A stretch of DNA of 64,000 nucleotides, taken from positions 3,658,001 to 3,722,000 of the forward strand of contig NZ_VFNC01000002.1 in NCBI RefSeq assembly GCF_006715395.1. Direction: 5' to 3'. Under the pieces are notes generated by a model. It ran no database searches. It worked only from the letters and a program-made list of their open reading frames with translations, and was not told where the DNA came from. A program made the position numbers and the translations under genes. Source of the DNA: Streptomyces sp. SLBN-31. GTDB lineage: Bacteria; Actinomycetota; Actinomycetes; Streptomycetales; Streptomycetaceae. Positions 1 to 64,000 of this stretch are shown piece after piece (position 1 is the stretch's first letter; each line of letters starts with the position of its first letter).

Positions 1-179
1 TGGGGCGTCGGGGGTCGTGCGGTCCGTCGAGCGTAAGGCGCAAAACTCCTCGTCGCTCCTCCGCCAAGGGCTGTTGTGGGCGAACTCACCTGTGGTGTCA
101 CCGGTTCGGCTGGAAGTGGGGCGCGTGAGGCGTGAGAGAGGGCGCGCGCTGGGCGGTGCGCCCCGGTAACGTCGTCCCC

Positions 180-632
180 ATGGACACGTCCTGGTGGCTT
201 GCGCTCGCGGCCGTGGTACTGCTGGCGCTGGTCGCCACGCTCGTCGACGGGTGGGGGCGCGGGAGGCGGCCCGGGGGGCGGCGGACGCGGCCGCCGGGGC
301 GGCCGGGCGAGCGGGGACGGCAACGGCCCAGGCCCGCCGAGATCTGGTGGGCCGACGTCCCCATCGAGGACGGGCCCGGCGGAAAGGACCGGCCCTGCCT
401 GGTGCTCGTGGTGCACGGGGAGCGGGCGACGGTCGCGAAGATCACCAGCAAGTACCACGGCGAGCGGCCCGGGGTGATCCCGCTGCCGCCGGGAGCGGTG
501 GGCGACCGTCAGGGCCGGGCGAGCTTTTTGGAGACGGACGAGTTGCGCGAGGTGCCGGTGTGGCATTTCCGGCGGCGGGCCGGTGTGGTGGACCCGGTCC
601 TGTGGGACCAGGTCCGTCACCTGGCGACGTGA
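180..632 (+). CDS. Membrane-tethered PemK/MazF-like protein
   Basis: 150 residues. An N-terminal hydrophobic helix (about residues 3-21) is followed by a basic, proline-rich linker (about 22-58) and a compact C-terminal domain that opens with AEIWWADVP and has RPCLVLVV, the two strands typical of the PemK/MazF (CcdB-like) barrel. Family members are usually ribosome-independent RNases, but several actinobacterial relatives are uncharacterised. I chose ATG 180 because TAACGT at 167-172 fits a -10 box seven bases before it, which would give a leaderless transcript; a GTG in frame at 132 is the alternative. No small antitoxin ORF is adjacent, so a toxin role is not supported. It ends just before the convergent cysM. 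Confidence 0.7.
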   Translation: MDTSWWLALAAVVLLALVATLVDGWGRGRRPGGRRTRPPGRPGERGRQRPRPAEIWWADVPIEDGPGGKDRPCLVLVVHGERATVAKITSKYHGERPGVIPLPPGAVGDRQGRASFLETDELREVPVWHFRRRAGVVDPVLWDQVRHLAT

Positions 633-639
633 GGCGCGC

Positions 640-1962
<1,323 letters not shown>

Positions 1963-1985
1963 TCACGGCCGTACGGCGGCAGGGG

Positions 1986-2087
1986 TCAGCTCGGACAGAG
2001 GGCGCTGTTCAGCCTGCACAGGTCGACGTGCAGCCGCGCCACGAGCAGGGTGCCCGGCGTCTTTTCGCTCACGTCGTTGGAAACCAT
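1986..2087 (-). CDS. Cysteine-rich leader peptide upstream of cysO
   Basis: A 33-codon ORF reading ATG at 2087 to TGA at 1986, too short for usual gene callers. Its C-terminal half contains RLHVDLCRLNSALC. The LHVDLCR core is the signature I know from actinobacterial leader peptides placed before sulfur-metabolism operons. Two Cys codons near the end suit ribosome-mediated sensing of charged tRNA-Cys. It ends 111 bp before cysO on the same strand. TACGAT at 2094-2099 is a good -10 box whose predicted transcription start falls on or next to the ATG, so the transcript is probably leaderless. Confidence 0.7.
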   Translation of the reverse strand: MVSNDVSEKTPGTLLVARLHVDLCRLNSALCPS

Positions 2088-2093
2088 GCGGTC

Positions 2094-2138
2094 ATCGTAT
2101 CGATTCCCGGTCCCCGACCCGGAGTGTGATCTCACACT
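2094..2138 (-). promoter_or_regulatory. Promoter and palindromic site for the leader peptide-cysO-cysM unit
   Basis: On the minus strand a -10 box TACGAT (2099-2094) has no recognisable -35. Instead a perfect inverted repeat AGTGTGA-N2-TCACACT lies at 2123-2138, centred about 43 bp before the predicted start at 2087. This position suits an activator replacing the -35 element. The half-sites TGTGA/TCACA resemble CRP or GntR-type sites, but the 2-bp spacer is not the CRP spacing; the regulator is unknown. Confidence 0.5.
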
Positions 2139-2229
2139 ACGGACGCATTCCGACCGGCTGCTGAGACCGCACAGCTCAGGCGGACGCCCGGGTCACCGGC
2201 CGGGCCGGGCGCAGGGGCTCGGTACGGGC

Positions 2230-2652
2230 TCAGTATGCCTCGACGACGGCGACCTCCTCCTCGGTCACCTCGCCGTCCACGATCCGGAACGAGCGGAACT
2301 GGAACTCGCCGAGGCCGTCGGTGTCGGCGGTGGAGACCAGGACGTAGTGGGCGCCGGGCTCGTTCGCGTAGGAGATGTCGGTGCGGGAGGGGCGGGCCTC
2401 GGTGGCCGTGTGGGAGTGGTAGATGACCACCGGCTCCTCGTCGCGGTCGTCCATCTCGCGGTAGAGCTTGAGCAGGTCGCCGGAGTCGAACTCGTAGAAG
2501 GTCGGCGACATGGCCGCGTTGAGCATGGGGATGAAGCGCTCGGGGCGGTCCGAACCGGCCGGCCCGGCGATGACGCCGCACGCCTCGTCGGGGTGGTCCT
2601 TGCGCGCGTGGGCGACGATCTGGTCGACGAGGGCCTGGGTGATGGTCAGCAT
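2230..2652 (-). CDS. mec: Mec, JAMM-family CysO-cysteine peptidase
   Basis: 140 residues. The JAMM metalloprotease signature is complete: E23, then H79-S-H81 followed by ten residues and D92, the Zn ligands and catalytic glutamate of Mpr1p/Pad1p N-terminal peptidases. The mycobacterial homologue Mec+ cleaves cysteine from the CysO-cysteine adduct made by CysM. Because CysO here has a Met-Ala tail beyond Gly-Gly, the same peptidase could also mature the carrier; this is inference by analogy with JAMM proteins that trim other sulfur carriers. ATG start at 2652. It is separated from cysO by the 355-bp leader region, so it may be transcribed independently. Confidence 0.92.
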   Translation of the reverse strand: MLTITQALVDQIVAHARKDHPDEACGVIAGPAGSDRPERFIPMLNAAMSPTFYEFDSGDLLKLYREMDDRDEEPVVIYHSHTATEARPSRTDISYANEPGAHYVLVSTADTDGLGEFQFRSFRIVDGEVTEEEVAVVEAY

Positions 2653-2672
2653 GCCGGCAAGGATAAGCAGAG

Positions 2673-2709
2673 GGGCCGCCCCGTACCGAAGGGTGGTACG
2701 GGGCGGCCC
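2673..2709 (-). terminator. Hairpin terminator downstream of the amino-acid permease
   Basis: A perfect 15-bp stem (GGGCCGCCCCGTACC with its complement) around a 7-base loop lies between the permease stop at 2728 and the mec start at 2652. It is placed to end permease transcription before mec. A run of T is not pronounced, as is common in Streptomyces. Confidence 0.75.
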
Positions 2710-2727
2710 ACATGCTGAACCGGGAGG

Positions 2728-4158
2728 TCAGCCGACCTTCTCGAGCTCCGGCTCGCGCCGCTCCGCGACCTGCGGGTGGCGGGCCTTCAGCACGGCCCAG
2801 CCGACGCCCAGTGCGGCGGCCCAGCCCGCCATCACGTAGAGGCAGATCCGCGAGTCGGCGTCGTAGGCGATGAGCCCCGTGACGAAGAGCAGGAAGACGA
2901 TGGCGATCCAGCTGCACACCGCGCCGCCCGGCGCCGGGAAGGCGGAGGCGGGCAGCCGTCCGGCGACGACGGCACGTCGGTAGAGCACGTGGCTGACGAG
3001 GATCATCAGCCAGGTCCAGATGCCGGCCGCGGTGGCCACCGAGGTGACGTAGCCGAAGGCCTTCTCCGGGACGACGTAGTTCAGGACGACGCCGATGCCC
3101 ATGAAGAGGACCGAGACGGTGATGCCGAAGGCCGGCGTCTTGGTCGAGGACAGCTTGCGGAAGACCGCCGGGGCCTCGCCGTTGTCGGCGAGGGTGCGCA
3201 GCATGCGGCCCGTGGAGTACATGCCGGAGTTGCAGGAGGACAGGGCCGCGGTCAGCACGACGAAGTTGACGATGCCCGCGCCGGCCGGGATGCCGATCAC
3301 CGCGAACGCCTTCACGAAGGGGCTGACACCGGCCGCGAAGTCGGTCCACTTCACCACGCACAGGATGACGGTGAGGGCGCCGACGTAGAAGAGCGCGATG
3401 CGCCAGGGCAGGGTGTTGATCGCCTTGGGCAGCGTCTTCTCGGGGTTCTCGGACTCGCCCGCGGTGACGCCGACCAGCTCGACCGCGAGGTAGGCGAACA
3501 TGACGCCCTGCAGGGTCATCAGGGAGGAGCCGATGCCCTTGGGGAAGAAGCCGTCGAACTGCCAGAGGTTGGCGACCGCGGCGGTGTCACCGGCGTTGCT
3601 GAAGCCGAGGGTGAGCACGCCGAGGCCGATCACGATCATGCCGATCAGGGCGGTGACCTTGACCATGGAGAACCAGAACTCGAGCTCGCCGAAGAGCTTC
3701 ACCGAGATCAGGTTGACCCCGAAGAGGATCACCAGGAAGACCAGCGCGGTCACCCACTGCGGGACGTGCGGGAACCAGTAGTGGACGTAGATCGCGGCGG
3801 CCGTGAGCTCGGCCATGCCGGTGACGACCCACATCAGCCAGTACGTCCAGCCGGTGAAGTAGCCGAAGAACGGGCCGAGGAACTCGCGGGAGTACTCCGC
3901 GAAGGAGCCCGAGACCGGGCGGTACAGGAGCAGTTCGCCGAGCGCCCGCATGATGAAGAAGACGATGGCGCCGGCGAGGGCGTACATCAGGATGAGGCTG
4001 GGACCGGCCTTGGCGATGTTCGCCCCGGCCCCGAGGAAGAGGCCGACGCCGATGGCGCCGCCGATCGCGATCATCTGGACCTGGCGGCTGCCGAGTCCGC
4101 GCTCGTACCCCTCTTCGGAGGTCTGCTCCGAGCCTGTGTCGACCTGAGCGGAGGTCAT
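2728..4158 (-). CDS. APC-family amino-acid permease
   Basis: 476 residues from ATG 4158, chosen because GGAGAAAGG lies upstream and the conserved GLGSRQVQMIAIGGAIG start of TM1 follows about 20 residues later. Twelve hydrophobic segments are evident and the IGGAIGVGLFLGAG stretch is the substrate-binding unwound TM1 of the amino acid-polyamine-organocation superfamily (AAT subgroup, like GABA, aromatic or D-serine/alanine permeases). It would import an amino acid with protons across the cytoplasmic membrane. The exact substrate cannot be read from sequence. It stands alone: a terminator follows it, and the upstream clpS-DUF2017 unit is separated by 344 bp. Confidence 0.88.
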   Translation of the reverse strand: MTSAQVDTGSEQTSEEGYERGLGSRQVQMIAIGGAIGVGLFLGAGANIAKAGPSLILMYALAGAIVFFIMRALGELLLYRPVSGSFAEYSREFLGPFFGYFTGWTYWLMWVVTGMAELTAAAIYVHYWFPHVPQWVTALVFLVILFGVNLISVKLFGELEFWFSMVKVTALIGMIVIGLGVLTLGFSNAGDTAAVANLWQFDGFFPKGIGSSLMTLQGVMFAYLAVELVGVTAGESENPEKTLPKAINTLPWRIALFYVGALTVILCVVKWTDFAAGVSPFVKAFAVIGIPAGAGIVNFVVLTAALSSCNSGMYSTGRMLRTLADNGEAPAVFRKLSSTKTPAFGITVSVLFMGIGVVLNYVVPEKAFGYVTSVATAAGIWTWLMILVSHVLYRRAVVAGRLPASAFPAPGGAVCSWIAIVFLLFVTGLIAYDADSRICLYVMAGWAAALGVGWAVLKARHPQVAERREPELEKVG

Positions 4159-4502
4159 GTGTGTGGTGCGCCTTTCTCCATGCCGACCCGGGCCTCTCGT
4201 CGGCCTCGGATCGGGTCTCGATCCCCCCGGATTGAATGGAGCTGAGCGGGCTGCGGGCCCGCTCGTGCCAGGCCGACGGTCGTCGGCGCTGTGGCGCACC
4301 CGGCCGAACATTCGGGTGGTGTTCGCCGGGCGGTCGTGAAGATTTATCACGGCCGCAACGCTGATCACGGGGCGCGGATGTGGCGCATCACACAAGGAGA
4401 AGGGACCAAACAGCGCAGAAAACGGACACACCCGGCCGGACCGGTGACTCGATCGTTATCCGGATTTGAGCGTCCTCTGAGCGAACACGGAACCTGCACA
4501 TT
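4159..4502. other. Intergenic region between DUF2017 gene and permease
   Basis: 344 bp with no convincing ORF. It holds the permease 5' region and the DUF2017 3' end. One hairpin, GAGCGGGC-N5-GCCCGCTC at 4244-4264, lies about 90 bp before the permease start. I see no recognisable operator or riboswitch consensus. Confidence 0.5.
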
Positions 4503-5105
4503 TCAGGGCAGGAGGGTGTTCACCAGCGTCTCCTGGAGCCCGCCCAGCCAGAGATAGGCCATCACCATGGGCTTACGGGGGTCGTCGTCGGGGAGCCGGT
4601 AGAGGACGTCGGTGTCGTCCTCGTCGGTGATCTCCAGCCGGGAGCCGATCGCCAGACGCAGGTCGTTGAGGGAGCCCAGCCACTGCCGGGACTGCTCCGG
4701 GGACAGTTCGAGGACCGCTCCGCCGTCGGGGGCCGGGGTGAGCGCGTCGAGGGTGCGGACGACCGTGAGCGCGTTCTCCCGCTTGCCGGCGCGCAGGTCG
4801 TTCTCGGTGTAGCGGCGGAACTCGGCGGAGTGGGCCTGCTGTTCCTGCGCCTGCCGGGGGCCGGGGGTGCCCTCCGGGTCGCAGTAGGCGTCTGGGAAAA
4901 GCCGCTTGAGCACGGGGTCCCCGGGGGGCTCGCTCGGGCCCTCGGCGAAGAGCTCCGCGAGCGGGTCGTCGGAGGCGTCCGCGCCGGGTCCGGGGCCGAT
5001 GAGTTCCAGCAACTGGACGGCGAGCGACCGGATGATGGAGATCTCGACGTCGTCGAGGGCGACGGCCGCACCGCCGCCGGGGAGCGGTTCGAAGTGTCCT
5101 GGCAT
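4503..5105 (-). CDS. DUF2017 family protein
   Basis: 200 residues, soluble, acidic. It matches the actinobacterial DUF2017 pattern: an N-terminal LDDVEISIIRSLAVQLLELI helix, a central RRYTENDLRAGKRENA segment and a C-terminal YLWLGGLQETLVNTL. The family has no assigned function but is regularly encoded directly after clpS, as here, where clpS ends 41 bp upstream on the same strand. This suggests a role connected to ClpS/ClpAP-type proteolysis. ATG 5105 with GGAGG eight bases upstream decides the start. Confidence 0.88.
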   Translation of the reverse strand: MPGHFEPLPGGGAAVALDDVEISIIRSLAVQLLELIGPGPGADASDDPLAELFAEGPSEPPGDPVLKRLFPDAYCDPEGTPGPRQAQEQQAHSAEFRRYTENDLRAGKRENALTVVRTLDALTPAPDGGAVLELSPEQSRQWLGSLNDLRLAIGSRLEITDEDDTDVLYRLPDDDPRKPMVMAYLWLGGLQETLVNTLLP

Positions 5106-5146
5106 GGAGGAGGTTCGCTACTTCCGGTCCTGCGCGCGGGAGGGGG

Positions 5147-5464
5147 TCATTTCCGGTCCTGCTGGAGGGTGGCCCACAGGCCGTAGCCGTGCATCGCCTG
5201 CACGTCGCGTTCCATCTCCTCGCGGCTACCGCTGGAGACGACCGCCCGGCCCTTGTGGTGGACATCGAGCATGAGTTTGGTGGCCTTGTCCTTCGAGTAC
5301 CCGAAGTACGTCTGGAAGACGTAGGTCACGTAGCTCATGAGGTTGACCGGGTCGTTGTGAACGATCGTGACCCAGGGGACGTCCGGCTCGGGTACGGCGA
5401 AGACCTCCTCCGCCGACTCGGTGCGTTCGATCTCTACGGGAGCGGGTGACGTCACATGGCCCAT
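5147..5464 (-). CDS. clpS: ATP-dependent Clp protease adaptor ClpS
   Basis: 105 residues. The ClpS core begins at [16 protein letters not shown], where the N-D pair and the following Met region form the N-degron (leucine-type N-terminal residue) pocket, and includes [14 protein letters not shown], the conserved helix that contacts the Clp unfoldase. ClpS delivers N-end-rule substrates to ClpC/ClpA and can redirect it away from SsrA-tagged proteins. Start ATG 5464; the first 25 residues are variable in the family. Divergent from pncB with a shared intergenic promoter region, and followed by the DUF2017 gene. Confidence 0.95.
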
Positions 5465-5602
5465 GCTGCCACGGCCCCGATAAATCGTCACACTGACGCA
5501 AAGGGGTGTAGCATCATTGCCATGCTGCTCACGCCGGGGGACAACCCCCGGACCCCCGGCCGACCCTGGGGCACCCGGAGAAATGTGGCAAGGAGAGTTT
5601 TC

Positions 5603-6952
5603 GTGGATGTAGCGGACCTTGGGCTGCCGGTGGACGTTCCCTCTACGGCGCTCTTCACGGACCAGTACGAGCTCACGATGCTTCAGGCCGCCTTGAAGGC
5701 CGGTACCGCCGAACGGAGGTCGGTCTTCGAGGTCTTCACCCGGCGGCTGCCCGAGGGGCGCCGCTACGGCGTCGTGGCCGGCACCGGGCGGGTCCTGGAC
5801 GCCGTGGAGAACTTCCGCTTCGACGCCGGCGTCCTGGGCTTCCTGCGCGAGAAGGGCATCGTCGACGAGCCGACCCTGGAATGGCTCGCCGGCTACCGGT
5901 TCAGCGGCGACGTATGGGGCTACCCCGAGGGCGAGGTGTACTTCCCGGGCTCGCCGATCATGCGGGTCGAGGGGTCGTTCGCCGAGTGCGTGCTGCTGGA
6001 GACCGTGATCCTCTCCATCCTCAACCACGACTCCGCCATCGCCGCGGCCGCCTCCCGCATGTCCTCGGCCGCCGGTGTGCGCCCGCTGATCGAGATGGGC
6101 GCCCGCCGCACCCACGAGCTCGCGGCCGTCGCCGCCTCCCGCGCGGCCTACGTCGGCGGTTTCTCCTCCACCTCCGACCTCGCGGCCGGCTTCCGCTACA
6201 ACATCCCGACCGTCGGCACCTCGGCCCACGCCTTCACCCTGCTCCACGACCACGAAAGGGACGCCTTCCGCGCCCAGGTGGACTCCCTCGGCCGGGGCAC
6301 GACCCTGCTCGTGGACACCTACGACGTCACCGAGGCCGTCCGGATGGCCGTCGAGGTCGCCGGGACCGAGCTGGGTGCCGTGCGCATCGACTCCGGCGAC
6401 CTGCTGCTGGTCGCGCATCGGGTGCGCCAGCAGCTGGACGAGCTGGGCGCGACCGGCACGAAGATCATCGTGACCTCGGACCTGGACGAGTACGCCATCG
6501 CCTCGCTGGCGGCGGCGCCCGTGGACGCGTACGGCGTCGGCACCCAGCTGGTCACCGGGTCCGGGCACCCGACGGCGTCCATGGTCTACAAGCTGGTCGC
6601 CCGCGCGGAGTCCGACGACCCCAAGGCGCCCCTGGTGCCGGTGGCGAAGAAGTCCAGCGGCGGCAAGACGTCCGTCGGCGGCCGTAAGTGGGCGGCGCGG
6701 CGCCTCGACGCCGACGGGGTCGCGGAGGCCGAGGTCGTCGGCACGGGCCCCGTCCCGGCCGAGCTCGCCGACCGGCAGTTGCTGGTGGAGCTGATCAAGG
6801 GCGGCGACGTGATCGCCCGCGAGCCGCTGGACGCCGTACGCGACCGGCACACGGCCGCGCGGGCCGGCCTGCCGCTGTCGGCCACCCAGCTGTCGCGCGG
6901 GGAACCCGTCATTCCGACGGAGTACGTACAGGCTCGCTCGGGTAGCCAGTAG
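5603..6952 (+). CDS. pncB: Nicotinate phosphoribosyltransferase PncB
   Basis: 449 residues from GTG 5603, selected because AAGGAGAG precedes it by 5 bases; an in-frame ATG at 5522 lacks this. The product opens with [12 protein letters not shown], the PncB substrate-binding signature, and contains EMGARRTHE and VRIDSGDL, the PRPP/phosphate-binding segments. It converts nicotinate and PRPP to nicotinate mononucleotide in NAD salvage, with ATP hydrolysis. The next gene on the same strand is pncA, which makes its substrate, so the two encode consecutive steps from nicotinamide. Confidence 0.95.
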
Positions 6953-7094
6953 CGGGTGCTCACCGCACGCCCCCGCGGATACGCCCTCTCGTGCCCCCTC
7001 CCCTGCGCCCCCCGAACTCAATAGGCTCGGAAGTTCACCGGCCGGGCCCGCACCCCCCTTCTCCCCCCGACCCCATAGTCGAAGGACACCGACC

Positions 7095-7685
7095 ATGCGC
7101 CGCGCCTTGATCGTCGTAGACGTGCAGAACGACTTCTGCGAGGGGGGCAGCCTCGCCGTGGCCGGGGGTGCCGACGTGGCCGCCGCCGTCACCGAACTGA
7201 TCGGGCAGGCGGCCGGCTCCGGCTACCAGCACGTGGTGGCCACCCGCGACCACCACATCGCGCCCGGCGGTCACTTCGCCGACAACCCCGACTTCGTCCA
7301 CTCCTGGCCCGCGCACTGCGTCGCCGGCACCGAGGGCGTCGGCTTCCACCCGAACTTCGCCCCCGCCGTCGCCTCCGGCGCCATCGACGCCGTCTTCGAC
7401 AAGGGGGCGTATGCGGCGGCCTACAGCGGCTTCGAGGGCGCCGACGAGAACGGCGTCCCGCTGGCCGAGTGGCTGCGCGCCCGGGACGTCGTCGAGGTCG
7501 ACGTGGTCGGTATTGCCACGGACCACTGCGTGCGGGCCACCGCGCTGGACGCGGCACGCGAGGGCTTCCGCACCCAGGTGCTGCTCGACCTGACCGCCGG
7601 CGTCGCCCAGGAGACCACCGACCGCGCGCTCGAGGAGATGCGCGGGGCAGGAGTGGAACTGACCGGCAAGCCGGTGGTCGCGTAG
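7095..7685 (+). CDS. pncA: Nicotinamidase PncA
   Basis: 196 residues of the cysteine-hydrolase (isochorismatase-like) fold. The triad is D9 (VVDVQNDF), K103 (FDKGAY) and C145 (TDHCVRATA); metal ligands are D52, H54, H60 and probably H75. The enzyme hydrolyses nicotinamide to nicotinate and ammonia, feeding PncB 142 bp upstream; relatives also activate pyrazinamide. ATG 7095 with GAAGGACA upstream. Confidence 0.95.
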
Positions 7686-8365
7686 CCCGACCCGGCACCA
7701 CCGCCTCCCACCCGAAACGGCACCGCCGGACGGCGACGCCGTGGCCGGTCGCCGTCCGGCGGACAAACGACGCGTACCGGCGTATGCGGCGTGGGCCGCA
7801 GTGCGATGCCGCCAGCGCGGCCCGACCGCCCCCGGAACGGCACCGCCGGACGGCGACGTCGTGGTTGATCGCCGTCGCGGCGGAGAGAAGGGCACCGGCC
7901 TGAGGCACCCGACCGGCTGCCTCGGCCCCCGAAGCGGCCGGCCGACCGCCCCCGCGCCCCGCCGGTCACCACAACGACACGACCGACCCCGAGACGGCAC
8001 CGCCGGACGGCGACGTCGTGGTTGATCGCCGTCGCGGCGGAGAGAAGTGCGCCTGCGGGGAGAACCGGCCTGAGACGCCCGGTCAGGCGCCCCTGCCCCG
8101 AGACGGCCGGCCGACCGGCCCCGCGCCGCCGGTCACCACAATGACGCGACCGACCCGGACCGGCAGCGCCGGACGGCGACGTTGTGGCTGGTCGCCGTCG
8201 CGGCGGACAAACAACGCGTACCGGCGTGGTCGGACCGGAGCGGACTGACGCCGCCGGCCGGTACTTCCCCGCGTAAGCGGCGCGGCCGGGCCGCCCCGGA
8301 CGGCACCGCCGGATCGCGGCGTCGTGGTTGATCGCCGTCGCGGCGGGGAGAGGTGCCCGGGGCCG
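7686..8365. repeat. Gene-free block with five degenerate hairpin-containing repeats
   Basis: No gene is visible between pncA and the convergent hypothetical gene. The region carries five copies of a roughly 52-66 bp element at 7718-7782, 7838-7890, 7995-8047, 8161-8226 and 8301-8352 (spacing 120, 157, 166 and 140 bp). Copies 1-4 keep a perfect 8-bp hairpin, GACGGCGA/TCGCCGTC, around a 12-base loop that always contains GTGG and varies only by transitions; copy 5 has a decayed left arm. Copies 1 and 4 share a second 3' extension (GGACAAAC...GCGTACCGGCG), copies 2, 3 and 5 share GAGAGAAG-like ends, and longer inter-element segments (for example CCGGTCACCACAA before copies 3 and 4) also repeat. 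Confidence 0.8.
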
Positions 8366-8710
8366 TTATGCCGGAGCCGCCGGGCGGCGGAGTAGGGCCT
8401 TGATCGGGTGCCACAGTTCCTGGACCAGGTCCGGGGCGGGCAGGACACCGTTGTCAGGGGCCGTGCGCCATATCAGGCCGTCGGGATGGTGCAGGACGGC
8501 CGTGATCTCGTCCGGGGTCGGCGGGGCCGCGTTGCCCCGCAGGTAGACGGCCCGCATGCCCAGGTTGCGCAGCCTGGTCAGGGCGCGCGCCCGGTTGCGG
8601 GCGTGGACGAGGACACGGACGCAGTCCGTGCCGTCGGCGGTGGGGCTGGGCAGGTTCAGCGCCACCACCACGCTGCCGCTCGGCAGCTTGCAGAAACCTC
8701 CTGCGGCCAT
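8366..8710 (-). CDS. Hypothetical protein, 114 aa
   Basis: Small soluble protein starting MAAGGFCKLPSG from ATG 8710. A longer frame exists upstream to 8803 but this ATG marks where the protein-like composition begins. It has a strand-rich N-terminus (SVVVALNLPS), a basic middle (VHARNRARALTRLRNLGMRAVYLRG) and an ending EITAVLHHPDGLIWR followed by QELWHPI. I do not recognise a named domain; similar short proteins are common in Streptomyces. Single gene between the repeat block and the inhA-type gene terminator. Confidence 0.6.
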   Translation of the reverse strand: MAAGGFCKLPSGSVVVALNLPSPTADGTDCVRVLVHARNRARALTRLRNLGMRAVYLRGNAAPPTPDEITAVLHHPDGLIWRTAPDNGVLPAPDLVQELWHPIKALLRRPAAPA

Positions 8711-8784
8711 GCAGGTCACACCCCCGTGCGAGTCGGTGTCGAAGGGACTGTCAATAAGAACGGCACAGCACGCACCTAAACACG

Positions 8785-8818
8785 ATCGGCGGCGACCCGC
8801 CAAGGGGTCACCGCCGAT
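8785..8818 (-). terminator. Hairpin terminator of the metalloprotease gene
   Basis: ATCGGCGGCGACCC at 8785-8798 pairs with GGGGTCACCGCCGAT at 8804-8818 (14-15 bp, one mismatch, 5-base loop), 27 bp after the protease stop codon on the minus strand. Confidence 0.75.
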
Positions 8819-8844
8819 ACGTCTCTGACCTGCGAAAACTCGGA

Positions 8845-11199
8845 CTACTTCAGTGCGGGTCCCACCTCGAGCGAGATCCTCGACCCGTCGAGGGCCTCCC
8901 GGACGATCTTGATCTTGGTGTTGGTGTCAGTGACCTTGACACCCGCGGCCGGGTTCGAGGTGTCGTAGTAGGTGCTCGCGTGGTCGTTGAAGACCGGCAC
9001 CCCCCACGACCACTTGATCTTGGTCGCGACGTCCGCCTTGTGCAGCGTGATGCCGTCCGTCGGGTAGAGGCTGAACGGCGAGTCGTAGGCCTGGATGCGG
9101 CCCCGCATCAGCGTGCCGTCGGACCACTTCATCGGCACCGGGTGCGAGTCGATCGGCAGGATCTGACCCGTGCCCGGGTGGTCACCGGTGTTGTTGTCCG
9201 GCTGAGAGGTGTCCCACTTCCAGATCAACAGGCCGTTCTGGTACGGGTAGTGCTCCACCCAGTCCGGACGGGTCGTCGAGAAGCCGAAGTTGTACGGGCC
9301 GACCTTCAGGGTCTTGTCGTACGACACGTACTGGCGGTTCTCGGCGATGTAGTACTGCTTGTAGTCCTTGGTGAAGGACGCGCCGATGCGGGAGAAGCCG
9401 CTCGCGGTCCAACCGGCGTCCGCGGACTCGGCGTTGTCGGAGAAGACCGCCGCACCGTCGGCCGTCACGGTGATCTCGTCGGCCGCGAAGCCCTTGAGCG
9501 CCACACCGCCGTCCGTCTGGTAGCGGAAGCGCAGGTCGATCTTCTTGCCCGCGTAGGCGTCGAGCGAGTACGACAGCTTCTTGTAGCCGTCGATCGTGCC
9601 CGTCAGCGCCGGCTTGTCGCTGCCGTCGCGCGGGATGGCCTGGCCGTCCACCGTGCCGTCCAGGGCGGTCCAGTTGGCGCCGCCGTCGGTCGAGACCTCG
9701 GCGTAGAGGAAGTCGTAGTTCGCCTCGATGTCGTAGTAGCCGTCGAGGGCCAGCGTCGCCGCGGACTTGCCGGTGAGGTCCACCGACCGGGTCAGCGTGT
9801 TCTTCAGGTCGTTGCCGCTGCCGCTCCACCACTGGGTCGAGCCCTGCGCCGGGGTGACCACCTCGGTGGTGACCGCCTTGTCGGGCAGCGTGACCACGAG
9901 GGCCTGCTTGTTCTTGGTGTTGTACTCGGCGACGCCCAGCTTGTGCTTCGACTTCGTCGCGGCCTTCGCCGTGTCGTAGTTCAGCCAGCCCAGCTGGAGC
10001 TTGTCCCAGGCGTTCATGTCGCCCGGCAGGTCGCCGATGGCGTTCTTGCCGGTGCCGAGCCAGGAACCGGAGGACATCAGGGTCCAGAACCCGGTGGAGT
10101 TCTCGCCGCCGTTGGTGTCGTACTCGTCCGGCAGGCCGAGGTCGTGGCCGTACTCGTGGGCGTAGACGCCGAGTCCGCCGTTCTCCGGCTGCATCGTGTA
10201 GTCGCCGACCCAGACGCCGGTGTCGCCGACCTGGGTGCCGCCGAGCTTGTTGTTCGCGGGGCCGGTGGCGCCGGCGTCGGAGCCGAACGCGTACCAGCGG
10301 TGCGCCCAGATCGCGTCGGTGCCCTGCGCGCCGCCGCCGGCGGACTCGTCCTCGCCGGCGTGCACGATCTGGAAGTGGTCGACGTAGCCGTCGGGCTCGT
10401 TGAAGTCGCCGTCGCCGTCGAAGTCGTAGCGGTCCCACTGGTCGTACTGGGCGAGGTCCGCCTTGATGTCGGCGTCCGACTCGCCCGCCGCCTTCTGGCC
10501 GGCGACCCAGGAGGTCAGGCCGTCGCGCACCAGGTTCCAGACGCTGGAGCAGGTGGTGGAGCCGCAGGCGTTGTTGCCGTAACGGGCCTCGTTGTAGGGC
10601 ACCTTGACCCAGTCGGTGACCTCGCCGTCGACCGAGTAGCGGCCCGAGGACTGCTTCTCGTAGTACTTCTTCAGCGACTCGGTGTTCTTGCCGGTGCCGA
10701 AGTACAGGTCCTGGAAGTGCTGCTGGTCGTAGTCCGCCTGCCAGGCCGTGGAGTTGTCCTTGGCCCGGTCCGGCTCGGCTATCCGGTTGTGCAGCGGGCC
10801 GGCGGTGCCGCCGTAGCGGCTGTCGGCCTGGTCGCCGAACTCGACCAGGATCGTGAAGATCTTGTCCGTCTTCTCGCGACCCAGTTCTACGTACTTGGAG
10901 TCGCCCTTCTTGCTCTTGAGCTGGACGACCCGCGAACCGTCGCGGTCCTTCACCGAGGTCTTTCCGGAGATGACCTGCTTCAGGGCCTCCTGGCGCTGCG
11001 CCTCCTGGGTCTTGGAGAGCGGACCGTCGAGGTCGTGCTCCTTGGTGCTCTGGGCCGCGGCCGGGTCACGGCGGTCCACGGTGGCGGACTTGGCGCTGTC
11101 GGCGGCCTGCGCCACGCCGAACGTCGAGAACGTGGCTGTCGCCGCCGCGAGTGCGACACCGACCGCGCCGGTTCTGAACGTCCAATGTTTAAGAGTCAC
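8845..11199 (-). CDS. Secreted M6-family metalloprotease (immune inhibitor A type)
   Basis: 784 residues. A Sec signal peptide spans about residues 1-32 (GAVGVALAAATATFSTFGVAQA). An N-terminal prosegment precedes the catalytic domain with HEYGHDLGLPDE: H348, H352 zinc ligands, E349 catalytic, third ligand in the DE segment. A D/N-rich loop near residues 259-271 looks like a calcium site. C-terminal parts are beta-rich (MAM/laminin-like VEG domain pattern) as in Bacillus InhA and Streptomyces homologues. It would degrade extracellular protein. GTG 11199 with GAGGAAC upstream is the start; start and RBS lie inside an inverted repeat (separate entry). Monocistronic. Confidence 0.92.
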   Translation of the reverse strand: MTLKHWTFRTGAVGVALAAATATFSTFGVAQAADSAKSATVDRRDPAAAQSTKEHDLDGPLSKTQEAQRQEALKQVISGKTSVKDRDGSRVVQLKSKKGDSKYVELGREKTDKIFTILVEFGDQADSRYGGTAGPLHNRIAEPDRAKDNSTAWQADYDQQHFQDLYFGTGKNTESLKKYYEKQSSGRYSVDGEVTDWVKVPYNEARYGNNACGSTTCSSVWNLVRDGLTSWVAGQKAAGESDADIKADLAQYDQWDRYDFDGDGDFNEPDGYVDHFQIVHAGEDESAGGGAQGTDAIWAHRWYAFGSDAGATGPANNKLGGTQVGDTGVWVGDYTMQPENGGLGVYAHEYGHDLGLPDEYDTNGGENSTGFWTLMSSGSWLGTGKNAIGDLPGDMNAWDKLQLGWLNYDTAKAATKSKHKLGVAEYNTKNKQALVVTLPDKAVTTEVVTPAQGSTQWWSGSGNDLKNTLTRSVDLTGKSAATLALDGYYDIEANYDFLYAEVSTDGGANWTALDGTVDGQAIPRDGSDKPALTGTIDGYKKLSYSLDAYAGKKIDLRFRYQTDGGVALKGFAADEITVTADGAAVFSDNAESADAGWTASGFSRIGASFTKDYKQYYIAENRQYVSYDKTLKVGPYNFGFSTTRPDWVEHYPYQNGLLIWKWDTSQPDNNTGDHPGTGQILPIDSHPVPMKWSDGTLMRGRIQAYDSPFSLYPTDGITLHKADVATKIKWSWGVPVFNDHASTYYDTSNPAAGVKVTDTNTKIKIVREALDGSRISLEVGPALK

Positions 11200-11235
11200 T
11201 TGAGTTCCTCGTGGTCACGTTGGTAAGTCAAGTGA
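11196..11235 (-). promoter_or_regulatory. Inverted repeat enclosing the RBS and start codon of the metalloprotease gene
   Basis: TCACTTGA at 11196-11203 and TCAAGTGA at 11228-11235 are perfect 8-bp arms. In the minus-strand mRNA they would pair across 24 bases containing the GAGGAAC ribosome site, with the second arm containing the GTG start. Either an RNA switch or a DNA operator is possible. A third related motif (CTTGACTTGAG...CAAGTGC) lies about 40 bp further upstream. Confidence 0.5.
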
Positions 11236-11533
11236 CGCAATTTGACTAGAGGTCGGTAAGAAAAGACAGACCTTGACTTGAGCAGGACAAGTGCACTATG
11301 CGGAGCCGGGGTTCGCTTTGCGGACACCCCGACCGGCGCGTTCGAACGTCCACTTGATGGACGCCATGACTCCGTGCGCCCCCTGTGCACCGGCACTGTT
11401 GGTTAGGTCACGCTTACTGTTCGTTCCAGTCGGGCACACACGCGATTAGAGTCGGATGGCGGCACGCCCCGAAACAGGCGGAAAGCCAGGCCGACGCCCC
11501 CCGTGGACCCCCACTTCCGAGGACACGATTGCC
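11200..11533. other. Divergent intergenic region, protease / small membrane protein
   Basis: 334 bp, less G+C-rich than its surroundings near 11200-11310, as expected of promoters. It contains the inverted repeat described separately and scattered ACTTG/CAAGT motifs. No ORF is supported. Confidence 0.5.
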
Positions 11534-11794
11534 ATGCCTCGTCCGACTGCCGCACAGCTGACCTACGGCTCCTGCACCGTCATCTTCTCGACGCTCGCCA
11601 TGCTGCTGCTGTCCCAGACGAGTTCGGGCGTGGGGATCGCGGTCATCGCCGTCTCGGCGCTCGCCCTGGGCCTCCTGGTCGCCATGACGGTGCCGCTGCC
11701 GAGGACGAAGGTCGTCGCGGTGTCCCGGCCCGCGCCGGAGCAGGCCGAGGAGCCCGTGCCCGCCGTGGCCTCGGGTTCGTCGAAGGCCGCCTGA
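11534..11794 (+). CDS. Small two-helix membrane protein
   Basis: 86 residues from ATG 11534 (MPRPTAAQLTYGSC). Two hydrophobic segments, about residues 10-28 (STLAMLLLS region) and 33-52 (GIAVIAVSALALGLLVAMTV), predict a hairpin in the membrane, followed by a charged proline/glutamate tail. No catalytic motif. Function unknown; the family is conserved in Streptomyces as far as I recall. Convergent with the RDD gene that ends 20 bp downstream. Confidence 0.7.
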   Translation: MPRPTAAQLTYGSCTVIFSTLAMLLLSQTSSGVGIAVIAVSALALGLLVAMTVPLPRTKVVAVSRPAPEQAEEPVPAVASGSSKAA

Positions 11795-11814
11795 GACGGT
11801 CCCGCCGGTGCCGG

Positions 11815-12444
11815 TCAGTCGGTGCTGACCACCACCGTCTTCGCCGCCTTGTCGTGCAGGCCCTGCTTGTAGGGCCGGTCGAAGTAGCTCCAGCCGCCCG
11901 AGATCGCGGTCCAGATGCAGGCGCAGCAGAACGCGAACGGGATCCACAGCACCGCCGCCCGCGCCAGCGAGGTCTGCACCGAGGGCGTGGAGCCGTTGTC
12001 GAGGTTCGCCACCCGCATCCTCAGCCACTTCTTGCCGAGCGTCTGCCCGGAGTTGCTGATCATGAAGGTGTCGTAGGCGACGTAGAGCACGGCGGCGATG
12101 ACGGACTGCGCGAAGGACTTGCCGACCGCCACGTTGTTGCCGTTGACGGTGTACTCGTGCACGCCGATCGGCCAGGTGACCAGCCAGACGACGATGCCGA
12201 CGAGGATCAGGTCGATGATCCGGGCCAGTGTGCGCCTGCCGCTGTCGGCGAGCGGGGGCATCCCGGCGAGCGGATCGCCGGGGTGGGGCCCGCCGCCGTA
12301 GGGGCCACCGCCGTAGGGCGGCGGCTGCTGACCGTATGGCGGCTGCTGACCGCCTGAGGGCGGTTGCTGGCCGGGTGGAGGCTGTTTCCTGAACGGGTCG
12401 TCTTCCGGCGGCTGCTGTCCCGAGCCGGGCGGTTCGGTCGTCAT
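11815..12444 (-). CDS. RDD-family membrane protein (short form)
   Basis: 209 residues from ATG 12444. An N-terminal low-complexity stretch rich in Pro, Gln and Gly (about 1-75) is followed by an RDD domain: SGRRTLARIIDLILVGIVVW gives the R and first D of the motif in TM1, two further hydrophobic segments follow, and LGKKWLRMRV is the conserved loop before the last helix. RDD proteins are small integral membrane proteins; a few have been linked to cation/proton exchange but most are uncharacterised. It lies 89 bp downstream of a second RDD gene on the same strand, consistent with tandem duplication. Confidence 0.87.
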   Translation of the reverse strand: MTTEPPGSGQQPPEDDPFRKQPPPGQQPPSGGQQPPYGQQPPPYGGGPYGGGPHPGDPLAGMPPLADSGRRTLARIIDLILVGIVVWLVTWPIGVHEYTVNGNNVAVGKSFAQSVIAAVLYVAYDTFMISNSGQTLGKKWLRMRVANLDNGSTPSVQTSLARAAVLWIPFAFCCACIWTAISGGWSYFDRPYKQGLHDKAAKTVVVSTD

Positions 12445-12533
12445 GGCCCGAGTGGACCGCGAACGCCCCGGCTCCGCATCCGGCGGACGGCCGTCCGGAG
12501 TACCGATTCGAGTACGCCGTACGGCCGACCCGC

Positions 12534-14126
12534 TCAGCCCGCGACGAACGTACGCGCCGCCTTGTCGTGCCAGCACTGGCGCCACGGCCGGTCGAACAGG
12601 CACCACGCCACGCCGACGACACCGATGCCGAGCAGGCCGGGCACGCAGTAGACGAGCCAGCGGCGCAGGGCCCCGCCGAAGGACGGCGGCTCGTGCGCCT
12701 CGATGTCCCGCACCTCCAGGCCGAGCAGCTTCTTGCCGAGCGTGCGGCCCCACCTGGCGGTGGGCATCGCCTCGTAGAGCACACCGACCACGAGCAGGAC
12801 GGCCAGGATGATGCCGAAGTACACCGAGGTGGTGCCGTCCAGCAGCCAGACGGTGACGGTCCGTCCGCTGAGCCTGGCCTCGTCGATCTTGCCGTTGATG
12901 TGGTCGACCGCCTTGGTGCCGAGCGGGACGGCGGCCACGGCGGTGACGCCCGCGACGACGATCGTGTCCAGCAGCCGGGCGGCGAACCGCTTGCCCAGGC
13001 TTGCCGGGCGGGCGGCGGCCGCGTTCATGGCGGCCTGCTGGAAGATGTCCGCCACCGGGGGCTTCCAGGGCGCGACGGGCTGCTCCTCCTCGGCGCCCGC
13101 GAGCCGGTGCACCTGCTGGGCCCAGGAGGCCTGGCCGCCACCGGGCCCGGCGGCCATCGGGGTGGCGGCGGGCTGGGGACCGCCGGGCTGCGGCGGCACC
13201 GATACGGAGGGCTGCTGGGAGAGCGCGGCCGGGGCGGCGCCCTGGGCACCGGCGGCCTGTGCCTGCGCCGCGCGTTCGGCGGCGGCCAGGCCGGCGTTGA
13301 AGCCGGGGGCATCGGGCCCGGCGGCGGAGGCCTGCGGTCCGAACGCCGGGCCGCCGGAGGCACCGGCGGACGCGGCGGCCCCGGACGACGGCGGCTGGAC
13401 GCCGGAACCGGACGCACCGGCCCCCGGGGCCGGCCGTGCTCCTCCCCCGGCGCCCGCGGGCGCCCCCGTGCCGCCGCCCTGCGCCCCGCCCTGCTGCCCC
13501 GTGCGCTGGGACACGGCGCGGAAGGTCATGGTGCCCTCGTCGGCGGCGGGGCCACCGGGGGCGGGCGTGGCGGAGGAGCCGTCGGACGCACCGCCCTGGG
13601 GGCCGGCGTCGGCGGTCACCCTGCGGAAGACGAACGTCCCGCCGGAGTCGGCCTCGGATGGGTCAGTCCGGGCGGGCGGGATCGTCGCGGAACCGTCCGT
13701 GCTGGTCGTGCGGTCCGGGCCGTCGGCCCCGGCAACACGGGGGTCGGCGCCCCAGGAGACGCGGCGGTCCTGTTCGCCGCCGAAGCCGGACTGCCGGGAG
13801 CGGTCGGCGCCCCAGGCGGACGCCGGCTCGGGACGGCCGCCCTCAGGGGGTTCCGCCGAGGCCGCCTGCCCCGGCTCGGGGTCCTCGTCGAAGAAGTGCG
13901 GGCCGGTCTCCTCGACCAAGGGGACCGAGGGGGCCTGGGCCTGCGCCGGAACCGGGCCCGACCCGGGCGGCGGGTCGAGCGACTCGCCGTCCGACGGCGC
14001 CGGACGGCTGGTGCCCGGTACCCAGGCGGCACCGTTCCAGTACCGGACATATCCAGGAATGGACGGGTCCGGGTAGTACCCTTCGCGGGGCCTGTCGTCG
14101 CCGGGGGCCGGGGATGGGGCGCTCAT
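12534..14126 (-). CDS. RDD-family membrane protein with N-terminal DUF2510 and long disordered linker
   Basis: 530 residues from ATG 14126. Residues about 15-45 form a DUF2510 motif (GYYPDPSIPGYVRYWNGAAW), a short Trp/Tyr module usually at the N-terminus of actinobacterial membrane proteins. A roughly 300-residue linker very rich in Gly, Ala, Pro and Ser follows. The C-terminal RDD domain carries LGKRFAARLLDTIVVAGV (R and D in TM1), a long loop, a second TM and LGKKLLGLEV. Function unknown; location should be the cytoplasmic membrane with the linker in the cytoplasm. Divergent from the ssgG-like gene. Confidence 0.88.
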   Translation of the reverse strand: MSAPSPAPGDDRPREGYYPDPSIPGYVRYWNGAAWVPGTSRPAPSDGESLDPPPGSGPVPAQAQAPSVPLVEETGPHFFDEDPEPGQAASAEPPEGGRPEPASAWGADRSRQSGFGGEQDRRVSWGADPRVAGADGPDRTTSTDGSATIPPARTDPSEADSGGTFVFRRVTADAGPQGGASDGSSATPAPGGPAADEGTMTFRAVSQRTGQQGGAQGGGTGAPAGAGGGARPAPGAGASGSGVQPPSSGAAASAGASGGPAFGPQASAAGPDAPGFNAGLAAAERAAQAQAAGAQGAAPAALSQQPSVSVPPQPGGPQPAATPMAAGPGGGQASWAQQVHRLAGAEEEQPVAPWKPPVADIFQQAAMNAAAARPASLGKRFAARLLDTIVVAGVTAVAAVPLGTKAVDHINGKIDEARLSGRTVTVWLLDGTTSVYFGIILAVLLVVGVLYEAMPTARWGRTLGKKLLGLEVRDIEAHEPPSFGGALRRWLVYCVPGLLGIGVVGVAWCLFDRPWRQCWHDKAARTFVAG

Positions 14127-14256
14127 GTCCGTCGTCCCGTATCTGCTCGCGGGTGAATATGGGGGCCACCACATCTATCAGACCGGCGCGGGCCGCACCC
14201 CCGGTCCCGCCGGACCCACCCTTTTCCGGGCAACCTCATGCACCGGATTCACACGC

Positions 14257-14275
14257 TCGGAGAAAACTTCTCCGA
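14257..14275. promoter_or_regulatory. Palindrome in the divergent RDD / ssgG-like intergenic region
   Basis: TCGGAGAA-AAC-TTCTCCGA, 8-bp perfect arms, about 94 bp upstream of the ssgG-like start and 131 bp from the RDD start. Position and symmetry suit a dimeric repressor or activator site; no regulator is known to me for it. Confidence 0.35.
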
Positions 14276-14368
14276 ACCCGCGTAATGGTTGCGGCCCCAC
14301 CTCTCTCTCCCCTGTACGGGGCTGCCCACAGGGGCCCGTACACCTGCCCGAGAGAGGAACCGGACGTC

Positions 14369-14782
14369 ATGCACTACACCGTCGTGGAACGCGAGTTGGA
14401 CCTCAGGCTGATCCTGTCTCCGGACCGCGGTATCCCGGTACCGGCCCGGCTCAGCTACCGCACGGACGATCCGTACGCCGTGCATGTCGCCTTCCACATC
14501 AACTCCGAGCACCCCGTGGGATGGACGTTCTCGCGCGAGCTGCTGGTGGAGGGGGTGTTCCGGCCGTGCGGGCAGGGTGACGTGCGGGTGTGGCCGACCA
14601 AGACCGAGGGGCGCGCTGTCGTGCTGATGGCGCTCAGTTCGCCGGACGGGGAAGCCCTGCTGGAGGCGCCCGCCGGGCAGGTGTCCGCCTGGCTGGAGCG
14701 GACGCTGCGGGTGGTGCCCCCGGGGACCGAGGGCGAACAGCTGGGGATCGACGACGCGCTCGACCAGTTGCTCGCCCGGTGA
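14369..14782 (+). CDS. ssgG: SsgA-like sporulation/cell-division protein (SsgG-like)
   Basis: 137 residues from ATG 14369 with AGAGAGGA upstream. It matches the SsgA-like (SALP) family throughout: PVPARLSYRTDDPYAVHVAFH, the W-F-R-LL-EG segment, GDVRVWP and ALSSPDGEALLEAP. SALPs are unique to morphologically complex actinobacteria; SsgB recruits FtsZ to sporulation septa, and SsgG is needed for correct placement of septa along aerial hyphae. I name it SsgG mainly from remembered gene order (between RDD genes and an FAD oxidase in S. coelicolor), so the paralogue assignment is less certain than the family. Confidence 0.85.
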   Translation: MHYTVVERELDLRLILSPDRGIPVPARLSYRTDDPYAVHVAFHINSEHPVGWTFSRELLVEGVFRPCGQGDVRVWPTKTEGRAVVLMALSSPDGEALLEAPAGQVSAWLERTLRVVPPGTEGEQLGIDDALDQLLAR

Positions 14783-14799
14783 CCGCTCGGTCGGCCCGG

Positions 14800-16200
14800 T
14801 CAGAAGAGCTTGCCGGGGTTGAGGATGCCCAGCGGATCGAAGACGTGCTTGATCTGCCGTTGCATCTCCACCCCGACCGGCCCGATCTCGCGCGCCAGCC
14901 ACTCCTTCTTCAGCACGCCCACGCCGTGTTCGCCGGTGATCGTGCCGCCGAGCTGGAGGCCGAGGGCCATGATCTCGTCGAAGGACTCTCGGGCGCGCCG
15001 GGACTCGTCGGGGTCGGCGGCGTCGAAGCAGACGGTGGGGTGGGTGTTGCCGTCGCCGGCGTGCGCGCAGACGCCGATGGTGAGGCCGTACTTCTCGGCG
15101 ATGCGCTCCACACCCTCCAACATCTCGCCGAGCCTGGAGCGGGGCACGCACACGTCGTCGATCATCGTCGTGCCCTTGACCGCCTCCAGCGCGGTCAGCG
15201 AGAGCCGCCGGGCCTGGAGGAGGAGTTCGGACTCGGCGACGTCGTCGGCGGGGACCACCTGGGTGGCGCCGGCGGCCTCGCACAGGGCGCCGAGGGCGGC
15301 GAGGTCGGCGGCGGGGTCCGGGGTGTCGAAGGCGGCCAGTAGCAGGGCCTCGGTGCTCTCCGGCAGGCCCATGTGGGCCAGGGCGTTGACGGCCTTCACC
15401 GTCGTGCGGTCCATGAGTTCGAGCAGCGAGGGGACGTGGCCGCCCGCCATGATCCGGCACACCGCGTCGCAGGCGGCGGTCGCGGAGGCGAACTCGGCGG
15501 CCAGCACGAGCTGCTCGGGCGGCTGCGGCTTGAGCGCCAGGACCGCCCGGACGACGATGCCGAGGGAGCCCTCGGAGCCGACGAAGAGGCGGGTGAGGTC
15601 GTAGCCGGCGACGCCCTTCGCGGTGCGGCGGCCGGTGGACATGAGGCGGCCGTCGGCGAGGACGACGTCGAGTCCGAGGACGTACTCGGCCGTCACGCCG
15701 TACTTGACGCAGCACAGGCCGCCCGAGGCGGTGCCGATGTTGCCGCCGATCGTGCACATCTCCCAGCTGGAGGGGTCGGGCGGGTAGTACAGGCCGTGTT
15801 CGTTGACCGCGCGGGAGAGCGTGGCGTTGACGACGCCCGGTTCGACCACGGCGATGCGGTCGACCGGGTTGATCTCCAGGATGCGGTCCATCTTGGTCAG
15901 GGACAGCGCGATGCAGCCCTCGCAGGTGTTGGCGCCGCCGGACAGGCCGGTGCGGGCGCCCTGCGGGACGACCGGGACGCGCAGTTCGGTGGCGATGCGC
16001 ATGACGTGCTGGACCTGCTCGACGGTGCGGGGCAGCACGACCACGGCCGGGGGGCCGGCGGGACAGAAACTGGCCATGTCGTTGGCGTAGGACGCCGTGA
16101 CGTCGGGGTCGATCAGGACGGCCTCGGCGGGCAGACCGGTCAGGAGCCGGTCGACGAGGTTTCCGGTGGCTGCGTCGGAGGGCGCTTCGATACGGCTCAT
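14800..16200 (-). CDS. FAD-linked oxidase, GlcD/D-lactate dehydrogenase type
   Basis: 466 residues from ATG 16200. The VAO/PCMH-type FAD domain is clear: VVVLPRTVEQVQHVM, VPVVPQGARTGLSGGA (pyrophosphate loop), EPGVVNATLSRAV and a TIGGNIGTASGG stretch; the C-terminal FAD-oxidase-C domain ends with HAGDGNTHPTV and TGEHGVGVLKKEWL, which are substrate-side signatures. It oxidises a 2-hydroxy acid such as glycolate or D-lactate to the 2-oxo acid, probably passing electrons to quinone or another carrier. No GlcE/GlcF or Fe-S subunit gene is adjacent. Divergent from the TPR gene across 97 bp. Confidence 0.9.
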   Translation of the reverse strand: MSRIEAPSDAATGNLVDRLLTGLPAEAVLIDPDVTASYANDMASFCPAGPPAVVVLPRTVEQVQHVMRIATELRVPVVPQGARTGLSGGANTCEGCIALSLTKMDRILEINPVDRIAVVEPGVVNATLSRAVNEHGLYYPPDPSSWEMCTIGGNIGTASGGLCCVKYGVTAEYVLGLDVVLADGRLMSTGRRTAKGVAGYDLTRLFVGSEGSLGIVVRAVLALKPQPPEQLVLAAEFASATAACDAVCRIMAGGHVPSLLELMDRTTVKAVNALAHMGLPESTEALLLAAFDTPDPAADLAALGALCEAAGATQVVPADDVAESELLLQARRLSLTALEAVKGTTMIDDVCVPRSRLGEMLEGVERIAEKYGLTIGVCAHAGDGNTHPTVCFDAADPDESRRARESFDEIMALGLQLGGTITGEHGVGVLKKEWLAREIGPVGVEMQRQIKHVFDPLGILNPGKLF

Positions 16201-16297
16201 GATCACAGCGTCGCACCCGGGGCCATCGGTGTGAACCCCGTCTACGGCAGTGGACGTATGCCGGGTGTGGTCGTCGTACTGGCGCAGAGTGAGCGGC

Positions 16298-17743
16298 ATG
16301 GAGAAGGAGCAGGAGGAACGGCGTCCGCGGACCGGCGGGCGGGGGCTGCTCGCCGCTCTCGCCGGGTCCCTGGTGCTCGGCGCGGTGGTGGCGCTGTGGC
16401 CCTGGGAACGGCCCGTGACCAGGCCCGTCGTTGCTCCGGCGGCGGGCGCGCAGGCGCTGTCGGCCGTCGTCGCGGGGGCGCCGGCCGGATTGCCGGAACT
16501 GGGGACGCTGATCGGGGAGCGGGAGGCGTGGGTGCGGGGGCATCCGGGGGACGCGCGGGCCTGGGCGGTGCTGGGGGCGGCGTACGTGGAGCAGGGGCGG
16601 CGTACCGCGGACCCGGCGAACTATCCGCGGGCCGAGCGGGCGCTGCGGACCTCGCTGCGGGTCGCGGGGACACGGAAGGACGTGCGGGTCGCGGCGCTGG
16701 ACGGGATGGCGGCGCTGGCGAACGCGCGCCGCGACTTCCCGGCCGCGCGGTCCTGGGGCGAGACGGCGCTGAAAGTGGAGCCGAAGCGGTGGACGACGTA
16801 TCCGCCGCTGCTCGACGCCTACACCGGGCTCGGTGACCACAAGGCGGTCGAGCGGACCCTGGACCGACTGCTGGAGCTGCACAGCGGGCCCGCCGTGCGG
16901 GCGCGGGCGGCGGCCGTCTACCGCGACCGGGGCTGGCGCGAGGACGCGGCGGCCCAGCTGTCCGACGCGGCGGCGGGGGCGTCGTCGCCCGCCGAGCGGG
17001 CGGCGTGGCTGGAGCGGGCCGGGCAGCTGTCCTGGGAGCGCGGGGACCTTGAGGACGCGCTGCGGCGTTTCCAGGAGGCGGTGCGCATCGATCCCGACCA
17101 GCGGGCGGCGCAGGCGGGGCAGGGGCGGGCACTGGCCGCGCTGGGGCGGACGACGGAGGCGCTGAACGCCTACCGGGTGGCCCTCGCCAAGCAGCCGTGT
17201 CCCCAGTACGCCCTGGAACTGGGCGAGTTGTACGAGTCGATCGGGCTGGGTCAGGCGGCCCGGGTGGAGTACGACGCCGTGCGGGCGCGGGTGCGCGAGG
17301 TGGCCGAGGCGGGGGTCGACGAGACGCTGGTGCTCGGGCGGCTGGAGGCCGACCACGGGGACGCGCGGGCCGCCGTGGACCTGTTGCGCGCCGAGTGGCG
17401 CAAGCAGCCCGGCATCGAGGTGGCCGACGCGCTGGGCTGGGCGCTGCACCGGGCCGGGCAGGACAAGGAGGCGCTGCGGTTCGCGACGGCGGCGACGGAC
17501 CCGGTGCACGGGGGCGGGGTGCGCAGCGCCCTGTACGCGTACCACCGGGGTGTGATCGAGCGGGACTTGGAGCAGTACGGGCCGGCGCGGCGGCATCTGC
17601 GGGAGGCGCTGCGCGTCAACCCGTACTTCTCCGTACTGCAAGTCCCCTCGGCGAGGCAGGCGTTGGCGGCGCTGGGCGAGCCGCCGGACGTGCCGGTGCC
17701 GGGCGCCGGGGAGAGCAAGGAGCCTCAGGACGAGGAGGATTGA
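16298..17743 (+). CDS. TPR-repeat membrane-anchored protein
   Basis: 481 residues from ATG 16298. A basic N-terminus (EKEQEERRPRTGGRG) precedes one transmembrane helix (LLAALAGSLVLGAVVALW, about 18-36); the rest is mostly helical with repeated 34-residue TPR units, for example ARAWAVLGAAYVEQGR, WLERAGQLSWERGDLEDALR and YALELGELYESIGLGQAARV. Predicted orientation is TPR domain outside the membrane. TPR proteins act as scaffolds; no enzymatic domain is present. Its stop codon is one base from that of the convergent nitrile hydratase alpha gene. Confidence 0.82.
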   Translation: MEKEQEERRPRTGGRGLLAALAGSLVLGAVVALWPWERPVTRPVVAPAAGAQALSAVVAGAPAGLPELGTLIGEREAWVRGHPGDARAWAVLGAAYVEQGRRTADPANYPRAERALRTSLRVAGTRKDVRVAALDGMAALANARRDFPAARSWGETALKVEPKRWTTYPPLLDAYTGLGDHKAVERTLDRLLELHSGPAVRARAAAVYRDRGWREDAAAQLSDAAAGASSPAERAAWLERAGQLSWERGDLEDALRRFQEAVRIDPDQRAAQAGQGRALAALGRTTEALNAYRVALAKQPCPQYALELGELYESIGLGQAARVEYDAVRARVREVAEAGVDETLVLGRLEADHGDARAAVDLLRAEWRKQPGIEVADALGWALHRAGQDKEALRFATAATDPVHGGGVRSALYAYHRGVIERDLEQYGPARRHLREALRVNPYFSVLQVPSARQALAALGEPPDVPVPGAGESKEPQDEED

Positions 17744-17744
17744 G

Positions 17745-18326
17745 TCACACGGCGGCGGTGCCGATGAGGGCGTTGCGGGTCACCAGCGCGGCCAGCTGCT
17801 CCTCGCCCAGGTCCTGCGTGCCCTCGGGCCGGCGCGGCAGCACCATGTAGCGGGTCTCGGCGCTGGAGTCCCACACGGTGATCTCCGTGGCGGCCGGCAG
17901 TTCCAGGCCGAACTCCGCCAGGACCGCCCGTGGTTCACGGACCACCCGGGAGCGGTAGGCCTCCGACTTGTACCAGCTGGGGGACGGGCCGAGCAGGCGC
18001 AGCGGATAGCAGGAGCAGAGGGTGCAGACGATGACGTTGTGGGTCGTCGCGGTGTTCTCGACGACCCTCAGGCGCTGGTACGAGCCCTCCATGAAGCCGA
18101 GTTCACGGACCGCGGACGTGCCGTCCGCCAGCAGGCGGGACCTGAACTCCTCGTCCAGCCAGGCCCGCGCGACGACGCGTGCCCCGTTCGCCGGTGTCGC
18201 CCCGGACAGGGTCGCGTCGATGATCTCGTCGAGCCGGGCGCCGGAGAGGACACCCTTCTCCTCCAGCAGGGTCTCCAGGCGTCGTACCCGACGGGCGATC
18301 GTCGCGTCGGAGTGGTCACCGCTCAT
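17745..18326 (-). CDS. Nitrile hydratase / thiocyanate hydrolase alpha-type (metal-binding) subunit
   Basis: 193 residues. The metal claw VCTLCSCYP is intact: C101-T-L-C104-S-C106, where the second and third Cys are normally oxidised to sulfinic and sulfenic acids. Thr after the first Cys and Tyr after the last are the cobalt-type pattern, also found in thiocyanate hydrolase gamma. It forms the catalytic site with the beta subunit and hydrates nitriles to amides (or hydrolyses thiocyanate). The start overlaps the previous ORF by 11 bp, implying translational coupling. I see no activator/P47K-type metallochaperone gene nearby. Third gene of the three-subunit set. Confidence 0.9.
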   Translation of the reverse strand: MSGDHSDATIARRVRRLETLLEEKGVLSGARLDEIIDATLSGATPANGARVVARAWLDEEFRSRLLADGTSAVRELGFMEGSYQRLRVVENTATTHNVIVCTLCSCYPLRLLGPSPSWYKSEAYRSRVVREPRAVLAEFGLELPAATEITVWDSSAETRYMVLPRRPEGTQDLGEEQLAALVTRNALIGTAAV

Positions 18327-18615
18327 GCCCGTGATCCTCTTCCAGATAGCTTTCCCACAGATCCAGTACGACGTGGTGGTCGCCCTCGCCCCACAGGTCG
18401 CGGGCCGCGAACCGGACCGCGTAGACCTGCTCCACGGGCGCGTCCCCGCGGCCCTGCGCGCTGACGTCGGCCAGTTCCGCCGGTCCCTCCGGTTCGATCA
18501 CGACGCCCCGCTTGCCGCGGGCGTAGCGCGGCAGGCGGGTGTGATGGGGCGGGTCGTGGTGGAAGGTGCGGACGCGGGTGCCGGGCGGGAAGCGGTCAGC
18601 GGGCATCGAGCTCAC
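18316..18615 (-). CDS. Nitrile hydratase beta subunit, C-terminal half as a separate protein
   Basis: 99 residues. It matches the SH3-like barrel that forms the C-terminal half of nitrile hydratase beta: FPPGTRVRTF, HTRLPRYARGKRGVV, and VYAVRFAARDLWGEGDHHVVLDLWESYL. The ORF overlaps the upstream half by 20 bp in another frame and its own stop overlaps the alpha gene, so the beta chain is genuinely two polypeptides unless a sequencing frameshift exists. Thiocyanate hydrolase and the toyocamycin nitrile hydratase ToyJKL use the same three-chain architecture. Confidence 0.87.
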   Translation of the reverse strand: MSSMPADRFPPGTRVRTFHHDPPHHTRLPRYARGKRGVVIEPEGPAELADVSAQGRGDAPVEQVYAVRFAARDLWGEGDHHVVLDLWESYLEEDHGHER

Positions 18616-18880
18616 CCGGCTTCAGCACGCCCTTGCGTTCGAGCAGGATGCGGATCGCCTCGAACCAGCGCGCGTAGTACGACGTCGACAGATACTCCGT
18701 CGGCGGCATGGACTCGATCGCGTTCCGGAACTCGTTGGTGTTGAACAGCCCTTGCTCGCGCAGGGCGTTGAGCAGCCCGACGACCCGGGCCTCCCAGTCC
18801 GCGTGGAAGGGTTCGGCGTCGTCGGTGATGTCGACCGCACCGAAGCCCTGCGTCCCGCCCACGTCGTTGATCCTGGCCAT
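18596..18880 (-). CDS. Nitrile hydratase beta subunit, N-terminal half as a separate protein
   Basis: 94 residues. MARINDVGGTQGFGAV is the hallmark N-terminus of nitrile hydratase beta (usually NGxHDxGGxxGFG), followed by PFHADWEARVVGLLNALREQG, FRNAIESMPPTEYLSTSYYARW and ERKGVL, the helical half that wraps round the alpha subunit. It is the first of three overlapping subunit genes. The stop lies within the start of the second half. It begins 21 bp after the beta-propeller gene, so all four genes probably form one operon. Confidence 0.88.
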   Translation of the reverse strand: MARINDVGGTQGFGAVDITDDAEPFHADWEARVVGLLNALREQGLFNTNEFRNAIESMPPTEYLSTSYYARWFEAIRILLERKGVLKPGELDAR

Positions 18881-18901
18881 GCGGACAGGCTACGACGCTG
18901 T

Positions 18902-19768
18902 TCAGTCGCTGTCCTCCTTGACGAAGATCGAGAAGCGGCGCGCTCCGATCTCCCCCGAGGCGAAGCCGAGGTACACCTTCGGGTCGGAGCCCGCGCGCAC
19001 CGCGACGCCCTCCGGCTCGCGGTAGGTGAGGTTGTAGCCGGCCTGGGTGCGCTGTTGCTGGAGCAGCTTGCCGGTGGTGACGGAGATGCTGGAGACGTAG
19101 GAGTTGCCTCGGCCCGCGGCCGGGTTGGTGGTGGCGTTGTAGGCGGTGCCCGCGAGCTGGTAGACGGCGTCGCGGAACAGGGCGTAACCCTGGAACGGGA
19201 TCTTGGGGTCGGGGTGGGCGCCGACCTGGGCGAAGTCGGCGACCGGGTTGTCGTAGTCGCGGGCCGTGAAGGCGTCGAGGTCCCAGACGCGGTAGCGGGG
19301 CCTGTTCGCGTGGTCGCGGTAGCGGACGGCGATGCGGCCCGAGTCCTGGCAGACCGACGGCTGGTTGTTCGTGGAGCCCGCGATCGGCTTGCGGATCTTG
19401 ACGTTCGCGGCGGTGCGGGTGGCGCCGTCGGCGAAGTGGAAGCGGGTGACGCCCTGCCCGTAGCCGTGGACGGCGGCGGCCTCGGTCCAGATCCAGGTGG
19501 AGCCGTCCTCGGCGTCGCGCTGGATGCCCATGCTGACGCCGTGACCGAAGCCCTTGAGGTACATGTGGCCGAGCCGCTTGCCCTTGTAGTCCAGCTTGTT
19601 GAGGCACAGGTCGCCGGCCGCGTGGCCGGTGGCGGTGACCTGGAGCACGTACAGGTGCTTGTTCGGCTCGTCGAAGGCGAACGACTGCAGCACCGTCGGC
19701 TCCCTGAGCGTGGCCTTCTGCCACAGCCAACGAACCGACGGCACCGCGAGGTTGATCGCAGAGGTCAC
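18902..19768 (-). CDS. P68-RBP/TagC-like beta-propeller protein
   Basis: 288 residues, beta-rich, with repeated aromatic/Gly patterns (YVLQVTATGHAAGDLCLNKLDYKGKR is a representative blade of about 26 residues, shown here in part). The overall pattern, including GHGVSMGIQRD, STWIWTEA and EPEGVAV, resembles proteins annotated in Streptomyces as teichoic acid biosynthesis protein C or P68 receptor-binding-protein-like propellers. No signal peptide is evident from ATG 19768, so a cytoplasmic or non-classically exported location is possible. It is the first gene before the split nitrile hydratase, an association I do not know from the literature. Confidence 0.6.
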   Translation of the reverse strand: MTSAINLAVPSVRWLWQKATLREPTVLQSFAFDEPNKHLYVLQVTATGHAAGDLCLNKLDYKGKRLGHMYLKGFGHGVSMGIQRDAEDGSTWIWTEAAAVHGYGQGVTRFHFADGATRTAANVKIRKPIAGSTNNQPSVCQDSGRIAVRYRDHANRPRYRVWDLDAFTARDYDNPVADFAQVGAHPDPKIPFQGYALFRDAVYQLAGTAYNATTNPAAGRGNSYVSSISVTTGKLLQQQRTQAGYNLTYREPEGVAVRAGSDPKVYLGFASGEIGARRFSIFVKEDSD

Positions 19769-19857
19769 GGAGAGTTCCCCAGTCCTGTGGGCGCCCCCTC
19801 GGCACCCGCAGGACTTGAGGGTGTCAACCGGCGTTCACCGGTCGCAAGGCTTTCGGC

Positions 19858-21069
<1,212 letters not shown>

Positions 21070-21130
21070 GCGCAACGGCCGCGGACGCGGCATTTCTGTA
21101 CAGGATGACCATCGCACTCGGGAGGCTGCT

Positions 21131-21610
21131 GTGGCGATCGATCAGCTCGACGGCCGGATCCTCGTCCTGCTGGCGCTGGAGCCGCGGATCGGGGTGCTGG
21201 AGATGTCCCGGCGGCTGGGGGTGGCGCGCGGGACGGCGCAGGCGCGGCTGGACCGGCTCCAGTCGAACGGCGTCATCCGGGGCTTCGGGCCCCAGGTCGA
21301 TCCGGCGGCCCTCGGATATCCGGTCACGGCGTTCGCCACCCTCCAGATCCGCCAGGGCCAGGGCGCCGACGTGCGGGCACACCTGGCGTCCGTACCGGAG
21401 GTGCTGGAGCTGCACACCACCACCGGCAGCGGGGACATGCTGTGCCGGCTGGTGGCGAGGTCCAACGCGGATCTGCAGCGGGTCATCGACCGGGTCGTCG
21501 CCATCGACGGCATCGTCCGGGCGGCCACCGCGATCGTGATGGAGAACCCCGTTCCGCTGCGGATCATCCCGCTGGTGGAGCAGGCGGCGCGGGATGCCGA
21601 GGGCACGTAG
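21131..21610 (+). CDS. Lrp/AsnC-family transcriptional regulator
   Basis: 159 residues from GTG 21131 with GGGAGG upstream. An N-terminal winged helix (LDGRILVLLALEPRIGVLEMSRRLGVARGTAQARLDRL, quoted in parts) is followed by a RAM effector domain with VLELHTTTGSGDMLCRLVA, the conserved turn that forms the ligand pocket. Members of this family sense amino acids. Divergence from hppD suggests that it controls tyrosine degradation, possibly sensing tyrosine, phenylalanine or hydroxyphenylpyruvate. Ends 76 bp before an unrelated ArsR-like gene. Confidence 0.9.
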   Translation: MAIDQLDGRILVLLALEPRIGVLEMSRRLGVARGTAQARLDRLQSNGVIRGFGPQVDPAALGYPVTAFATLQIRQGQGADVRAHLASVPEVLELHTTTGSGDMLCRLVARSNADLQRVIDRVVAIDGIVRAATAIVMENPVPLRIIPLVEQAARDAEGT

Positions 21611-21634
21611 CCCCTTGGGAATGGCGATGCCGAC

Positions 21635-21684
21635 CATACAAAGAAGACGTTGCAAAGGTCTCTTTGCAACGCTACCTTTGTATG
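21635..21684. promoter_or_regulatory. Nested 50-bp palindromic operator at the ArsR-like regulator promoter
   Basis: Two concentric inverted repeats share one centre: CGTTGCAAAG-GTCT-CTTTGCAACG (21648-21671) inside CATACAAAG...CTTTGTATG (21635-21643 and 21676-21684). All arms are perfect. TTGCAA at 21651 and TACCTT at 21673 form a plausible -35/-10 pair with a 16-base spacer whose start coincides with the GTG at 21686, so bound protein would block a leaderless promoter. Confidence 0.65.
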
Positions 21685-21685
21685 C

Positions 21686-22264
21686 GTGACAGAGCCGCCC
21701 CGGACCCCGGAGGTCCGCCATCTCGACGCCCGCTCCCTGCGCGGGCTCGCGCACCCCCTGCGCATGCAGCTGCTGGACGCCCTGCGCTTCGGCGGCCCCG
21801 CCACCGCGTCCCAACTCGCCGAGAAACTGGGCGAGTCCAGCGGTGCCACCAGCTACCACCTGCGCCAGCTCGCCGCCCACGGCTTCGTCGAGGACGCCCC
21901 CGAGCGCGGCAAGGGACGCGAACGCTGGTGGAAGGCGGTCCACAAGGGCTTCAGCTTCGACGACTCCCTGCTCACGGACACCGACCCGGCCGTCCGCGGG
22001 GCCGCCGACCTCTACCTCCACGAGATCGCGATGAGCCAGGTCAGGAACCTGTCCACCTGGCTGGGCGACCGAGGTTCATGGCCCGAGGAGTGGAACCGCG
22101 TCTGGGACATGAGCAGCGCGACGCTACGGCTGACGCCGGAGCTCACCCGTGAGCTGATCGAGAAGATGCACGCGCTCGTCGACTCCTACCGCGACCTGGC
22201 CGTCGAGGACGACACCGCGGCCCAGGTACGCATCCACACGCACGCCTTCCCGATGACCGACTGA
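21686..22264 (+). CDS. ArsR-like (HTH_20) transcriptional regulator
   Basis: 192 residues from GTG 21686. The winged helix is near the N-terminus: LRGLAHPLRMQLLDAL, ATASQLAEKLGESSGATSYHLRQLAAHGFV and the wing RGKGRERWW. The C-terminal half is helical and probably serves dimerisation or ligand sensing (no ArsR metal-box cysteines are present). The start is chosen because the promoter and palindromic operator end directly before it, pointing to a leaderless, autoregulated gene. No transporter is attached; only a 62-residue ORF follows. Confidence 0.88.
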   Translation: MTEPPRTPEVRHLDARSLRGLAHPLRMQLLDALRFGGPATASQLAEKLGESSGATSYHLRQLAAHGFVEDAPERGKGRERWWKAVHKGFSFDDSLLTDTDPAVRGAADLYLHEIAMSQVRNLSTWLGDRGSWPEEWNRVWDMSSATLRLTPELTRELIEKMHALVDSYRDLAVEDDTAAQVRIHTHAFPMTD

Positions 22265-22277
22265 GAGGCCGGCCCCG

Positions 22278-22466
22278 ATGCTGCCCCCCGAATCCCACCT
22301 CGCCGCGCACCACACCCGCGCCGCCGAACTCCACGCCGAGGCCGCCGCCCACCGCCTCGCCGCCGAGGCCGTACGCCCCCGCGATCTCCGTGCCCGCCTG
22401 GGCTGGACGCTCGTGGAGGTGGGCCTGCGCCTCGCCACACCGAGGCCGGCGCTGATGAACGCCTAG
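22278..22466 (+). CDS. Small hypothetical protein, 62 aa
   Basis: ATG 22278, 13 bp after the ArsR-like regulator stop, so probably co-transcribed. Ala/His/Arg-rich amphipathic helix (HHTRAAELHAEAAAHRLAAEA) followed by a short hydrophobic stretch (LGWTLVEVGLRLA). Similar short ORFs follow such regulators in Streptomyces, but no function is known. Coding bias (G/C at third positions) supports translation. Confidence 0.5.
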   Translation: MLPPESHLAAHHTRAAELHAEAAAHRLAAEAVRPRDLRARLGWTLVEVGLRLATPRPALMNA

Positions 22467-22484
22467 AACTCGGCCGACCAGGGC

Positions 22485-23276
22485 TCAGCAGGCGGCGACG
22501 GAGCCCTTCCCGCTCTCCAGCGCCACCAGCGACTCCACGGCGCTCTTCAGCGTCGTCACCGGGATCAGCCGCAGCCCCTCCGGCAGTTCGGACCGGGCGT
22601 CGGAGCACTCGGCCCTGGGGACCAGGAACACCGTCGCCCCGTCCCGCCGGGCGGCCTGCGTCTTCAGCGCGACGCCGCCCACGGCTCCGACCTTGCCGTC
22701 GGCGTCGATGGTCCCCGTACCGGCGACGGTGCGGCCGCCCGTGAGGTCGCCGCCGCCGCCGTTGCCGTCGAGCTTGTCGATGATGCCCAGCGTGAACAGC
22801 AGCCCGGCACTGGGCCCGCCCACGTCGGCGAGCTTCAGCGTGACCTTGACGTCCTTGCCGGTCAGATGGAGGTAGTCCAGCGCGGCCTCGGTCGCGGCGT
22901 CCTGGGACTCCTTCATCTGCGCGCTGTTGTGCTGCTCGATCTCCTTGGTGGACTGTCCGCTGGGGTAGACGGCGTCGCGCGGCATGACGGCCCGGTCCGT
23001 GGCGAACCACGCGGAGAGCACGTCGCCGAGCGAGACCCGCGTGTCCGGATTGGTCGCCTCGATCGTCGTCATCCGCAACTGCCCGCTGGTCGTACGGCTC
23101 TTCGCGCCCGAGATGGTGATCACCGGGGTGCCCTTGTTCTCCCCGAGCACGTTCGCGGTCATACCGGGCTGCGCCAGCGAGAACGGCAGCGGCGCGAAAA
23201 CCGCCGTGGCGATCAACGCCACGGCGGGCAGCGCGCAGACGGCGAGGGCCTGGGGGCGTGTGAGGCGAGAGAGCAC
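22485..23276 (-). CDS. Membrane-anchored Lon-like serine protease lacking a PDZ domain
   Basis: 263 residues from GTG 23276. One N-terminal hydrophobic helix (about 8-28) anchors the protein outside the membrane. The Lon proteolytic domain occupies about 110-250 with the Ser-Lys dyad at S156 (VGGPSAGLLFTLGI) and K205 (GAVGGVALKTQAA). YlbL-type secreted Lon proteases normally carry a PDZ domain before the protease; here only about 75 beta-rich residues lie between the membrane helix and the Lon domain, too few for that PDZ. Substrate unknown. No near neighbour suggests one. Confidence 0.85.
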   Translation of the reverse strand: MLSRLTRPQALAVCALPAVALIATAVFAPLPFSLAQPGMTANVLGENKGTPVITISGAKSRTTSGQLRMTTIEATNPDTRVSLGDVLSAWFATDRAVMPRDAVYPSGQSTKEIEQHNSAQMKESQDAATEAALDYLHLTGKDVKVTLKLADVGGPSAGLLFTLGIIDKLDGNGGGGDLTGGRTVAGTGTIDADGKVGAVGGVALKTQAARRDGATVFLVPRAECSDARSELPEGLRLIPVTTLKSAVESLVALESGKGSVAAC

Positions 23277-23381
23277 GGGATCAATCTAACGCGAAGAACC
23301 CTTTCAGCCTGCTCCGGGCCACTGGTGCTCAAGGGTCCGCGGGCAGGCGTCACCCCACCCTCGGCGGCCCCGCGCACGCGC

Positions 23382-24023
23382 TCACTGCAGGGCTTCGGCG
23401 ACCTCCCGTGCCGCGTCCACCACCCGCGGCCCCACCCGCTCGGGCACCGCGTCGGCCAGCATCACCACCCCGACGCTCCCCTCGACCCCGGTGACCCCGA
23501 GCAACGGCGCCGCGGCGCCGCTGGCGCCCGCCTCCAGCTCGCCGTGCGTGAGGGTGTATCCGCACTCCGCCGTCGGCTTGGCCCGCGCGGCCAGGATCGC
23601 CTTGCCGGCGGCCCCCCGGTCCAGCGGATGCCGGAAGCCCGCTCGGTACGCCACGTGATAGTCGGTCCAGGAGGGCTCGACGACGGCGACCGCCAGCGCG
23701 TCCGCCCCGTCCACCAGCGTCAGATGGGCGGTCGCCCCTATGTCCTCGGCGAGCGAGCGCAGGGCCGGCAGGGCGGCCTCCCGGACCAGCGGATGCACCT
23801 GCCGTCCCAGCCTCAGCACACCCAGCCCGACGCGGGCACGTCCGCCCAGGTCACGGCGTACGAGGGCGTGTTGCTCAAGGGTGGCGAGCAACCGGTACAC
23901 CACGGTCCGGTTCACGCCCAGTTTGGTGGATAGCTCGGTGACGGTCAGCCCATGGTCCGTGTCGGCCAGCAGCTTGAGGACCCGTAGTCCCCGGTCGAGC
24001 GTCTGAGAGGTCTCCGCGGTCAC
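23382..24023 (-). CDS. IclR-family transcriptional regulator
   Basis: 213 residues from GTG 24023, chosen because GGAGGA lies 9 bases upstream; another GTG at 24032 directly abuts that site. N-terminal winged helix: LRVLKLLADTDHGLTVTELSTKLGVNRTVVYRLLATLEQHAL (given in outline). The C-terminal effector domain has AALPALRSLAEDIGATAHLTL and RGAAGKAILA, typical of IclR ligand pockets. These proteins control catabolism of aromatic acids, glyoxylate or sugars; no such genes are adjacent, so the target is unknown. Confidence 0.87.
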   Translation of the reverse strand: MTAETSQTLDRGLRVLKLLADTDHGLTVTELSTKLGVNRTVVYRLLATLEQHALVRRDLGGRARVGLGVLRLGRQVHPLVREAALPALRSLAEDIGATAHLTLVDGADALAVAVVEPSWTDYHVAYRAGFRHPLDRGAAGKAILAARAKPTAECGYTLTHGELEAGASGAAAPLLGVTGVEGSVGVVMLADAVPERVGPRVVDAAREVAEALQ

Positions 24024-24331
24024 GACGCCCACTCCTCCAAGTGGTGAGGTCGGCGACCTCCGAGCGGCAGTGCGTCACCGAGTCCCGTCGGCGACGCGCA
24101 ACAGAGGCCGCCGATCGGCCGGCGACCCGGCCTGTACCGGGCCGCGTCGCTTCACGGCTGCGCTCCGCGGCGGCGCTGCCACGGGGCGTGTGCGTAGCGG
24201 GACAGTAGCGAAGGGGGTTCGCTGAGCGGAAGCCTCCGTCCAGAATCCGGGCACGGGGCGAGAGGGAGTACCTCTGTTTGTCCCGATACGCGCACTGGCC
24301 TCACGGGCACCGGTGGTCGGGGGCGGTGTCG
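24024..24331. other. Intergenic region between helicase and IclR genes
   Basis: 308 bp with no supported gene, terminator or recognised repeat. A frame open through it on the minus strand belongs to an alternative frame of the helicase gene and lacks a start signal. Confidence 0.5.
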
Positions 24332-26137
24332 TCACCGCATCCGCGTGGCCCACTCCTGCACCTTGGCGATCCGCTGCCTGAGCTGTCCCGCCGTCGCCTC
24401 CGCGCTCGGCGGCCCGCCGCACACCCGGCGCAGCTCGGTGTGGATGACGCCGTGCGGTTTGCCGCTCTGGTGGACGTAGGCGCTGACCATGGTGTTCAGC
24501 TGCTTGCGCAGCTCCATCATCTCCTTGTGCGAGACGACGGGCCGCCGCTCGGCCGGCAGCTCCAGCAGGTCGGCCTCCGAGTCCGGCTTCTTGCGGCTGT
24601 GCGCGATCTGCCGGGCCTGCCGCTTCTGCAGCAGCAACTGCACCTGGTCGGGCTCCAGCAGCCCCGGGATGCCGAGGTAGTCCTGCTCCTCCTCGCTGCC
24701 GGGGTGGGCCTGCATGCCGAACTCGGCACCGTCGTAGAGCACCCGGTCGAAGACCGCCTCGGACTCCAGCGCCTCGAAGGCGAACTGCTCCTGCTCGCCG
24801 GTGTCCTCGTCCTGCTCCTTGTTCGCCTCCTCCATCTCCTTCTCGGACTCGGCGTACGGGTCCTCCTCGCCCTCCTTCTTCGGCTTGTCGAGGGCGTGGT
24901 CCCGCTCGACCTCCATCTCGTTGGCGAAGGTGAGCAGGTCGGGGACGGTCGGCAGGAACACGGAGGCCGTCTCGCCGCGGCGCCTGGACCGTACGAAGCG
25001 GCCGACGGCCTGGGCGAAGAAGAGCGGGGTGGAGATCGTGGTGGCGTACACGCCGACCGCCAGCCGGGGCACGTCGACGCCCTCGGAGACCATGCGTACG
25101 GCGACCATCCAGCGGTCGTCGCTGTTGCTGAAGTCGTCGATGCGCTTGGACGCGCCGGCGTCGTCGGACAGGACGAGGGTGGCCTTGTTGCCGGTGATCT
25201 CGCGGATCAGCTTGGCGTAGGCGCGCGCTGAGTCCTGGTCGGAGGCGATGACCAGGGCGCCCGCGTCCGGGATGCCCTTGCGGACCTCGGTCAGCCGCTG
25301 GTCGGCGGCGCGCAGCACGCTCGGCATCCACTCGCCGCGCGGATCCAGGGCCGTACGCCAGGCCTGGCTGATCGCGTCCTTCGTCATGGGCTCGCCGAGC
25401 CGGGCGGCGATCTCGTCGCCCGCCTTCGTCCGCCAGCGCATGTTGCCGCTGTAGGAAAGGAAGATGACCGGCCGGACGACGTGGTCGGCGAGGGCGTTGC
25501 CGTAGCCGTAGGTGTAGTCGGCGGCGGACCGCCGGATGCCGTCGTTGCCCTCCTCGTACGTGACGAAGGGGATCGGGTTGGTGTCGGACCGGAACGGCGT
25601 ACCGGTGAGCGCGAGGCGACGGGTGGCCGGCTCGAAGGCCTCCAGACAGGCCTCGCCCCACGACTTGGAGTCACCGGCGTGGTGGATCTCGTCGAGGATG
25701 ACAAGGGTCTTGCGCTGCTCCACCCGGTTGCGGTGCAGCATCGGCCGCACGCCGACACCCGCGTAGGTGACGGCGACGCCGTGGTAGTCCTTGCCGAGCG
25801 GCCCCGCGCTGTACTCGGGATCGAGCTTGATCCCTATCCGCGCGGCCGCCTCCGCCCACTGCTTCTTCAGGTGCTCGGTCGGCGCGACCACGGTCACCTG
25901 CTGCACGACGTGGTGGTGCAGCAGCCAGGAGGCGAGCGTCAGCGCGAAGGTCGTCTTGCCCGCGCCGGGTGTGGCGACGGCGAGGAAGTCGCGCGGCTGC
26001 TCCTGGACGTACTTCTCCATCGCCCCCTGCTGCCAGGCACGCAGTTTGCTGGCGGTGCCCCAGGGAGCGCGGCCTGGGAAGGCGGGAGAGAGGTGGTGGG
26101 AGTGCGAGGCGGAGCTGGTGGCGGCGGTGGTAGTCAC
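24332..26137 (-). CDS. DEAD/DEAH-box superfamily 2 helicase
   Basis: 601 residues from GTG 26137. Motif I is TPGAGKTTFAL, motif II DEIHH, motif III LTGTPF and motif VI QAVGRFVRSRR; motif V is in MVSEGVDVPRLAVG. These define an SF2 helicase of the UvsW/RAD25-like group that unwinds DNA or RNA with ATP. A very acidic region (about 420-475, many Glu/Asp/Gln) separates the helicase core from a Lys/Arg-rich C-terminal part. Function uncertain: the family is conserved in actinobacteria and often called only DEAD/DEAH helicase. Monocistronic by context. Confidence 0.9.
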   Translation of the reverse strand: MTTTAATSSASHSHHLSPAFPGRAPWGTASKLRAWQQGAMEKYVQEQPRDFLAVATPGAGKTTFALTLASWLLHHHVVQQVTVVAPTEHLKKQWAEAAARIGIKLDPEYSAGPLGKDYHGVAVTYAGVGVRPMLHRNRVEQRKTLVILDEIHHAGDSKSWGEACLEAFEPATRRLALTGTPFRSDTNPIPFVTYEEGNDGIRRSAADYTYGYGNALADHVVRPVIFLSYSGNMRWRTKAGDEIAARLGEPMTKDAISQAWRTALDPRGEWMPSVLRAADQRLTEVRKGIPDAGALVIASDQDSARAYAKLIREITGNKATLVLSDDAGASKRIDDFSNSDDRWMVAVRMVSEGVDVPRLAVGVYATTISTPLFFAQAVGRFVRSRRRGETASVFLPTVPDLLTFANEMEVERDHALDKPKKEGEEDPYAESEKEMEEANKEQDEDTGEQEQFAFEALESEAVFDRVLYDGAEFGMQAHPGSEEEQDYLGIPGLLEPDQVQLLLQKRQARQIAHSRKKPDSEADLLELPAERRPVVSHKEMMELRKQLNTMVSAYVHQSGKPHGVIHTELRRVCGGPPSAEATAGQLRQRIAKVQEWATRMR

Positions 26138-26159
26138 GATCTCCGGGGGTGGGTCGGGC

Positions 26160-26246
26160 GGCTCGGTCTACGACGGTCGGGGTCCGGCTCGGTGTGCGAG
26201 GTCGGGGTGCGGCTCGGTGTGCGAGGTCGGGTGCGGCTCGGCTACG
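26160..26246. repeat. Short tandem repeat upstream of the helicase gene
   Basis: Three imperfect copies of a 24-26 bp unit beginning GGCTCGGTGTGCGAGGTCGG at 26160-26185, 26186-26210 and 26211-26234 plus a 12-bp partial copy. Copies 2 and 3 differ by a single G. Situated 23-110 bp upstream of the helicase start. Confidence 0.85.
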
Positions 26247-26367
26247 TATGACAACCGGGCCACCCTACCGGCGAGCCACCGGTGTCAACGCGCGGACAAG
26301 GCCGGGTCGCCCGTGGGTGGGACCCACGTCACAGCCGGCTCGACCGCCCCGGCCATGACCGCCCCTG

Positions 26368-27813
26368 CTACGGCCGTCCTCGCAGCCGGGTGGCCACCCA
26401 GGCCCCCACCAGGGCCACCCCGGCCATCGGCAGGAACACCGCCGCGAAGGCCGCCGGATGCGAACCGGACGCCTGGGTCGCCGCATGGCTCACCGCTCCC
26501 CCGCCCAGCGCCGCGAAGGCCGCGCCACCCGCCGCCAGCAGGACGGTGTTGGACAGGCCGTCGGAGATCTGGAGGGCTGCGGAGTTCGCGCCGGCCTCCT
26601 CGGGGGCGGACAGCTGGAGCAGAAGGACGCTCGTGGACGAGATCACCAGGCCCATGCCGAAGCAGCCGACGGCCCAGGCGACGGCGACGGTCCACACCGG
26701 AACCGAGTGGATGAGCACACTGGGCGCGGTGGCGATCGCGGCGGTCACGAGCAGCATGCCCACGGTCATCAGCCGTTCCCGGTACGGCTCCACCCGCGCC
26801 CGGGACTGCAGCCACGACCCCAGCGCCCAGGTCCCGCCGCCGGCTGCGAGCGAGAACCCGGCCAGCGTCGGGCTGAGGCCCCGTTCGGTGACCAGCATCA
26901 GCGGCACGAAGGACTCGGCGGCGACGAAGGACCCGGCGGAAACACCGCGCAGCAGCACGACGGACGGCAGCCCCCGCGCCGCCCGGTAGGTGCCGCGCGG
27001 GAGCAGCCCGAGCACGGCGGGCACGAGCAGCGCGGCGCCGGCGAGGCCGGGGAGGAGGGAGAGCGGGCGCAGGTCCTGGGCGGCGTACTGGAGCAGTCCG
27101 GCACCGAGCGAGACGCCGAACGCGAGCCGGATGCGGCGCCGGTCGGCGGAGGGGGTGGCGGCGTCGCCGGGGGCGGCCACCGGACCTCCCGCGCGCCGCC
27201 GTATCTGGGGCAGCGCGAGCGCGAGGGGGAAGACGACGAGGACGGGGATGCCGATGAACACCCAGCGCCAGCCGAGGTGTTCGGTGACCGCGCCGGAGGC
27301 CAGCGGCCCCACGATCGACGGTACGACCCAGCCGGCCGCGAACCCCGCCATGATCGCCGGCCGCAACCGCTCGGGGTAGGCCCGCCCGACGACGACGTAC
27401 AGGGCGACGATCACGAGCCCGCCGCCCAGCCCCTGCACGGCGCGGCCCAGGATGAACAGCCACATCGCGGACGCCGTCCCGGCCAGCAGCAGGCCCGCAG
27501 CGAAGCACCCGATCCCCGTGGTCAGCGCCCAGAGCGGGCCCCGCCGGTCCGACCACTGCCCGGCGAACACCATCCCGAACAGGCTGGTGGTGAAGTACCC
27601 CGAGAACGCGAACGCGTACAGCCCCACGCCGTTCAGCTCCCGCGCCGCCACCGGCATCGCCGTCCCCACGGCCGTCGCCTCGAACGCGATCAACAGCACG
27701 ACGGAGACGATCCCGACGCTGAGTGCCCGGTACTCCCGCCCCAGCACGCCCTCCTCGGCACTGCCCTTGGTCTGGTCTGCGACGGCGGTGTCACGCGGTT
27801 CGAGGACGGTCAT
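26368..27813 (-). CDS. Major facilitator superfamily transporter (DHA2-like drug exporter)
   Basis: 481 residues from ATG 27813 with about fourteen hydrophobic segments. GQWSDRRGPLWAL is the loop 2-3 motif A (G-x3-D-R-x-G) and ILGRAVQGLGGGLVIV is motif B; GWRWVFIGIPVL is the motif C region of 14-TM multidrug exporters. It would extrude a small molecule in exchange for protons. Substrate is not deducible. No TetR or MarR partner is next to it; the upstream side is a tRNA-Cys gene. Confidence 0.88.
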   Translation of the reverse strand: MTVLEPRDTAVADQTKGSAEEGVLGREYRALSVGIVSVVLLIAFEATAVGTAMPVAARELNGVGLYAFAFSGYFTTSLFGMVFAGQWSDRRGPLWALTTGIGCFAAGLLLAGTASAMWLFILGRAVQGLGGGLVIVALYVVVGRAYPERLRPAIMAGFAAGWVVPSIVGPLASGAVTEHLGWRWVFIGIPVLVVFPLALALPQIRRRAGGPVAAPGDAATPSADRRRIRLAFGVSLGAGLLQYAAQDLRPLSLLPGLAGAALLVPAVLGLLPRGTYRAARGLPSVVLLRGVSAGSFVAAESFVPLMLVTERGLSPTLAGFSLAAGGGTWALGSWLQSRARVEPYRERLMTVGMLLVTAAIATAPSVLIHSVPVWTVAVAWAVGCFGMGLVISSTSVLLLQLSAPEEAGANSAALQISDGLSNTVLLAAGGAAFAALGGGAVSHAATQASGSHPAAFAAVFLPMAGVALVGAWVATRLRGRP

Positions 27814-28025
27814 GCCCGCCAGCGTAAGGTGCGCAGCCGCCCATCACCCCTGTCGGAGGTCCCCCCGGCCCTCGGACCTTGGTCGTACGCCCGCCCCCTC
27901 GCCCGCTTCATGAACGGCGTATGGCAGTCCCGTTGCACCACCCCCGATCCCCTTGAGCCCCGCCACGACCCGCCCCTACGGTCGACTCACCGAGTTCGGG
28001 CGAGCCCCACCGCCCACCCGACCCC

Positions 28026-28097
28026 GGCCGTGTGCCCGAGTGGTTCAGGGACTCGCCTGCAAAGCGAGTTACGCGGGTTCGATTCCCGCCACGGCCT
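28026..28097 (+). tRNA. tRNA-Cys (anticodon GCA)
   Basis: Complete cloverleaf: acceptor stem GGCCGTG (28026-28032) with CACGGCC (28090-28096), D stem CCC/GGG, anticodon stem CTCGC/GCGAG with loop CTGCAAA giving GCA at 28059-28061, T arm GCGGG-TTCGATT-CCCGC, discriminator U at 28097. CCA is not encoded. A U discriminator is characteristic of tRNA-Cys. Confidence 0.97.
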
Positions 28098-28218
28098 CTG
28101 ATGCGTTCGTCTCTTCCGCAACAGCGGCACAACCCCGGGTGCCCCTCGGGTGTCCATCACATGACCGGGGGTCGAACCGCCGGTCGTCGTGCTGTCTGTT
28201 TTCGACGAGGAGATCCAC

Positions 28219-29430
28219 GTGCGCCAGCACCTGCGCTCGTACATCCGGTCCTCGGCCGCCTTCGTGGCCGCCTTCGCGATCGCCGGGGGCGTCGCGCCCG
28301 CGGCGCACGCCGAGGACGCGGGGGCCGATCTGGTGGTCTCGGCGCTGCCGAAGGCTTCGCCCAAGCCCGGTGAGGTGTACGACCAGGACGTCGTCATCAC
28401 CAACAAGGGCACCGCCGCCGTGGACGGCGTCAGCTTCCGGGTGCGGCTGACCCGCGGGCTGGACTTCCCGGAGCCGGTCGCGGGCTGCAGCTATTCGACC
28501 GTCGAGGACCAGGTCCGGCAGGCCGTGTGCGAGATCGACGAGGTCGTGCAGCCCGGCGCCTCCATCAAGACCGCCGTACGGTTCAAGGCGCTGCCCAAGG
28601 CCCTGATGGAGGCCGTCGAGTACGGCACCGGCACGACAGGTGAGACGCCGGGCGAGGGCTTCACCGACAGCTACCGGCGGCTGGCCCTCACCGCCGACAG
28701 CACCGCCGACCTCGTCGCCGTCGGCGACGACACCGAGGCCCTCGCGGGGGACGCGCAGTCGGTCACGGCGACGCTGCGCAACGACGGCCCCGGCTGGATA
28801 CGCAACCAGGAGAGCGACGACCAGCCCGCGCTCATGGTGCACATCCCGGCGGGCACCACCGCCACCGAAGTACCCAAGGACTGTTCGCCGTTCGGGATCG
28901 ACGGCCCGTCCGCTCCGGGCGGGACGCCGGGCGCGGACGTGTACGTCTGCACGCCCGCCGACCACACCATCGAGGTCGGTCAGTCGCTGCTCTACACCTT
29001 CATGCTGAAGATCGACGCCGATGCGAAGACCACCACCAGCGAGGTGAAGGCGACCTCGGTCTACGACATCCACCCGGCCTTCGACAAGAACCCGGCCAAC
29101 GACAAGGCCCAGATCCACATCGCCATCCCCACCGACAACGAGGAGGACCCCACCACCTCGGGCGGCTCCACCGGCGGTTCCACGGACGGCGGTTCCACGA
29201 CCGGCGGTGCGGCGGACGGCGGTTCCGGCAGCGGTGGCCACGGCAACGACCCGCAGGGCCAGGCGGCCGGCGGTACCGGGTCCGGTGGCGGCTCGGTGAC
29301 CGGCTCTCTGGCGAGCACCGGCTCCGACGGCGTCCCGGCGGTCGCCGGTGTCGCGGGCGCCGCGGCCGGACTGGGTGGCCTCCTCGTCCTCGCCGCACGC
29401 CGGCGCCGCGCGGGCACCGGGGCCTCCTGA
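28219..29430 (+). CDS. Secreted LAxTG-anchored surface protein
   Basis: 403 residues from GTG 28219 with GAGGAG 7 bases upstream. A signal peptide (about 1-33, ending PAAHA) is followed by two DUF11/CARDB-like beta-sandwich regions (GADLVVSALPKASPKPGEVY and a second near residue 165), a Gly/Ser/Thr-rich wall-spanning segment and the C-terminal sorting signal: LASTG, a hydrophobic helix and RRRR. LAxTG is the motif used by class E sortases of high-G+C Gram-positives, so the protein should be linked to peptidoglycan. No sortase gene is in the window. Convergent with the SUKH-like gene. Confidence 0.87.
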   Translation: MRQHLRSYIRSSAAFVAAFAIAGGVAPAAHAEDAGADLVVSALPKASPKPGEVYDQDVVITNKGTAAVDGVSFRVRLTRGLDFPEPVAGCSYSTVEDQVRQAVCEIDEVVQPGASIKTAVRFKALPKALMEAVEYGTGTTGETPGEGFTDSYRRLALTADSTADLVAVGDDTEALAGDAQSVTATLRNDGPGWIRNQESDDQPALMVHIPAGTTATEVPKDCSPFGIDGPSAPGGTPGADVYVCTPADHTIEVGQSLLYTFMLKIDADAKTTTSEVKATSVYDIHPAFDKNPANDKAQIHIAIPTDNEEDPTTSGGSTGGSTDGGSTTGGAADGGSGSGGHGNDPQGQAAGGTGSGGGSVTGSLASTGSDGVPAVAGVAGAAAGLGGLLVLAARRRRAGTGAS

Positions 29431-29486
29431 GGCCTCGGCCCTCGGCGGACCGCGTTCGGGCACCGGTCGTCCGGCGCCCGGACGCG

Positions 29487-30644
29487 TCAGAGCACTCCGC
29501 CCGCCTCGTCCTGGAAGGCCTGGGTCCAGTAGTGCCAGTCGGCCGACGTGGTCGTGGTCGTCGGGTCGACCGAGGCGAGCACTTGGAGCATGGTCGCGGC
29601 GAGTTGGTCGTAGGCCTGGGTCGTGAGCTCGTGGGAGAGGTACTTGTCGATGCCCCGCTCGCGCTGGTGCAGCCAGAGGGTGAAGGCGAGCGTGGAGACG
29701 TCCGTGTTGAGCGGGTAGAGCCTCGCCTCCGGCTCGCTCCAGTTCAGGACCTCGCCCGTCGCGCCGTCCACCACCAGGCTGTTGTCCTCGACGAGGTGAC
29801 CGAGGCGTATCAAGTGGTCGGCGCGCGCGGGGAGTTCGAACGGTGAGGCGGTGCCTGGGCGGTCGTCCGCCGCGTACTCGGCGAGGGTCTGCAGCGGCAC
29901 CTCGGTGTCGAGTTGGAACAGGACCGTGTCCTCCGGCAGGCCCGTCTCGCGCAGGAAGCGGCGGGTCGGCTCGTGCGTGAGCGTGGCCGGGAAGTCGACG
30001 TCCTCGAAGCGGACCACACGCGCGTGGCCGAACTCCTCGTCCAGGAGGCGGGCGGGGACGTCCAGGGTGAGGCCGGTGCGGGTGCCGGGGCCGGCGGCGA
30101 GGGCGAGGGGGCGGATCAGCGCCGCGGCCTTCCAGTACGGCGGGACCCGGCCGTCCGTGCCCTCCTCGAACAGGGCCAGCAGCTGCCGGGAGGCCTCGGC
30201 CGCCGCCTTGGTGCCGTGGCGTCCGGCGAAGGACGCGAACTGCCCGCGCAGGTCCGCCAGTTCCTCGGTGACCACGGCGAACCGCACGAGCGCCTCCAGC
30301 GAGGGCGCCAGGGGGCGGTCGTCCATCGCCTCGAAGAGGTACGCCGTGCTGATCTCGCCCGTGCCGCCGTCGAGGAGGATCGACTCCGCATCCATGCCGG
30401 CGGGCGCGAGGAGTTCGCCTATCACCAGCCGGTCCCGCAGTTCCCGATCCGGTCCGAAGGCCCCGTCGGTGCTCTCCGCCAGCGTGCGCACGCCGTCCGT
30501 GCGCAGCACGGCGAACGTCAACAGGGCGCCGGAGCCCGGCAGTCCGGGACCCGTCAGCCGCCGCCGCGTCGGGGCGTGCGTGACGTACGGGTCGAGTTGG
30601 TCCTCGGTGAACGTGATCGCCGCGACGGCGGTGTCGGTCGTCAT
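29487..30644 (-). CDS. Tandem SUKH-4-like protein
   Basis: 385 residues from ATG 30644, with GGGAGC-AAAGG upstream. Two related halves can be aligned by eye: TRRRLTGPGLPGSGALLTF...LVIGELL...ILLDGGTGEI (about 27-110) and TRRFLRETGLPEDTVLFQL...LIRLGHLVEDNSLVVDGATGEVLNW (about 240-325). This is the layout of SUKH-4 family proteins, many of which are immunity proteins against nucleic-acid-degrading toxins. No polymorphic toxin gene is adjacent, so it is either an orphan immunity protein or has another role. Cytoplasmic; no signal peptide. Confidence 0.72.
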   Translation of the reverse strand: MTTDTAVAAITFTEDQLDPYVTHAPTRRRLTGPGLPGSGALLTFAVLRTDGVRTLAESTDGAFGPDRELRDRLVIGELLAPAGMDAESILLDGGTGEISTAYLFEAMDDRPLAPSLEALVRFAVVTEELADLRGQFASFAGRHGTKAAAEASRQLLALFEEGTDGRVPPYWKAAALIRPLALAAGPGTRTGLTLDVPARLLDEEFGHARVVRFEDVDFPATLTHEPTRRFLRETGLPEDTVLFQLDTEVPLQTLAEYAADDRPGTASPFELPARADHLIRLGHLVEDNSLVVDGATGEVLNWSEPEARLYPLNTDVSTLAFTLWLHQRERGIDKYLSHELTTQAYDQLAATMLQVLASVDPTTTTTSADWHYWTQAFQDEAGGVL

Positions 30645-30916
30645 GCCCTTTGCTCCCCCGGATTTCCCGCTGCGGCCGGCCCGCTGTGTCCGCCCGCAGT
30701 CCCGCACGGGGACAGCCGACCGGACGTGGACGCGGCCTTGCCGTCCGCCTCGTGGCGGGCAGCCGTCCCACTGCTCGGAACAGTACGCCCCACCACTGAC
30801 AACGGCCCCTCATCACAAGACGCTCGGCGCCCCCTCGCGCGTTCCCTTTCCGCGAGAACCGCGGGAATCGCCGCCACCCCCTGCCCCACGAACACCCGCG
30901 AGGTGTCCGGCGACGG
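30645..30916. other. Spacer between SUKH-4-like gene and molybdenum hydroxylase operon
   Basis: 272 bp, no ORF or clear hairpin; presumably the promoter region of the SUKH-4-like gene and the end of the hydroxylase transcript. Confidence 0.45.
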
Positions 30917-33226
30917 CTACTGCGAGGTGACGACCGCGGCCTGCGGGCGGATCGGCAGCCGGTTCACCGGGCGGCCCGTCGCGGCCCGGACGGCGGAGGC
31001 GATCGCGGCGGGGGACGTGACCACCGGGACCGCGCTCACCGCCTTCGCGCCGAACGGCGCCACCACGTCCCGCTCCTCCACGAGCTTGACGATGCGGATG
31101 TCCGGGGCGTCCAGGGCCGTCGGCAGCGCGTAGCCGGTGAGGTCGGGGTGGCGGATCAGCCCGCGCGCGGTGCGCAGGTTCTCCGTCAGCGCGATGCCCA
31201 CGCCCTGGATGACGCCCGCCTCGATCCGGGCGGCCAGCTGGGCCGGGTTCAGGACGCGGCCGACGTCCTGGGCGAGCGCCAGCTCCACGACCCGTACCGA
31301 ACCGAGCTCGATGTCGACGTCGACCACCGCGCGGATCGCGCAGAAGGCCATCCCGACGAACGCGTCGCCCTGGCCGGCGCCGTCGAGGGGCTCCGTGGGG
31401 TGCGGCCGGCACTGGGCCGTCGCCCACAGCTCCTTGCCGTCCATCGCCTCGGTGACGGTGGTCGACAGGACCCCGTCGTACGAGGTGATCTTGCCGTCGG
31501 TGATCTGGAGCAGTTCGGTGGACATGCCGAACTTGTGGGCCAGCGGCTGCAGGAGCTGGGTGCGGACCATCTTGGCCGCGCGTTCCACCGCGCCGCCGGA
31601 GACCCAGGTGTGGCGGCCGCGGCAGCCCGCGCCGGCCGGGGGCTGGTCGGTGTCGACGGGGGCCACGTGGACCTCGTCGATGCCGAGGGTCTCCTGGACG
31701 ATCTGGCGGGCCAGCGTGGTGAAGCCCTGGCCGGTCTCGACGGCCGCGCACAGCACGGTCGCGACGCCGTCCTGGACCTTCACGGTCGCCGTGGAGACCT
31801 CGTCGGCGCCCTCCGCGCCGAGCATGTGGACCATGCCGAGGCCGTAGCCCACGCCCCGGCGCACCGCGCCCGGTTCGCCCGCGCCCTCGGGGCCGCCGGG
31901 CAGCAGCCACTCGTCCTCGGGGGTGTCCTTGGGCAGCGCGGGCAGCGGGAAGTCCCGTACGGCCTGCAGCAGTTCCGCGACCGGCGCCGGGCAGGTCACC
32001 GTCTGCCCGGTGGGCAGGACGTCACCGGTGGCCAGGACGTTGCGCAGGCGCAGCTCCGCCGGGTCGACGCCGAGCTTCTTGGCCAGCTTGTCCATCTGCG
32101 CCTCGTAGGCGGCGCACACCTGCATGGCGCCCTCGCCGCGGACGTGGCCGGAGGGCGGGTTGTTGGTGCGTACGGCCCAGCCCTCGATGAAGGCGTTGGG
32201 CACGACGTAGGGGCCGCAGGCGAAGCCCACGGCGGCGGCCAGGGCCTCGGAGGAGGTGTCGGCGTAGGCGCCCGCGTCGAGCAGGATCTGCGCCTCGACC
32301 TTGACGAGCCTGCCCTCGGCGTCGGCGTGGTGGCGGTATCTGAGGAGCGTGGGGTGGCGGTGGACGTGGCCGAGGAAGGACTCCTCGCGCGTGGCGGTGA
32401 GTTTGACCGGGCAGCCGGTGCGCAGGGCCAGCAGGCCGAGGGGGAGCTGGAAGCCCTGGTCCTCGCGGTCGGCGGTGGCGCCGGGGACACCGGTGACGAC
32501 GATCTTGACGCGCTCGGGTTCCAGGCCGTAGCAGGCGGCGGCCGTGTCGCGGTCGGCGTGCGGGTCGGTGGAGGCCAGGTAGAGCTCGACGCCGCCGTCC
32601 GGGCGCGGGACGGCGAGGCCGGCCTCGGCGCCGATGGGGGCCGGGTCCTGGCGGCCGATGCGGTACAGGCCCTCGACGACGATCTCGCCGGCCGCGTCCG
32701 GGTCGCCGTGGCGCAGCGGGATGTGCCGGATCAGGTTGCCGTCGGGGTGCAGCGGCTCGGCCTCGAAGGCCTGCTCGGGGTCGGTGACGGGGTCGAGGAC
32801 CTCGTACTCGACCATGATGGCCGCGGCGGCCATGCGGGCGGTGTCGGGGTGGTCGGCGGCGACGGCGGCGATGGGTTCGCCGTGGTGGCGTACGACCTCC
32901 GAGGCGAAGACCGGGCGGTCGGCCTTCCCGCGTCCGTGCACCGGGGTGCCGGGGACGTCCTCGTGCGTGACGACGGCCCGGACGCCGGGCATCTCGCGCG
33001 CGTGGGAGGTGTCGATCGACAGGATGCGCGCGTGCGGGTGCGGGGAGCGCAGTACGGCCGCCCACAGCAGGCCCTCGGCCCACAGGTCGGCCGCGTACGG
33101 GAACGTGCCCTCGGTCTTGGCCCGGGCGTCGGCGGCCGGCAGGGAGGCGCCGAGGCCGTGCGGGATCGGCTCGGGAGCGGGTGCTGCCTCCGCGGTGGTG
33201 GTCGCGGTGGCGGCTTCGTTGCTCAC
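30917..33226 (-). CDS. Xanthine dehydrogenase-family large (molybdopterin) subunit with altered active site
   Basis: 769 residues from GTG 33226, overlapping the Fe-S gene stop as GTGA. The fold is clear: an N-terminal a/b-hammerhead domain (GTFPYAADLWAEGLLWAAVLRSPHPHARI, shown in part), then the molybdopterin domains with ETGQGFTTLARQI and GRHTWVSGG. Key motifs deviate: the terminal GVGEPP that carries the catalytic Glu in xanthine dehydrogenase, CO dehydrogenase and relatives reads AVSAVP (A732 in place of Glu, codon at 31031-31033); the cofactor loop GGGFGGK is GVPGATADRED (246-256); the second loop reads HVRGEGAMQ with R363 kept. The reaction is therefore unknown. Confidence 0.88.
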   Translation of the reverse strand: MSNEAATATTTAEAAPAPEPIPHGLGASLPAADARAKTEGTFPYAADLWAEGLLWAAVLRSPHPHARILSIDTSHAREMPGVRAVVTHEDVPGTPVHGRGKADRPVFASEVVRHHGEPIAAVAADHPDTARMAAAAIMVEYEVLDPVTDPEQAFEAEPLHPDGNLIRHIPLRHGDPDAAGEIVVEGLYRIGRQDPAPIGAEAGLAVPRPDGGVELYLASTDPHADRDTAAACYGLEPERVKIVVTGVPGATADREDQGFQLPLGLLALRTGCPVKLTATREESFLGHVHRHPTLLRYRHHADAEGRLVKVEAQILLDAGAYADTSSEALAAAVGFACGPYVVPNAFIEGWAVRTNNPPSGHVRGEGAMQVCAAYEAQMDKLAKKLGVDPAELRLRNVLATGDVLPTGQTVTCPAPVAELLQAVRDFPLPALPKDTPEDEWLLPGGPEGAGEPGAVRRGVGYGLGMVHMLGAEGADEVSTATVKVQDGVATVLCAAVETGQGFTTLARQIVQETLGIDEVHVAPVDTDQPPAGAGCRGRHTWVSGGAVERAAKMVRTQLLQPLAHKFGMSTELLQITDGKITSYDGVLSTTVTEAMDGKELWATAQCRPHPTEPLDGAGQGDAFVGMAFCAIRAVVDVDIELGSVRVVELALAQDVGRVLNPAQLAARIEAGVIQGVGIALTENLRTARGLIRHPDLTGYALPTALDAPDIRIVKLVEERDVVAPFGAKAVSAVPVVTSPAAIASAVRAATGRPVNRLPIRPQAAVVTSQ

Positions 33227-35100
33227 GCCTGGCCTCCGTCCTGTCCGTACGCCTGGTCGTGCGGGGCGGGGTCGAACGCCGACGGGTTGACACCGCCGGC
33301 CCCCGGACCCGCCTGGTGGGGAATACGTGCCTCGTCGCCGTCGTGTTCGGCGTCCGCGGCGTTGTGCGCCTGTCGTTCGGCGACAACCTCCTGGACGGCG
33401 TCGACGACGCCCCGGTAGCCGGAGCAGCGGCAGAGGTTGCCGCACAGGGCCTGGCGGGTCTCCAGCTCGGTCGGCGCCGGGTTGCCCTCCAGCAGGTCGT
33501 GCACGGTCATCGCCATGCCGGGCACGCAGAAGCCGCACTGGACGGCGCCGCAGCGGGCGAGCGCGCGCTGCACGTCCGACGGCTGCCCGTCCTCCGCGAG
33601 GCCCTCGACGGTACGGACCTCGCTGCCGGCGGCGGTCACGGCGGGCACCAGGCAGGAGGCGACCAGGCGCCCGTCGACCTGGACGTTGCACGCGCCGCAC
33701 TCGCCCTGGGAGCAGCCGTCCTTGGCGCCGGCGAGCCCGAGGCGCTCGCGCAGCACGTAGAGCAGTGACTCGCCGATCCAGGCGTCGGAGACGGGGCGTT
33801 CCACGCCGTTGACGCGCAGGACGTAGGAGGCGAGGGGGTGTTCCTCACCGGGAAGCGAGGGCGCGGGTTCCTCGGAGGCGTCGGTGGTGCCGGCGGCTCC
33901 GGTGGGGTCCGGGGCGTCGGAGACCGGTGCGGCGTCGTCGGTGTCCGGAGCGTCCGCCGGGGCGGTGGCGGCCCCGGCCGCCGTCGGCTCGGCCGCCTCC
34001 GCCCGGTCGTGCGTCTGCGAGCCGTCACCGGGCCCTGTGAACGCCTCTGCGGGCCTCTCGGGGCCCTCAGTGGGCTCCTGGGCCTCCTCGGCCACCCCGG
34101 CGGCCTCACGGGCCCCTTGGACGGCCTGTGAGGCGGCCGCTGCGGCGTCGGACGCGGAGGCGTAGCCCTCGGCGGCCCCGGCCGCGTAGTCACCGGCCCG
34201 GGCCGGGGCCGCGCCCGCGGCCTCGTGGCCGGCGGGCTCGCTCTCCGGCGGCCGGAGGTCCCGCGGATGTTCGCCGGTGTGCGGGGCCGCGTAGCCGGTG
34301 CCGTCGGCGGGCCCGTGGCCGGTGGGCTCCGGGCGTCCCGGCGTCGGCGGTGCGCCGGGGTGCCCGTGGGCCGGGCCGGCGTCCGTGGGCCGGCCGGGCG
34401 CCTGCCCGATGGCGTGGTGGCCGGTGTCGTGGTGGCCGGTGTCGGTCCGTCCGTCGTCCGTCCGTCCCGGGGCGGTGTCCGTGCCCGCCGCCGACGCGAG
34501 GGGCCGTCCGGCGCCGTCGGTTCCCGTCGGTTCCGCGGTCTCCTGCCCCCACGGCCGGCCCGCGCCCTCCGTCGCCCAGGGGGCGGCCGCGCCGCCGGGG
34601 AGGGTCGCCGGGGGTGTTCCGCCCCACTGCTGGACCAGGGACGACGTAGTGAACTCGCCCGATTCGTCCGGAAGATCGCCGTTGGCGACGGGGATCGACC
34701 ACTGGCCGGTGACGTCCTGGCCGGCCCCGGGGCCGCCCTCGGTGCGCGCCGGATCCTCGTAGGCCCACTGCTGCGTGGTGGCGGGGTTGTACGTGAACTG
34801 GTCGTTCCCGGCGCCGTGCGGCACGGCGTTGGGGTCGGGCCACTGGGCGCCGTCGGCCGGTGCGGCCCAGCCGCCCGGGGCCTCCGGGTCGCCGCCCGGC
34901 GTGGTCTGTATCTGCGGCGGCACATAGCCGTGGCCGCGCGCGGCGAGCGGGCTGTCCGCGGCGGCGAGGAGCGCGTCGATGCCGCCCTCGGGAAGTTTCA
35001 CGAAGGCGGTAGCGCCGTCGTCGTAGTCGCCCTGGGGCAGCGGGTCCCAGCGGCCGCCACTCTGGGGCGGGGTGCCCTCTCCGTGCTGGTCGTCGGTCAC
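33223..35100 (-). CDS. [2Fe-2S] subunit of molybdenum hydroxylase with long N-terminal extension
   Basis: 625 residues from GTG 35100, which overlaps the previous stop as GTGA. Only residues about 426-580 form the usual two-domain ferredoxin subunit: GCSQGECGAC and a fourth Cys (C463, C468, C471, C483), then CGFCVPGM and CRCSGY (C522, C525, C557, C559). The preceding 425 residues are low in hydrophobics and rich in Gly, Pro, Ala, Thr, Asp and His, with tracts such as DTGHHDTGHHAIG; about 45 similar residues follow the domain. Normal subunits are 150-180 residues. It relays electrons between the Mo site and FAD. Confidence 0.88.
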   Translation of the reverse strand: MTDDQHGEGTPPQSGGRWDPLPQGDYDDGATAFVKLPEGGIDALLAAADSPLAARGHGYVPPQIQTTPGGDPEAPGGWAAPADGAQWPDPNAVPHGAGNDQFTYNPATTQQWAYEDPARTEGGPGAGQDVTGQWSIPVANGDLPDESGEFTTSSLVQQWGGTPPATLPGGAAAPWATEGAGRPWGQETAEPTGTDGAGRPLASAAGTDTAPGRTDDGRTDTGHHDTGHHAIGQAPGRPTDAGPAHGHPGAPPTPGRPEPTGHGPADGTGYAAPHTGEHPRDLRPPESEPAGHEAAGAAPARAGDYAAGAAEGYASASDAAAAASQAVQGAREAAGVAEEAQEPTEGPERPAEAFTGPGDGSQTHDRAEAAEPTAAGAATAPADAPDTDDAAPVSDAPDPTGAAGTTDASEEPAPSLPGEEHPLASYVLRVNGVERPVSDAWIGESLLYVLRERLGLAGAKDGCSQGECGACNVQVDGRLVASCLVPAVTAAGSEVRTVEGLAEDGQPSDVQRALARCGAVQCGFCVPGMAMTVHDLLEGNPAPTELETRQALCGNLCRCSGYRGVVDAVQEVVAERQAHNAADAEHDGDEARIPHQAGPGAGGVNPSAFDPAPHDQAYGQDGGQA

Positions 35101-35990
35101 GACAGCGCCCTCCCCAGTGCTCGTCGGGCCAGCGCGGCGACGGTGCGCCGCAGGTGCAGAACGGCGGGCGGAAGCTGCGGTACGGATCCGTCGGCCTCGG
35201 GGGCCGGGTCGGGGATGCAGGCCGCGGCGACGTACTCCCCGAAGGCCTGCAGTGCCTCGGGGACGATCGCGCGGCCGTTGTCCCAGTCGATCAGCCGGGC
35301 AACCCACTGCTCGGCGTCCAGCGGACGCAGCGGCATCGGCGCTATGGCGCCGACGGCGCACCGCACTCCGCGCCGCGCGGGGTCGAGGACCAGTGCGACG
35401 GAGGCCATCGCGCGGCCCGGTCCGGTCCGGCCGGTCGCCTTCAGGAAGACCTGCGGCGCGTGCAGCAGGGGCACGCGCACGTAGCCGATGAGTTCGCCGC
35501 CGCGCAGCATGTCGACGCCGGCCAGGAGGTGCGACACCGGGATCTCCCGGCGGGCTCCGCCCGGGCCCGCGATGATCAGTGTGGCCTCCAGGGCGGCCAG
35601 GACGGGCAGCGCGTCCCCGGTGGGCGCGGCCGTGGCGATGTTGCCGCCCAGGGTGCCCGCGTTTCGGATCTGCGGTGGGCCCGCGGCGCGGGCGGCGGCG
35701 GCGAGCGCCGGGATCAGGGCGGCGAAGTCGGGGCGGCCCATACGCGCGTGCGTGAGGCCGGCGCCGAGGAGCGCGTGACCGTCCTGGTACTGCCAGCCGC
35801 GGATCTCGCTGATCCGGCCGAGGCCGACCAGCGCGGCGGGCCTGAGCTGCCCGGAGTTGACGGCGGCCATGAGGTCCGTGCCGCCCGCCACGGGCACGGC
35901 GGCGGGCATGGCGACGAGGGCCGCCACGGCCTCGTCCAGTGTCGTGGGCAGCGTGACGGACTGCGCCGCCTGCGGTGCGTGCGTGGTCAA
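35097..35990 (-). CDS. FAD-binding subunit of molybdenum hydroxylase (CoxM/XdhB type)
   Basis: 297 residues taking TTG 35990 as start because GGAAGGGG lies about 9 bases before it; GTG at 36017 is an in-frame alternative. FAD-binding motifs VPVAGGTDLMAAV and QIRNAGTLGGNIATAAPTGD are conserved, as is the C-terminal CO-dehydrogenase flavoprotein domain (FLKATGRTGPGRAMASVAL). First gene of the operon FAD-FeS-Mo, with both downstream junctions overlapping by 4 bp. It would pass electrons from the Fe-S clusters to NAD or another acceptor. Confidence 0.88.
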   Translation of the reverse strand: MTTHAPQAAQSVTLPTTLDEAVAALVAMPAAVPVAGGTDLMAAVNSGQLRPAALVGLGRISEIRGWQYQDGHALLGAGLTHARMGRPDFAALIPALAAAARAAGPPQIRNAGTLGGNIATAAPTGDALPVLAALEATLIIAGPGGARREIPVSHLLAGVDMLRGGELIGYVRVPLLHAPQVFLKATGRTGPGRAMASVALVLDPARRGVRCAVGAIAPMPLRPLDAEQWVARLIDWDNGRAIVPEALQAFGEYVAAACIPDPAPEADGSVPQLPPAVLHLRRTVAALARRALGRALS

Positions 35991-36198
35991 ACCGGCTGCC
36001 CCTTCCCGCTGCCCCACCTGGTCCCACCTGTGTTGCCGTACGGTACGTGCTGACAGGGCGGACGTGGCAACTCTGGCACATCTTCGAGGCACCCGAAGAC
36101 GGGGGTCCACTACGAGGCATTCGCCCCCGCCACCAGGGAGATGGTCTGTTTTGGCGGGCCATAGCCGGTGCGCGCGATTTGCCACTCTTCGGTGATGC

Positions 36199-37902
36199 TT
36201 ACGACGGTTTTCCACCGCGCGTTCGGGAGGGCCGGTTGCCCGTTCGGGGACTACCTGTTCGGAGGTGCCCCTCGATCGGGCGGCCGGGCACCCCGGGGCG
36301 CCGCTGCCACGGCCGGGGCCCGGACGGTGGCCGATAGCCGACCCCCAGGGCGTCCAGCCGCCGGTAGTGCTCGGCCATCCGCTCCTCGAATCCGGCGAAG
36401 TCCCGCTCATCGGGGGCGGGCAGGCGGCTCCAGGCGACCTCGGCGAAGGCGGCGAGCCTGGGGAAGGCCTGGTAGTCCACGCGCGCGTGGTCCTCCATCA
36501 CCTCGGTCCACACATTGGCCTGCGCGCCGAGGACGTGCGCGGCCTCCTCGGGCGCCAACTGTGGTGGTACGGGCTCGAAACGGTAGACGTCCTCCAGAGT
36601 GCGGACGTAGCCGATGGGCACCGGCTCGTCGGCGCCCGCCTCCTGACGGTGGTCCAGGTACACGTACTGCTCGGGGCACATGACGACGTCGTGGCCGGCC
36701 CGGGCGGCGGCGACCCCGCCGCCGTAGCCCCGCCAGGAGGAGACCGCGGCCCCCTTCGCCAGCCCGCCCTCAAGGATCTCGTCCCAGCCGATCAGACGGC
36801 GTCCGCGCGCGGTCAGCCAGGTGTCGAAGTGGCCGACGAACCACGCCTGGAGGCCGTCCTCGCCGGCGAGTCCGAGCTCCCGGATGCGGGCCTGTGCGGT
36901 AGGGGAGCTCCGCCACTGGTCCTTGAGGCACTCGTCGCCGCCGATGTGGACGAACCGCGAGAACTCGGCGGCGTCCGCGGGGAAGAGACCGAGCAGCTCC
37001 TCGAAGACGTCCTCGTAGAAGCGCAGGGTGTTGTCGGTGGGGGCGAGTACGTTGGGAGAGATCCCCCAGTCGTCCCAGACGGAGAGGGTGGTGGTGTCGA
37101 TGACGTCGGTGTTGCCGAGTTCCGGGTACGCGGCGATGGCGGCCTGCGAGTGCCCGGGTACGTCGATCTCGGGGACGACGGTGATATGCCGCTCGGCGGC
37201 GTAGGCGACGATCTCCCGGATGTCGTCCTGGGTGTAGTAGCCGCCGTGCGGCTTCTCTTCCCACAGCGGCGAGGCCCGATGGCCGAATCTCGTACGTGCC
37301 CGCCATGAGCCGATCTCGGTCAGCCCGGGGTACTTGAGGATCTCGACGCGCCAGCCCTGGTCGTCCGTCAAGTGCAGGTGCAGGACGTTGAGTTTGTGCG
37401 CGGCCATCAGGTCCAGGTAGCGCAGGACGCCGTCCTTGGGCATGAAGTGCCGGGCCACGTCGAGCATGAGGCCGCGCCAGCGGAAGCGGGGGGCGTCGCG
37501 GACGGTGACCGCGGGCACCTCCCACCGTCGCCGCGAGGTGACGGGGGCGCGGCGGAAGGCGTCGGGGCCGAGGAGTTGGCGCAGGGTCTGGGCGGCGTGG
37601 AACAGTCCGGGCTCGGCGGCCGCCCGCAGCGTGATCGCGTGCCGGTCGACGGTCAGACCGTAGGCCTCGGGGTCGTCGGACTCCTCCGGGGCGATGCGCA
37701 GCACGATGCCGTCGCCGGTGTGCGGCGGCAGCGGCAGTCCCGTCGCCGCGCCGACGGTGCCGCGCAGCCACTGCGCCACCCGCTCGGTGCCCGGCCCGGC
37801 GTCGATGCCGGAATGGGCGACGAGCAGATGGCCAGGGCCCTCGCCGGGCGGTGGCGCCGAGAGTTCGTCGGGCGCCGGGATCAGTCCCGTCCGTACCGTC
37901 AC
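36199..37902 (-). CDS. GH20 beta-N-acetylhexosaminidase
   Basis: 567 residues from GTG 37902. An N-terminal GH20b domain precedes the TIM barrel with HLHLTDDQGWRVEI, VPEIDVPGHSQAA and HIGGDECLKDQW; D323-E324 is the catalytic pair, where Glu is acid/base and Asp orients the substrate N-acetyl group. No signal peptide is visible, so a cytoplasmic enzyme acting on imported chitobiose or N-acetylglucosaminides is likely. The last 30 residues are Arg/Pro/Gly rich and may be unstructured. Separated from the DUF3039 gene by a strong terminator. Confidence 0.93.
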   Translation of the reverse strand: MTVRTGLIPAPDELSAPPPGEGPGHLLVAHSGIDAGPGTERVAQWLRGTVGAATGLPLPPHTGDGIVLRIAPEESDDPEAYGLTVDRHAITLRAAAEPGLFHAAQTLRQLLGPDAFRRAPVTSRRRWEVPAVTVRDAPRFRWRGLMLDVARHFMPKDGVLRYLDLMAAHKLNVLHLHLTDDQGWRVEILKYPGLTEIGSWRARTRFGHRASPLWEEKPHGGYYTQDDIREIVAYAAERHITVVPEIDVPGHSQAAIAAYPELGNTDVIDTTTLSVWDDWGISPNVLAPTDNTLRFYEDVFEELLGLFPADAAEFSRFVHIGGDECLKDQWRSSPTAQARIRELGLAGEDGLQAWFVGHFDTWLTARGRRLIGWDEILEGGLAKGAAVSSWRGYGGGVAAARAGHDVVMCPEQYVYLDHRQEAGADEPVPIGYVRTLEDVYRFEPVPPQLAPEEAAHVLGAQANVWTEVMEDHARVDYQAFPRLAAFAEVAWSRLPAPDERDFAGFEERMAEHYRRLDALGVGYRPPSGPRPWQRRPGVPGRPIEGHLRTGSPRTGNRPSRTRGGKPS

Positions 37903-37925
37903 ATCAGCCCCTCAGCGTCGCGCAA

Positions 37926-37962
37926 AGGTCCCCGGGGCACGCCGGACGCGCCCCGGGGACCT
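37926..37962 (-). terminator. Hairpin terminator downstream of DUF3039 gene
   Basis: AGGTCCCCGGGGC (37926-37938) pairs perfectly with GCCCCGGGGACCT (37950-37962) around an 11-base loop, 28 bp after the DUF3039 stop and before the hexosaminidase start on the same strand. Confidence 0.8.
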
Positions 37963-37990
37963 GACAGATCCCGGCCGGAAACCGGCAGGG

Positions 37991-38275
37991 CTACTTGTCG
38001 CCGCCCTTGCCCTTGTCGCCGCCGCCGGCGCCCATGGAGTCGTAGATCTCCTTGCACATGGGACACACGGGGTACTTCTTCGGGTCGCGGCCCGGCACCC
38101 AGACCTTGCCGCAGAGCGCCACGACGGGGGTCCCGTCGAGGGCGCTCGCCATGATCTTGTCCTTCTGGACGTAGTGGGCGAAGCGCTCGTGGTCGCCGTC
38201 GCCGTGGGACACCTGTGGCGTCGGCTCTACGAGGGTCCCCGTACCAGTCCCGCGCTCGGGCTCGAGAGTGCTCAT
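37991..38275 (-). CDS. DUF3039 family protein (zinc-ribbon-like)
   Basis: 94 residues from ATG 38275. A disordered N-terminus precedes HGDGDHERFAHYVQKDKI, then VVALCGKVWVPGRDPKKYPVCPMCKEIY, with Cys at the three positions expected of a zinc knuckle (CGK and CPxC) and a His upstream as possible fourth ligand. DUF3039 is an actinobacterial family of unknown function. A Gly/Lys/Asp tail ends the protein. Same strand as the yqgE gene, 29 bp downstream of it. Confidence 0.85.
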   Translation of the reverse strand: MSTLEPERGTGTGTLVEPTPQVSHGDGDHERFAHYVQKDKIMASALDGTPVVALCGKVWVPGRDPKKYPVCPMCKEIYDSMGAGGGDKGKGGDK

Positions 38276-38304
38276 ATCGCCAAGGGTACTGAAGCTCACA
38301 CGCA

Positions 38305-38877
38305 TCAGTTGAGCGAAGGGTCGTCCGGGTACGTGGCCACCATCGCGAGCTCGTTGCGCTGCCGGCGCAGTACCTCTCGCCAGAGTCTCTCGGGGGCCGG
38401 CGAGGAGACGTCACCCGGCTCCGACTCCACGACGTACCAGGCGCCGTCGACCAGCTCGTCCTCCAGCTGGCCCGGGCCCCAGCCCGCGTACCCGGCGAAG
38501 ATCCGCAGCGAGCCGACGGCCGAGGCGAGCAGCTCCGGCGGTGCCTCCAGGTCGACCAGGCCGATCGCGCCGTGCACCCGGCGCCAGCCGAGCGGGGCCC
38601 CGTCGACCGAGGAGCCGCCGGGGATGACGGCGACGCCCAGCGCCGAGTCGAGGGAGACCGGGCCGCCCTGGAAGACCACGCCCGGCTCGCCGGCCAGGTC
38701 GGCCCAGCCCTCCAGGATGTCGCCGACGTCCACGGGCGTCGGGCGGTTGAGGACGACACCGAGGGAGCCCTCCTCGTCGTGGTCGAGAAGGAGCACCACC
38801 GCACGGTCGAAGTTCGGGTCCGCCAGGGCGGGTGTTGCCACGAGCAACCGCCCTGTGAGCGAGGACACCTCGGTCAT
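38305..38877 (-). CDS. YqgE/AlgH family protein
   Basis: 190 residues from ATG 38877. The family signature is strong: LTGRLLVATPALADPNFDRAVVLLLDHDEEGSLGVVLNRP (in outline), VFQGGPV and FAGYAGWGPGQLEDEL. YqgE/AlgH proteins are small alpha/beta proteins of unresolved biochemical function, implicated in alginate regulation in Pseudomonas. In Streptomyces the gene is found next to a DUF3039 gene and upstream of murA, as here. An in-frame ATG nine bases further upstream is an alternative start. Confidence 0.92.
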   Translation of the reverse strand: MTEVSSLTGRLLVATPALADPNFDRAVVLLLDHDEEGSLGVVLNRPTPVDVGDILEGWADLAGEPGVVFQGGPVSLDSALGVAVIPGGSSVDGAPLGWRRVHGAIGLVDLEAPPELLASAVGSLRIFAGYAGWGPGQLEDELVDGAWYVVESEPGDVSSPAPERLWREVLRRQRNELAMVATYPDDPSLN

Positions 38878-39131
38878 GCCAGACATGATCCCGCATCTTC
38901 CGGTGACTCGGGGAGGCAATGGGGGTAAGAAGGGTGATTGCAGCTCAGGGTGTAAGGAAGCGCGCCGGGCGCACATGGCCCTTCGGTGACCCCATGTGCC
39001 CGACACGGAACGGCCCGTGTTGTGACACAGCTATGACGTAGCTGGGCGGTACTTGGGCTTACTCAAGGGGGGTGGGCGGCGATTACCCTTTCCCTCCTGG
39101 CCCCTGCCCCACTCATCGGAACGCGAGATAC

Positions 39132-40472
39132 ATGACCGTCAACGACGATGTCCTGCTTGTCCACGGCGGAACCCCGCTGGAGGGCGAGATCCGTGTCCGC
39201 GGTGCGAAGAACCTCGTACCGAAGGCCATGGTCGCCGCCCTGCTGGGCAGCTCGCCGAGTCGACTGCGCAACGTTCCGGACATCCGTGACGTGCGTGTCG
39301 TACGCGGTCTGCTGCAACTGCACGGGGTGACGGTCCGTCCGGGTGAGGAGCCGGGCGAACTGGTGATGGACCCATCGCACGTCGAGAGCGCGAACGTCGC
39401 CGACATCGATGCCCACGCCGGTTCCAGCCGTATCCCGATCCTCTTCTGCGGCCCGCTGCTGCACCGCCTCGGGCACGCCTTCATCCCCGGTCTCGGCGGC
39501 TGCGACATCGGCGGCCGGCCCATCGACTTCCACTTCGAGGTGCTCAGGCAGTTCGGCGCGCGGATCGAGAAGCGCGCGGACGGGCAGTACCTGGAGGCTC
39601 CGCAGCGGCTGCGCGGCACGAAGATCCGGCTGCCGTACCCGTCCGTCGGCGCCACCGAGCAGGTGCTGCTGACGGCCGTCCTCGCGGAGGGCGTGACCGA
39701 GCTCTCGAACGCTGCCGTGGAGCCCGAGATCGAGGACCTGATCTGCGTCCTGCAGAAAATGGGCGCGATCATCGCGATGGACACCGACCGCACGATCCGC
39801 ATCACCGGTGTGGACAGCCTCGGCGGCTACAACCACCGCGCGCTGCCGGACCGTCTGGAGGCGGCCTCCTGGGCGTCCGCGGCGCTGGCGACCGAGGGCG
39901 ACATCTACGTCCACGGCGCCCAGCAGCGCTCGATGATGACGTTCCTGAACACCTACCGCAAGGTCGGCGGAGCCTTCGAGATCGACGACCAGGGCATACG
40001 CTTCTGGCACCCCGGCGGGCAGCTGAAGTCCATCGCGCTGGAGACCGACGTGCACCCCGGCTTCCAGACCGACTGGCAGCAGCCGCTGGTGGTCGCCCTG
40101 ACGCAGGCCACGGGCCTGTCCATCATCCACGAGACGGTGTACGAGTCCCGTCTGGGCTTCACCTCCGCGCTGAACCAGATGGGCGCCCACATCCAGCTCT
40201 ACCGCGAGTGCCTGGGCGGCTCCGACTGCCGCTTCGGCCAGCGCAACTTCCTGCACTCGGCCGTCGTCTCCGGCCCGACCAAGCTCCAGGGCGCCGACCT
40301 TGTCATCCCCGACCTCCGCGGCGGCTTCTCCTACCTGATCGCCGCCCTCGCGGCCCAGGGCACCTCCCGAGTCCACGGCATCGACCTCATCAACCGCGGC
40401 TACGAGAACTTCATGGAGAAGCTCGTAGAGCTGGGCGCCAAGGTCGAACTCCCCGGCAAGGCGCTCGGCTGA
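39132..40472 (+). CDS. murA: UDP-N-acetylglucosamine 1-carboxyvinyltransferase MurA
   Basis: 446 residues from ATG 39132. The EPSP-synthase fold is evident, with RVRGAKNLVPK (K26-N27 substrate pair) and the active-site loop GLGGCDIGGRP with catalytic C124, the residue attacked by fosfomycin. It transfers enolpyruvate from PEP to UDP-GlcNAc, the first committed step of peptidoglycan synthesis. The length and overall pattern are of the actinobacterial branch. Its last 19 codons (MEKLVELGAKVELPGKALG) are duplicated 137 bp downstream (separate entry). Divergent from yqgE. Confidence 0.93.
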   Translation: MTVNDDVLLVHGGTPLEGEIRVRGAKNLVPKAMVAALLGSSPSRLRNVPDIRDVRVVRGLLQLHGVTVRPGEEPGELVMDPSHVESANVADIDAHAGSSRIPILFCGPLLHRLGHAFIPGLGGCDIGGRPIDFHFEVLRQFGARIEKRADGQYLEAPQRLRGTKIRLPYPSVGATEQVLLTAVLAEGVTELSNAAVEPEIEDLICVLQKMGAIIAMDTDRTIRITGVDSLGGYNHRALPDRLEAASWASAALATEGDIYVHGAQQRSMMTFLNTYRKVGGAFEIDDQGIRFWHPGGQLKSIALETDVHPGFQTDWQQPLVVALTQATGLSIIHETVYESRLGFTSALNQMGAHIQLYRECLGGSDCRFGQRNFLHSAVVSGPTKLQGADLVIPDLRGGFSYLIAALAAQGTSRVHGIDLINRGYENFMEKLVELGAKVELPGKALG

Positions 40473-40548
40473 CCCCAGACGCGACTCCCCGGCCCCGGAC
40501 ACGCCGCCTCGGCCGGGAGTCCGGGGGTCATCCCCCGGGCAGACACAG

Positions 40549-40606
40549 CATGGAGAAGCTCGTAGAGCTCGGCGCCAAGGTCGAACTCCCGGGCAAGGCG
40601 CTCGGC
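40549..40606 (+). repeat. Duplicated copy of the murA 3' end
   Basis: This 58-bp segment matches 40412-40469, the last 19 codons of murA plus the preceding C, at 56 of 58 positions (G to C in one Leu-Gly codon pair, C to G in a Pro codon). The copy lacks the stop codon and reads on in frame from an ATG at 40550 into the terminator hairpin. The two copies are separated by 79 bp of unrelated sequence. Confidence 0.93.
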
Positions 40607-40619
40607 CAGCGGTTCATGG

Positions 40620-40660
40620 CGATGGGGCGGTCACCCGGTTTCCGGGTGACCGCCCCATCG
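40620..40660. terminator. Strong hairpin terminator after murA and its duplicated tail
   Basis: A perfect 19-bp stem starting CGATGGGGCGGTCACCCGG with a TTT loop (40639-40641). It lies between convergent murA and hup and could stop transcription from both sides. Confidence 0.85.
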
Positions 40661-40674
40661 GCGTTCAGGGTGTC

Positions 40675-40734
40675 GCCCCTGAAGGGGCGCGGGGAACTGC
40701 GCGACCAGCCACGACCGGTCCGCAGTCGCCCACG
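40675..40734. repeat. Dispersed Streptomyces intergenic repeat (GCGCGGGGAACTGCGCGACC type)
   Basis: The string CCCCTGAAGGGGCGCGGGG followed by AACTGCGCGACCAGCCACGA is one I recognise as recurring hundreds of times between Streptomyces genes, usually near gene ends. It includes small hairpins (CCCCTGAAGGGG). Recognition is from memory, not from a search. Confidence 0.65.
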
Positions 40735-40749
40735 ACGCTCATGGCCACG

Positions 40750-40779
40750 GCGCTCCGAACGGCGCTCGAAGCGGAGCGC
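40750..40779 (-). terminator. Hairpin at the hup stop codon
   Basis: GCGCTCCG (40750-40757) and CGGAGCGC (40772-40779) form an 8-bp stem directly after the hup TAA on the minus strand; a candidate terminator or 3' mRNA stabiliser. Confidence 0.45.
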
Positions 40780-41061
40780 TTACTTGCCCTTGGCGGCTTC
40801 CTTGAGCTTCGAGCCCGCGGAGACCTTCACGCTGTAGCCGGCCGGGATCTGGATCGGGTCGCCGGTCTGCGGGTTGCGGGCGGTGCGAGCGGCACGGTGG
40901 GTGCGCTCGAAGGTCAGGAAGCCGGGGATGGTGACCTTCTCGTCGCCCTTGGAGACGATGTCGCCCACGACCTCGGCGAACGCGGCCAGGACGGCGTCGG
41001 CGTCCTTGCGGGTCACCTCGGCGCGGTCGGCCAGCGCGGCCACCAGCTCACTGCGGTTCAT
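40780..41061 (-). CDS. hup: HU-family DNA-binding protein
   Basis: 93 residues, ATG 41061, GAGTAAC-type leader. Typical HU: MNRSELVAALADRAEVTRKD, the FLTFERTHRAARTARNPQTGDPIQIPA arm region with the proline that intercalates DNA, and a short Lys-rich C-terminal AAKGK. This is the short form (HupA), not the long Lys-tailed HupS. It compacts and bends chromosomal DNA. TAA stop, unusual for this G+C content and typical of highly expressed genes. Convergent with murA. Confidence 0.95.
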   Translation of the reverse strand: MNRSELVAALADRAEVTRKDADAVLAAFAEVVGDIVSKGDEKVTIPGFLTFERTHRAARTARNPQTGDPIQIPAGYSVKVSAGSKLKEAAKGK

Positions 41062-41386
41062 GTTGTTACTCCCGTGTTCTTCTTGCCGTTGGGGTGTGCC
41101 ACCCGGCGAAGCCGCATGGTGGCACAGCGAAGCCGATGCGCTCGCGCCCAGGGACGCATCCTGCCCCTACCTGCGACGGGAAAGCCAATCCGGCACCCGT
41201 CGGAGGCGTGAGACCACCCGAGGGAGTCACACGAAGGAGGGCCCCGGGAGGCCTGAGCGCGGCGCCGCCACCCTAGAGGGTGGCGCCGGACGCCTGGTTC
41301 CACGACTCGCCGGTACTGACGGTCGTGGTGATGCTCACAAGCCCGCGCACGCCATGGCCGGGCCTACTAGGCACCGTACGCCACGT
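41062..41386. other. Intergenic region between malic enzyme and hup
   Basis: 325 bp without a gene. It contains hup promoter sequence and, at 41266-41285, a hairpin CGCCACCC-TAGA-GGGTGGCG that could terminate the malic enzyme transcript; a second small stem GCACCGTA/TACGGTGC (41371-41395) overlaps the malic enzyme stop codon. Confidence 0.55.
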
Positions 41387-42802
41387 CTACGGTGCGACGC
41401 CCGCCGCCTTGGCCGCCTCGCGCACCGCTCCGGCCACCGCGCCCGCGACCTTGTCGTTGAAGACGCTCGGGACGATGTAGTTCGGGTTGAGCTCGTCCTC
41501 GGTCACGACGTCCGCGAGGGCGGTCGCCGCGGCCAGCATCATCTCGGTGTTGACGGTGCGGGACTGGGCGTCCAGCAGGCCGCGGAAGACACCCGGGAAG
41601 ACCAGCACGTTGTTGATCTGGTTCGGGAAGTCGGAGCGGCCGGTGGCCACGACGGCCGCCGTCTGACGGGCGATCGCCGGGTCCACCTCGGGGTCGGGGT
41701 TCGCGAGCGCGAACACGATCGCGCCCTCGGCCATGGCGGCCACGTCGTCGCCGTCGAGGACGTTCGGGGCGGAGACGCCGATGAAGACGTCCGCTCCGCG
41801 AACGGCCTCCTTCAGCGTGCCGGTCAGGCCCTCGGGGTTGGTGTTGTCGGCGATCCAGCGCAGCGGCGAGTCGGCGGCGGCCTCGCGCAGATCGTCGCGG
41901 CCGGCGTGCACGACGCCGCGGATGTCGGCGACGACGGCGTTCTTCACGCCGGCGGCGAGCAGCAGCTTGAGAATGGCCGTACCGGCCGCGCCGGCGCCGG
42001 ACATCACGACCCGGATGTTCTCGATCGGCTTTCCGGTGCAGCGCAGCGCGTTCTTCAGGGCGGCCAGGACGACGATCGCGGTGCCGTGCTGGTCGTCGTG
42101 GAAGACGGGGATGTCCAGGGCCTCGCGCAGCCGCGCCTCGATCTCGAAGCAGCGGGGGGCGGAGATGTCCTCGAGGTTGATGCCGGCGAACCCGGGGGCG
42201 ATGGCCTTGACGATCTCGACGATCGCGTCGGTGTCCTGGGTGTCGAGGCAGATCGGCCAGGCGTCGATGCCGGCGAACCGCTTGAACAGCGCCGCCTTGC
42301 CCTCCATGACCGGCAGGGCGGCCTTGGGGCCGATGTTGCCCAGGCCCAGCACGGCCGAACCGTCCGTCACGACCGCAACGGAGTTGCGCTTGATGGTCAG
42401 GCGGCGGGCGTCCTCGGGGTTCTCGGCGATCGCCATGCACACGCGGGCCACGCCCGGCGTGTAGACCATGGACAGGTCGTCACGGTTGCGAATGGGGTGC
42501 TTCGACGCCATCTCGATCTTGCCGCCGAGGTGCATCAGGAACGTACGGTCGGAGACCTTGCCGAGGGTGACGCCCTCGATGTGGCGCAGCTGCTCGACGA
42601 TCTCCTCGGCGTGCGCGGTGGAGGTGGCCGCGATGGTGACGTCGATGCGGAGCTTCTCGTGCCCGGAGGCGGTGACGTCGAGGCCGGTCACCGAGCCTCC
42701 GTGGGACTCGACGGCCGTGGTGAGCTGGGAGACCGCGGTTCCGCTCGCGGGCACCTCCAGCCGGACCGTCATCGAGTAGGAGACGCTGGGCGCCGTTGCC
42801 AT
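41387..42802 (-). CDS. NAD(P)-dependent malic enzyme with N-terminal ACT-like domain
   Basis: 471 residues from ATG/GTG 42802. Residues about 8-85 resemble an ACT regulatory domain (SMTVRLEVPASGTAVSQLTTAVE, IDVTIAATSTAHAEEIVEQL). The malic enzyme core follows: SMVYTPGVARVC, KRNSVAVVTDGSAVLGLGNIGPKAALPVMEGKAALF (in parts), FHDDQHGTAIV with metal-binding Asp residues, and the Rossmann GAGAAGTAI. The enzyme oxidatively decarboxylates malate to pyruvate. In S. coelicolor the homologue at this position is, to my memory, NAD-dependent. The ACT domain suggests amino-acid or other small-molecule control. Confidence 0.92.
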   Translation of the reverse strand: MATAPSVSYSMTVRLEVPASGTAVSQLTTAVESHGGSVTGLDVTASGHEKLRIDVTIAATSTAHAEEIVEQLRHIEGVTLGKVSDRTFLMHLGGKIEMASKHPIRNRDDLSMVYTPGVARVCMAIAENPEDARRLTIKRNSVAVVTDGSAVLGLGNIGPKAALPVMEGKAALFKRFAGIDAWPICLDTQDTDAIVEIVKAIAPGFAGINLEDISAPRCFEIEARLREALDIPVFHDDQHGTAIVVLAALKNALRCTGKPIENIRVVMSGAGAAGTAILKLLLAAGVKNAVVADIRGVVHAGRDDLREAAADSPLRWIADNTNPEGLTGTLKEAVRGADVFIGVSAPNVLDGDDVAAMAEGAIVFALANPDPEVDPAIARQTAAVVATGRSDFPNQINNVLVFPGVFRGLLDAQSRTVNTEMMLAAATALADVVTEDELNPNYIVPSVFNDKVAGAVAGAVREAAKAAGVAP

Positions 42803-42959
42803 GGCCGACTTCCTCTGCTTTCACCTGTGTGCTGGTATGCCGTCCGATCGTCGCACCTACCCCTGAGTACGCGGTAGCCGCCTCGGATTGCGGACGTTTT
42901 GTTCACAGGGTGGCGCCGGTTTCGGAAAAAGGATTCCACCATACGAGAAGTGATCGGGC
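42803..42959. other. Malic enzyme upstream region
   Basis: 157 bp between the malic enzyme start and the terminator of the upstream transcript. No ORF; presumed promoter. Confidence 0.5.
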
Positions 42960-43100
42960 AACGAAAGAGGCCCACGTCACGTGGTGACGTGGGCCTCTCG
43001 AAACGTTCAGTGGCACCGACCCGCCATGCTCGCCTCGCGGCAAGTGGTCCCTCTGAGGGACGAAGGTTGGGCCCGGGGGCTTGGATCGGGCCGGTGCCAC
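42960..43100 (-). ncRNA. Candidate structured small RNA downstream of the HelD-like gene
   Basis: On the minus strand GTGGCACCG (43100-43092) pairs perfectly with CGGTGCCAC (43018-43010), closing a roughly 91-nt domain that contains three further hairpins: GGCCCG/CGGGCC with loop ATCCAAGCCCC, GTCCCT/AGGGAC with loop CAG, and TTGCC/GGCGA with a GCGA tetraloop. A strong terminator follows about 10 bases later. This compact, multi-branched RNA with its own terminator has no ORF. It may be an independent sRNA or a processed 3' UTR product. TAGCCT at about 43108-43113 is a possible -10 box. Confidence 0.65.
42966..42998 (-). terminator. Strong intrinsic terminator with T-rich tail
   Basis: Perfect 15-bp stem AGAGGCCCACGTCAC / GTGACGTGGGCCTCT with a 3-base loop; on the minus strand it is followed by TTTCGTT. 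It ends the structured RNA below and any readthrough from the HelD-like gene. Confidence 0.92.
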
Positions 43101-43158
43101 ACCCAGGCTAACAAACAGATCCCGTAAGGCCATTCCCGTACCGAGAGTTCATGCGCTT

Positions 43159-45528
43159 CTAATCCCTCAGCAGGTCCGGCACCCCGTCCCCGTCCGGCTG
43201 GTCCTTGTCCGTCGAGACGATCGTGAGCTGCTGCGTGGCCCTGGTGAGGGCGACGTACAGCACCCGCAGACCGGCCGGGGACTCGTCGGCGATCTCCGCG
43301 GGCGAGACGACGACCGTGGCGTCGTACTCCAGGCCCTTCGCCTCCAGGCTGCCGAGGGCGACCACCCGGTCGCCGAGCCCGGCCAGCCACCGTGCGGCCT
43401 CCTCGCGCCGCCGCATGGCGACGACGACGCCGACGGTGCCGTCGACGAGGTCGAGCAGGCGGGCGGCCTCCGCGCGCACGGACTGCCCCAGGGACTCCCG
43501 CGCGACCACGAAGCGCGGCTGCACGCCGGTGGAGCGGACGGCCGAGGGGGCCTCGGAGCCCGGCATGGCGAGCGCGAGGACTTTCGCCGCCAGCTCGGCG
43601 ATCTCCGCCGGGTTGCGGTAGTTGACGGTGAGCCGGAAGCGGCGGCGCGGGCGGGTGCCCAGGGCCTCGTCGCGGGCCTCGGCCGCCTCGTCGACGTCCG
43701 ACCAGGAGGACTGGGCGGGGTCGCCGACGACCGTCCAGGTGGCGTGCCGGCCGCGGCGGCCGACCATGCGCCACTGCATCGGCGTGAGGTCCTGGGCCTC
43801 GTCGACGATGACGTGGGCGTACTCGGTGCGCTCCTGCGCCAGCCGCTCGGCGCGCTCGCGCTGCGACTCCTCGCGCACCGGCATCAGCTCGTCGAGGCCG
43901 GTCAGCTGGTCCAGCGGATCCAGCTCGCGCTTCTTCCTCGGACGGGCCGGGATGCCGAGGATCGCCTGGAGCTCGTCGAGCATGGCGATGTCGTGCACGG
44001 AGTGGCCCTCGCGTCTGAGCGAGCGGGCGACCCTGCGGACCTCGCCGGGGTTGAGGATCCGGCGGGCCCAGCGGCCCAGACGCCGTTCGTCGGCCATGGC
44101 GGCGAGGACGGCCTTCGGGGTCAGCTCGGGCCACCAGGCGTCGAGGAACTCGATGAAGGAGTCCTCGGAGGTGATGTCCTCGTCGAAGGAGGAGCGCAGT
44201 TCGGCCGCGAGCTCCGGGTCGGTGTGCCGGCCGGCGGCGCCCGACTGCTCCCACAGGGCGTCCAGGAGCAGCTTGCGGGCGCGGGGGCGCAGCAGGTTGA
44301 CGGGTGCCGTGCCGCCGAGGGCGGTGCGGCGGACACGTTCCAGCGCGGGCGCCTCCAGCTCCAGACGGCGCCCGAAGGCGACGACGCGGAGGCGGGTGGG
44401 GGTCTCGGCGGGGGCCGCCGGGTCACCCTCGCCGTCGTCGCCGAAGGCGAGCTGCCCGGCGGGCGCGGCACCGGGCCGCCCCAGCTCCAGCGCCCCCCGC
44501 GCCGCCTTCCGCAGCACCTTCAGCATCCGGTACGAGCCCTTGGCGCGGGCCACCGCCGGGGAGTCGTACAGCGTGGCCTCGGCGCCGTCGACGAGCGATC
44601 CGATCGCGCGGATGGCGACCTGGCCCTCCTCGCCCAGCGAGGGCAGCACGCCCTCGGTGTACGCGACGAGCAGCGGGGTCGGCGAGACGATGAGGATGCC
44701 GCCCGCGTACCGGCGCCGGTCCTGGTAGAGGAGGTAGGCGGCGCGGTGCAGGGCGACGGCCGTCTTGCCGGTGCCCGGTCCGCCCTCGACGTACGTCACC
44801 GAGGCGGCGGGGGCGCGGATGACCAGGTCCTGCTCGGCCTGGATGGAGGCGACGATGTCGCGCATGGTGTGGCTGCGGGCCTGGCCGAGGGCGGCCATGA
44901 GGGCGCCGTCGCCGATGACGGCCAGTTCGCGGCCGTCCAGGAAGGCCTTCAGCTCGGGACGCATGAGGTCGTCCTCGACGCCGAGGACGCGCCGCCCCTT
45001 GGAGCGGATGACCCGGCGCCGTACGACCCGGCCCGGGTCGACCGGGGTGGAGCGGTAGAAGGGGGCGGCGGCGGGGGCCCGCCAGTCGATGACGAGGGGC
45101 GCGTAGTCGGCGTCGAGGACACCGATGCGCCCGATGTGCAGGGTCTCGGCGATGTCGGCGGTGCCGTCGTCCCGGATGGCGCCTTCGGCGGGTTCTACGG
45201 CGGTGTAGGCGCCGTCCGGACCCTTCTTGCCGTCCTTGCCGACAAGGAGATCGATCCGCCCGAACAGGAAGTCCTCGAACTCGTTGTTCAGGCGGTTGAG
45301 GTGGACGCCGGCCCGGAAGACCTGGGCGTCCCGCTCGGCGAGGGCGCCGGGCGTGCCGACCTGGCCGCGCTTGGCCGCGTCGTTCATCAGGAACTCGGCC
45401 TCGTGGATCTTCTCCTCGAGCCGCCGGTACACCTGGTCGAGGTGTTCCTGTTCGACGCTGATCTCCCGTTCACGACTGGAGTCGTGATCCGAGCCGACCA
45501 CGGTTTCCTGCTGAGCCTGAGCGGCCAC
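43159..45528 (-). CDS. HelD-like UvrD/Rep-family RNA polymerase recycling helicase
   Basis: 789 residues from GTG 45528. A long N-terminal helical segment (SVEQEHLDQVYRRLEEKIHEAEFLMNDA, shown in part) corresponds to the coiled coil that enters the secondary channel of RNA polymerase in HelD. Walker A is GGPGTGKTAVALH, Walker B VIVDEAQDLTPMQW and motif IV-VI elements include VVGDPAQS and YVALTRATQQL. HelD proteins evict stalled or nucleic-acid-bound polymerase using ATP; the related HelR also gives rifamycin resistance. No rifamycin-associated element is visible in the 80-bp upstream region, so I call it HelD-like. Confidence 0.9.
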   Translation of the reverse strand: MAAQAQQETVVGSDHDSSREREISVEQEHLDQVYRRLEEKIHEAEFLMNDAAKRGQVGTPGALAERDAQVFRAGVHLNRLNNEFEDFLFGRIDLLVGKDGKKGPDGAYTAVEPAEGAIRDDGTADIAETLHIGRIGVLDADYAPLVIDWRAPAAAPFYRSTPVDPGRVVRRRVIRSKGRRVLGVEDDLMRPELKAFLDGRELAVIGDGALMAALGQARSHTMRDIVASIQAEQDLVIRAPAASVTYVEGGPGTGKTAVALHRAAYLLYQDRRRYAGGILIVSPTPLLVAYTEGVLPSLGEEGQVAIRAIGSLVDGAEATLYDSPAVARAKGSYRMLKVLRKAARGALELGRPGAAPAGQLAFGDDGEGDPAAPAETPTRLRVVAFGRRLELEAPALERVRRTALGGTAPVNLLRPRARKLLLDALWEQSGAAGRHTDPELAAELRSSFDEDITSEDSFIEFLDAWWPELTPKAVLAAMADERRLGRWARRILNPGEVRRVARSLRREGHSVHDIAMLDELQAILGIPARPRKKRELDPLDQLTGLDELMPVREESQRERAERLAQERTEYAHVIVDEAQDLTPMQWRMVGRRGRHATWTVVGDPAQSSWSDVDEAAEARDEALGTRPRRRFRLTVNYRNPAEIAELAAKVLALAMPGSEAPSAVRSTGVQPRFVVARESLGQSVRAEAARLLDLVDGTVGVVVAMRRREEAARWLAGLGDRVVALGSLEAKGLEYDATVVVSPAEIADESPAGLRVLYVALTRATQQLTIVSTDKDQPDGDGVPDLLRD

Positions 45529-45610
45529 CGGGCCCCCTTCTGACGTGCTGGGCAGCCGTCAACCGTACGCGAAGGGGACCCGGCAAAGCTACGTGGACGC
45601 AGGAGCAGTC

Positions 45611-46432
45611 CTACGCGTCGACCTGCACGAGCTTCTTGCCGTCGAAGGTCATGACCTCGAAATGGTCGATCTCGTTGGGCTTGAAGGCGGCGCCGCCCTG
45701 CGCGTACAGGGGCTGCTTCGACTCCGGGGTCTTGCCGTTGGGGATGCCGTACCCCCACTTGGGGACCGCCCACGTCGACATCGTCTCGCGCTCGCCGTTC
45801 TTGCCCACCGCGATGAGCGAGCACTTCAGCGGGCCCTTGACGTTGCTGAGCTCGACGACGCCCCAGGTCCCCCAGTCCTTCTGTTCCATGGCCACGGTCG
45901 CCTTGACCTTGGAGGAGGCGTCCGTCGCCGAGACCTTGTCGTTGATCGAGGTGAAGGCGGACTTGGCGCCGGCCGCCAGCGGGGTGCCGGTCTTGGCGCC
46001 CGAGTCGCCGCCGGTCGCCGCCATGACGGTCAGCGGACCGCCGATGATCAGCGCGGCAGCGGCCGCCACCAGGTAGAACCCCTTGCGCCGCTTGAGCGCA
46101 CGGCGCTCCGCGACCTCGTCGACCAGCTTCTCGGCGAGCCTCGGGCTGGGCCTGGCGGAGAGGGACTCCCCTATGGCCGGCGTGCCCGTGCCCGGCAGGT
46201 CCGCGAGGGCCGCCAGCATCGGCTCCATTCCGGCGAGCTCGTCGAGCTGCCGGGCGCACCATTCACAGGTGGCCAGATGTGCCTCGAAAGCGGTTGCCTC
46301 GGCGTCGTCGAGAATGCCGAGGGCGTAGGCACCGACCGTCTCGTGCTCGCTCGGGCCCGGAGATCCCATCATGGGTCCAGACATACCCGACCCACCTGTG
46401 CCGAATCCCTGGTTTCCCCCGTAAACACTCAT
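45611..46432 (-). CDS. Zinc-containing anti-sigma factor
   Basis: 273 residues from ATG 46432, whose A-T-G-A overlaps the sigma stop; GTG 46435 is possible. The N-terminal ZAS motif is H-E-T-V-G-A-Y-A-L...C-E-W-C (His about 30, CxxC about 46-49), which binds zinc and clamps the sigma factor, often redox-sensitive. One membrane helix (GFYLVAAAAALIIGGPLTVMAA) follows, then an extracytoplasmic anti-sigma-K type domain ending FEVMTFDGKKLVQV. Overall layout is that of mycobacterial RslA/RskA. It would hold the upstream sigma factor at the membrane until a signal releases it. Confidence 0.9.
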   Translation of the reverse strand: MSVYGGNQGFGTGGSGMSGPMMGSPGPSEHETVGAYALGILDDAEATAFEAHLATCEWCARQLDELAGMEPMLAALADLPGTGTPAIGESLSARPSPRLAEKLVDEVAERRALKRRKGFYLVAAAAALIIGGPLTVMAATGGDSGAKTGTPLAAGAKSAFTSINDKVSATDASSKVKATVAMEQKDWGTWGVVELSNVKGPLKCSLIAVGKNGERETMSTWAVPKWGYGIPNGKTPESKQPLYAQGGAAFKPNEIDHFEVMTFDGKKLVQVDA

Positions 46433-47007
46433 CACGCCGTCACCCCCCGCTCCTCCAGTGCGAGCTTCATCGACCGCAGGGCATAGAACACCCGGGACCG
46501 CACGGTGCCACTGGGAATGCCCAGCGTCTCGGCAGCCTCATTGACGGTACGCCCCTTGAAATACGTCTCGACGAGCACCTCCCGGTGGGCCGGGGTCAGG
46601 TCGTCCAGCGCATCCGACAGCGTCATCAACCACAGCGCCTTGTCGATCTCGTCCTCCGCGGGGATGACCTCCAGCGGCGACGGATCGACCTCCTGCGGCC
46701 GGGCCTGCCGGCTGCGGTGGCCGTCGATGACGATGCGCCGAGCGACCGTCACCAGCCAGGGGCGTACCGATCCGGTCGCTCGATTGAGCTGGCCGGCGTT
46801 CTTCCAGGCACGGATGAGTGTTTCCTGCACCACGTCCTCGGCTCTCTGGCGGTCACCCGCGACCAGACGAAGGACGTACGCAAGGAGAGGTCCGGCGTGC
46901 TCCCGGTACAGGGCACGCATCAGCTCCTCATCAGGTTCCGAGGGCTGGGACATGCGATGTCGGGCCCTCGATCCACGTTCATTGGCCACGACGGAATCCT
47001 TGCGCAC
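46432..47007 (-). CDS. sigU: ECF sigma factor (SigU/SigL-like)
   Basis: 191 residues from GTG 47007, chosen because GGAGG lies 5 bases upstream; ATG 46953 (MSQPSEPDEEL) is a conservative alternative. Region 2 is LMRALYREHAGPLLAYVLRLVAGDRQRAEDVVQETLIRAWKN (in outline) and region 4 is LTPAHREVLVETYFKGRTVNEAAETLGIPSGTVRSRVFYAL (in outline). It is encoded directly before its zinc anti-sigma factor with a 4-bp overlap of stop and start. The symbol rests on remembered synteny with S. coelicolor sigU, whose release blocks development and alters secreted proteins. Confidence 0.88.
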   Translation of the reverse strand: MRKDSVVANERGSRARHRMSQPSEPDEELMRALYREHAGPLLAYVLRLVAGDRQRAEDVVQETLIRAWKNAGQLNRATGSVRPWLVTVARRIVIDGHRSRQARPQEVDPSPLEVIPAEDEIDKALWLMTLSDALDDLTPAHREVLVETYFKGRTVNEAAETLGIPSGTVRSRVFYALRSMKLALEERGVTA

Positions 47008-47055
47008 GCCCACCTCCGATGTCCGGGGGTTCCCCCAGTCGGTCGCTCGTGCACA

Positions 47056-47083
47056 GGTACGGATGTGGCATGCGTCATGTTCA
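47056..47083 (-). promoter_or_regulatory. Candidate autoregulatory ECF promoter of the sigma gene
   Basis: On the minus strand TGAACA (47083-47078) and CGTACC (47061-47056) are separated by 16 bases. This resembles the TGAACC/CGT promoter pattern of the mycobacterial SigL group. The predicted start leaves a 5' UTR of about 40 nt before GTG 47007. Confidence 0.4.
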
Positions 47084-47282
47084 AACTACGCCGACACTTT
47101 TCTTCGGGGTGTCGTGATGAGAGGGACATGAGAGCACATTCCCACCGCGCGATCTTTACATTTCCACCACACCGGCAAGATCAGGCCGACTGCCCGCGGC
47201 GGTTCAAGGCCAAACGGAGTGTTGTCGAAATCACTTCGACACCACACAACCCTGTTCCGCCCAGAACGCGCATTCCGGACAG

Positions 47283-47888
47283 CTAGGCGCGCGCGACAGC
47301 GGCCCGGCGGCGGTGCCGGGCGACCCTTTCCCGGTTCCCGCAGACCTCACTGGAGCACCAGCGCCTCCTGCGCCCCCGGGACGAATCGACATAAACGATC
47401 GGGCAGTTGTCCCCCTCGCACTGCCGCAGCCCCGCTCTCGCGACGGGATCGGTGAGCAGTTCCACGGCGTCCCTGGCGACGGCGCCGAGCAGCGCCGCGC
47501 ACTCGGGCGGACGGTCCAACTCCCTTACGAGCGCCCCGTCCGCACCACGGACGGCGCGCGGGGCCGGGGGCGCGACGAGGGCGATCTCGTTCACCCGGCA
47601 GAGCGCGATGTCGTACGACGGCCGGGTCAGGGCGGTGACGCCCACGGCCGTGGCGCGCACCAACTGCCCCACCTGTCCCCTCAGTTCCCGGAACCCCACG
47701 AGCCACGACGCGTCGGCGTGCGCCAGCGAGGTGCCCGGTGGCACCAGGCCCGCCCCCACGATCCAGGCGCACAGCACCTCGACCGAGTCGAACCGTTCCT
47801 CGGGATGCGTGGTCGCGAGGAGATCGAGGCAGATCCGCCCCGAGTCGAACCGCAGTTCGTACACGGGCGTGGCCGTACCCAGTGCCAT
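47283..47888 (-). CDS. CGNR zinc-finger (ABATE domain) transcriptional regulator
   Basis: 201 residues from ATG 47888. The N-terminal ABATE domain (YELRFDSGRICLDLLATTH) is followed by a C-terminal CGNR zinc finger: RQCEGDNCPIVYVD, then WCSSEVCGNRERVARHRRR, with four Cys ligands and the Arg/His-rich DNA-binding tail. These regulators are common in actinobacteria and respond to unknown stresses. Divergent from the DUF1772 gene across 161 bp; that membrane protein is a possible target. Confidence 0.92.
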   Translation of the reverse strand: MALGTATPVYELRFDSGRICLDLLATTHPEERFDSVEVLCAWIVGAGLVPPGTSLAHADASWLVGFRELRGQVGQLVRATAVGVTALTRPSYDIALCRVNEIALVAPPAPRAVRGADGALVRELDRPPECAALLGAVARDAVELLTDPVARAGLRQCEGDNCPIVYVDSSRGRRRRWCSSEVCGNRERVARHRRRAAVARA

Positions 47889-48049
47889 GTGCCTGTCACC
47901 GCCTAGGGGTTACCAGGGGCCGGGGAAGCGTTCCTTCTTACAGTGCCCTCCCCCGGCCACGGCTGGAACCCCTTCCGCTGGACGGGCGCTTATGCGGTCG
48001 CGCGTCTCGGCGATGTCCCGGGCGGAACAGGGTCCGTTGACTGGAGGAC

Positions 48050-48553
48050 ATGACACGAAACAGGACCGCCGCGGGACTCGTACTGGGCGCGGCCACGGTC
48101 GCCATGGGCCTGATCGCCGGGGTGTACTACATCTTCGCCTGCTGCGTGATGCCCGCGCTGGCCCGCAGCGACGACCGGACCTACGTCCAGGTCATGAACG
48201 ACGTCAACGACGTCATCCAGAACCCGCTGTTCTTCCTCGCCTTCCTCGGCGCCCCGCTGCTGACGGCCGTCTCGGCGTGGCAACTGCGGGACCAGCCCTG
48301 CCGGTCGTGGATCTGGACGGCCCTGGCCGCTTACGCGCTCGGCTTCCTGACGACGATGGCCTTCAACATCCCGCTCAACGACGGCCTGTCCCGCGCGACC
48401 GACCCGACGGCGGCCCGGGAGCACTTCGAGCACGCGTGGGTGGCGTGGAACGCGGTGCGGGCGGGAGTGACGGTGGTGGCGCTGGGCTGCCTGGCCCGGG
48501 GGTTGGTGCTGTACGGGCGGCGGACCACGCATCCCAGCCCGTCCGGCGTTTGA
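48050..48553 (+). CDS. DUF1772 membrane protein
   Basis: 167 residues from ATG 48050 with GGAGGA upstream. Four hydrophobic segments (GLVLGAATVAMGLIAGVYYIF, FFLAFLGAPLLTAVSA, IWTALAAYALGFLTTMAFN, AVRAGVTVVALGCLARGLVL, partly quoted) and the conserved NxPLND turn (FNIPLNDGL) match DUF1772, an anthrone-oxygenase-like membrane family of unknown substrate. The last codons (SPSGV and stop) are provided by a dispersed intergenic repeat (separate entry), so the C-terminus has probably been redefined by repeat insertion. Confidence 0.87.
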   Translation: MTRNRTAAGLVLGAATVAMGLIAGVYYIFACCVMPALARSDDRTYVQVMNDVNDVIQNPLFFLAFLGAPLLTAVSAWQLRDQPCRSWIWTALAAYALGFLTTMAFNIPLNDGLSRATDPTAAREHFEHAWVAWNAVRAGVTVVALGCLARGLVLYGRRTTHPSPSGV

Positions 48554-48563
48554 GGACGCGGCC
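48533..48563. repeat. Dispersed Streptomyces repeat (AGCCCGTCCGGCGTTTGAGG type)
   Basis: CAGCCCGTCCGGCGTTTGAG with its GACGCGGCC extension is a string I recognise as a very frequent intergenic repeat in Streptomyces genomes. Here it overlaps the 3' end and TGA stop of the DUF1772 gene. Recognition is from memory. Confidence 0.7.
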
Positions 48564-48633
48564 GTTCAGGCCGAAGCACCCGTCCCGCGGAAGGCAGCCC
48601 CAAGGACGGCACCCGAACGCAGGGCACCCTCCC

Positions 48634-49794
48634 TCACACGTCCGCGTACTTCGCGTCCGCCGCCGGATCCAGCGCCAGCCGGTACCCCCGCTTCACCACC
48701 GTCTGGATCAGCTTCGGCGCCCCAAGTGCCGTCCGCAGTCGGGCCATCGCGGTCTCCACCGCGTGCTCGTCCCGTCCCGCCCCCGGCAGGGCCCGCAGCA
48801 GCTCCGCCCGGGCCACCACCCATCCCGGCCGCCGGGACAGGGCCCGCAGCAGGGACATCCCGGCCGGCGGCACCGGCTTCAACTCCCCGTCCACCAGCAC
48901 CGCATGGCCCCGGATCTCCACCCGGTGCCCGGCGATGGGCAGCGCGCGGGCCCGCCCCGGCAGCTCCTGGCACAGCAGTTGCACGAGCGGCCCGAGCCGG
49001 AACCGCTCCGGCTGCACCGTGTCGACGCCCCGCGCCTGCAGCGGCAGCGCGGTGACCGGCCCGACGCACGCGGGGAGCACGTCGTGGTGGAGCGCGGCGA
49101 TCAGCTCGGGCAGCAGTCCCCGCTCCTCGGCGCGGTTGAGCAGCGACACCGCGGCCGGCGCGCTGGTGAAGGTGAGCGCGTCCAGGCCCCGGGAGACGGT
49201 GGCGTCCAGCAGCCGGTCCACCGGCCCGAGGTCCTCCGGCGGCATCCACCGGTACACCGGCACGCCGACCACCTCGGCCCCGGCCTCCCGCAGCGCCTCC
49301 ACGAACCCCGGCAGCGGCTCGCCGTGCAGCTGTATGACGATCCGGCGCCCCTCGACGCCCTCCTCCAGCAGCCGGTCCAGCACCTCGGCCATGGACTCGC
49401 TCGACGGCGACCAGTCCTCGGTGAGGCCGGCGGCCCGTATCGCGCCCTTGACCTTGGGGCCGCGCGCGAGCAGTTCGACGGCCCGCAGCCGTTCCAGCAG
49501 GGGCTCGCCGAGCCCCCACCCGTCGGCGGCCTCGACCCAGCCGCGGAACCCGATGGCGGTCGTCGCCACCACCACGTCCGGCGCCTCGTCGATCAGGTCC
49601 TTCGTCGCCGCCAGCAGTTCGCTGTCGTCGGCGAGCGGCACGATGCGCAGGGCGGGTGCGTGCAGGACGGCGGCTCCCCGTCGCTGCAGCAGTGCGCCCA
49701 GTTCGTCGGCGCGGCGGGCGGCGGTCACGCCCACCGTGAAGCCGGCCAGGGGCCCGTGCTGCCCCGACTGCGTTCGCTGCTGTTCGTCGTACAT
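48634..49794 (-). CDS. nnaR: Uroporphyrinogen-III synthase-like regulator with winged-helix domain (NnaR type)
   Basis: 386 residues from ATG 49794. Residues about 15-270 match the HemD fold (FTVGVTAARRADELGALLQRRGA, TAIGFRGWVEAADGWGL, TFTSAPAAVSLLNRAEERGL, partly quoted). Residues about 290-375 form an OmpR-type winged helix (RHEIRGHAVLVDG-like strand, LLRALSRRPGWVVARAELL, AVETAMARLRTALG, VVKRGYRLAL). In Streptomyces and mycobacteria such HemD-HTH fusions next to narK act as NnaR, the co-activator with GlnR of nitrate/nitrite assimilation. Whether the HemD part is still enzymatic is unknown. It follows narK on the same strand by 116 bp. Confidence 0.88.
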   Translation of the reverse strand: MYDEQQRTQSGQHGPLAGFTVGVTAARRADELGALLQRRGAAVLHAPALRIVPLADDSELLAATKDLIDEAPDVVVATTAIGFRGWVEAADGWGLGEPLLERLRAVELLARGPKVKGAIRAAGLTEDWSPSSESMAEVLDRLLEEGVEGRRIVIQLHGEPLPGFVEALREAGAEVVGVPVYRWMPPEDLGPVDRLLDATVSRGLDALTFTSAPAAVSLLNRAEERGLLPELIAALHHDVLPACVGPVTALPLQARGVDTVQPERFRLGPLVQLLCQELPGRARALPIAGHRVEIRGHAVLVDGELKPVPPAGMSLLRALSRRPGWVVARAELLRALPGAGRDEHAVETAMARLRTALGAPKLIQTVVKRGYRLALDPAADAKYADV

Positions 49795-49910
49795 GGCTCT
49801 CGTCCCGAACTCGAGTCGTCGTACATGAGGTACGGCGGTACCCACATGCCGATCGAGCCTGTCAACGGTGCGTGACAGGCTCGGTTCGGCTTCGTGTCGC
49901 CGGTGTTACG

Positions 49911-51290
49911 TCACACCTCGGCGTAGCTGAGCTGCGGCTTCGCCTCTGCGGAAGCCGTGGTGGGGGTGGCGGGGGCCGTACGGCGAAGGTATACGGCCCA
50001 GGTGATGGCGAAGCAGACGGCGTAGTAGGCGAGGAAGGCGACGAAGGCGCCGGTGCCGGAGCCGTAGGAGAGGAAGGACTGGCGGAAGGCCATGTTGATG
50101 CCGACGCCGCCGAGCGCGCCGACCGCGCCGATGAGGCCCATGGAGGCTCCGGAGAGGCGGCGCCCGTACTTGACGGCCTCCTCGCCTTCCAGTCCCTTGG
50201 CGAGGGCCTTGGCCTGGAAGATGCCGGGGATCATCTTGAAGGTGGAGCCGTTGCCGATGCCGGTCAGCGAGAAGAGCACCACGAAGGCGGTCACGAACAG
50301 GGGCAGTGACTTCTGCATGCTGGCGGCGACCAGGACGGCGGTGGCGGCGGCCATGGCGACGTAGTTGTAGAGGGTGATCTTCGCGCCGCCGTACTTGTCG
50401 GCGAGCCAGCCGCCGACGGGCCGGATCAGGGAGCCGAGCAGGGGGCCGATGAAGGTGAGGTACGTGGCCTGCAGCGGCGTACGGCCGAACTGGTTGGTGA
50501 GCACCTGGCCGAAGGCGAAGCTGTAGCCGATGAACGAGCCGAACGTCCCGATGTAGAGGACGGACATGATCCAGGTGTGGCCGTCGCGGGCGGCGTCCTT
50601 GGCGGCGCCGGTGTCGTTCCTGACGTTCTCGATGTTGTCCATGAACAGCGCGGCGAGGACGGCGGCGACGACGATCAGCGGAATGTAGATGCCGAGCAGC
50701 ACCCGCGGGCCGCCGCCGGCGCCGATCACGGCGAGGGCGACGAGCTGGATGGCCGCGACGCCGATGTTGCCGCCGCCGGCGTTGAGTCCGAGCGCCCAGC
50801 CCTTCTTCCGCAGCGGGAAGAAGGCGTTGATGTTGGTCATGGAGGACGCGAAGTTGCCGCCGCCGATGCCGGCGAGGAGCCCGATCAACAGGAACGTGTC
50901 GAACGAGGTGCCCGGCTTCATCACGGAGAACGCGGCGATGCTCGGTACGAGCAGCAGACCGGCCGAGATGATCGTCCAGTTCCGGCCACCGAAGACGGCG
51001 ACGGCGAAGGTGTACGGCACGCGGACGACGGCGCCGACCAGCGTCACCATGGACGTCAGCAGGAACTTGTCGGCCGGGGTGAGCCCGTACTCCGGGCCCA
51101 TGAAGAGCACCAGCACCGACCACAGGGTCCAGATCGAGAATCCGATGTGCTCGGAGAGGACGGAGAAGGCGAGATTGCGGCGCGCGATCTTCTCTCCGGT
51201 CTGCTTCCAGAAGGTCTCGTCCTCGGGGTCCCACTGCTGGATCCAGCGGCCTCCCCTACTGGATGCGGGGGCTGTGCTCGGGGCTGTCAT
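49911..51290 (-). CDS. narK: Nitrate/nitrite transporter NarK
   Basis: 459 residues, ATG 51290, with GGAGG about 6 bases upstream. Twelve hydrophobic segments and both nitrate signatures: GIGGGNFASSMTNINAFFP with KKGWALGLNAGGGNIG in TM5, and a second Gly-rich helix GSGTGAFVAF region near the end. The Arg of TM2 (VVRVPYTFAV) suits nitrate binding. It exchanges nitrate for nitrite or imports nitrate with protons. Its position directly before nnaR and the partial GlnR-like half-sites upstream fit nitrogen control. Confidence 0.92.
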   Translation of the reverse strand: MTAPSTAPASSRGGRWIQQWDPEDETFWKQTGEKIARRNLAFSVLSEHIGFSIWTLWSVLVLFMGPEYGLTPADKFLLTSMVTLVGAVVRVPYTFAVAVFGGRNWTIISAGLLLVPSIAAFSVMKPGTSFDTFLLIGLLAGIGGGNFASSMTNINAFFPLRKKGWALGLNAGGGNIGVAAIQLVALAVIGAGGGPRVLLGIYIPLIVVAAVLAALFMDNIENVRNDTGAAKDAARDGHTWIMSVLYIGTFGSFIGYSFAFGQVLTNQFGRTPLQATYLTFIGPLLGSLIRPVGGWLADKYGGAKITLYNYVAMAAATAVLVAASMQKSLPLFVTAFVVLFSLTGIGNGSTFKMIPGIFQAKALAKGLEGEEAVKYGRRLSGASMGLIGAVGALGGVGINMAFRQSFLSYGSGTGAFVAFLAYYAVCFAITWAVYLRRTAPATPTTASAEAKPQLSYAEV

Positions 51291-51366
51291 GACGCCTCCA
51301 CGGTGCTCCGGACTCGGTGGTGCTCGGGGTGCTGAGCGGTATGAGTCCCGAAGGTAGGGAGGGCGC

Positions 51367-51382
51367 GTTTCCTTGCTGTGGC
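51367..51382 (-). promoter_or_regulatory. Possible GlnR half-site pair upstream of narK
   Basis: On the minus strand GCCAC-N6-GAAAC lies 77-92 bp before the narK start. It matches one a-b pair of the GlnR box (GTnAC-N6-GAAAC) with one mismatch. The second pair expected 22 bp away is not convincing. Confidence 0.35.
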
Positions 51383-51492
51383 ACTGGGTGACCGGAAGGG
51401 AACGTTGCTCTCACCCCGGACGGGGGCGGGATGAGAGGTACTGCGTCGCTACGTTACGAAGTGCTCCACCGAGCCGACCGACGCACCGTGAG

Positions 51493-51648
51493 TCAACGTC
51501 CTCGGCGGTCGACGGCCGTGAGGTCGATCTCGATGTCGAAGGGGACGGAGACCTTGAGCCGTTCGTGGAAGATGCCGGTGAGGCCGTAGGCCGTGGTGGC
51601 CGGATCGAGCTCGTAGACGTGCAGTCGCTTCAGCGTACCCAGGGGGAA
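51493..51648 (-). pseudogene. Remnant of a Uma2-family (DUF820) nuclease gene, C-terminal end only
   Basis: A minus-strand frame ending at TGA 51493 encodes LKRLHVYELDPATTAYGLTG, then FHERLKVSVPFDIEIDLTAV, which matches the last 45-50 residues of Streptomyces Uma2-like proteins (PD-(D/E)XK fold). The catalytic N-terminal 140 residues are missing and the frame upstream runs into the LysR gene end, so this is a truncated relic without start. The rest of the 51291-51699 interval holds narK promoter sequence. Confidence 0.65.
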
Positions 51649-51699
51649 CGGCGGCGGACTCGGCCGAAGCAGTGATCGGAACGTCAGGGCCCGAGGCCC

Positions 51700-52650
51700 T
51701 CAGGCGCACACGTCCGGAACCCAGCCCCCCTCCGGCACCCTCAGCCACCCCTCCCCCGCCGACAGTTCCGCCGCCGCGTGGCGGAGCGCGTCGAGGGCCG
51801 GGTGGGTCAGGCCCCTTCGCCAGACCAGGGACACGGGGGACAGTGGGACCGGGTCGGTCAGGGGGCGCAGAACCGTGCGCGGCAGGGCCGGGAAGTCGGT
51901 CACCGCGAGGATCGGGTGCCGCATCTTGGCCATGATCCGTTCGAACTCCTCGTCGCCGACGGCCAGCGGTGCGGGTGGCGCGATCTCGATGTCGCGGCCG
52001 TCGAACAGGCGGCGCGCGAGGTCCGTCCACTCGGGGGTGCGGGGGTTTCCGGCGCCCGCGTACACCGTCTCGCCCGCCAGCGCGGCCAGCGGCACCGCGT
52101 CCAGGGAGGCCAGGCGGTGGTCGTCGGGCAGGACGACCGCCATCGGCTCGTGGCGGACGAGGAGGTGGTCCAGTCGGCCGCGCAGTGCCGGGTCCAGCCC
52201 CCCGTACCGTCCGAACGAGGCGTCCAGCCGTCCGGCCAGCAGTTCCGTCGCCGCGCCGGTCAGCCCGCTCTCGTACCGTGCCATCAGCTCGTGCTCGGGG
52301 GCGAGTTCGCGGGCCCGGTGCAGGACGCGGCGTGCGGTGATCGCTTCCCGGTAGTTGAGGTCGACCAGCAGGGGGCGGGCCTGTCCGAAGGCGCCCAGCA
52401 ACTCGTCCTGCGCCGCCAGCACGCGGCGGGCGTACGGCAGCAGTCGCTCGCCGTCGGATGTGAGCGTCACCTGCCGGGTGGAGCGCACGAACAGGTCCGC
52501 CCCCAACTCCCGCTCCAGTCTCCGTACATCCCGGCTGAGCGCCTGCTGGGCGACGTAGAGCCGGGCGGCGGCCCGGGTGAAGTGCAGTTCGTCGGCGACC
52601 GTGACGAACGCGCGGAGGAGTCGGGGGTCGAGGTGGCGGGGGGCGGACAC
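51700..52650 (-). CDS. LysR-family transcriptional regulator
   Basis: 316 residues from GTG 52650. N-terminal winged helix: LDPRLLRAFVTVADELHFTRAAARLYVAQQALSRDVRRLE (in outline), then the linker helix and a periplasmic-binding-like effector domain (PLLVDLNYREAITARRVLHRA onward). Divergent from an MFS transporter gene with 97 bp between starts; LysR proteins normally regulate such divergent neighbours and themselves, so the transporter is the likely target. Effector unknown. Confidence 0.9.
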   Translation of the reverse strand: MSAPRHLDPRLLRAFVTVADELHFTRAAARLYVAQQALSRDVRRLERELGADLFVRSTRQVTLTSDGERLLPYARRVLAAQDELLGAFGQARPLLVDLNYREAITARRVLHRARELAPEHELMARYESGLTGAATELLAGRLDASFGRYGGLDPALRGRLDHLLVRHEPMAVVLPDDHRLASLDAVPLAALAGETVYAGAGNPRTPEWTDLARRLFDGRDIEIAPPAPLAVGDEEFERIMAKMRHPILAVTDFPALPRTVLRPLTDPVPLSPVSLVWRRGLTHPALDALRHAAAELSAGEGWLRVPEGGWVPDVCA

Positions 52651-52747
52651 GCGGTGAACCTACAGCACCCACTCACAACACAGGTGCGTGAATCGGTGCG
52701 AAGCAGGTGTTGGACCCCTTGATCGTCCGCGGGCGACCGTAGTGTCC

Positions 52748-54043
52748 ATGCCGCAGTCCGAGCCCCGCAGGCCACCGATGTTCACCGTCACCGCCGACAC
52801 CCTCGTCGCCGTCGACTTCAGCTCCCGTACGACAACGCCCGGCCCCTACCGCCGGCTGCTGTCCACCCCCGGCGCCCGCGCCTTCACCCTCCCCAACCTC
52901 CTCGCCCGCCTGCCGATGGGCATGTTCAGCGTGAGCGCGGTGGTGATGATCGCCGGCTCGCGCGGCTCGTATGCCCTCGCCGGCGCCGTCACCGCGACCG
53001 GCCTCGCGGCGACCGCCCTGGTCGCCCCGTGGATCGCGCGGCTCGTCGACCGGCACGGGCAGGCACGGGTCGCCGTACCGGCGACCGCCATCGCCGTCCT
53101 CGGCTCCCTCGCGCTGCTGTTGTGCGTCCGCTTCGACGCCCCCGCCTGGACCCTGTTCGCCTCCTACGCGGCCACCGCCACCACCCCCAACACCGGCGGC
53201 ATGTCCCGCGCCCGCTGGGCCCATCTCCTCAAGGGCGACGAGCGGGCGCTGCACACGGCGAACTCCTTCGAGCAGTCCGCCGACGAGGCGTGTTTCATGC
53301 TGGGCCCGGTACTCGCGGCCTTCCTGTGCGGAACGTTCTTCCCGGAGGCGGGCACGCTGGTGGGGGCCGTGCTGCTGCTCACCGGTGTGCTGTTGTTCGC
53401 CGCGCAGCGTTCGACCGAGCCGCCCGCGCGCCGGCTCCCGCACAACGGGCCCCCGTTCCGGGCTCCGGGCATGCCCGCGCTGCTCACCGTCTGCCTCGCC
53501 ATGGGCGCGGTGTTCGGTTCCATGGAGGTCGTCACCATCGCGTTCGCGGACGCGCGGGGGCACCGCTCGGCGGCGGGGGCCGTACTGGCGCTGCAGGCGG
53601 CCGGCTCGTGCGCGGCGGGTCTGCTGTTCGGGACGCTCAGGACCAGGGGGCCGGCCTCCGAGCGGCTTCCCCGGTGCATCGCCGCGATGACGGGTTTGCT
53701 CACCCTGCCCCTGCTCACCGCGACCCTCGCCGGTTCACTGCCTCTCCTCGCGCTCGCCCTCCTCGTCGCCGGCATGGCGACCGCCCCGACGATGGTCACG
53801 ACGATGACGCTGGTCCAGCGGCTCACCCCCGAGGGCCGCCTCAACGAGGGCATGACCCTCGCCGTCACCGGCCTGCTCGGCGGCATCGCCTGCGGCTCGG
53901 CGACCGGCGGCTGGACGGTGGACCACATGTCGCCCACGGCCGGGTTCGGGGTGCCGGTGACCGCCGCGGCCGTGGCGCTGATGATCTCCCTCGTCGCGCA
54001 GTCGGCACCATCTGCGGACAGCGATTCCCGTCAAAGGCATTGA
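52748..54043 (+). CDS. Major facilitator superfamily transporter
   Basis: 431 residues from ATG 52748 (another ATG at 52778 is possible). Twelve hydrophobic segments; the first half contains PNLLARLPMGMFSVSAVVMI and the loop ARLVDRHGQARV (motif A-like), the second half RCIAAMTGLLTLPLLTATLAG. The pattern resembles the YbjJ/ProP-independent exporter group often called MFS transporter only. Controlled presumably by the divergent LysR regulator. Ends 128 bp before the sugar ABC operon; the operon operators lie in that gap. Confidence 0.87.
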   Translation: MPQSEPRRPPMFTVTADTLVAVDFSSRTTTPGPYRRLLSTPGARAFTLPNLLARLPMGMFSVSAVVMIAGSRGSYALAGAVTATGLAATALVAPWIARLVDRHGQARVAVPATAIAVLGSLALLLCVRFDAPAWTLFASYAATATTPNTGGMSRARWAHLLKGDERALHTANSFEQSADEACFMLGPVLAAFLCGTFFPEAGTLVGAVLLLTGVLLFAAQRSTEPPARRLPHNGPPFRAPGMPALLTVCLAMGAVFGSMEVVTIAFADARGHRSAAGAVLALQAAGSCAAGLLFGTLRTRGPASERLPRCIAAMTGLLTLPLLTATLAGSLPLLALALLVAGMATAPTMVTTMTLVQRLTPEGRLNEGMTLAVTGLLGGIACGSATGGWTVDHMSPTAGFGVPVTAAAVALMISLVAQSAPSADSDSRQRH

Positions 54044-54073
54044 CGCGCCCACAGCGCCCACATACGGTCCCCC

Positions 54074-54111
54074 GTCGAAGCGCTTCGACGTCACGCATCG
54101 AATCGATTCGA
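54074..54111. promoter_or_regulatory. Twin LacI-type operators of the sugar operon
   Basis: GTCGAAGCGCTTCGAC (54074-54089) and TCGAATCGATTCGA (54098-54111) are both perfect palindromes sharing TCGAA-N4-TTCGA with central CG, the style of LacI-family sites. Their centres are 23 bp apart, about two helical turns, so two dimers could sit side by side. They precede the binding-protein gene by about 60-100 bp. Confidence 0.8.
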
Positions 54112-54171
54112 CGATGGCCCGTTCGCGCGTGACGTCCCGATACCCATCCGACTCTCCTGCGGAGGCACGGG

Positions 54172-55470
54172 ATGTTGACGACACGAAGGCGTGTGATGAC
54201 GGTCGCGGCGGCGGTCCTGGGAGGGTCGCTGCTCGTGACCGCCTGCGGCGGCTCGGACGGCGGCGGGTCCGCGGACGGCAAGACGCTCAAGCTCTGGCAC
54301 TACGAGGGTGCCGACAGCGCGATGGGCGCCGCCTGGAACGAGGCGATCAAGGAGTTCGAGGCCAAGCACCCGGGCGTGAAGGTGAAGTTCGAGGAGAAGG
54401 GCTTCGAACAGATCCAGAAGACGGCGCCCATGATCCTCAACTCCTCGGACGCGCCCGACCTCATGGAGTACAACAAGGGCAACGCGACCGCGGGCCAGCT
54501 GTCGAAACAGGGCCTGCTGACCGATCTGTCGGCGGAGGTCACCAAGCGCGGCTGGGACAAGACGCTCAGCGCGGGCGTGGCCACGACCAGCAAGTACGAC
54601 ACCAACGGCGTCATGGGCTCCGGCAAGTGGTACGGCGTGCCCAACTACGCCGAGTACACGATGGTCTACTACAACAAGGACCTCTTCAAGAAGTACGGGG
54701 TCGCCGAGCCGAAGACGTTCGACGAGCTCACGGCCGCCATGGACAAGTTCGTCGCCAAGGGCGTCACCCCGCTCGCCAACGCCGGCGCCGAGTACATGGC
54801 CCAGCAGTACCTGTACCAGCTCGCCCTGTCCAAGGCCGACCGCTCCTGGGTCGACAAGTACGAGCTGTACAAGGGCAAGAACGACTTCCACGACCCGGCG
54901 TGGACGTACGCGGCCACCACCTTCGCCGACTGGGTGAAGAAGGGCTACATCAGCAAGAAGTCGACCAGCACCAAGGCCGAGGACGCGGGCGTGTCCTGGA
55001 TCCAGGGCAAGACGCCGATCCTGTTCTCCGGCAGCTGGTGGTACGGCCGCTTCCAGTCGGAGGCCAAGTTCGACTGGGACAGCGGGCTGTGGCCGGGGTC
55101 GGACCTGACCCTGGGCTCGGGCGGCAACCTCTGGGTGGTCCCCAAGAACGCCAAGAACAAGGAGCTGGCCTACGACTTCATCGACATCACCATGTCGAAG
55201 AAGATCCAGAACATCCTCGGCAACAAGGGCGGCGTCCCGGTCGCGGCCGACACCTCGGCCATCACCGACCCCAAGTCCAAGGAACTGATCTCCGACTTCA
55301 ACACCGTCGGCAAGCGGGACGGCCTCGCCTTCTACCCGGACTGGCCGGTCAACGGCTTCTACGACGTCCTCGTCTCCGAGACGCAGAAGCTGATCACGGG
55401 CAGCGAGAAGCCGGACGCCTATCTGTCGAATCTCCAGCAGGCCTACGACAAGGGCGTGCCGCAGCAATGA
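54172..55470 (+). CDS. Sugar ABC transporter solute-binding lipoprotein
   Basis: 432 residues from ATG 54172, GGAGG 6 bases upstream. The N-terminus MLTTRRRVMTVAAAVLGGSL ends in a lipobox LVTAC with C25 as lipidated residue; the twin Arg could direct Tat export. The mature part is a CUT1 type-1 binding fold (KLWHYEGADSAMGAAWNEAI, APDLMEYNKGN, YYNKDLFKKYGV). It captures an oligosaccharide outside and delivers it to the two permeases. The gene stop overlaps the first permease start (ATGA). Linked glycosidases suggest xylo- or xyloglucan oligosaccharides. Confidence 0.93.
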   Translation: MLTTRRRVMTVAAAVLGGSLLVTACGGSDGGGSADGKTLKLWHYEGADSAMGAAWNEAIKEFEAKHPGVKVKFEEKGFEQIQKTAPMILNSSDAPDLMEYNKGNATAGQLSKQGLLTDLSAEVTKRGWDKTLSAGVATTSKYDTNGVMGSGKWYGVPNYAEYTMVYYNKDLFKKYGVAEPKTFDELTAAMDKFVAKGVTPLANAGAEYMAQQYLYQLALSKADRSWVDKYELYKGKNDFHDPAWTYAATTFADWVKKGYISKKSTSTKAEDAGVSWIQGKTPILFSGSWWYGRFQSEAKFDWDSGLWPGSDLTLGSGGNLWVVPKNAKNKELAYDFIDITMSKKIQNILGNKGGVPVAADTSAITDPKSKELISDFNTVGKRDGLAFYPDWPVNGFYDVLVSETQKLITGSEKPDAYLSNLQQAYDKGVPQQ

Positions 55471-56426
55471 CGGTCACCGTCGAACGGGGTGCGCGGACCG
55501 GCGGCGGGCAGCCGCACGCCGGCCCGCGCCGCCCCCGTACCCGCGACTCCTACGCCCTGTTCCTGCTGCCCGGCTTCCTCGCCTTCACGGCGATCATCAT
55601 CGTCCCGTTCCTGATGAACACGGGCGTGAGCTTCACCGAGTGGCAGGGCATCGGCACCCCGAAGTGGACCGGCCTCGCCAACTACCGTGATCTGCTGGAC
55701 GACTCGGAGTTCTGGGCGTCCTTCCGGCACAGCCTGTTCATGGTCGTCGCCATGGCCGCCGTGCCGACGGTGGTCGGACTCGTCCTGGCCGCCGCCCTGT
55801 TCGACTACATCGGCAAGCACTTCGGCAGCAAGGTCGCCGCCGTGCTGCGCGCCTGCTTCTACCTTCCGCAGGTGCTGCCGATCGCGGTCGCCGGCATCGT
55901 GTGGAGCTGGATCCTCGCGCCCGACAACGGCTCCCTCAACGAGCTGCTGAAGGCGGTCGGGCTCGGCAGCTGGCAACAGGACTGGCTCGGCGACCCCGAC
56001 ATCGCGCTCTACAGCGTCATGGGGGTCATGGTCTGGGTCCAGATCGGCTTCCCGCTGGTCGTCTTCATGGCCGGACTCCAGCGCGTGGACCCTCAGTTGC
56101 ACGAGGCCGCCGAACTGGACGGGGCCGGCTGGTGGCGGCGCTTCTGGCACATCACGCTGCCGCAGATCCGGCCGGAGATCTACGTCGTGCTGACCTGGTG
56201 CACGATCGCCGCGCTGAAGGTGTTCGGCGCGGTGTACGTGCTGACCAAGGGCGGCCCGGGCGGCGCGACCGACGTGCCGTCGTACTTCTCCTTCACCACC
56301 TTCTTCGAGAAGACGCAGGTCGGCTACGGCGCCGCGATCTCCACGATCCTCACGGTGATCATCCTGGCGCTCTCCCTGATCCTGCTGAAGCTCCAGACCC
56401 GCAGCGAGGAAGGGGACCGCGCATGA
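55467..56426 (+). CDS. Sugar ABC transporter permease (CUT1, MalF-like)
   Basis: 319 residues from ATG 55467 overlapping the binding-protein stop by 4 bp. Six membrane helices after a basic N-terminus; the ATPase-contact EAA loop is EAAELDGAGWWRRFWHITLPQI. First of two permease halves. No ATPase gene exists in the cluster; CUT1 systems of Streptomyces commonly share the MsiK ATPase encoded elsewhere, which I infer here. Confidence 0.93.
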   Translation: MTVTVERGARTGGGQPHAGPRRPRTRDSYALFLLPGFLAFTAIIIVPFLMNTGVSFTEWQGIGTPKWTGLANYRDLLDDSEFWASFRHSLFMVVAMAAVPTVVGLVLAAALFDYIGKHFGSKVAAVLRACFYLPQVLPIAVAGIVWSWILAPDNGSLNELLKAVGLGSWQQDWLGDPDIALYSVMGVMVWVQIGFPLVVFMAGLQRVDPQLHEAAELDGAGWWRRFWHITLPQIRPEIYVVLTWCTIAALKVFGAVYVLTKGGPGGATDVPSYFSFTTFFEKTQVGYGAAISTILTVIILALSLILLKLQTRSEEGDRA

Positions 56427-57247
56427 CGACCGCCCTGCGCCGCTACCCGGTGCTGATCGCCCTGTGCATCGCCGCCCTCTTCATGGTCGTGCCGTTCCTG
56501 ATCGTCGCGGTCAACGCGGTCAAGTCACCGACCGAGTACTCGCAGAACGGTCCGCTCAGCCTGCCGAAGGGCCTGTACACCACCGGCCTGAAGGACTTCT
56601 GGGAGCGGGTCGACTACGGCCAGAAACTGTTCAACTCCGTGCTGATCAGCGGCTCGGTGGCGGTGCTGGCGGCGGCCCTGTCGGTGCTCAACGCGTACGC
56701 GATCGGCATCGGCCGGATCAAGGGCCGCACCTGGGTGCTGGCGTTCTTCGTGCTCGCCAACATGCTCCCGCAGGAAGCGCTGGTCTACCCCGTCTACTAC
56801 CTGAGCAAGCAGGTCGGGCTGTACGACACCAGGCTGAGCGTGATCATCGTGTTCACGGTGATCCAGGCGGCCTTCGGCACGTATCTGCTCTCCTCCGTCC
56901 TCGGCCAGTTCCCGCGCGAGATCATCGAGGCGGCCCGGATCGACGGCGCGAACAAGTGGCAGGTGCTGTGGCGGATCGTCGTCCCGGTCAGCCGGCCCAC
57001 CATCGGCGTGCTCCTGGTCTTCTTCTTCATCTGGACCTGGAACGAGTTCCTGCTCCCCCTGGTCATGCTGATCTCCAACGACAACCAGACGGTGTCGGTG
57101 GCCCTCGGCGTGCTGCAGGGCCAGCGCCTGATGGACGCCACCATGACCAACGCGGCGGCCCTGCTCGGCGTGCTGCCCGCCATCGTCTTCTTCCTCGTCT
57201 TCCAGCGGACGCTCACCCGCGGCATCGCCGTGGGAGCCGTGAAGTAA
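56423..57247 (+). CDS. Sugar ABC transporter permease (CUT1, MalG-like)
   Basis: 274 residues from ATG 56423, again an ATGA overlap with the preceding gene. Six membrane helices; EAA loop EAARIDGANKWQVLWRIVVP; the conserved NEFLLPLVML segment of MalG-type permeases is present. Pairs with the MalF-like subunit to form the channel. Ends 12 bp before the GH31 gene, so the cluster is one operon. Confidence 0.93.
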   Translation: MTTALRRYPVLIALCIAALFMVVPFLIVAVNAVKSPTEYSQNGPLSLPKGLYTTGLKDFWERVDYGQKLFNSVLISGSVAVLAAALSVLNAYAIGIGRIKGRTWVLAFFVLANMLPQEALVYPVYYLSKQVGLYDTRLSVIIVFTVIQAAFGTYLLSSVLGQFPREIIEAARIDGANKWQVLWRIVVPVSRPTIGVLLVFFFIWTWNEFLLPLVMLISNDNQTVSVALGVLQGQRLMDATMTNAAALLGVLPAIVFFLVFQRTLTRGIAVGAVK

Positions 57248-57259
57248 GGACCCCCCCAC

Positions 57260-59512
57260 ATGAAGTTCACCGACGGCTACTGGCTGCTGCGCGAGGGCGT
57301 CACCGCGGCCCACCCGGTCGAGGTCCTCGACGTCACCGCCGCCGAGGGCGCGCTGGACATCCACGCGCCGACCCAGCCCATCCGCCACCGCGGCGACCTG
57401 CTGAAGGGACCGGTCGTGACGATCAGCGCGCACGCCCCGATGCCCGACGTCATCGGCGTCACCTTCACGCACTTCGAGGGCGAGCAGCCCCGCGGCCCGC
57501 AGTTCGAGCTGGGCAGGCAGGACTTCGCGGTCCACACGGAGTACGACGAGGAGCACGCCACGCTGACCTCCGGCGCGCTCTCGGTCCGGGTGGCCCGCAC
57601 CGGCCCCTGGCACGTGGACTTCCTCGCCGACGGCCGGACGCTCACCACCAGCGGCCCCAAGAACATGGGCATCATGCGGGACACCGCCACCGGCGCCCAC
57701 TACCTGCGCGAACAGCTCAACCTGACCGTCGGCACGTCCGTCTACGGCCTCGGCGAGCGCTTCGGACCGCTGGTCAAGAACGGCCAGGTCGTCGACATCT
57801 GGAACGCCGACGGCGGCACGGCCACCGAACAGGCCTACAAGAACGTGCCGTTCTACCTCACCGACGCGGGCTACGGCGTCTTCGTCGACCACCCGGGCAG
57901 GGTGTCCTTCGAGGTGGGCTCGGAGGCGGTGTCCCGGGTGCAGTTCAGCGCGGAGACCCAGCAGCTGACGTACTACGTCATCTACGGCCCCACCCCCAAG
58001 GACGTGCTGCGCAAGTACACCGCCCTCACCGGCCGCCCCGCCCTGCCGCCCGCCTGGTCGTTCGGCCTGTGGCTGTCGACGTCCTTCACGACGTCGTACG
58101 ACGAGCAGACGGTGACCTCGTTCATCGAGGGCATGCGGGAGCGCGAACTGCCGTTGTCCGTCTTCCACTTCGACTGCTTCTGGATGCGCGAGTTCAACTG
58201 GTGCGACTTCCAGTGGGACCCGCGGGTCTTCCCCGACCCCGAGGGCATGCTCGCCCGGCTCAAGGCCAAGGGCCTGCACATCTGCGTCTGGATCAACCCC
58301 TACATCGCGCAGCGCTCGCCGCTGTTCGCGGAGGGCAAGGCGCTCGGCCATCTGCTGAAGCGGCCGGACGGCAGTGTCTGGCAGTGGGACCTGTGGCAGC
58401 CCGGCATGGCGCTGGTCGACTTCACCAGCCCGGCGGCCCGCGACTGGTACGCCTCGAAGCTGGAGGCGCTGCTCGCGCAGGGCGTCGACTGCTTCAAGAC
58501 CGACTTCGGCGAGCGGGTCCCGGTCGACGTCGCCTACGCCGACGGCTCGGACCCCGAGCGGATGCACAACTACTACGCCTACCTGTACAACCGCACGGTC
58601 TTCGACGTGCTGCGCAAGCACCGCGGCCAGGGCGAGGCCGTCGTGTTCGCCCGGTCGGCGACGGCCGGCAGCCAGAAGTTCCCGGTGCACTGGGGCGGCG
58701 ACTGCGAGGCGACCTACGAGTCGATGGCGGAGTCGCTGCGCGGCGGGCTGTCGCTCGGCCTGTCCGGCTTCGGCTACTGGAGCCACGACATCGGCGGCTT
58801 CGAGGGCACCCCCACACCCGCCCTGTTCAAGCGCTGGCTGGCCTTCGGCCTGCTGTCCTCCCACAGCCGGCTGCACGGCAGCTCCTCCTACCGCGTCCCG
58901 TGGCTCTTCGACGAGGAGTCCGTGGACGTGCTCCGGCTGTTCACCCGGCTGAAGCTGAGCCTGATGCCGTACCTGTACGAGGCGGCGCGCACCGCCCAGG
59001 CCGAGGGCGTGCCGATGATGCGGGCGATGGTGCTGGAGTTCCCGGACGACCCCGGGTGCGCGCACCTGGAGCGGCAGTACATGCTGGGGCCGGACCTGCT
59101 GGTGGCGCCGGTGTTCAGCGACGACGGCGACGTCTCGTACTACGTCCCCGAGGGGACCTGGACCCACTTCCTGAGCGGGCGGACGGTGACCGGCCCGCGC
59201 TGGGTACGCGAGCGGCACGGCTTCTCCAGTGTGCCGCTGCTGGTCAGGCCCGGTGCGGTCATCCCGGTCGGCGCGGTCGACGACCGGCCCGACTACGACT
59301 TCGCCGACGGAGTCACCCTGCGGGCGTTCGGGCTGCGCCGGGGCGCACGGGTGACGGTGCCGGTCGGGGAGGTCGTCTTCACCGTCGTACGCGAGGGGGA
59401 CACGCTGCGGGCCTCGTGCAGTGATCCGGCGGCACCGTGGGTGCTGACGGCCGGGGAGCGCACGGCGCGGGCGCAGGCGGGCACCGGCTTTCTCTCCCTG
59501 GAGCTGGACTGA
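57260..59512 (+). CDS. GH31 alpha-xylosidase
   Basis: 750 residues, ATG 57260. The N-terminal beta domain and (beta/alpha)8 barrel of GH31 are clear. FKTDFGERVPVDV places the nucleophile at D415 and HWGGD the acid/base at D481, matching D416 and D482 of E. coli YicI; Phe-Gly-Glu after the nucleophile is the alpha-xylosidase version rather than alpha-glucosidase. No signal peptide, so it acts in the cytoplasm on imported isoprimeverose or xyloglucan fragments, removing alpha-1,6-xylose. The stop overlaps the LacI start. Confidence 0.92.
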   Translation: MKFTDGYWLLREGVTAAHPVEVLDVTAAEGALDIHAPTQPIRHRGDLLKGPVVTISAHAPMPDVIGVTFTHFEGEQPRGPQFELGRQDFAVHTEYDEEHATLTSGALSVRVARTGPWHVDFLADGRTLTTSGPKNMGIMRDTATGAHYLREQLNLTVGTSVYGLGERFGPLVKNGQVVDIWNADGGTATEQAYKNVPFYLTDAGYGVFVDHPGRVSFEVGSEAVSRVQFSAETQQLTYYVIYGPTPKDVLRKYTALTGRPALPPAWSFGLWLSTSFTTSYDEQTVTSFIEGMRERELPLSVFHFDCFWMREFNWCDFQWDPRVFPDPEGMLARLKAKGLHICVWINPYIAQRSPLFAEGKALGHLLKRPDGSVWQWDLWQPGMALVDFTSPAARDWYASKLEALLAQGVDCFKTDFGERVPVDVAYADGSDPERMHNYYAYLYNRTVFDVLRKHRGQGEAVVFARSATAGSQKFPVHWGGDCEATYESMAESLRGGLSLGLSGFGYWSHDIGGFEGTPTPALFKRWLAFGLLSSHSRLHGSSSYRVPWLFDEESVDVLRLFTRLKLSLMPYLYEAARTAQAEGVPMMRAMVLEFPDDPGCAHLERQYMLGPDLLVAPVFSDDGDVSYYVPEGTWTHFLSGRTVTGPRWVRERHGFSSVPLLVRPGAVIPVGAVDDRPDYDFADGVTLRAFGLRRGARVTVPVGEVVFTVVREGDTLRASCSDPAAPWVLTAGERTARAQAGTGFLSLELD

Positions 59513-60519
59513 TGGTGAAGATCACCGATGTGGCGCGGCACGCCGGGGTCTCCCCCAGCACCGTCTCCTACGCGCTCAGCGGCAAGCGGCCCATCTCGGA
59601 GGAGACCCGGCAGCGGGTCGAGGAGGCCATCCGCGAGCTGGGCTACCGCCCGCACGCCGGTGCCCGCGCCCTGGCCAGCAGCCGGTCCAACGTCCTGGCG
59701 CTCGTCGTGCCCTTACGGGCCGGCATCCATGTGCCGGTGGTGATGCAGTTCGCGGTGTCGGTGGTGACGACCGCACGGCGCCACGACCACGACGTGCTGC
59801 TGCTGACCCAGGAGGAGGGCGAGGACGGTCTGCGCCGGGTCGCCGACACGGCGCTGGTGGACGCGCTGATCGTGATGGACGTCCAGCTCCACGACCCCCG
59901 GCTGGGGCTGCTGCGCTCACTGGACCGGCCCTCCGTGCTGATCGGCTTCCCCGCCGAGCCGGACGGGCTGACCTGCGTCGACCTCGACTTCAAGGCGGCC
60001 GGTGAGGCGTGCGTGGAACATCTGGCTCGCCTGGGCCACCGGGTGGTGGCGCTCGTCGGGTCGCCGCCGGAGGTGTACGTGCGCGGGACCGCGTTCGCAC
60101 AACGGGTCGTCCAGGGGTTCACGGCCGCCGCCGACCGCGGCGGACTGTCGTCCTCCGTGCACCCCTGCGAGGCCACACCGGCGGCCGCCCGGCTGGTCGC
60201 CGAGCAACTCCTGCGCGAGCAGACCGCGTTGACCGGGATCGTCGTCCACAACGAGGCGATCCTCGAACCGCTGACGGAAGCCTTCGAACAGCTCGGCCTG
60301 CGCGTCCCCGGCGACCTGTCCGTCACCGCCATCTGCCCCGACGAGATCGCCGAGTCCGTCCGCGTGCCCGTCACCTCCGTCGCCCTGCCCTCCGCCGAGT
60401 TGGGCGAGCGGGCGGTGCAACTGCTGATGAAGAAGCTGGACGGCAGTGCCGTACCGGACGCGACGCTGCTCGCGCCGCGGATCACGGAGCGGGCGAGCAC
60501 CGCACCGAGGAACACCTGA
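59512..60519 (+). CDS. LacI-family transcriptional repressor with a TTA codon
   Basis: 335 residues, ATG 59512 overlapping the GH31 stop (TGATG). N-terminal helix-turn-helix ITDVARHAGVSPSTVSYALSG, hinge helix LASSRSNVLALVVP, then a PBP-like sugar-sensing core ending GERAVQLLMKKLDG. It probably binds the two TCGAA-N4-TTCGA palindromes ahead of the operon and is relieved by a xylo-sugar. Leu68 is encoded by TTA (59713-59715), the only TTA Leu codon I found in the window, making translation depend on the bldA tRNA. Confidence 0.92.
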   Translation: MVKITDVARHAGVSPSTVSYALSGKRPISEETRQRVEEAIRELGYRPHAGARALASSRSNVLALVVPLRAGIHVPVVMQFAVSVVTTARRHDHDVLLLTQEEGEDGLRRVADTALVDALIVMDVQLHDPRLGLLRSLDRPSVLIGFPAEPDGLTCVDLDFKAAGEACVEHLARLGHRVVALVGSPPEVYVRGTAFAQRVVQGFTAAADRGGLSSSVHPCEATPAAARLVAEQLLREQTALTGIVVHNEAILEPLTEAFEQLGLRVPGDLSVTAICPDEIAESVRVPVTSVALPSAELGERAVQLLMKKLDGSAVPDATLLAPRITERASTAPRNT

Positions 60520-60577
60520 AACACACCTGACGTACCTCAACACCCGTCTGCAAGGCCCTACCTGAGGGAGCCGCGTC

Positions 60578-63487
60578 ATGACAGGCAAGAGAAGACACAG
60601 ATTCGCGTACGCCCTGGCCCTCACCCTCGTCGCCGCGCTCGGCGCCACCGTGCCCGCGCACGCCGACAGCCCCTATCCCTTCCGCGATCCGAGTCTGTCC
60701 GTGGACGCCCGGGTCTCCGACCTCCTCGGCCGCCTCACCCTGGACGAGAAGATCTCCCTGCTCCACCAGTACGAGCCGGCGATCCCCCGCCTCGGCATCC
60801 AGTCGTTCCGCACCGGCACCGAGGCCCTGCACGGCGTGGCCTGGCTGGGCAAGGCCACCGTCTTCCCGCAGGCCGTCGGGCTGGCCTCCACCTGGGACCC
60901 GGCGCTGATGCGGGACGTCGGCTCGGCGGTCGGTGACGAGGCCCGCGGCTTCCAGCAGACCCGCCCGGACGGGTGGGGCCTGAACCTGTGGGCGCCGGTG
61001 GTCAACCCGCTGCGCGACCCCCGCTGGGGCCGCAACGAGGAGGGCTACTCCGAGGACCCGTACCTCACGGGCGCGATCTCGACGGCCTACGGCACGGGCC
61101 TGACGGGCGGCGACCCCGACCACCTCAAGACCGCCCCCACGCTCAAGCACTTCCTCGCCAACAACAACGAGGTCCACCGCGACACGACCACCTCCGAACT
61201 GCGGCCGCGCGTGGCGAAGGAGTACGACGAGCAGGCCTTCAAGCCGGCGATCGAGGCGGACGCGGCGACCGGTGTGATGTCCTCGTACAACCTCGTCAAC
61301 GGCCGCCCGAACACGGTGAACCCGGCCCTGGACGACACCGTCCGCACCTGGACCTCCCAGCGGCTGCTCAACGTCACGGACGCCTACGCGCCCGGCAACC
61401 TGGTCGGCAGCCAGAAGTACTACGGCACCCAGGCGGAGGCGGACGCGGCGGCCCTGAAGGCGGGCATCGACAGCTTCACGGACAACGACAGGGACTCCGG
61501 GCCGACCACCGCGGCGATCAAGTCGGCGCTGTCCTCAGGCCTGTTGAAGGAGTCGGACGTCGACAGGGCCGCCGCGGACGTGCTGAGCGTGCGCGTCCGG
61601 CTCGGCGAGTTCGACCCGGGCGGCGGAAAGTACGGCTCCATCGACGCGTCGGTCATCGACAGCCCGGCGCACCGGAAGCTGGCGAGGAAGGCGGCGACCG
61701 AGGCCGCGGTGCTGCTGAAGAACCAGGGCGGTGCCCTGCCGCTGAAGAAGTCCGCGAAGGACGTGGCCGTGGTCGGGCCGCTCGCCGACACCCTCCACAC
61801 CGACTGGTACTCGGGCACCCTGCCCTACGCCGTCACGCCCAAGGACGGCATCGAGGCGAAGCTCGGCACCTCCGTCGCCGACAGCGAGGGCGTCGACCGG
61901 ATCGCGCTGAAGGACACGGCGACCGGGAAGTACGTGACGGCCGGGGCCGGCGAGGCGGGTGCGGCGCTGAAGGAGAGCGCCACGACCGCGGGCCAGGACG
62001 CCCAGTTCGACGTGTTCGACTGGGGCTCGGGCATCGTCACCCTGCGCTCGACCGCCAACGGCAGGTACGTCGGCTACAACTGGTCCGGATTCGTCAACGA
62101 CCAGAAGCAGCCGAACGGCTGGTATGTCCAGCAGCAGTTCAGGCTGGAGGCCCAGGACGACGGCACATACCTGCTGCGCTACGCCGGCTACGAGACCCAG
62201 GAGTCCTGGTGGTCCAACCCGGTCTACCTCGGCCCGACGGGCACGGACGGCACGCTGGGGCTGGTGGCGAAGGACCAGGCCGCGCACTACGCCAAGGACG
62301 TCGTCCGCAGCGGGGTCGCCGAAGCGGTGGCCGCCGTGAAGGGCCGGGACGCGGCGGTGGTCGTGGTCGGCTCCGACCCGTCGATCAACGGCCGCGAGGC
62401 CCACGACCGCACCGACATGGGCCTGGCGCCCGCGCAGGAGTCCCTGGTCGAGGCAGTCCGCGCGGCCAATCCCCGCACGGTGGTGATCGTCGAGAACAGC
62501 TACCCGACGACGCTCGGCTCCCTGCAGAAGCAGGTGCCCGCCCTGCTGTGGACCACCCACGCGGGCCAGGAGACCGGCAACGCCCTGGCCGACCTCCTGT
62601 ACGGCGACGCGAACCCCTCGGGCCGGCTCACCCAGACCTGGTACCGGTCCGAGTCCGACCTGCCCTCGATCCTGGACTACGACATCATCAAGTCCGGCCG
62701 CACCTACCAGTACTTCACGGGCCGGCCGCTCTACCCCTTCGGCTACGGGCTGTCGTACACCTCTTTCCGCTACGGCGGGTTGAGGCAGGTGAAGGGCGGC
62801 TGGGAGGTCTCGGTCACCAACACGGGCAGCCGGGCCGGTGACGAGGTCGTCCAGCTCTACGTCCACCAGCGCGCCTCCCGCGACGAGCAGCCGCTGAAGC
62901 AGCTGAAAGCCTTCCAACGGGTATCGCTGAAGCCGGGCGAGACCCGGACGGTACGGCTGAAGGTGCGGCGGCCGGACCTGGCGCACTGGGACGTCACCCG
63001 CTCCAAGTGGGTAGTGGAGAAGGGCACTTACGACGTCCTGGTGGGCTCCTCGTCCGCAGACCTGCCCGCCCGTTCGGCCTGGCCGGTCGCCGGCGAGACG
63101 ATCCCGCCCCGCGACCTGTCGAAGGTCACGCGCGCGGAGAACTTCGACGACTACTCCCCGGCCATCCACCTCGTCGACGAGTCCAAGGCCGGCGGTACGG
63201 CGGTGTCGGCGGCCTCCGACGGGGCGTGGCTGAAGTTCGCCGCCCCCCGACCGGGCAAGGGCGCGGGCCTGTTCAGCGCACGCGTCGCCGGCTCCGCCGG
63301 GTCGGTCGAGGTACGGCTGGGCTCGCCCACCGGGCCCCTCGCCGCGACCGCGCACTTCGCGGGCACCTCGTCGCCGTACACGTACACGACGGTGACCGCG
63401 AGGCTGTCGGCGGCGGCGAAGAGCCATGAGGACGTCTACCTGGTCCTCGGCAAGGACGTACGCCTGTCGACGTTCAGCCTGCGCTGA
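60578..63487 (+). CDS. Secreted GH3 glycoside hydrolase with inserted beta-trefoil-like and C-terminal CBM6-like domains
   Basis: 969 residues, ATG 60578 with GAGGGAG upstream. Signal peptide about 1-29 (ALALTLVAALGATVPAHA). The GH3 barrel contains GRNEEGYSEDPYLTG and the nucleophile region LLNVTDAYAPG (D268); the second alpha/beta domain starts near KNQGGALPLKK and includes GQETGNALADLLYG. Between them residues about 435-560 read as a fascin/actin-crosslinking-like beta-trefoil (IALKDTATGKYVTAGAG, TLRSTANGRYVGYN) where other GH3 enzymes carry PA14. A fibronectin-III-like domain and a CBM6-like module end the protein. Likely beta-glucosidase or beta-xylosidase outside the cell. Confidence 0.9.
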   Translation: MTGKRRHRFAYALALTLVAALGATVPAHADSPYPFRDPSLSVDARVSDLLGRLTLDEKISLLHQYEPAIPRLGIQSFRTGTEALHGVAWLGKATVFPQAVGLASTWDPALMRDVGSAVGDEARGFQQTRPDGWGLNLWAPVVNPLRDPRWGRNEEGYSEDPYLTGAISTAYGTGLTGGDPDHLKTAPTLKHFLANNNEVHRDTTTSELRPRVAKEYDEQAFKPAIEADAATGVMSSYNLVNGRPNTVNPALDDTVRTWTSQRLLNVTDAYAPGNLVGSQKYYGTQAEADAAALKAGIDSFTDNDRDSGPTTAAIKSALSSGLLKESDVDRAAADVLSVRVRLGEFDPGGGKYGSIDASVIDSPAHRKLARKAATEAAVLLKNQGGALPLKKSAKDVAVVGPLADTLHTDWYSGTLPYAVTPKDGIEAKLGTSVADSEGVDRIALKDTATGKYVTAGAGEAGAALKESATTAGQDAQFDVFDWGSGIVTLRSTANGRYVGYNWSGFVNDQKQPNGWYVQQQFRLEAQDDGTYLLRYAGYETQESWWSNPVYLGPTGTDGTLGLVAKDQAAHYAKDVVRSGVAEAVAAVKGRDAAVVVVGSDPSINGREAHDRTDMGLAPAQESLVEAVRAANPRTVVIVENSYPTTLGSLQKQVPALLWTTHAGQETGNALADLLYGDANPSGRLTQTWYRSESDLPSILDYDIIKSGRTYQYFTGRPLYPFGYGLSYTSFRYGGLRQVKGGWEVSVTNTGSRAGDEVVQLYVHQRASRDEQPLKQLKAFQRVSLKPGETRTVRLKVRRPDLAHWDVTRSKWVVEKGTYDVLVGSSSADLPARSAWPVAGETIPPRDLSKVTRAENFDDYSPAIHLVDESKAGGTAVSAASDGAWLKFAAPRPGKGAGLFSARVAGSAGSVEVRLGSPTGPLAATAHFAGTSSPYTYTTVTARLSAAAKSHEDVYLVLGKDVRLSTFSLR

Positions 63488-64000
63488 GACCCCAGGCCTG
63501 CCCGAGCCGGTAGGCGGCGCACAGGTTCACGTCGAGGAGGTAGGCCCCGGCGGCCCCGCACTGTTCGGTGCCGCTGCCGGGGTCCACCGGCTGGCCGTGT
63601 CCCATGCCCGTGATGCTGTACGTCTCGACGGCCGTGTTCCCCGCCGGGTCCCTGAAGACCTGATGGGGGTAGCCGGCGACGGTGTCGCTGACGTCGGCGC
63701 TCTGGTCGGCGCCGTGCACGTTCGTCCACTGCTTCATCAGGTCGGTCATGTTGACCGGCTTGACGGTGTAGTCGGCGGTGCCCTGGAAAACGGTCAGCGT
63801 CGGCCAGGGTCCGGCGTACCCGGGCCGGGCGGCGCGCACCCGGTCGCCCCACTGCGCCGGGGTCTGCGTGGCGCCGACGTACATGCACACGTACGGCGAT
63901 CCGGCCGCCTGCGCGCACCCGTAGGGCAGCCCGGCGACGACCCCGCCGGCGGCGAACTTCTCCGGGTAGGCCGCCATCATCACGGCGGTCATGGCGCCGC
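63474..64000 (-). CDS. Secreted PHB-depolymerase/CE1-type esterase, C-terminal part (5' end beyond window)
   Basis: At least 175 residues; the frame stays open to the window edge. The first visible residues GAMTAVMMAAYPEKFAAGGVVAGLPYG are those just after the nucleophile elbow (G-x-S-x-G) of short-chain PHB depolymerases and feruloyl/acetylxylan esterases of CE1; only GAM remains of the elbow here. Asp of the triad is probably in FQGTADYTVKP and the His in GMGHGQP. It overlaps the GH3 gene end by 14 bp convergently. Next to GH3 and GH31 genes a hemicellulose-deacylating role is plausible. Confidence 0.8.
   Translation of the reverse strand, partial: GAMTAVMMAAYPEKFAAGGVVAGLPYGCAQAAGSPYVCMYVGATQTPAQWGDRVRAARPGYAGPWPTLTVFQGTADYTVKPVNMTDLMKQWTNVHGADQSADVSDTVAGYPHQVFRDPAGNTAVETYSITGMGHGQPVDPGSGTEQCGAAGAYLLDVNLCAAYRLGQAWGLSAG

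Follow-up and report, generated by a model that had tools for sequence, protein, structure and literature searches.

The closest described systems to the locus analyzed here are molybdenum enzymes of the xanthine oxidase family. 4-Hydroxybenzoyl-CoA reductase is the best PDB match to the large subunit of the locus, P0001, both by sequence and by Foldseek. This characterized molybdenum enzyme (1rm6), however, has Glu, GGGFG, and Gln at three columns that are altered in P0001. R. capsulatus xanthine dehydrogenase (1jro) and bovine xanthine oxidase (1fiq) are also characterized molybdenum enzymes with a catalytic Glu. The PucD-type molybdenum subunit of xanthine dehydrogenase, represented in the same genome by a paralogue (G000:C1:1750125-1752446), shares with P0001 the domain order, the three-subunit gene set, and 44% identity, whereas P0001 lacks its Glu, the Phe of its pterin loop, its Gln (Arg instead), and its ASRQT loop. 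The model for this type, TIGR03196, is the best NCBIfam match to P0001 with 657.1 bits, under the curated cut-off of 783.65. Enzymes of the xanthine oxidase family are matured by XdhC. For PaoD, the counterpart for PaoABC, a role in Moco modification and insertion is expected (PMC3958847).

Many orthologues of P0001 are named "xanthine dehydrogenase family protein molybdopterin-binding subunit" by their sources. The S. coelicolor orthologue is presumably SCO2940, judging by its gene number near SCO2951 (malate oxidoreductase); a gene at 41387-42802 in the window (the whole 64,000-nucleotide stretch of Streptomyces sp. SLBN-31 DNA that was analyzed) is apparently malic-enzyme-like. In one study, SCO2940 is listed in Table 5 as a putative oxidoreductase/putative xanthine dehydrogenase, among nine genes chosen from combined S. 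coelicolor transcript and protein data (PMC3770449). Streptomyces xanthine dehydrogenase annotations are mentioned, not tied to this gene, in two others (PMC13118837, PMC11767837), and a limited literature search found no paper on this complex. Replaced residues at its metal and catalytic sites, together with its persistence in two genomes that have no XdhC over the cut-off, suggest that the complex is probably no longer a molybdenum enzyme.

Organization of the operon

The three genes lie on the minus strand. The FAD-binding subunit (PF00941, 1.4e-40) is encoded at 35097..35990, with a probable TTG start at 35990. It is followed by the 2x[2Fe-2S] subunit (625 aa; PF01799 and PF00111) at 33223..35100 and by the large subunit, the former molybdopterin subunit, at 30917..33226, which has a GTG start and a translation of 769 aa. 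The original prediction described tightly overlapping frames, and each junction indeed overlaps by 4 bases: the FAD gene ends at 35097 and the Fe-S gene starts at 35100, and the Fe-S gene ends at 33223 and the large-subunit gene starts at 33226. P0001 combines the alpha/beta hammerhead, MoCoBD_1, and MoCoBD_2 in one chain, as in the xanthine oxidase family, and this fold is retained in its predicted structure. The 2x[2Fe-2S] ligands and FAD loops of the partner subunits likewise match the subunit plan of this family. The claim that these ligands and loops are intact extends to the orthologues: all eight ligand Cys are present in 127/128 loci (L066 is gapped at four), and the FAD subunit has GGTDL in 86/89 rows, the rest being two gaps and one GATDL, and retains its TLGGN..PTGD-type loop. 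In-frame TGA, a hint of recoding, was flagged in several genomes, G034, G046, and G031 among them; in the four that were read (L133, L134, L139, and L140), the genes are full-length, and the stop ends the gene.

The Fe-S subunit carries a low-complexity N-terminal extension of ~420 aa (33843-35100, minus strand) that is rich in P, A, G, and D and holds short conserved pieces, e.g., GHGYVPP and TGQWSIP. Its length is ~190-710 aa in most orthologue loci and 12-82 aa in L133, L137, L138, L141, L146, and L148. The extension measures 0-29 aa in three canonical loci, and the related-family genome G374 apparently has one. Used as a query against its own genome, it found no match besides itself.

Downstream of the operon is a SUKH-4 immunity-type gene (PF14435; 29487-30707, minus strand). 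SUKH-4-like genes are present at the Streptomyces loci L011, L021, and L085 and absent at L084 and at the listed loci of other genera. Convergent with this gene, a DUF11-like protein that by eye looks secreted is encoded at 28189-29430 (plus strand); its C-terminus, LASTGSDG...RRRR, resembles a sorting signal. Farther away, at 640-2652 (minus strand), are three small genes of apparent CysM-CysO-Mec type; they resemble a cysteine synthase, a carrier of the ThiS/MoaD kind, and a protease with a JAB domain.

The cofactor pocket of the large subunit

A key residue of molybdenum hydroxylases is the catalytic Glu in GxGE, which is absent from P0001. As the original prediction stated, the GVGEPP signature reads AVSAVP. 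Ala732, within AKAVSAVP, is encoded by GCG at 31031..31033 (minus strand) and occupies the column that we equate with bovine Glu1261. Glu stands opposite Ala732 in all four alignments to solved enzymes that reach the column (1rm6, 1sij, 1t3q, and 7dqx; 3hrd_A stops short), and the own-genome paralogue likewise has Glu there. Across the 479 rows of the alignment, which include many near-copies and are not independent, the column is Ala in 324, Glu in 138, Asp in 14, and Ser in 3. The alignment omits L001 and L006-L008 (duplicates or second matches on the same genes), and L009 and L010 have no match. The Glu rows are the canonical relatives, and the Asp rows are a Yinghuangia/Streptodolium-type sister clade. 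In a midpoint-rooted tree of 44 rows, the Ala rows (23) form one group and the Asp rows (7), whose named members are Yinghuangia and Streptodolium, form another; both lie together behind a branch with support of 100/99. The Carbonactinospora protein P0300, which has Glu, adjoins this joint group with support of 100/97. Orthologues with Glu would have pointed to a local change, yet none was seen inside the clade, the Glu rows falling outside it in the tree and 327/479 rows having Ala or Ser. The occurrence of Ala, Ser, or Asp across the rows and loci of the clade rules out a local mutation or sequencing error. Asp-clade loci L146-L148 read GLGDAA and the like at this column, apparently a half-way or separate state.

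The replacements extend to the remainder of the pocket, in which the Phe of GGxFG, the Gln of GQIxG, and the ASR loop of molybdenum hydroxylases are all changed. We assume here that the residues contacting the cofactor are those of bovine xanthine oxidase. Counts of Ala-clade, Asp-clade, and canonical rows refer to thinned sets of sequences with at least 700 filled columns, minus L003-L005, at 85% identity for Ala and Glu rows and 90% for Asp rows. At column 667 (R667 in P0001; codon 31226..31228, minus strand), presumably equivalent to Gln1194 of the bovine pterin site, every row of both clades has Arg (23/23 Ala, 7/7 Asp), and Gln is found in 14/14 canonical rows. The pterin loop reads GVPGATADRED (246-256; 32459..32491, minus strand), as originally reported, and canonical relatives have mostly GVGGAFGxRED. 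Within it, Phe251 is retained in only 1/23 Ala-clade and 0/7 Asp-clade rows, Pro248 is fixed in the Ala clade, and Glu255 is unchanged in 22/23 Ala-clade rows, with one Asp. RGRHT (536-540; 31607..31621, minus strand) stands where canonical relatives have mostly ASRQT, Ser537 having become Gly in 21/23 Ala-clade and 7/7 Asp-clade rows.

The substrate loop, HVRGEGAMQ (361-369; 32120..32146, minus strand), was also read correctly in the original prediction, which left out the replacement of its Phe by Glu (E365), R667, and the Fe-S extension. We take column 365 to correspond to bovine Phe914 in the cavity and substrate loop. Ala-clade rows have Glu here without exception (23/23), and 13/14 canonical rows have Phe; in the Asp clade the residue is Pro in 7/7 thinned rows, yet Ser in L148. 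R363 is unchanged in 22/23 Ala-clade and 7/7 Asp-clade rows. The GQG motif (499-501) is intact, as claimed, with Q500 in 18/23 Ala-clade rows. The Gln193 column, presumably that of the bovine Mo ligand Gln767, is Ala or His in 15/80 loci. The Gln adjoining an Fe-S Cys, which we equate with the bovine pterin contact Gln112, is retained in 128/128.

Nine signature columns, picked from bovine ligands, summarize these differences. They read QFRFQASQE in 62/64 canonical loci (29/31 and 33/33) versus 0/132 orthologue loci (80 and 52, the 52 from whole genomes comprising 49 Ala/Ser and 3 Asp), indicating that the replaced pocket is not a product of chance. Phe251, Gln667, and Glu732 are retained even in the two canonical loci that deviate, L161 and L198. 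QTREQRGRA is the most frequent reading among orthologues (59/80 and 17/52 loci). The 14 canonical rows share 183 invariant columns, of which the clade keeps 136 and has lost 19; the losses comprise 5/11 first-shell columns versus 14/172 others (Fisher p 0.0022). In canonical rows, the pocket loops are far more conserved than the remainder (0.53 versus 1.03 bits, p 1.7e-9), and in the Ala clade they are little more conserved (0.48 versus 0.63 bits, p 0.055). The low confidence of the pocket loops in the predicted model was discarded as a signal, the canonical model dipping similarly.

Retention and history of the locus

Matches at E 1e-150 are found in all 150 family genomes. By identity (65-100%), the match is of the Ala type in 141/150, three of them partial (G034, G074, and G136), and of the Asp type in 7/150. 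Neither type is found in the remaining two, G015 (98% complete, with a weaker match) and G138 (71% complete). Large-subunit sequences were read for 50/141 Ala-type genomes, including the window's own, and 3/7 Asp-type genomes. Purifying selection acts on the large subunit no less strongly than on its canonical paralogue: the median Nei-Gojobori omega is 0.125 versus 0.176 for the paralogue (136 pairs, 17 genomes), the latter value probably being raised by a G086 copy that may not be orthologous. New residues are re-fixed at P195, P248, W601, R667, and E365.

The order murA-YqgE-DUF3039-(hexosaminidase)-FAD-FeS-large-MFS-helicase is wholly or mostly kept at the family loci with enough flank, including those of the Asp clade. 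The Carbonactinospora-type genome G374, from a related family, has the order malic enzyme, YqgE, DUF3039, FAD, Fe-S, large subunit, MFS, helicase, with Glu in the large subunit. This protein, 100% identical to P0300, resembles the clade in locus and gene order and has 54-58% identity to Ala-type proteins among the matches listed. Unlike the clade, it (L198) retains Phe251, Gln667, and Glu732. Because gene order is kept and a Glu enzyme occupies the corresponding locus in G374, loss of the site probably occurred at this very locus. The simplest history would be that the enzyme was converted where it stood, not that a spare copy decayed. Synteny, purifying selection, and the intact Fe-S and FAD parts bear out the original view that the complex is maintained.

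Molybdenum dependence and function of the complex

The dependence of the complex on a matured molybdenum cofactor was examined through XdhC. In the window's genome, three XdhC sites over the cut-off are near other family members, and none is near the operon. XdhC beside the operon was set aside as a marker: it is found at 0/99 orthologue loci but at just 2/13 canonical loci, and the G374 locus is without it. Genome-wide, XdhC is detected at E 1e-8 in 147/150 family genomes. A loose search found no XdhC over the cut-off in G113 (best 17.8 bits) or G043 (13.4 bits), genomes that are 100% (3 contigs) and 99% complete. In each of the two, the degenerate gene is the sole MoCoBD_2 match in the genome, and all three operon genes are present and unbroken. 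XdhC is present in 49/49 comparison genomes, which comprise 40/41 outside-family matches (G163, 72% complete, was omitted), 7/10 matched genomes of family f46, G374, and G015; reading the sequences confirmed a Glu enzyme in 48 of the 49 (all but G015). G131 was dropped as an XdhC-free case, having a weak XdhC match and other family members. The MocA model TIGR03310 reaches its cut-off in 0/6 genomes (G113 best 42.8 bits, five others 55-115), which makes the low score of G113 a weak hint. moaA is present in 150/150 family genomes, G113 included, so molybdopterin can be made, and this gene is uninformative as a marker. Since XdhC and moaA are so generally kept, the XdhC test opposes an XdhC-matured cofactor more than it opposes any pterin. 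The argument that the complex may be independent of molybdenum rests on two genomes, G113 and G043.

The main rival explanation, which we regard as unlikely, is that the complex is still a molybdenum enzyme whose catalytic acid has moved to E365 in an unusual cofactor environment. Each lineage has one acid at one or the other of two cavity columns, Glu being invariant at column 365 of the Ala clade (23/23) and Asp being found at 732 in the Asp clade, a pattern that a relocated base would also produce. Consistent with this explanation, R363 (22/23), E255 (22/23), and the Gln that adjoins an Fe-S Cys are retained. However, the changes exceed what a base swap would entail (Arg for Gln667 in 30/30 rows, Gly for Ser537 in 28/30, no Phe251 in 29/30, drift at Gln193 in 15/80 loci), and the complex persists in the two genomes without XdhC over the cut-off. 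The original prediction offered an activity other than classical hydroxylation or the use of another base. Classical hydroxylation does appear unlikely, the Glu and several cofactor-pocket residues being replaced clade-wide. Between the two options, the former is favored by the two genomes that have neither XdhC over the cut-off nor another family member, with E365 still a candidate base.

It is more doubtful still that a Mo/W cofactor is bound in an altered geometry for reduction or transfer, or for cofactor storage or hand-over. The best PDB match is a reductase of the same family, and moaA is universal in the family genomes, as this explanation would have it; yet 4-hydroxybenzoyl-CoA reductase itself keeps the Glu, GGGFG, and Gln, and the XdhC-less genomes speak against a matured cofactor. 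A relic drifting toward decay once the use of the enzyme was gone is very improbable. Although neither type has a match in G015 or G138, the complex is matched in 148/150 family genomes, its omega is below that of the paralogue, and new residues have been re-fixed. An omega near 1 or frequent disruption was looked for, and neither was seen.

With the electron carriers and fold kept and the parts that hold or use molybdenum lost, a molybdenum-independent complex is the simplest account. We predict, with a probability of about two in three, a flavin/iron-sulfur complex that functions without molybdenum and in which the former Mo subunit has become a scaffold or binds a ligand. It is also reasonably probable that this complex is family-wide and vertically inherited, without Mo cofactor, and that its pocket has been rebuilt for another ligand or partner. 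The rebuilt pocket would, with comparable plausibility, comprise R192, R536, R538, H539, R667, E365, and the re-fixed GRQDPAPIG loop. Loop 189-209 shows greater conservation among Ala-clade rows than among canonical ones, so something may still be bound in the pocket. Conservation of loop GRQDPAPIGAEAGLAVPRP exceeds that in canonical rows, which makes a new ligand plausible.

These considerations allow a mechanism to be proposed. In the ancestor of the Streptomycetaceae, the Mo-cofactor pocket of a chromosomal molybdenum hydroxylase with FAD, Fe-S, and Mo subunits would have been lost at its original locus, and the three-subunit complex would then have been kept as a molybdenum-independent one. 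The former Mo subunit, presumably no longer binding molybdopterin, would act either as a scaffold or as a site for docking or ligand binding next to the first [2Fe-2S] cluster. Electrons could reach or leave a partner over a short route formed by FAD and the two clusters; the neighboring MFS and helicase genes give no clear hint as to that partner. NuoG of complex I, a molybdopterin-enzyme fold within an Fe-S electron path from which the cofactor is absent, is a precedent for such a complex, but it belongs to another molybdoenzyme fold family and has other partners. If our reading is correct, the current xanthine dehydrogenase names would mislead for a gene matched in 148/150 family genomes, and Glu, Asp, and Ala at the catalytic column would form a natural series from a molybdenum enzyme to a metal-free redox complex that keeps its electron-transfer parts.
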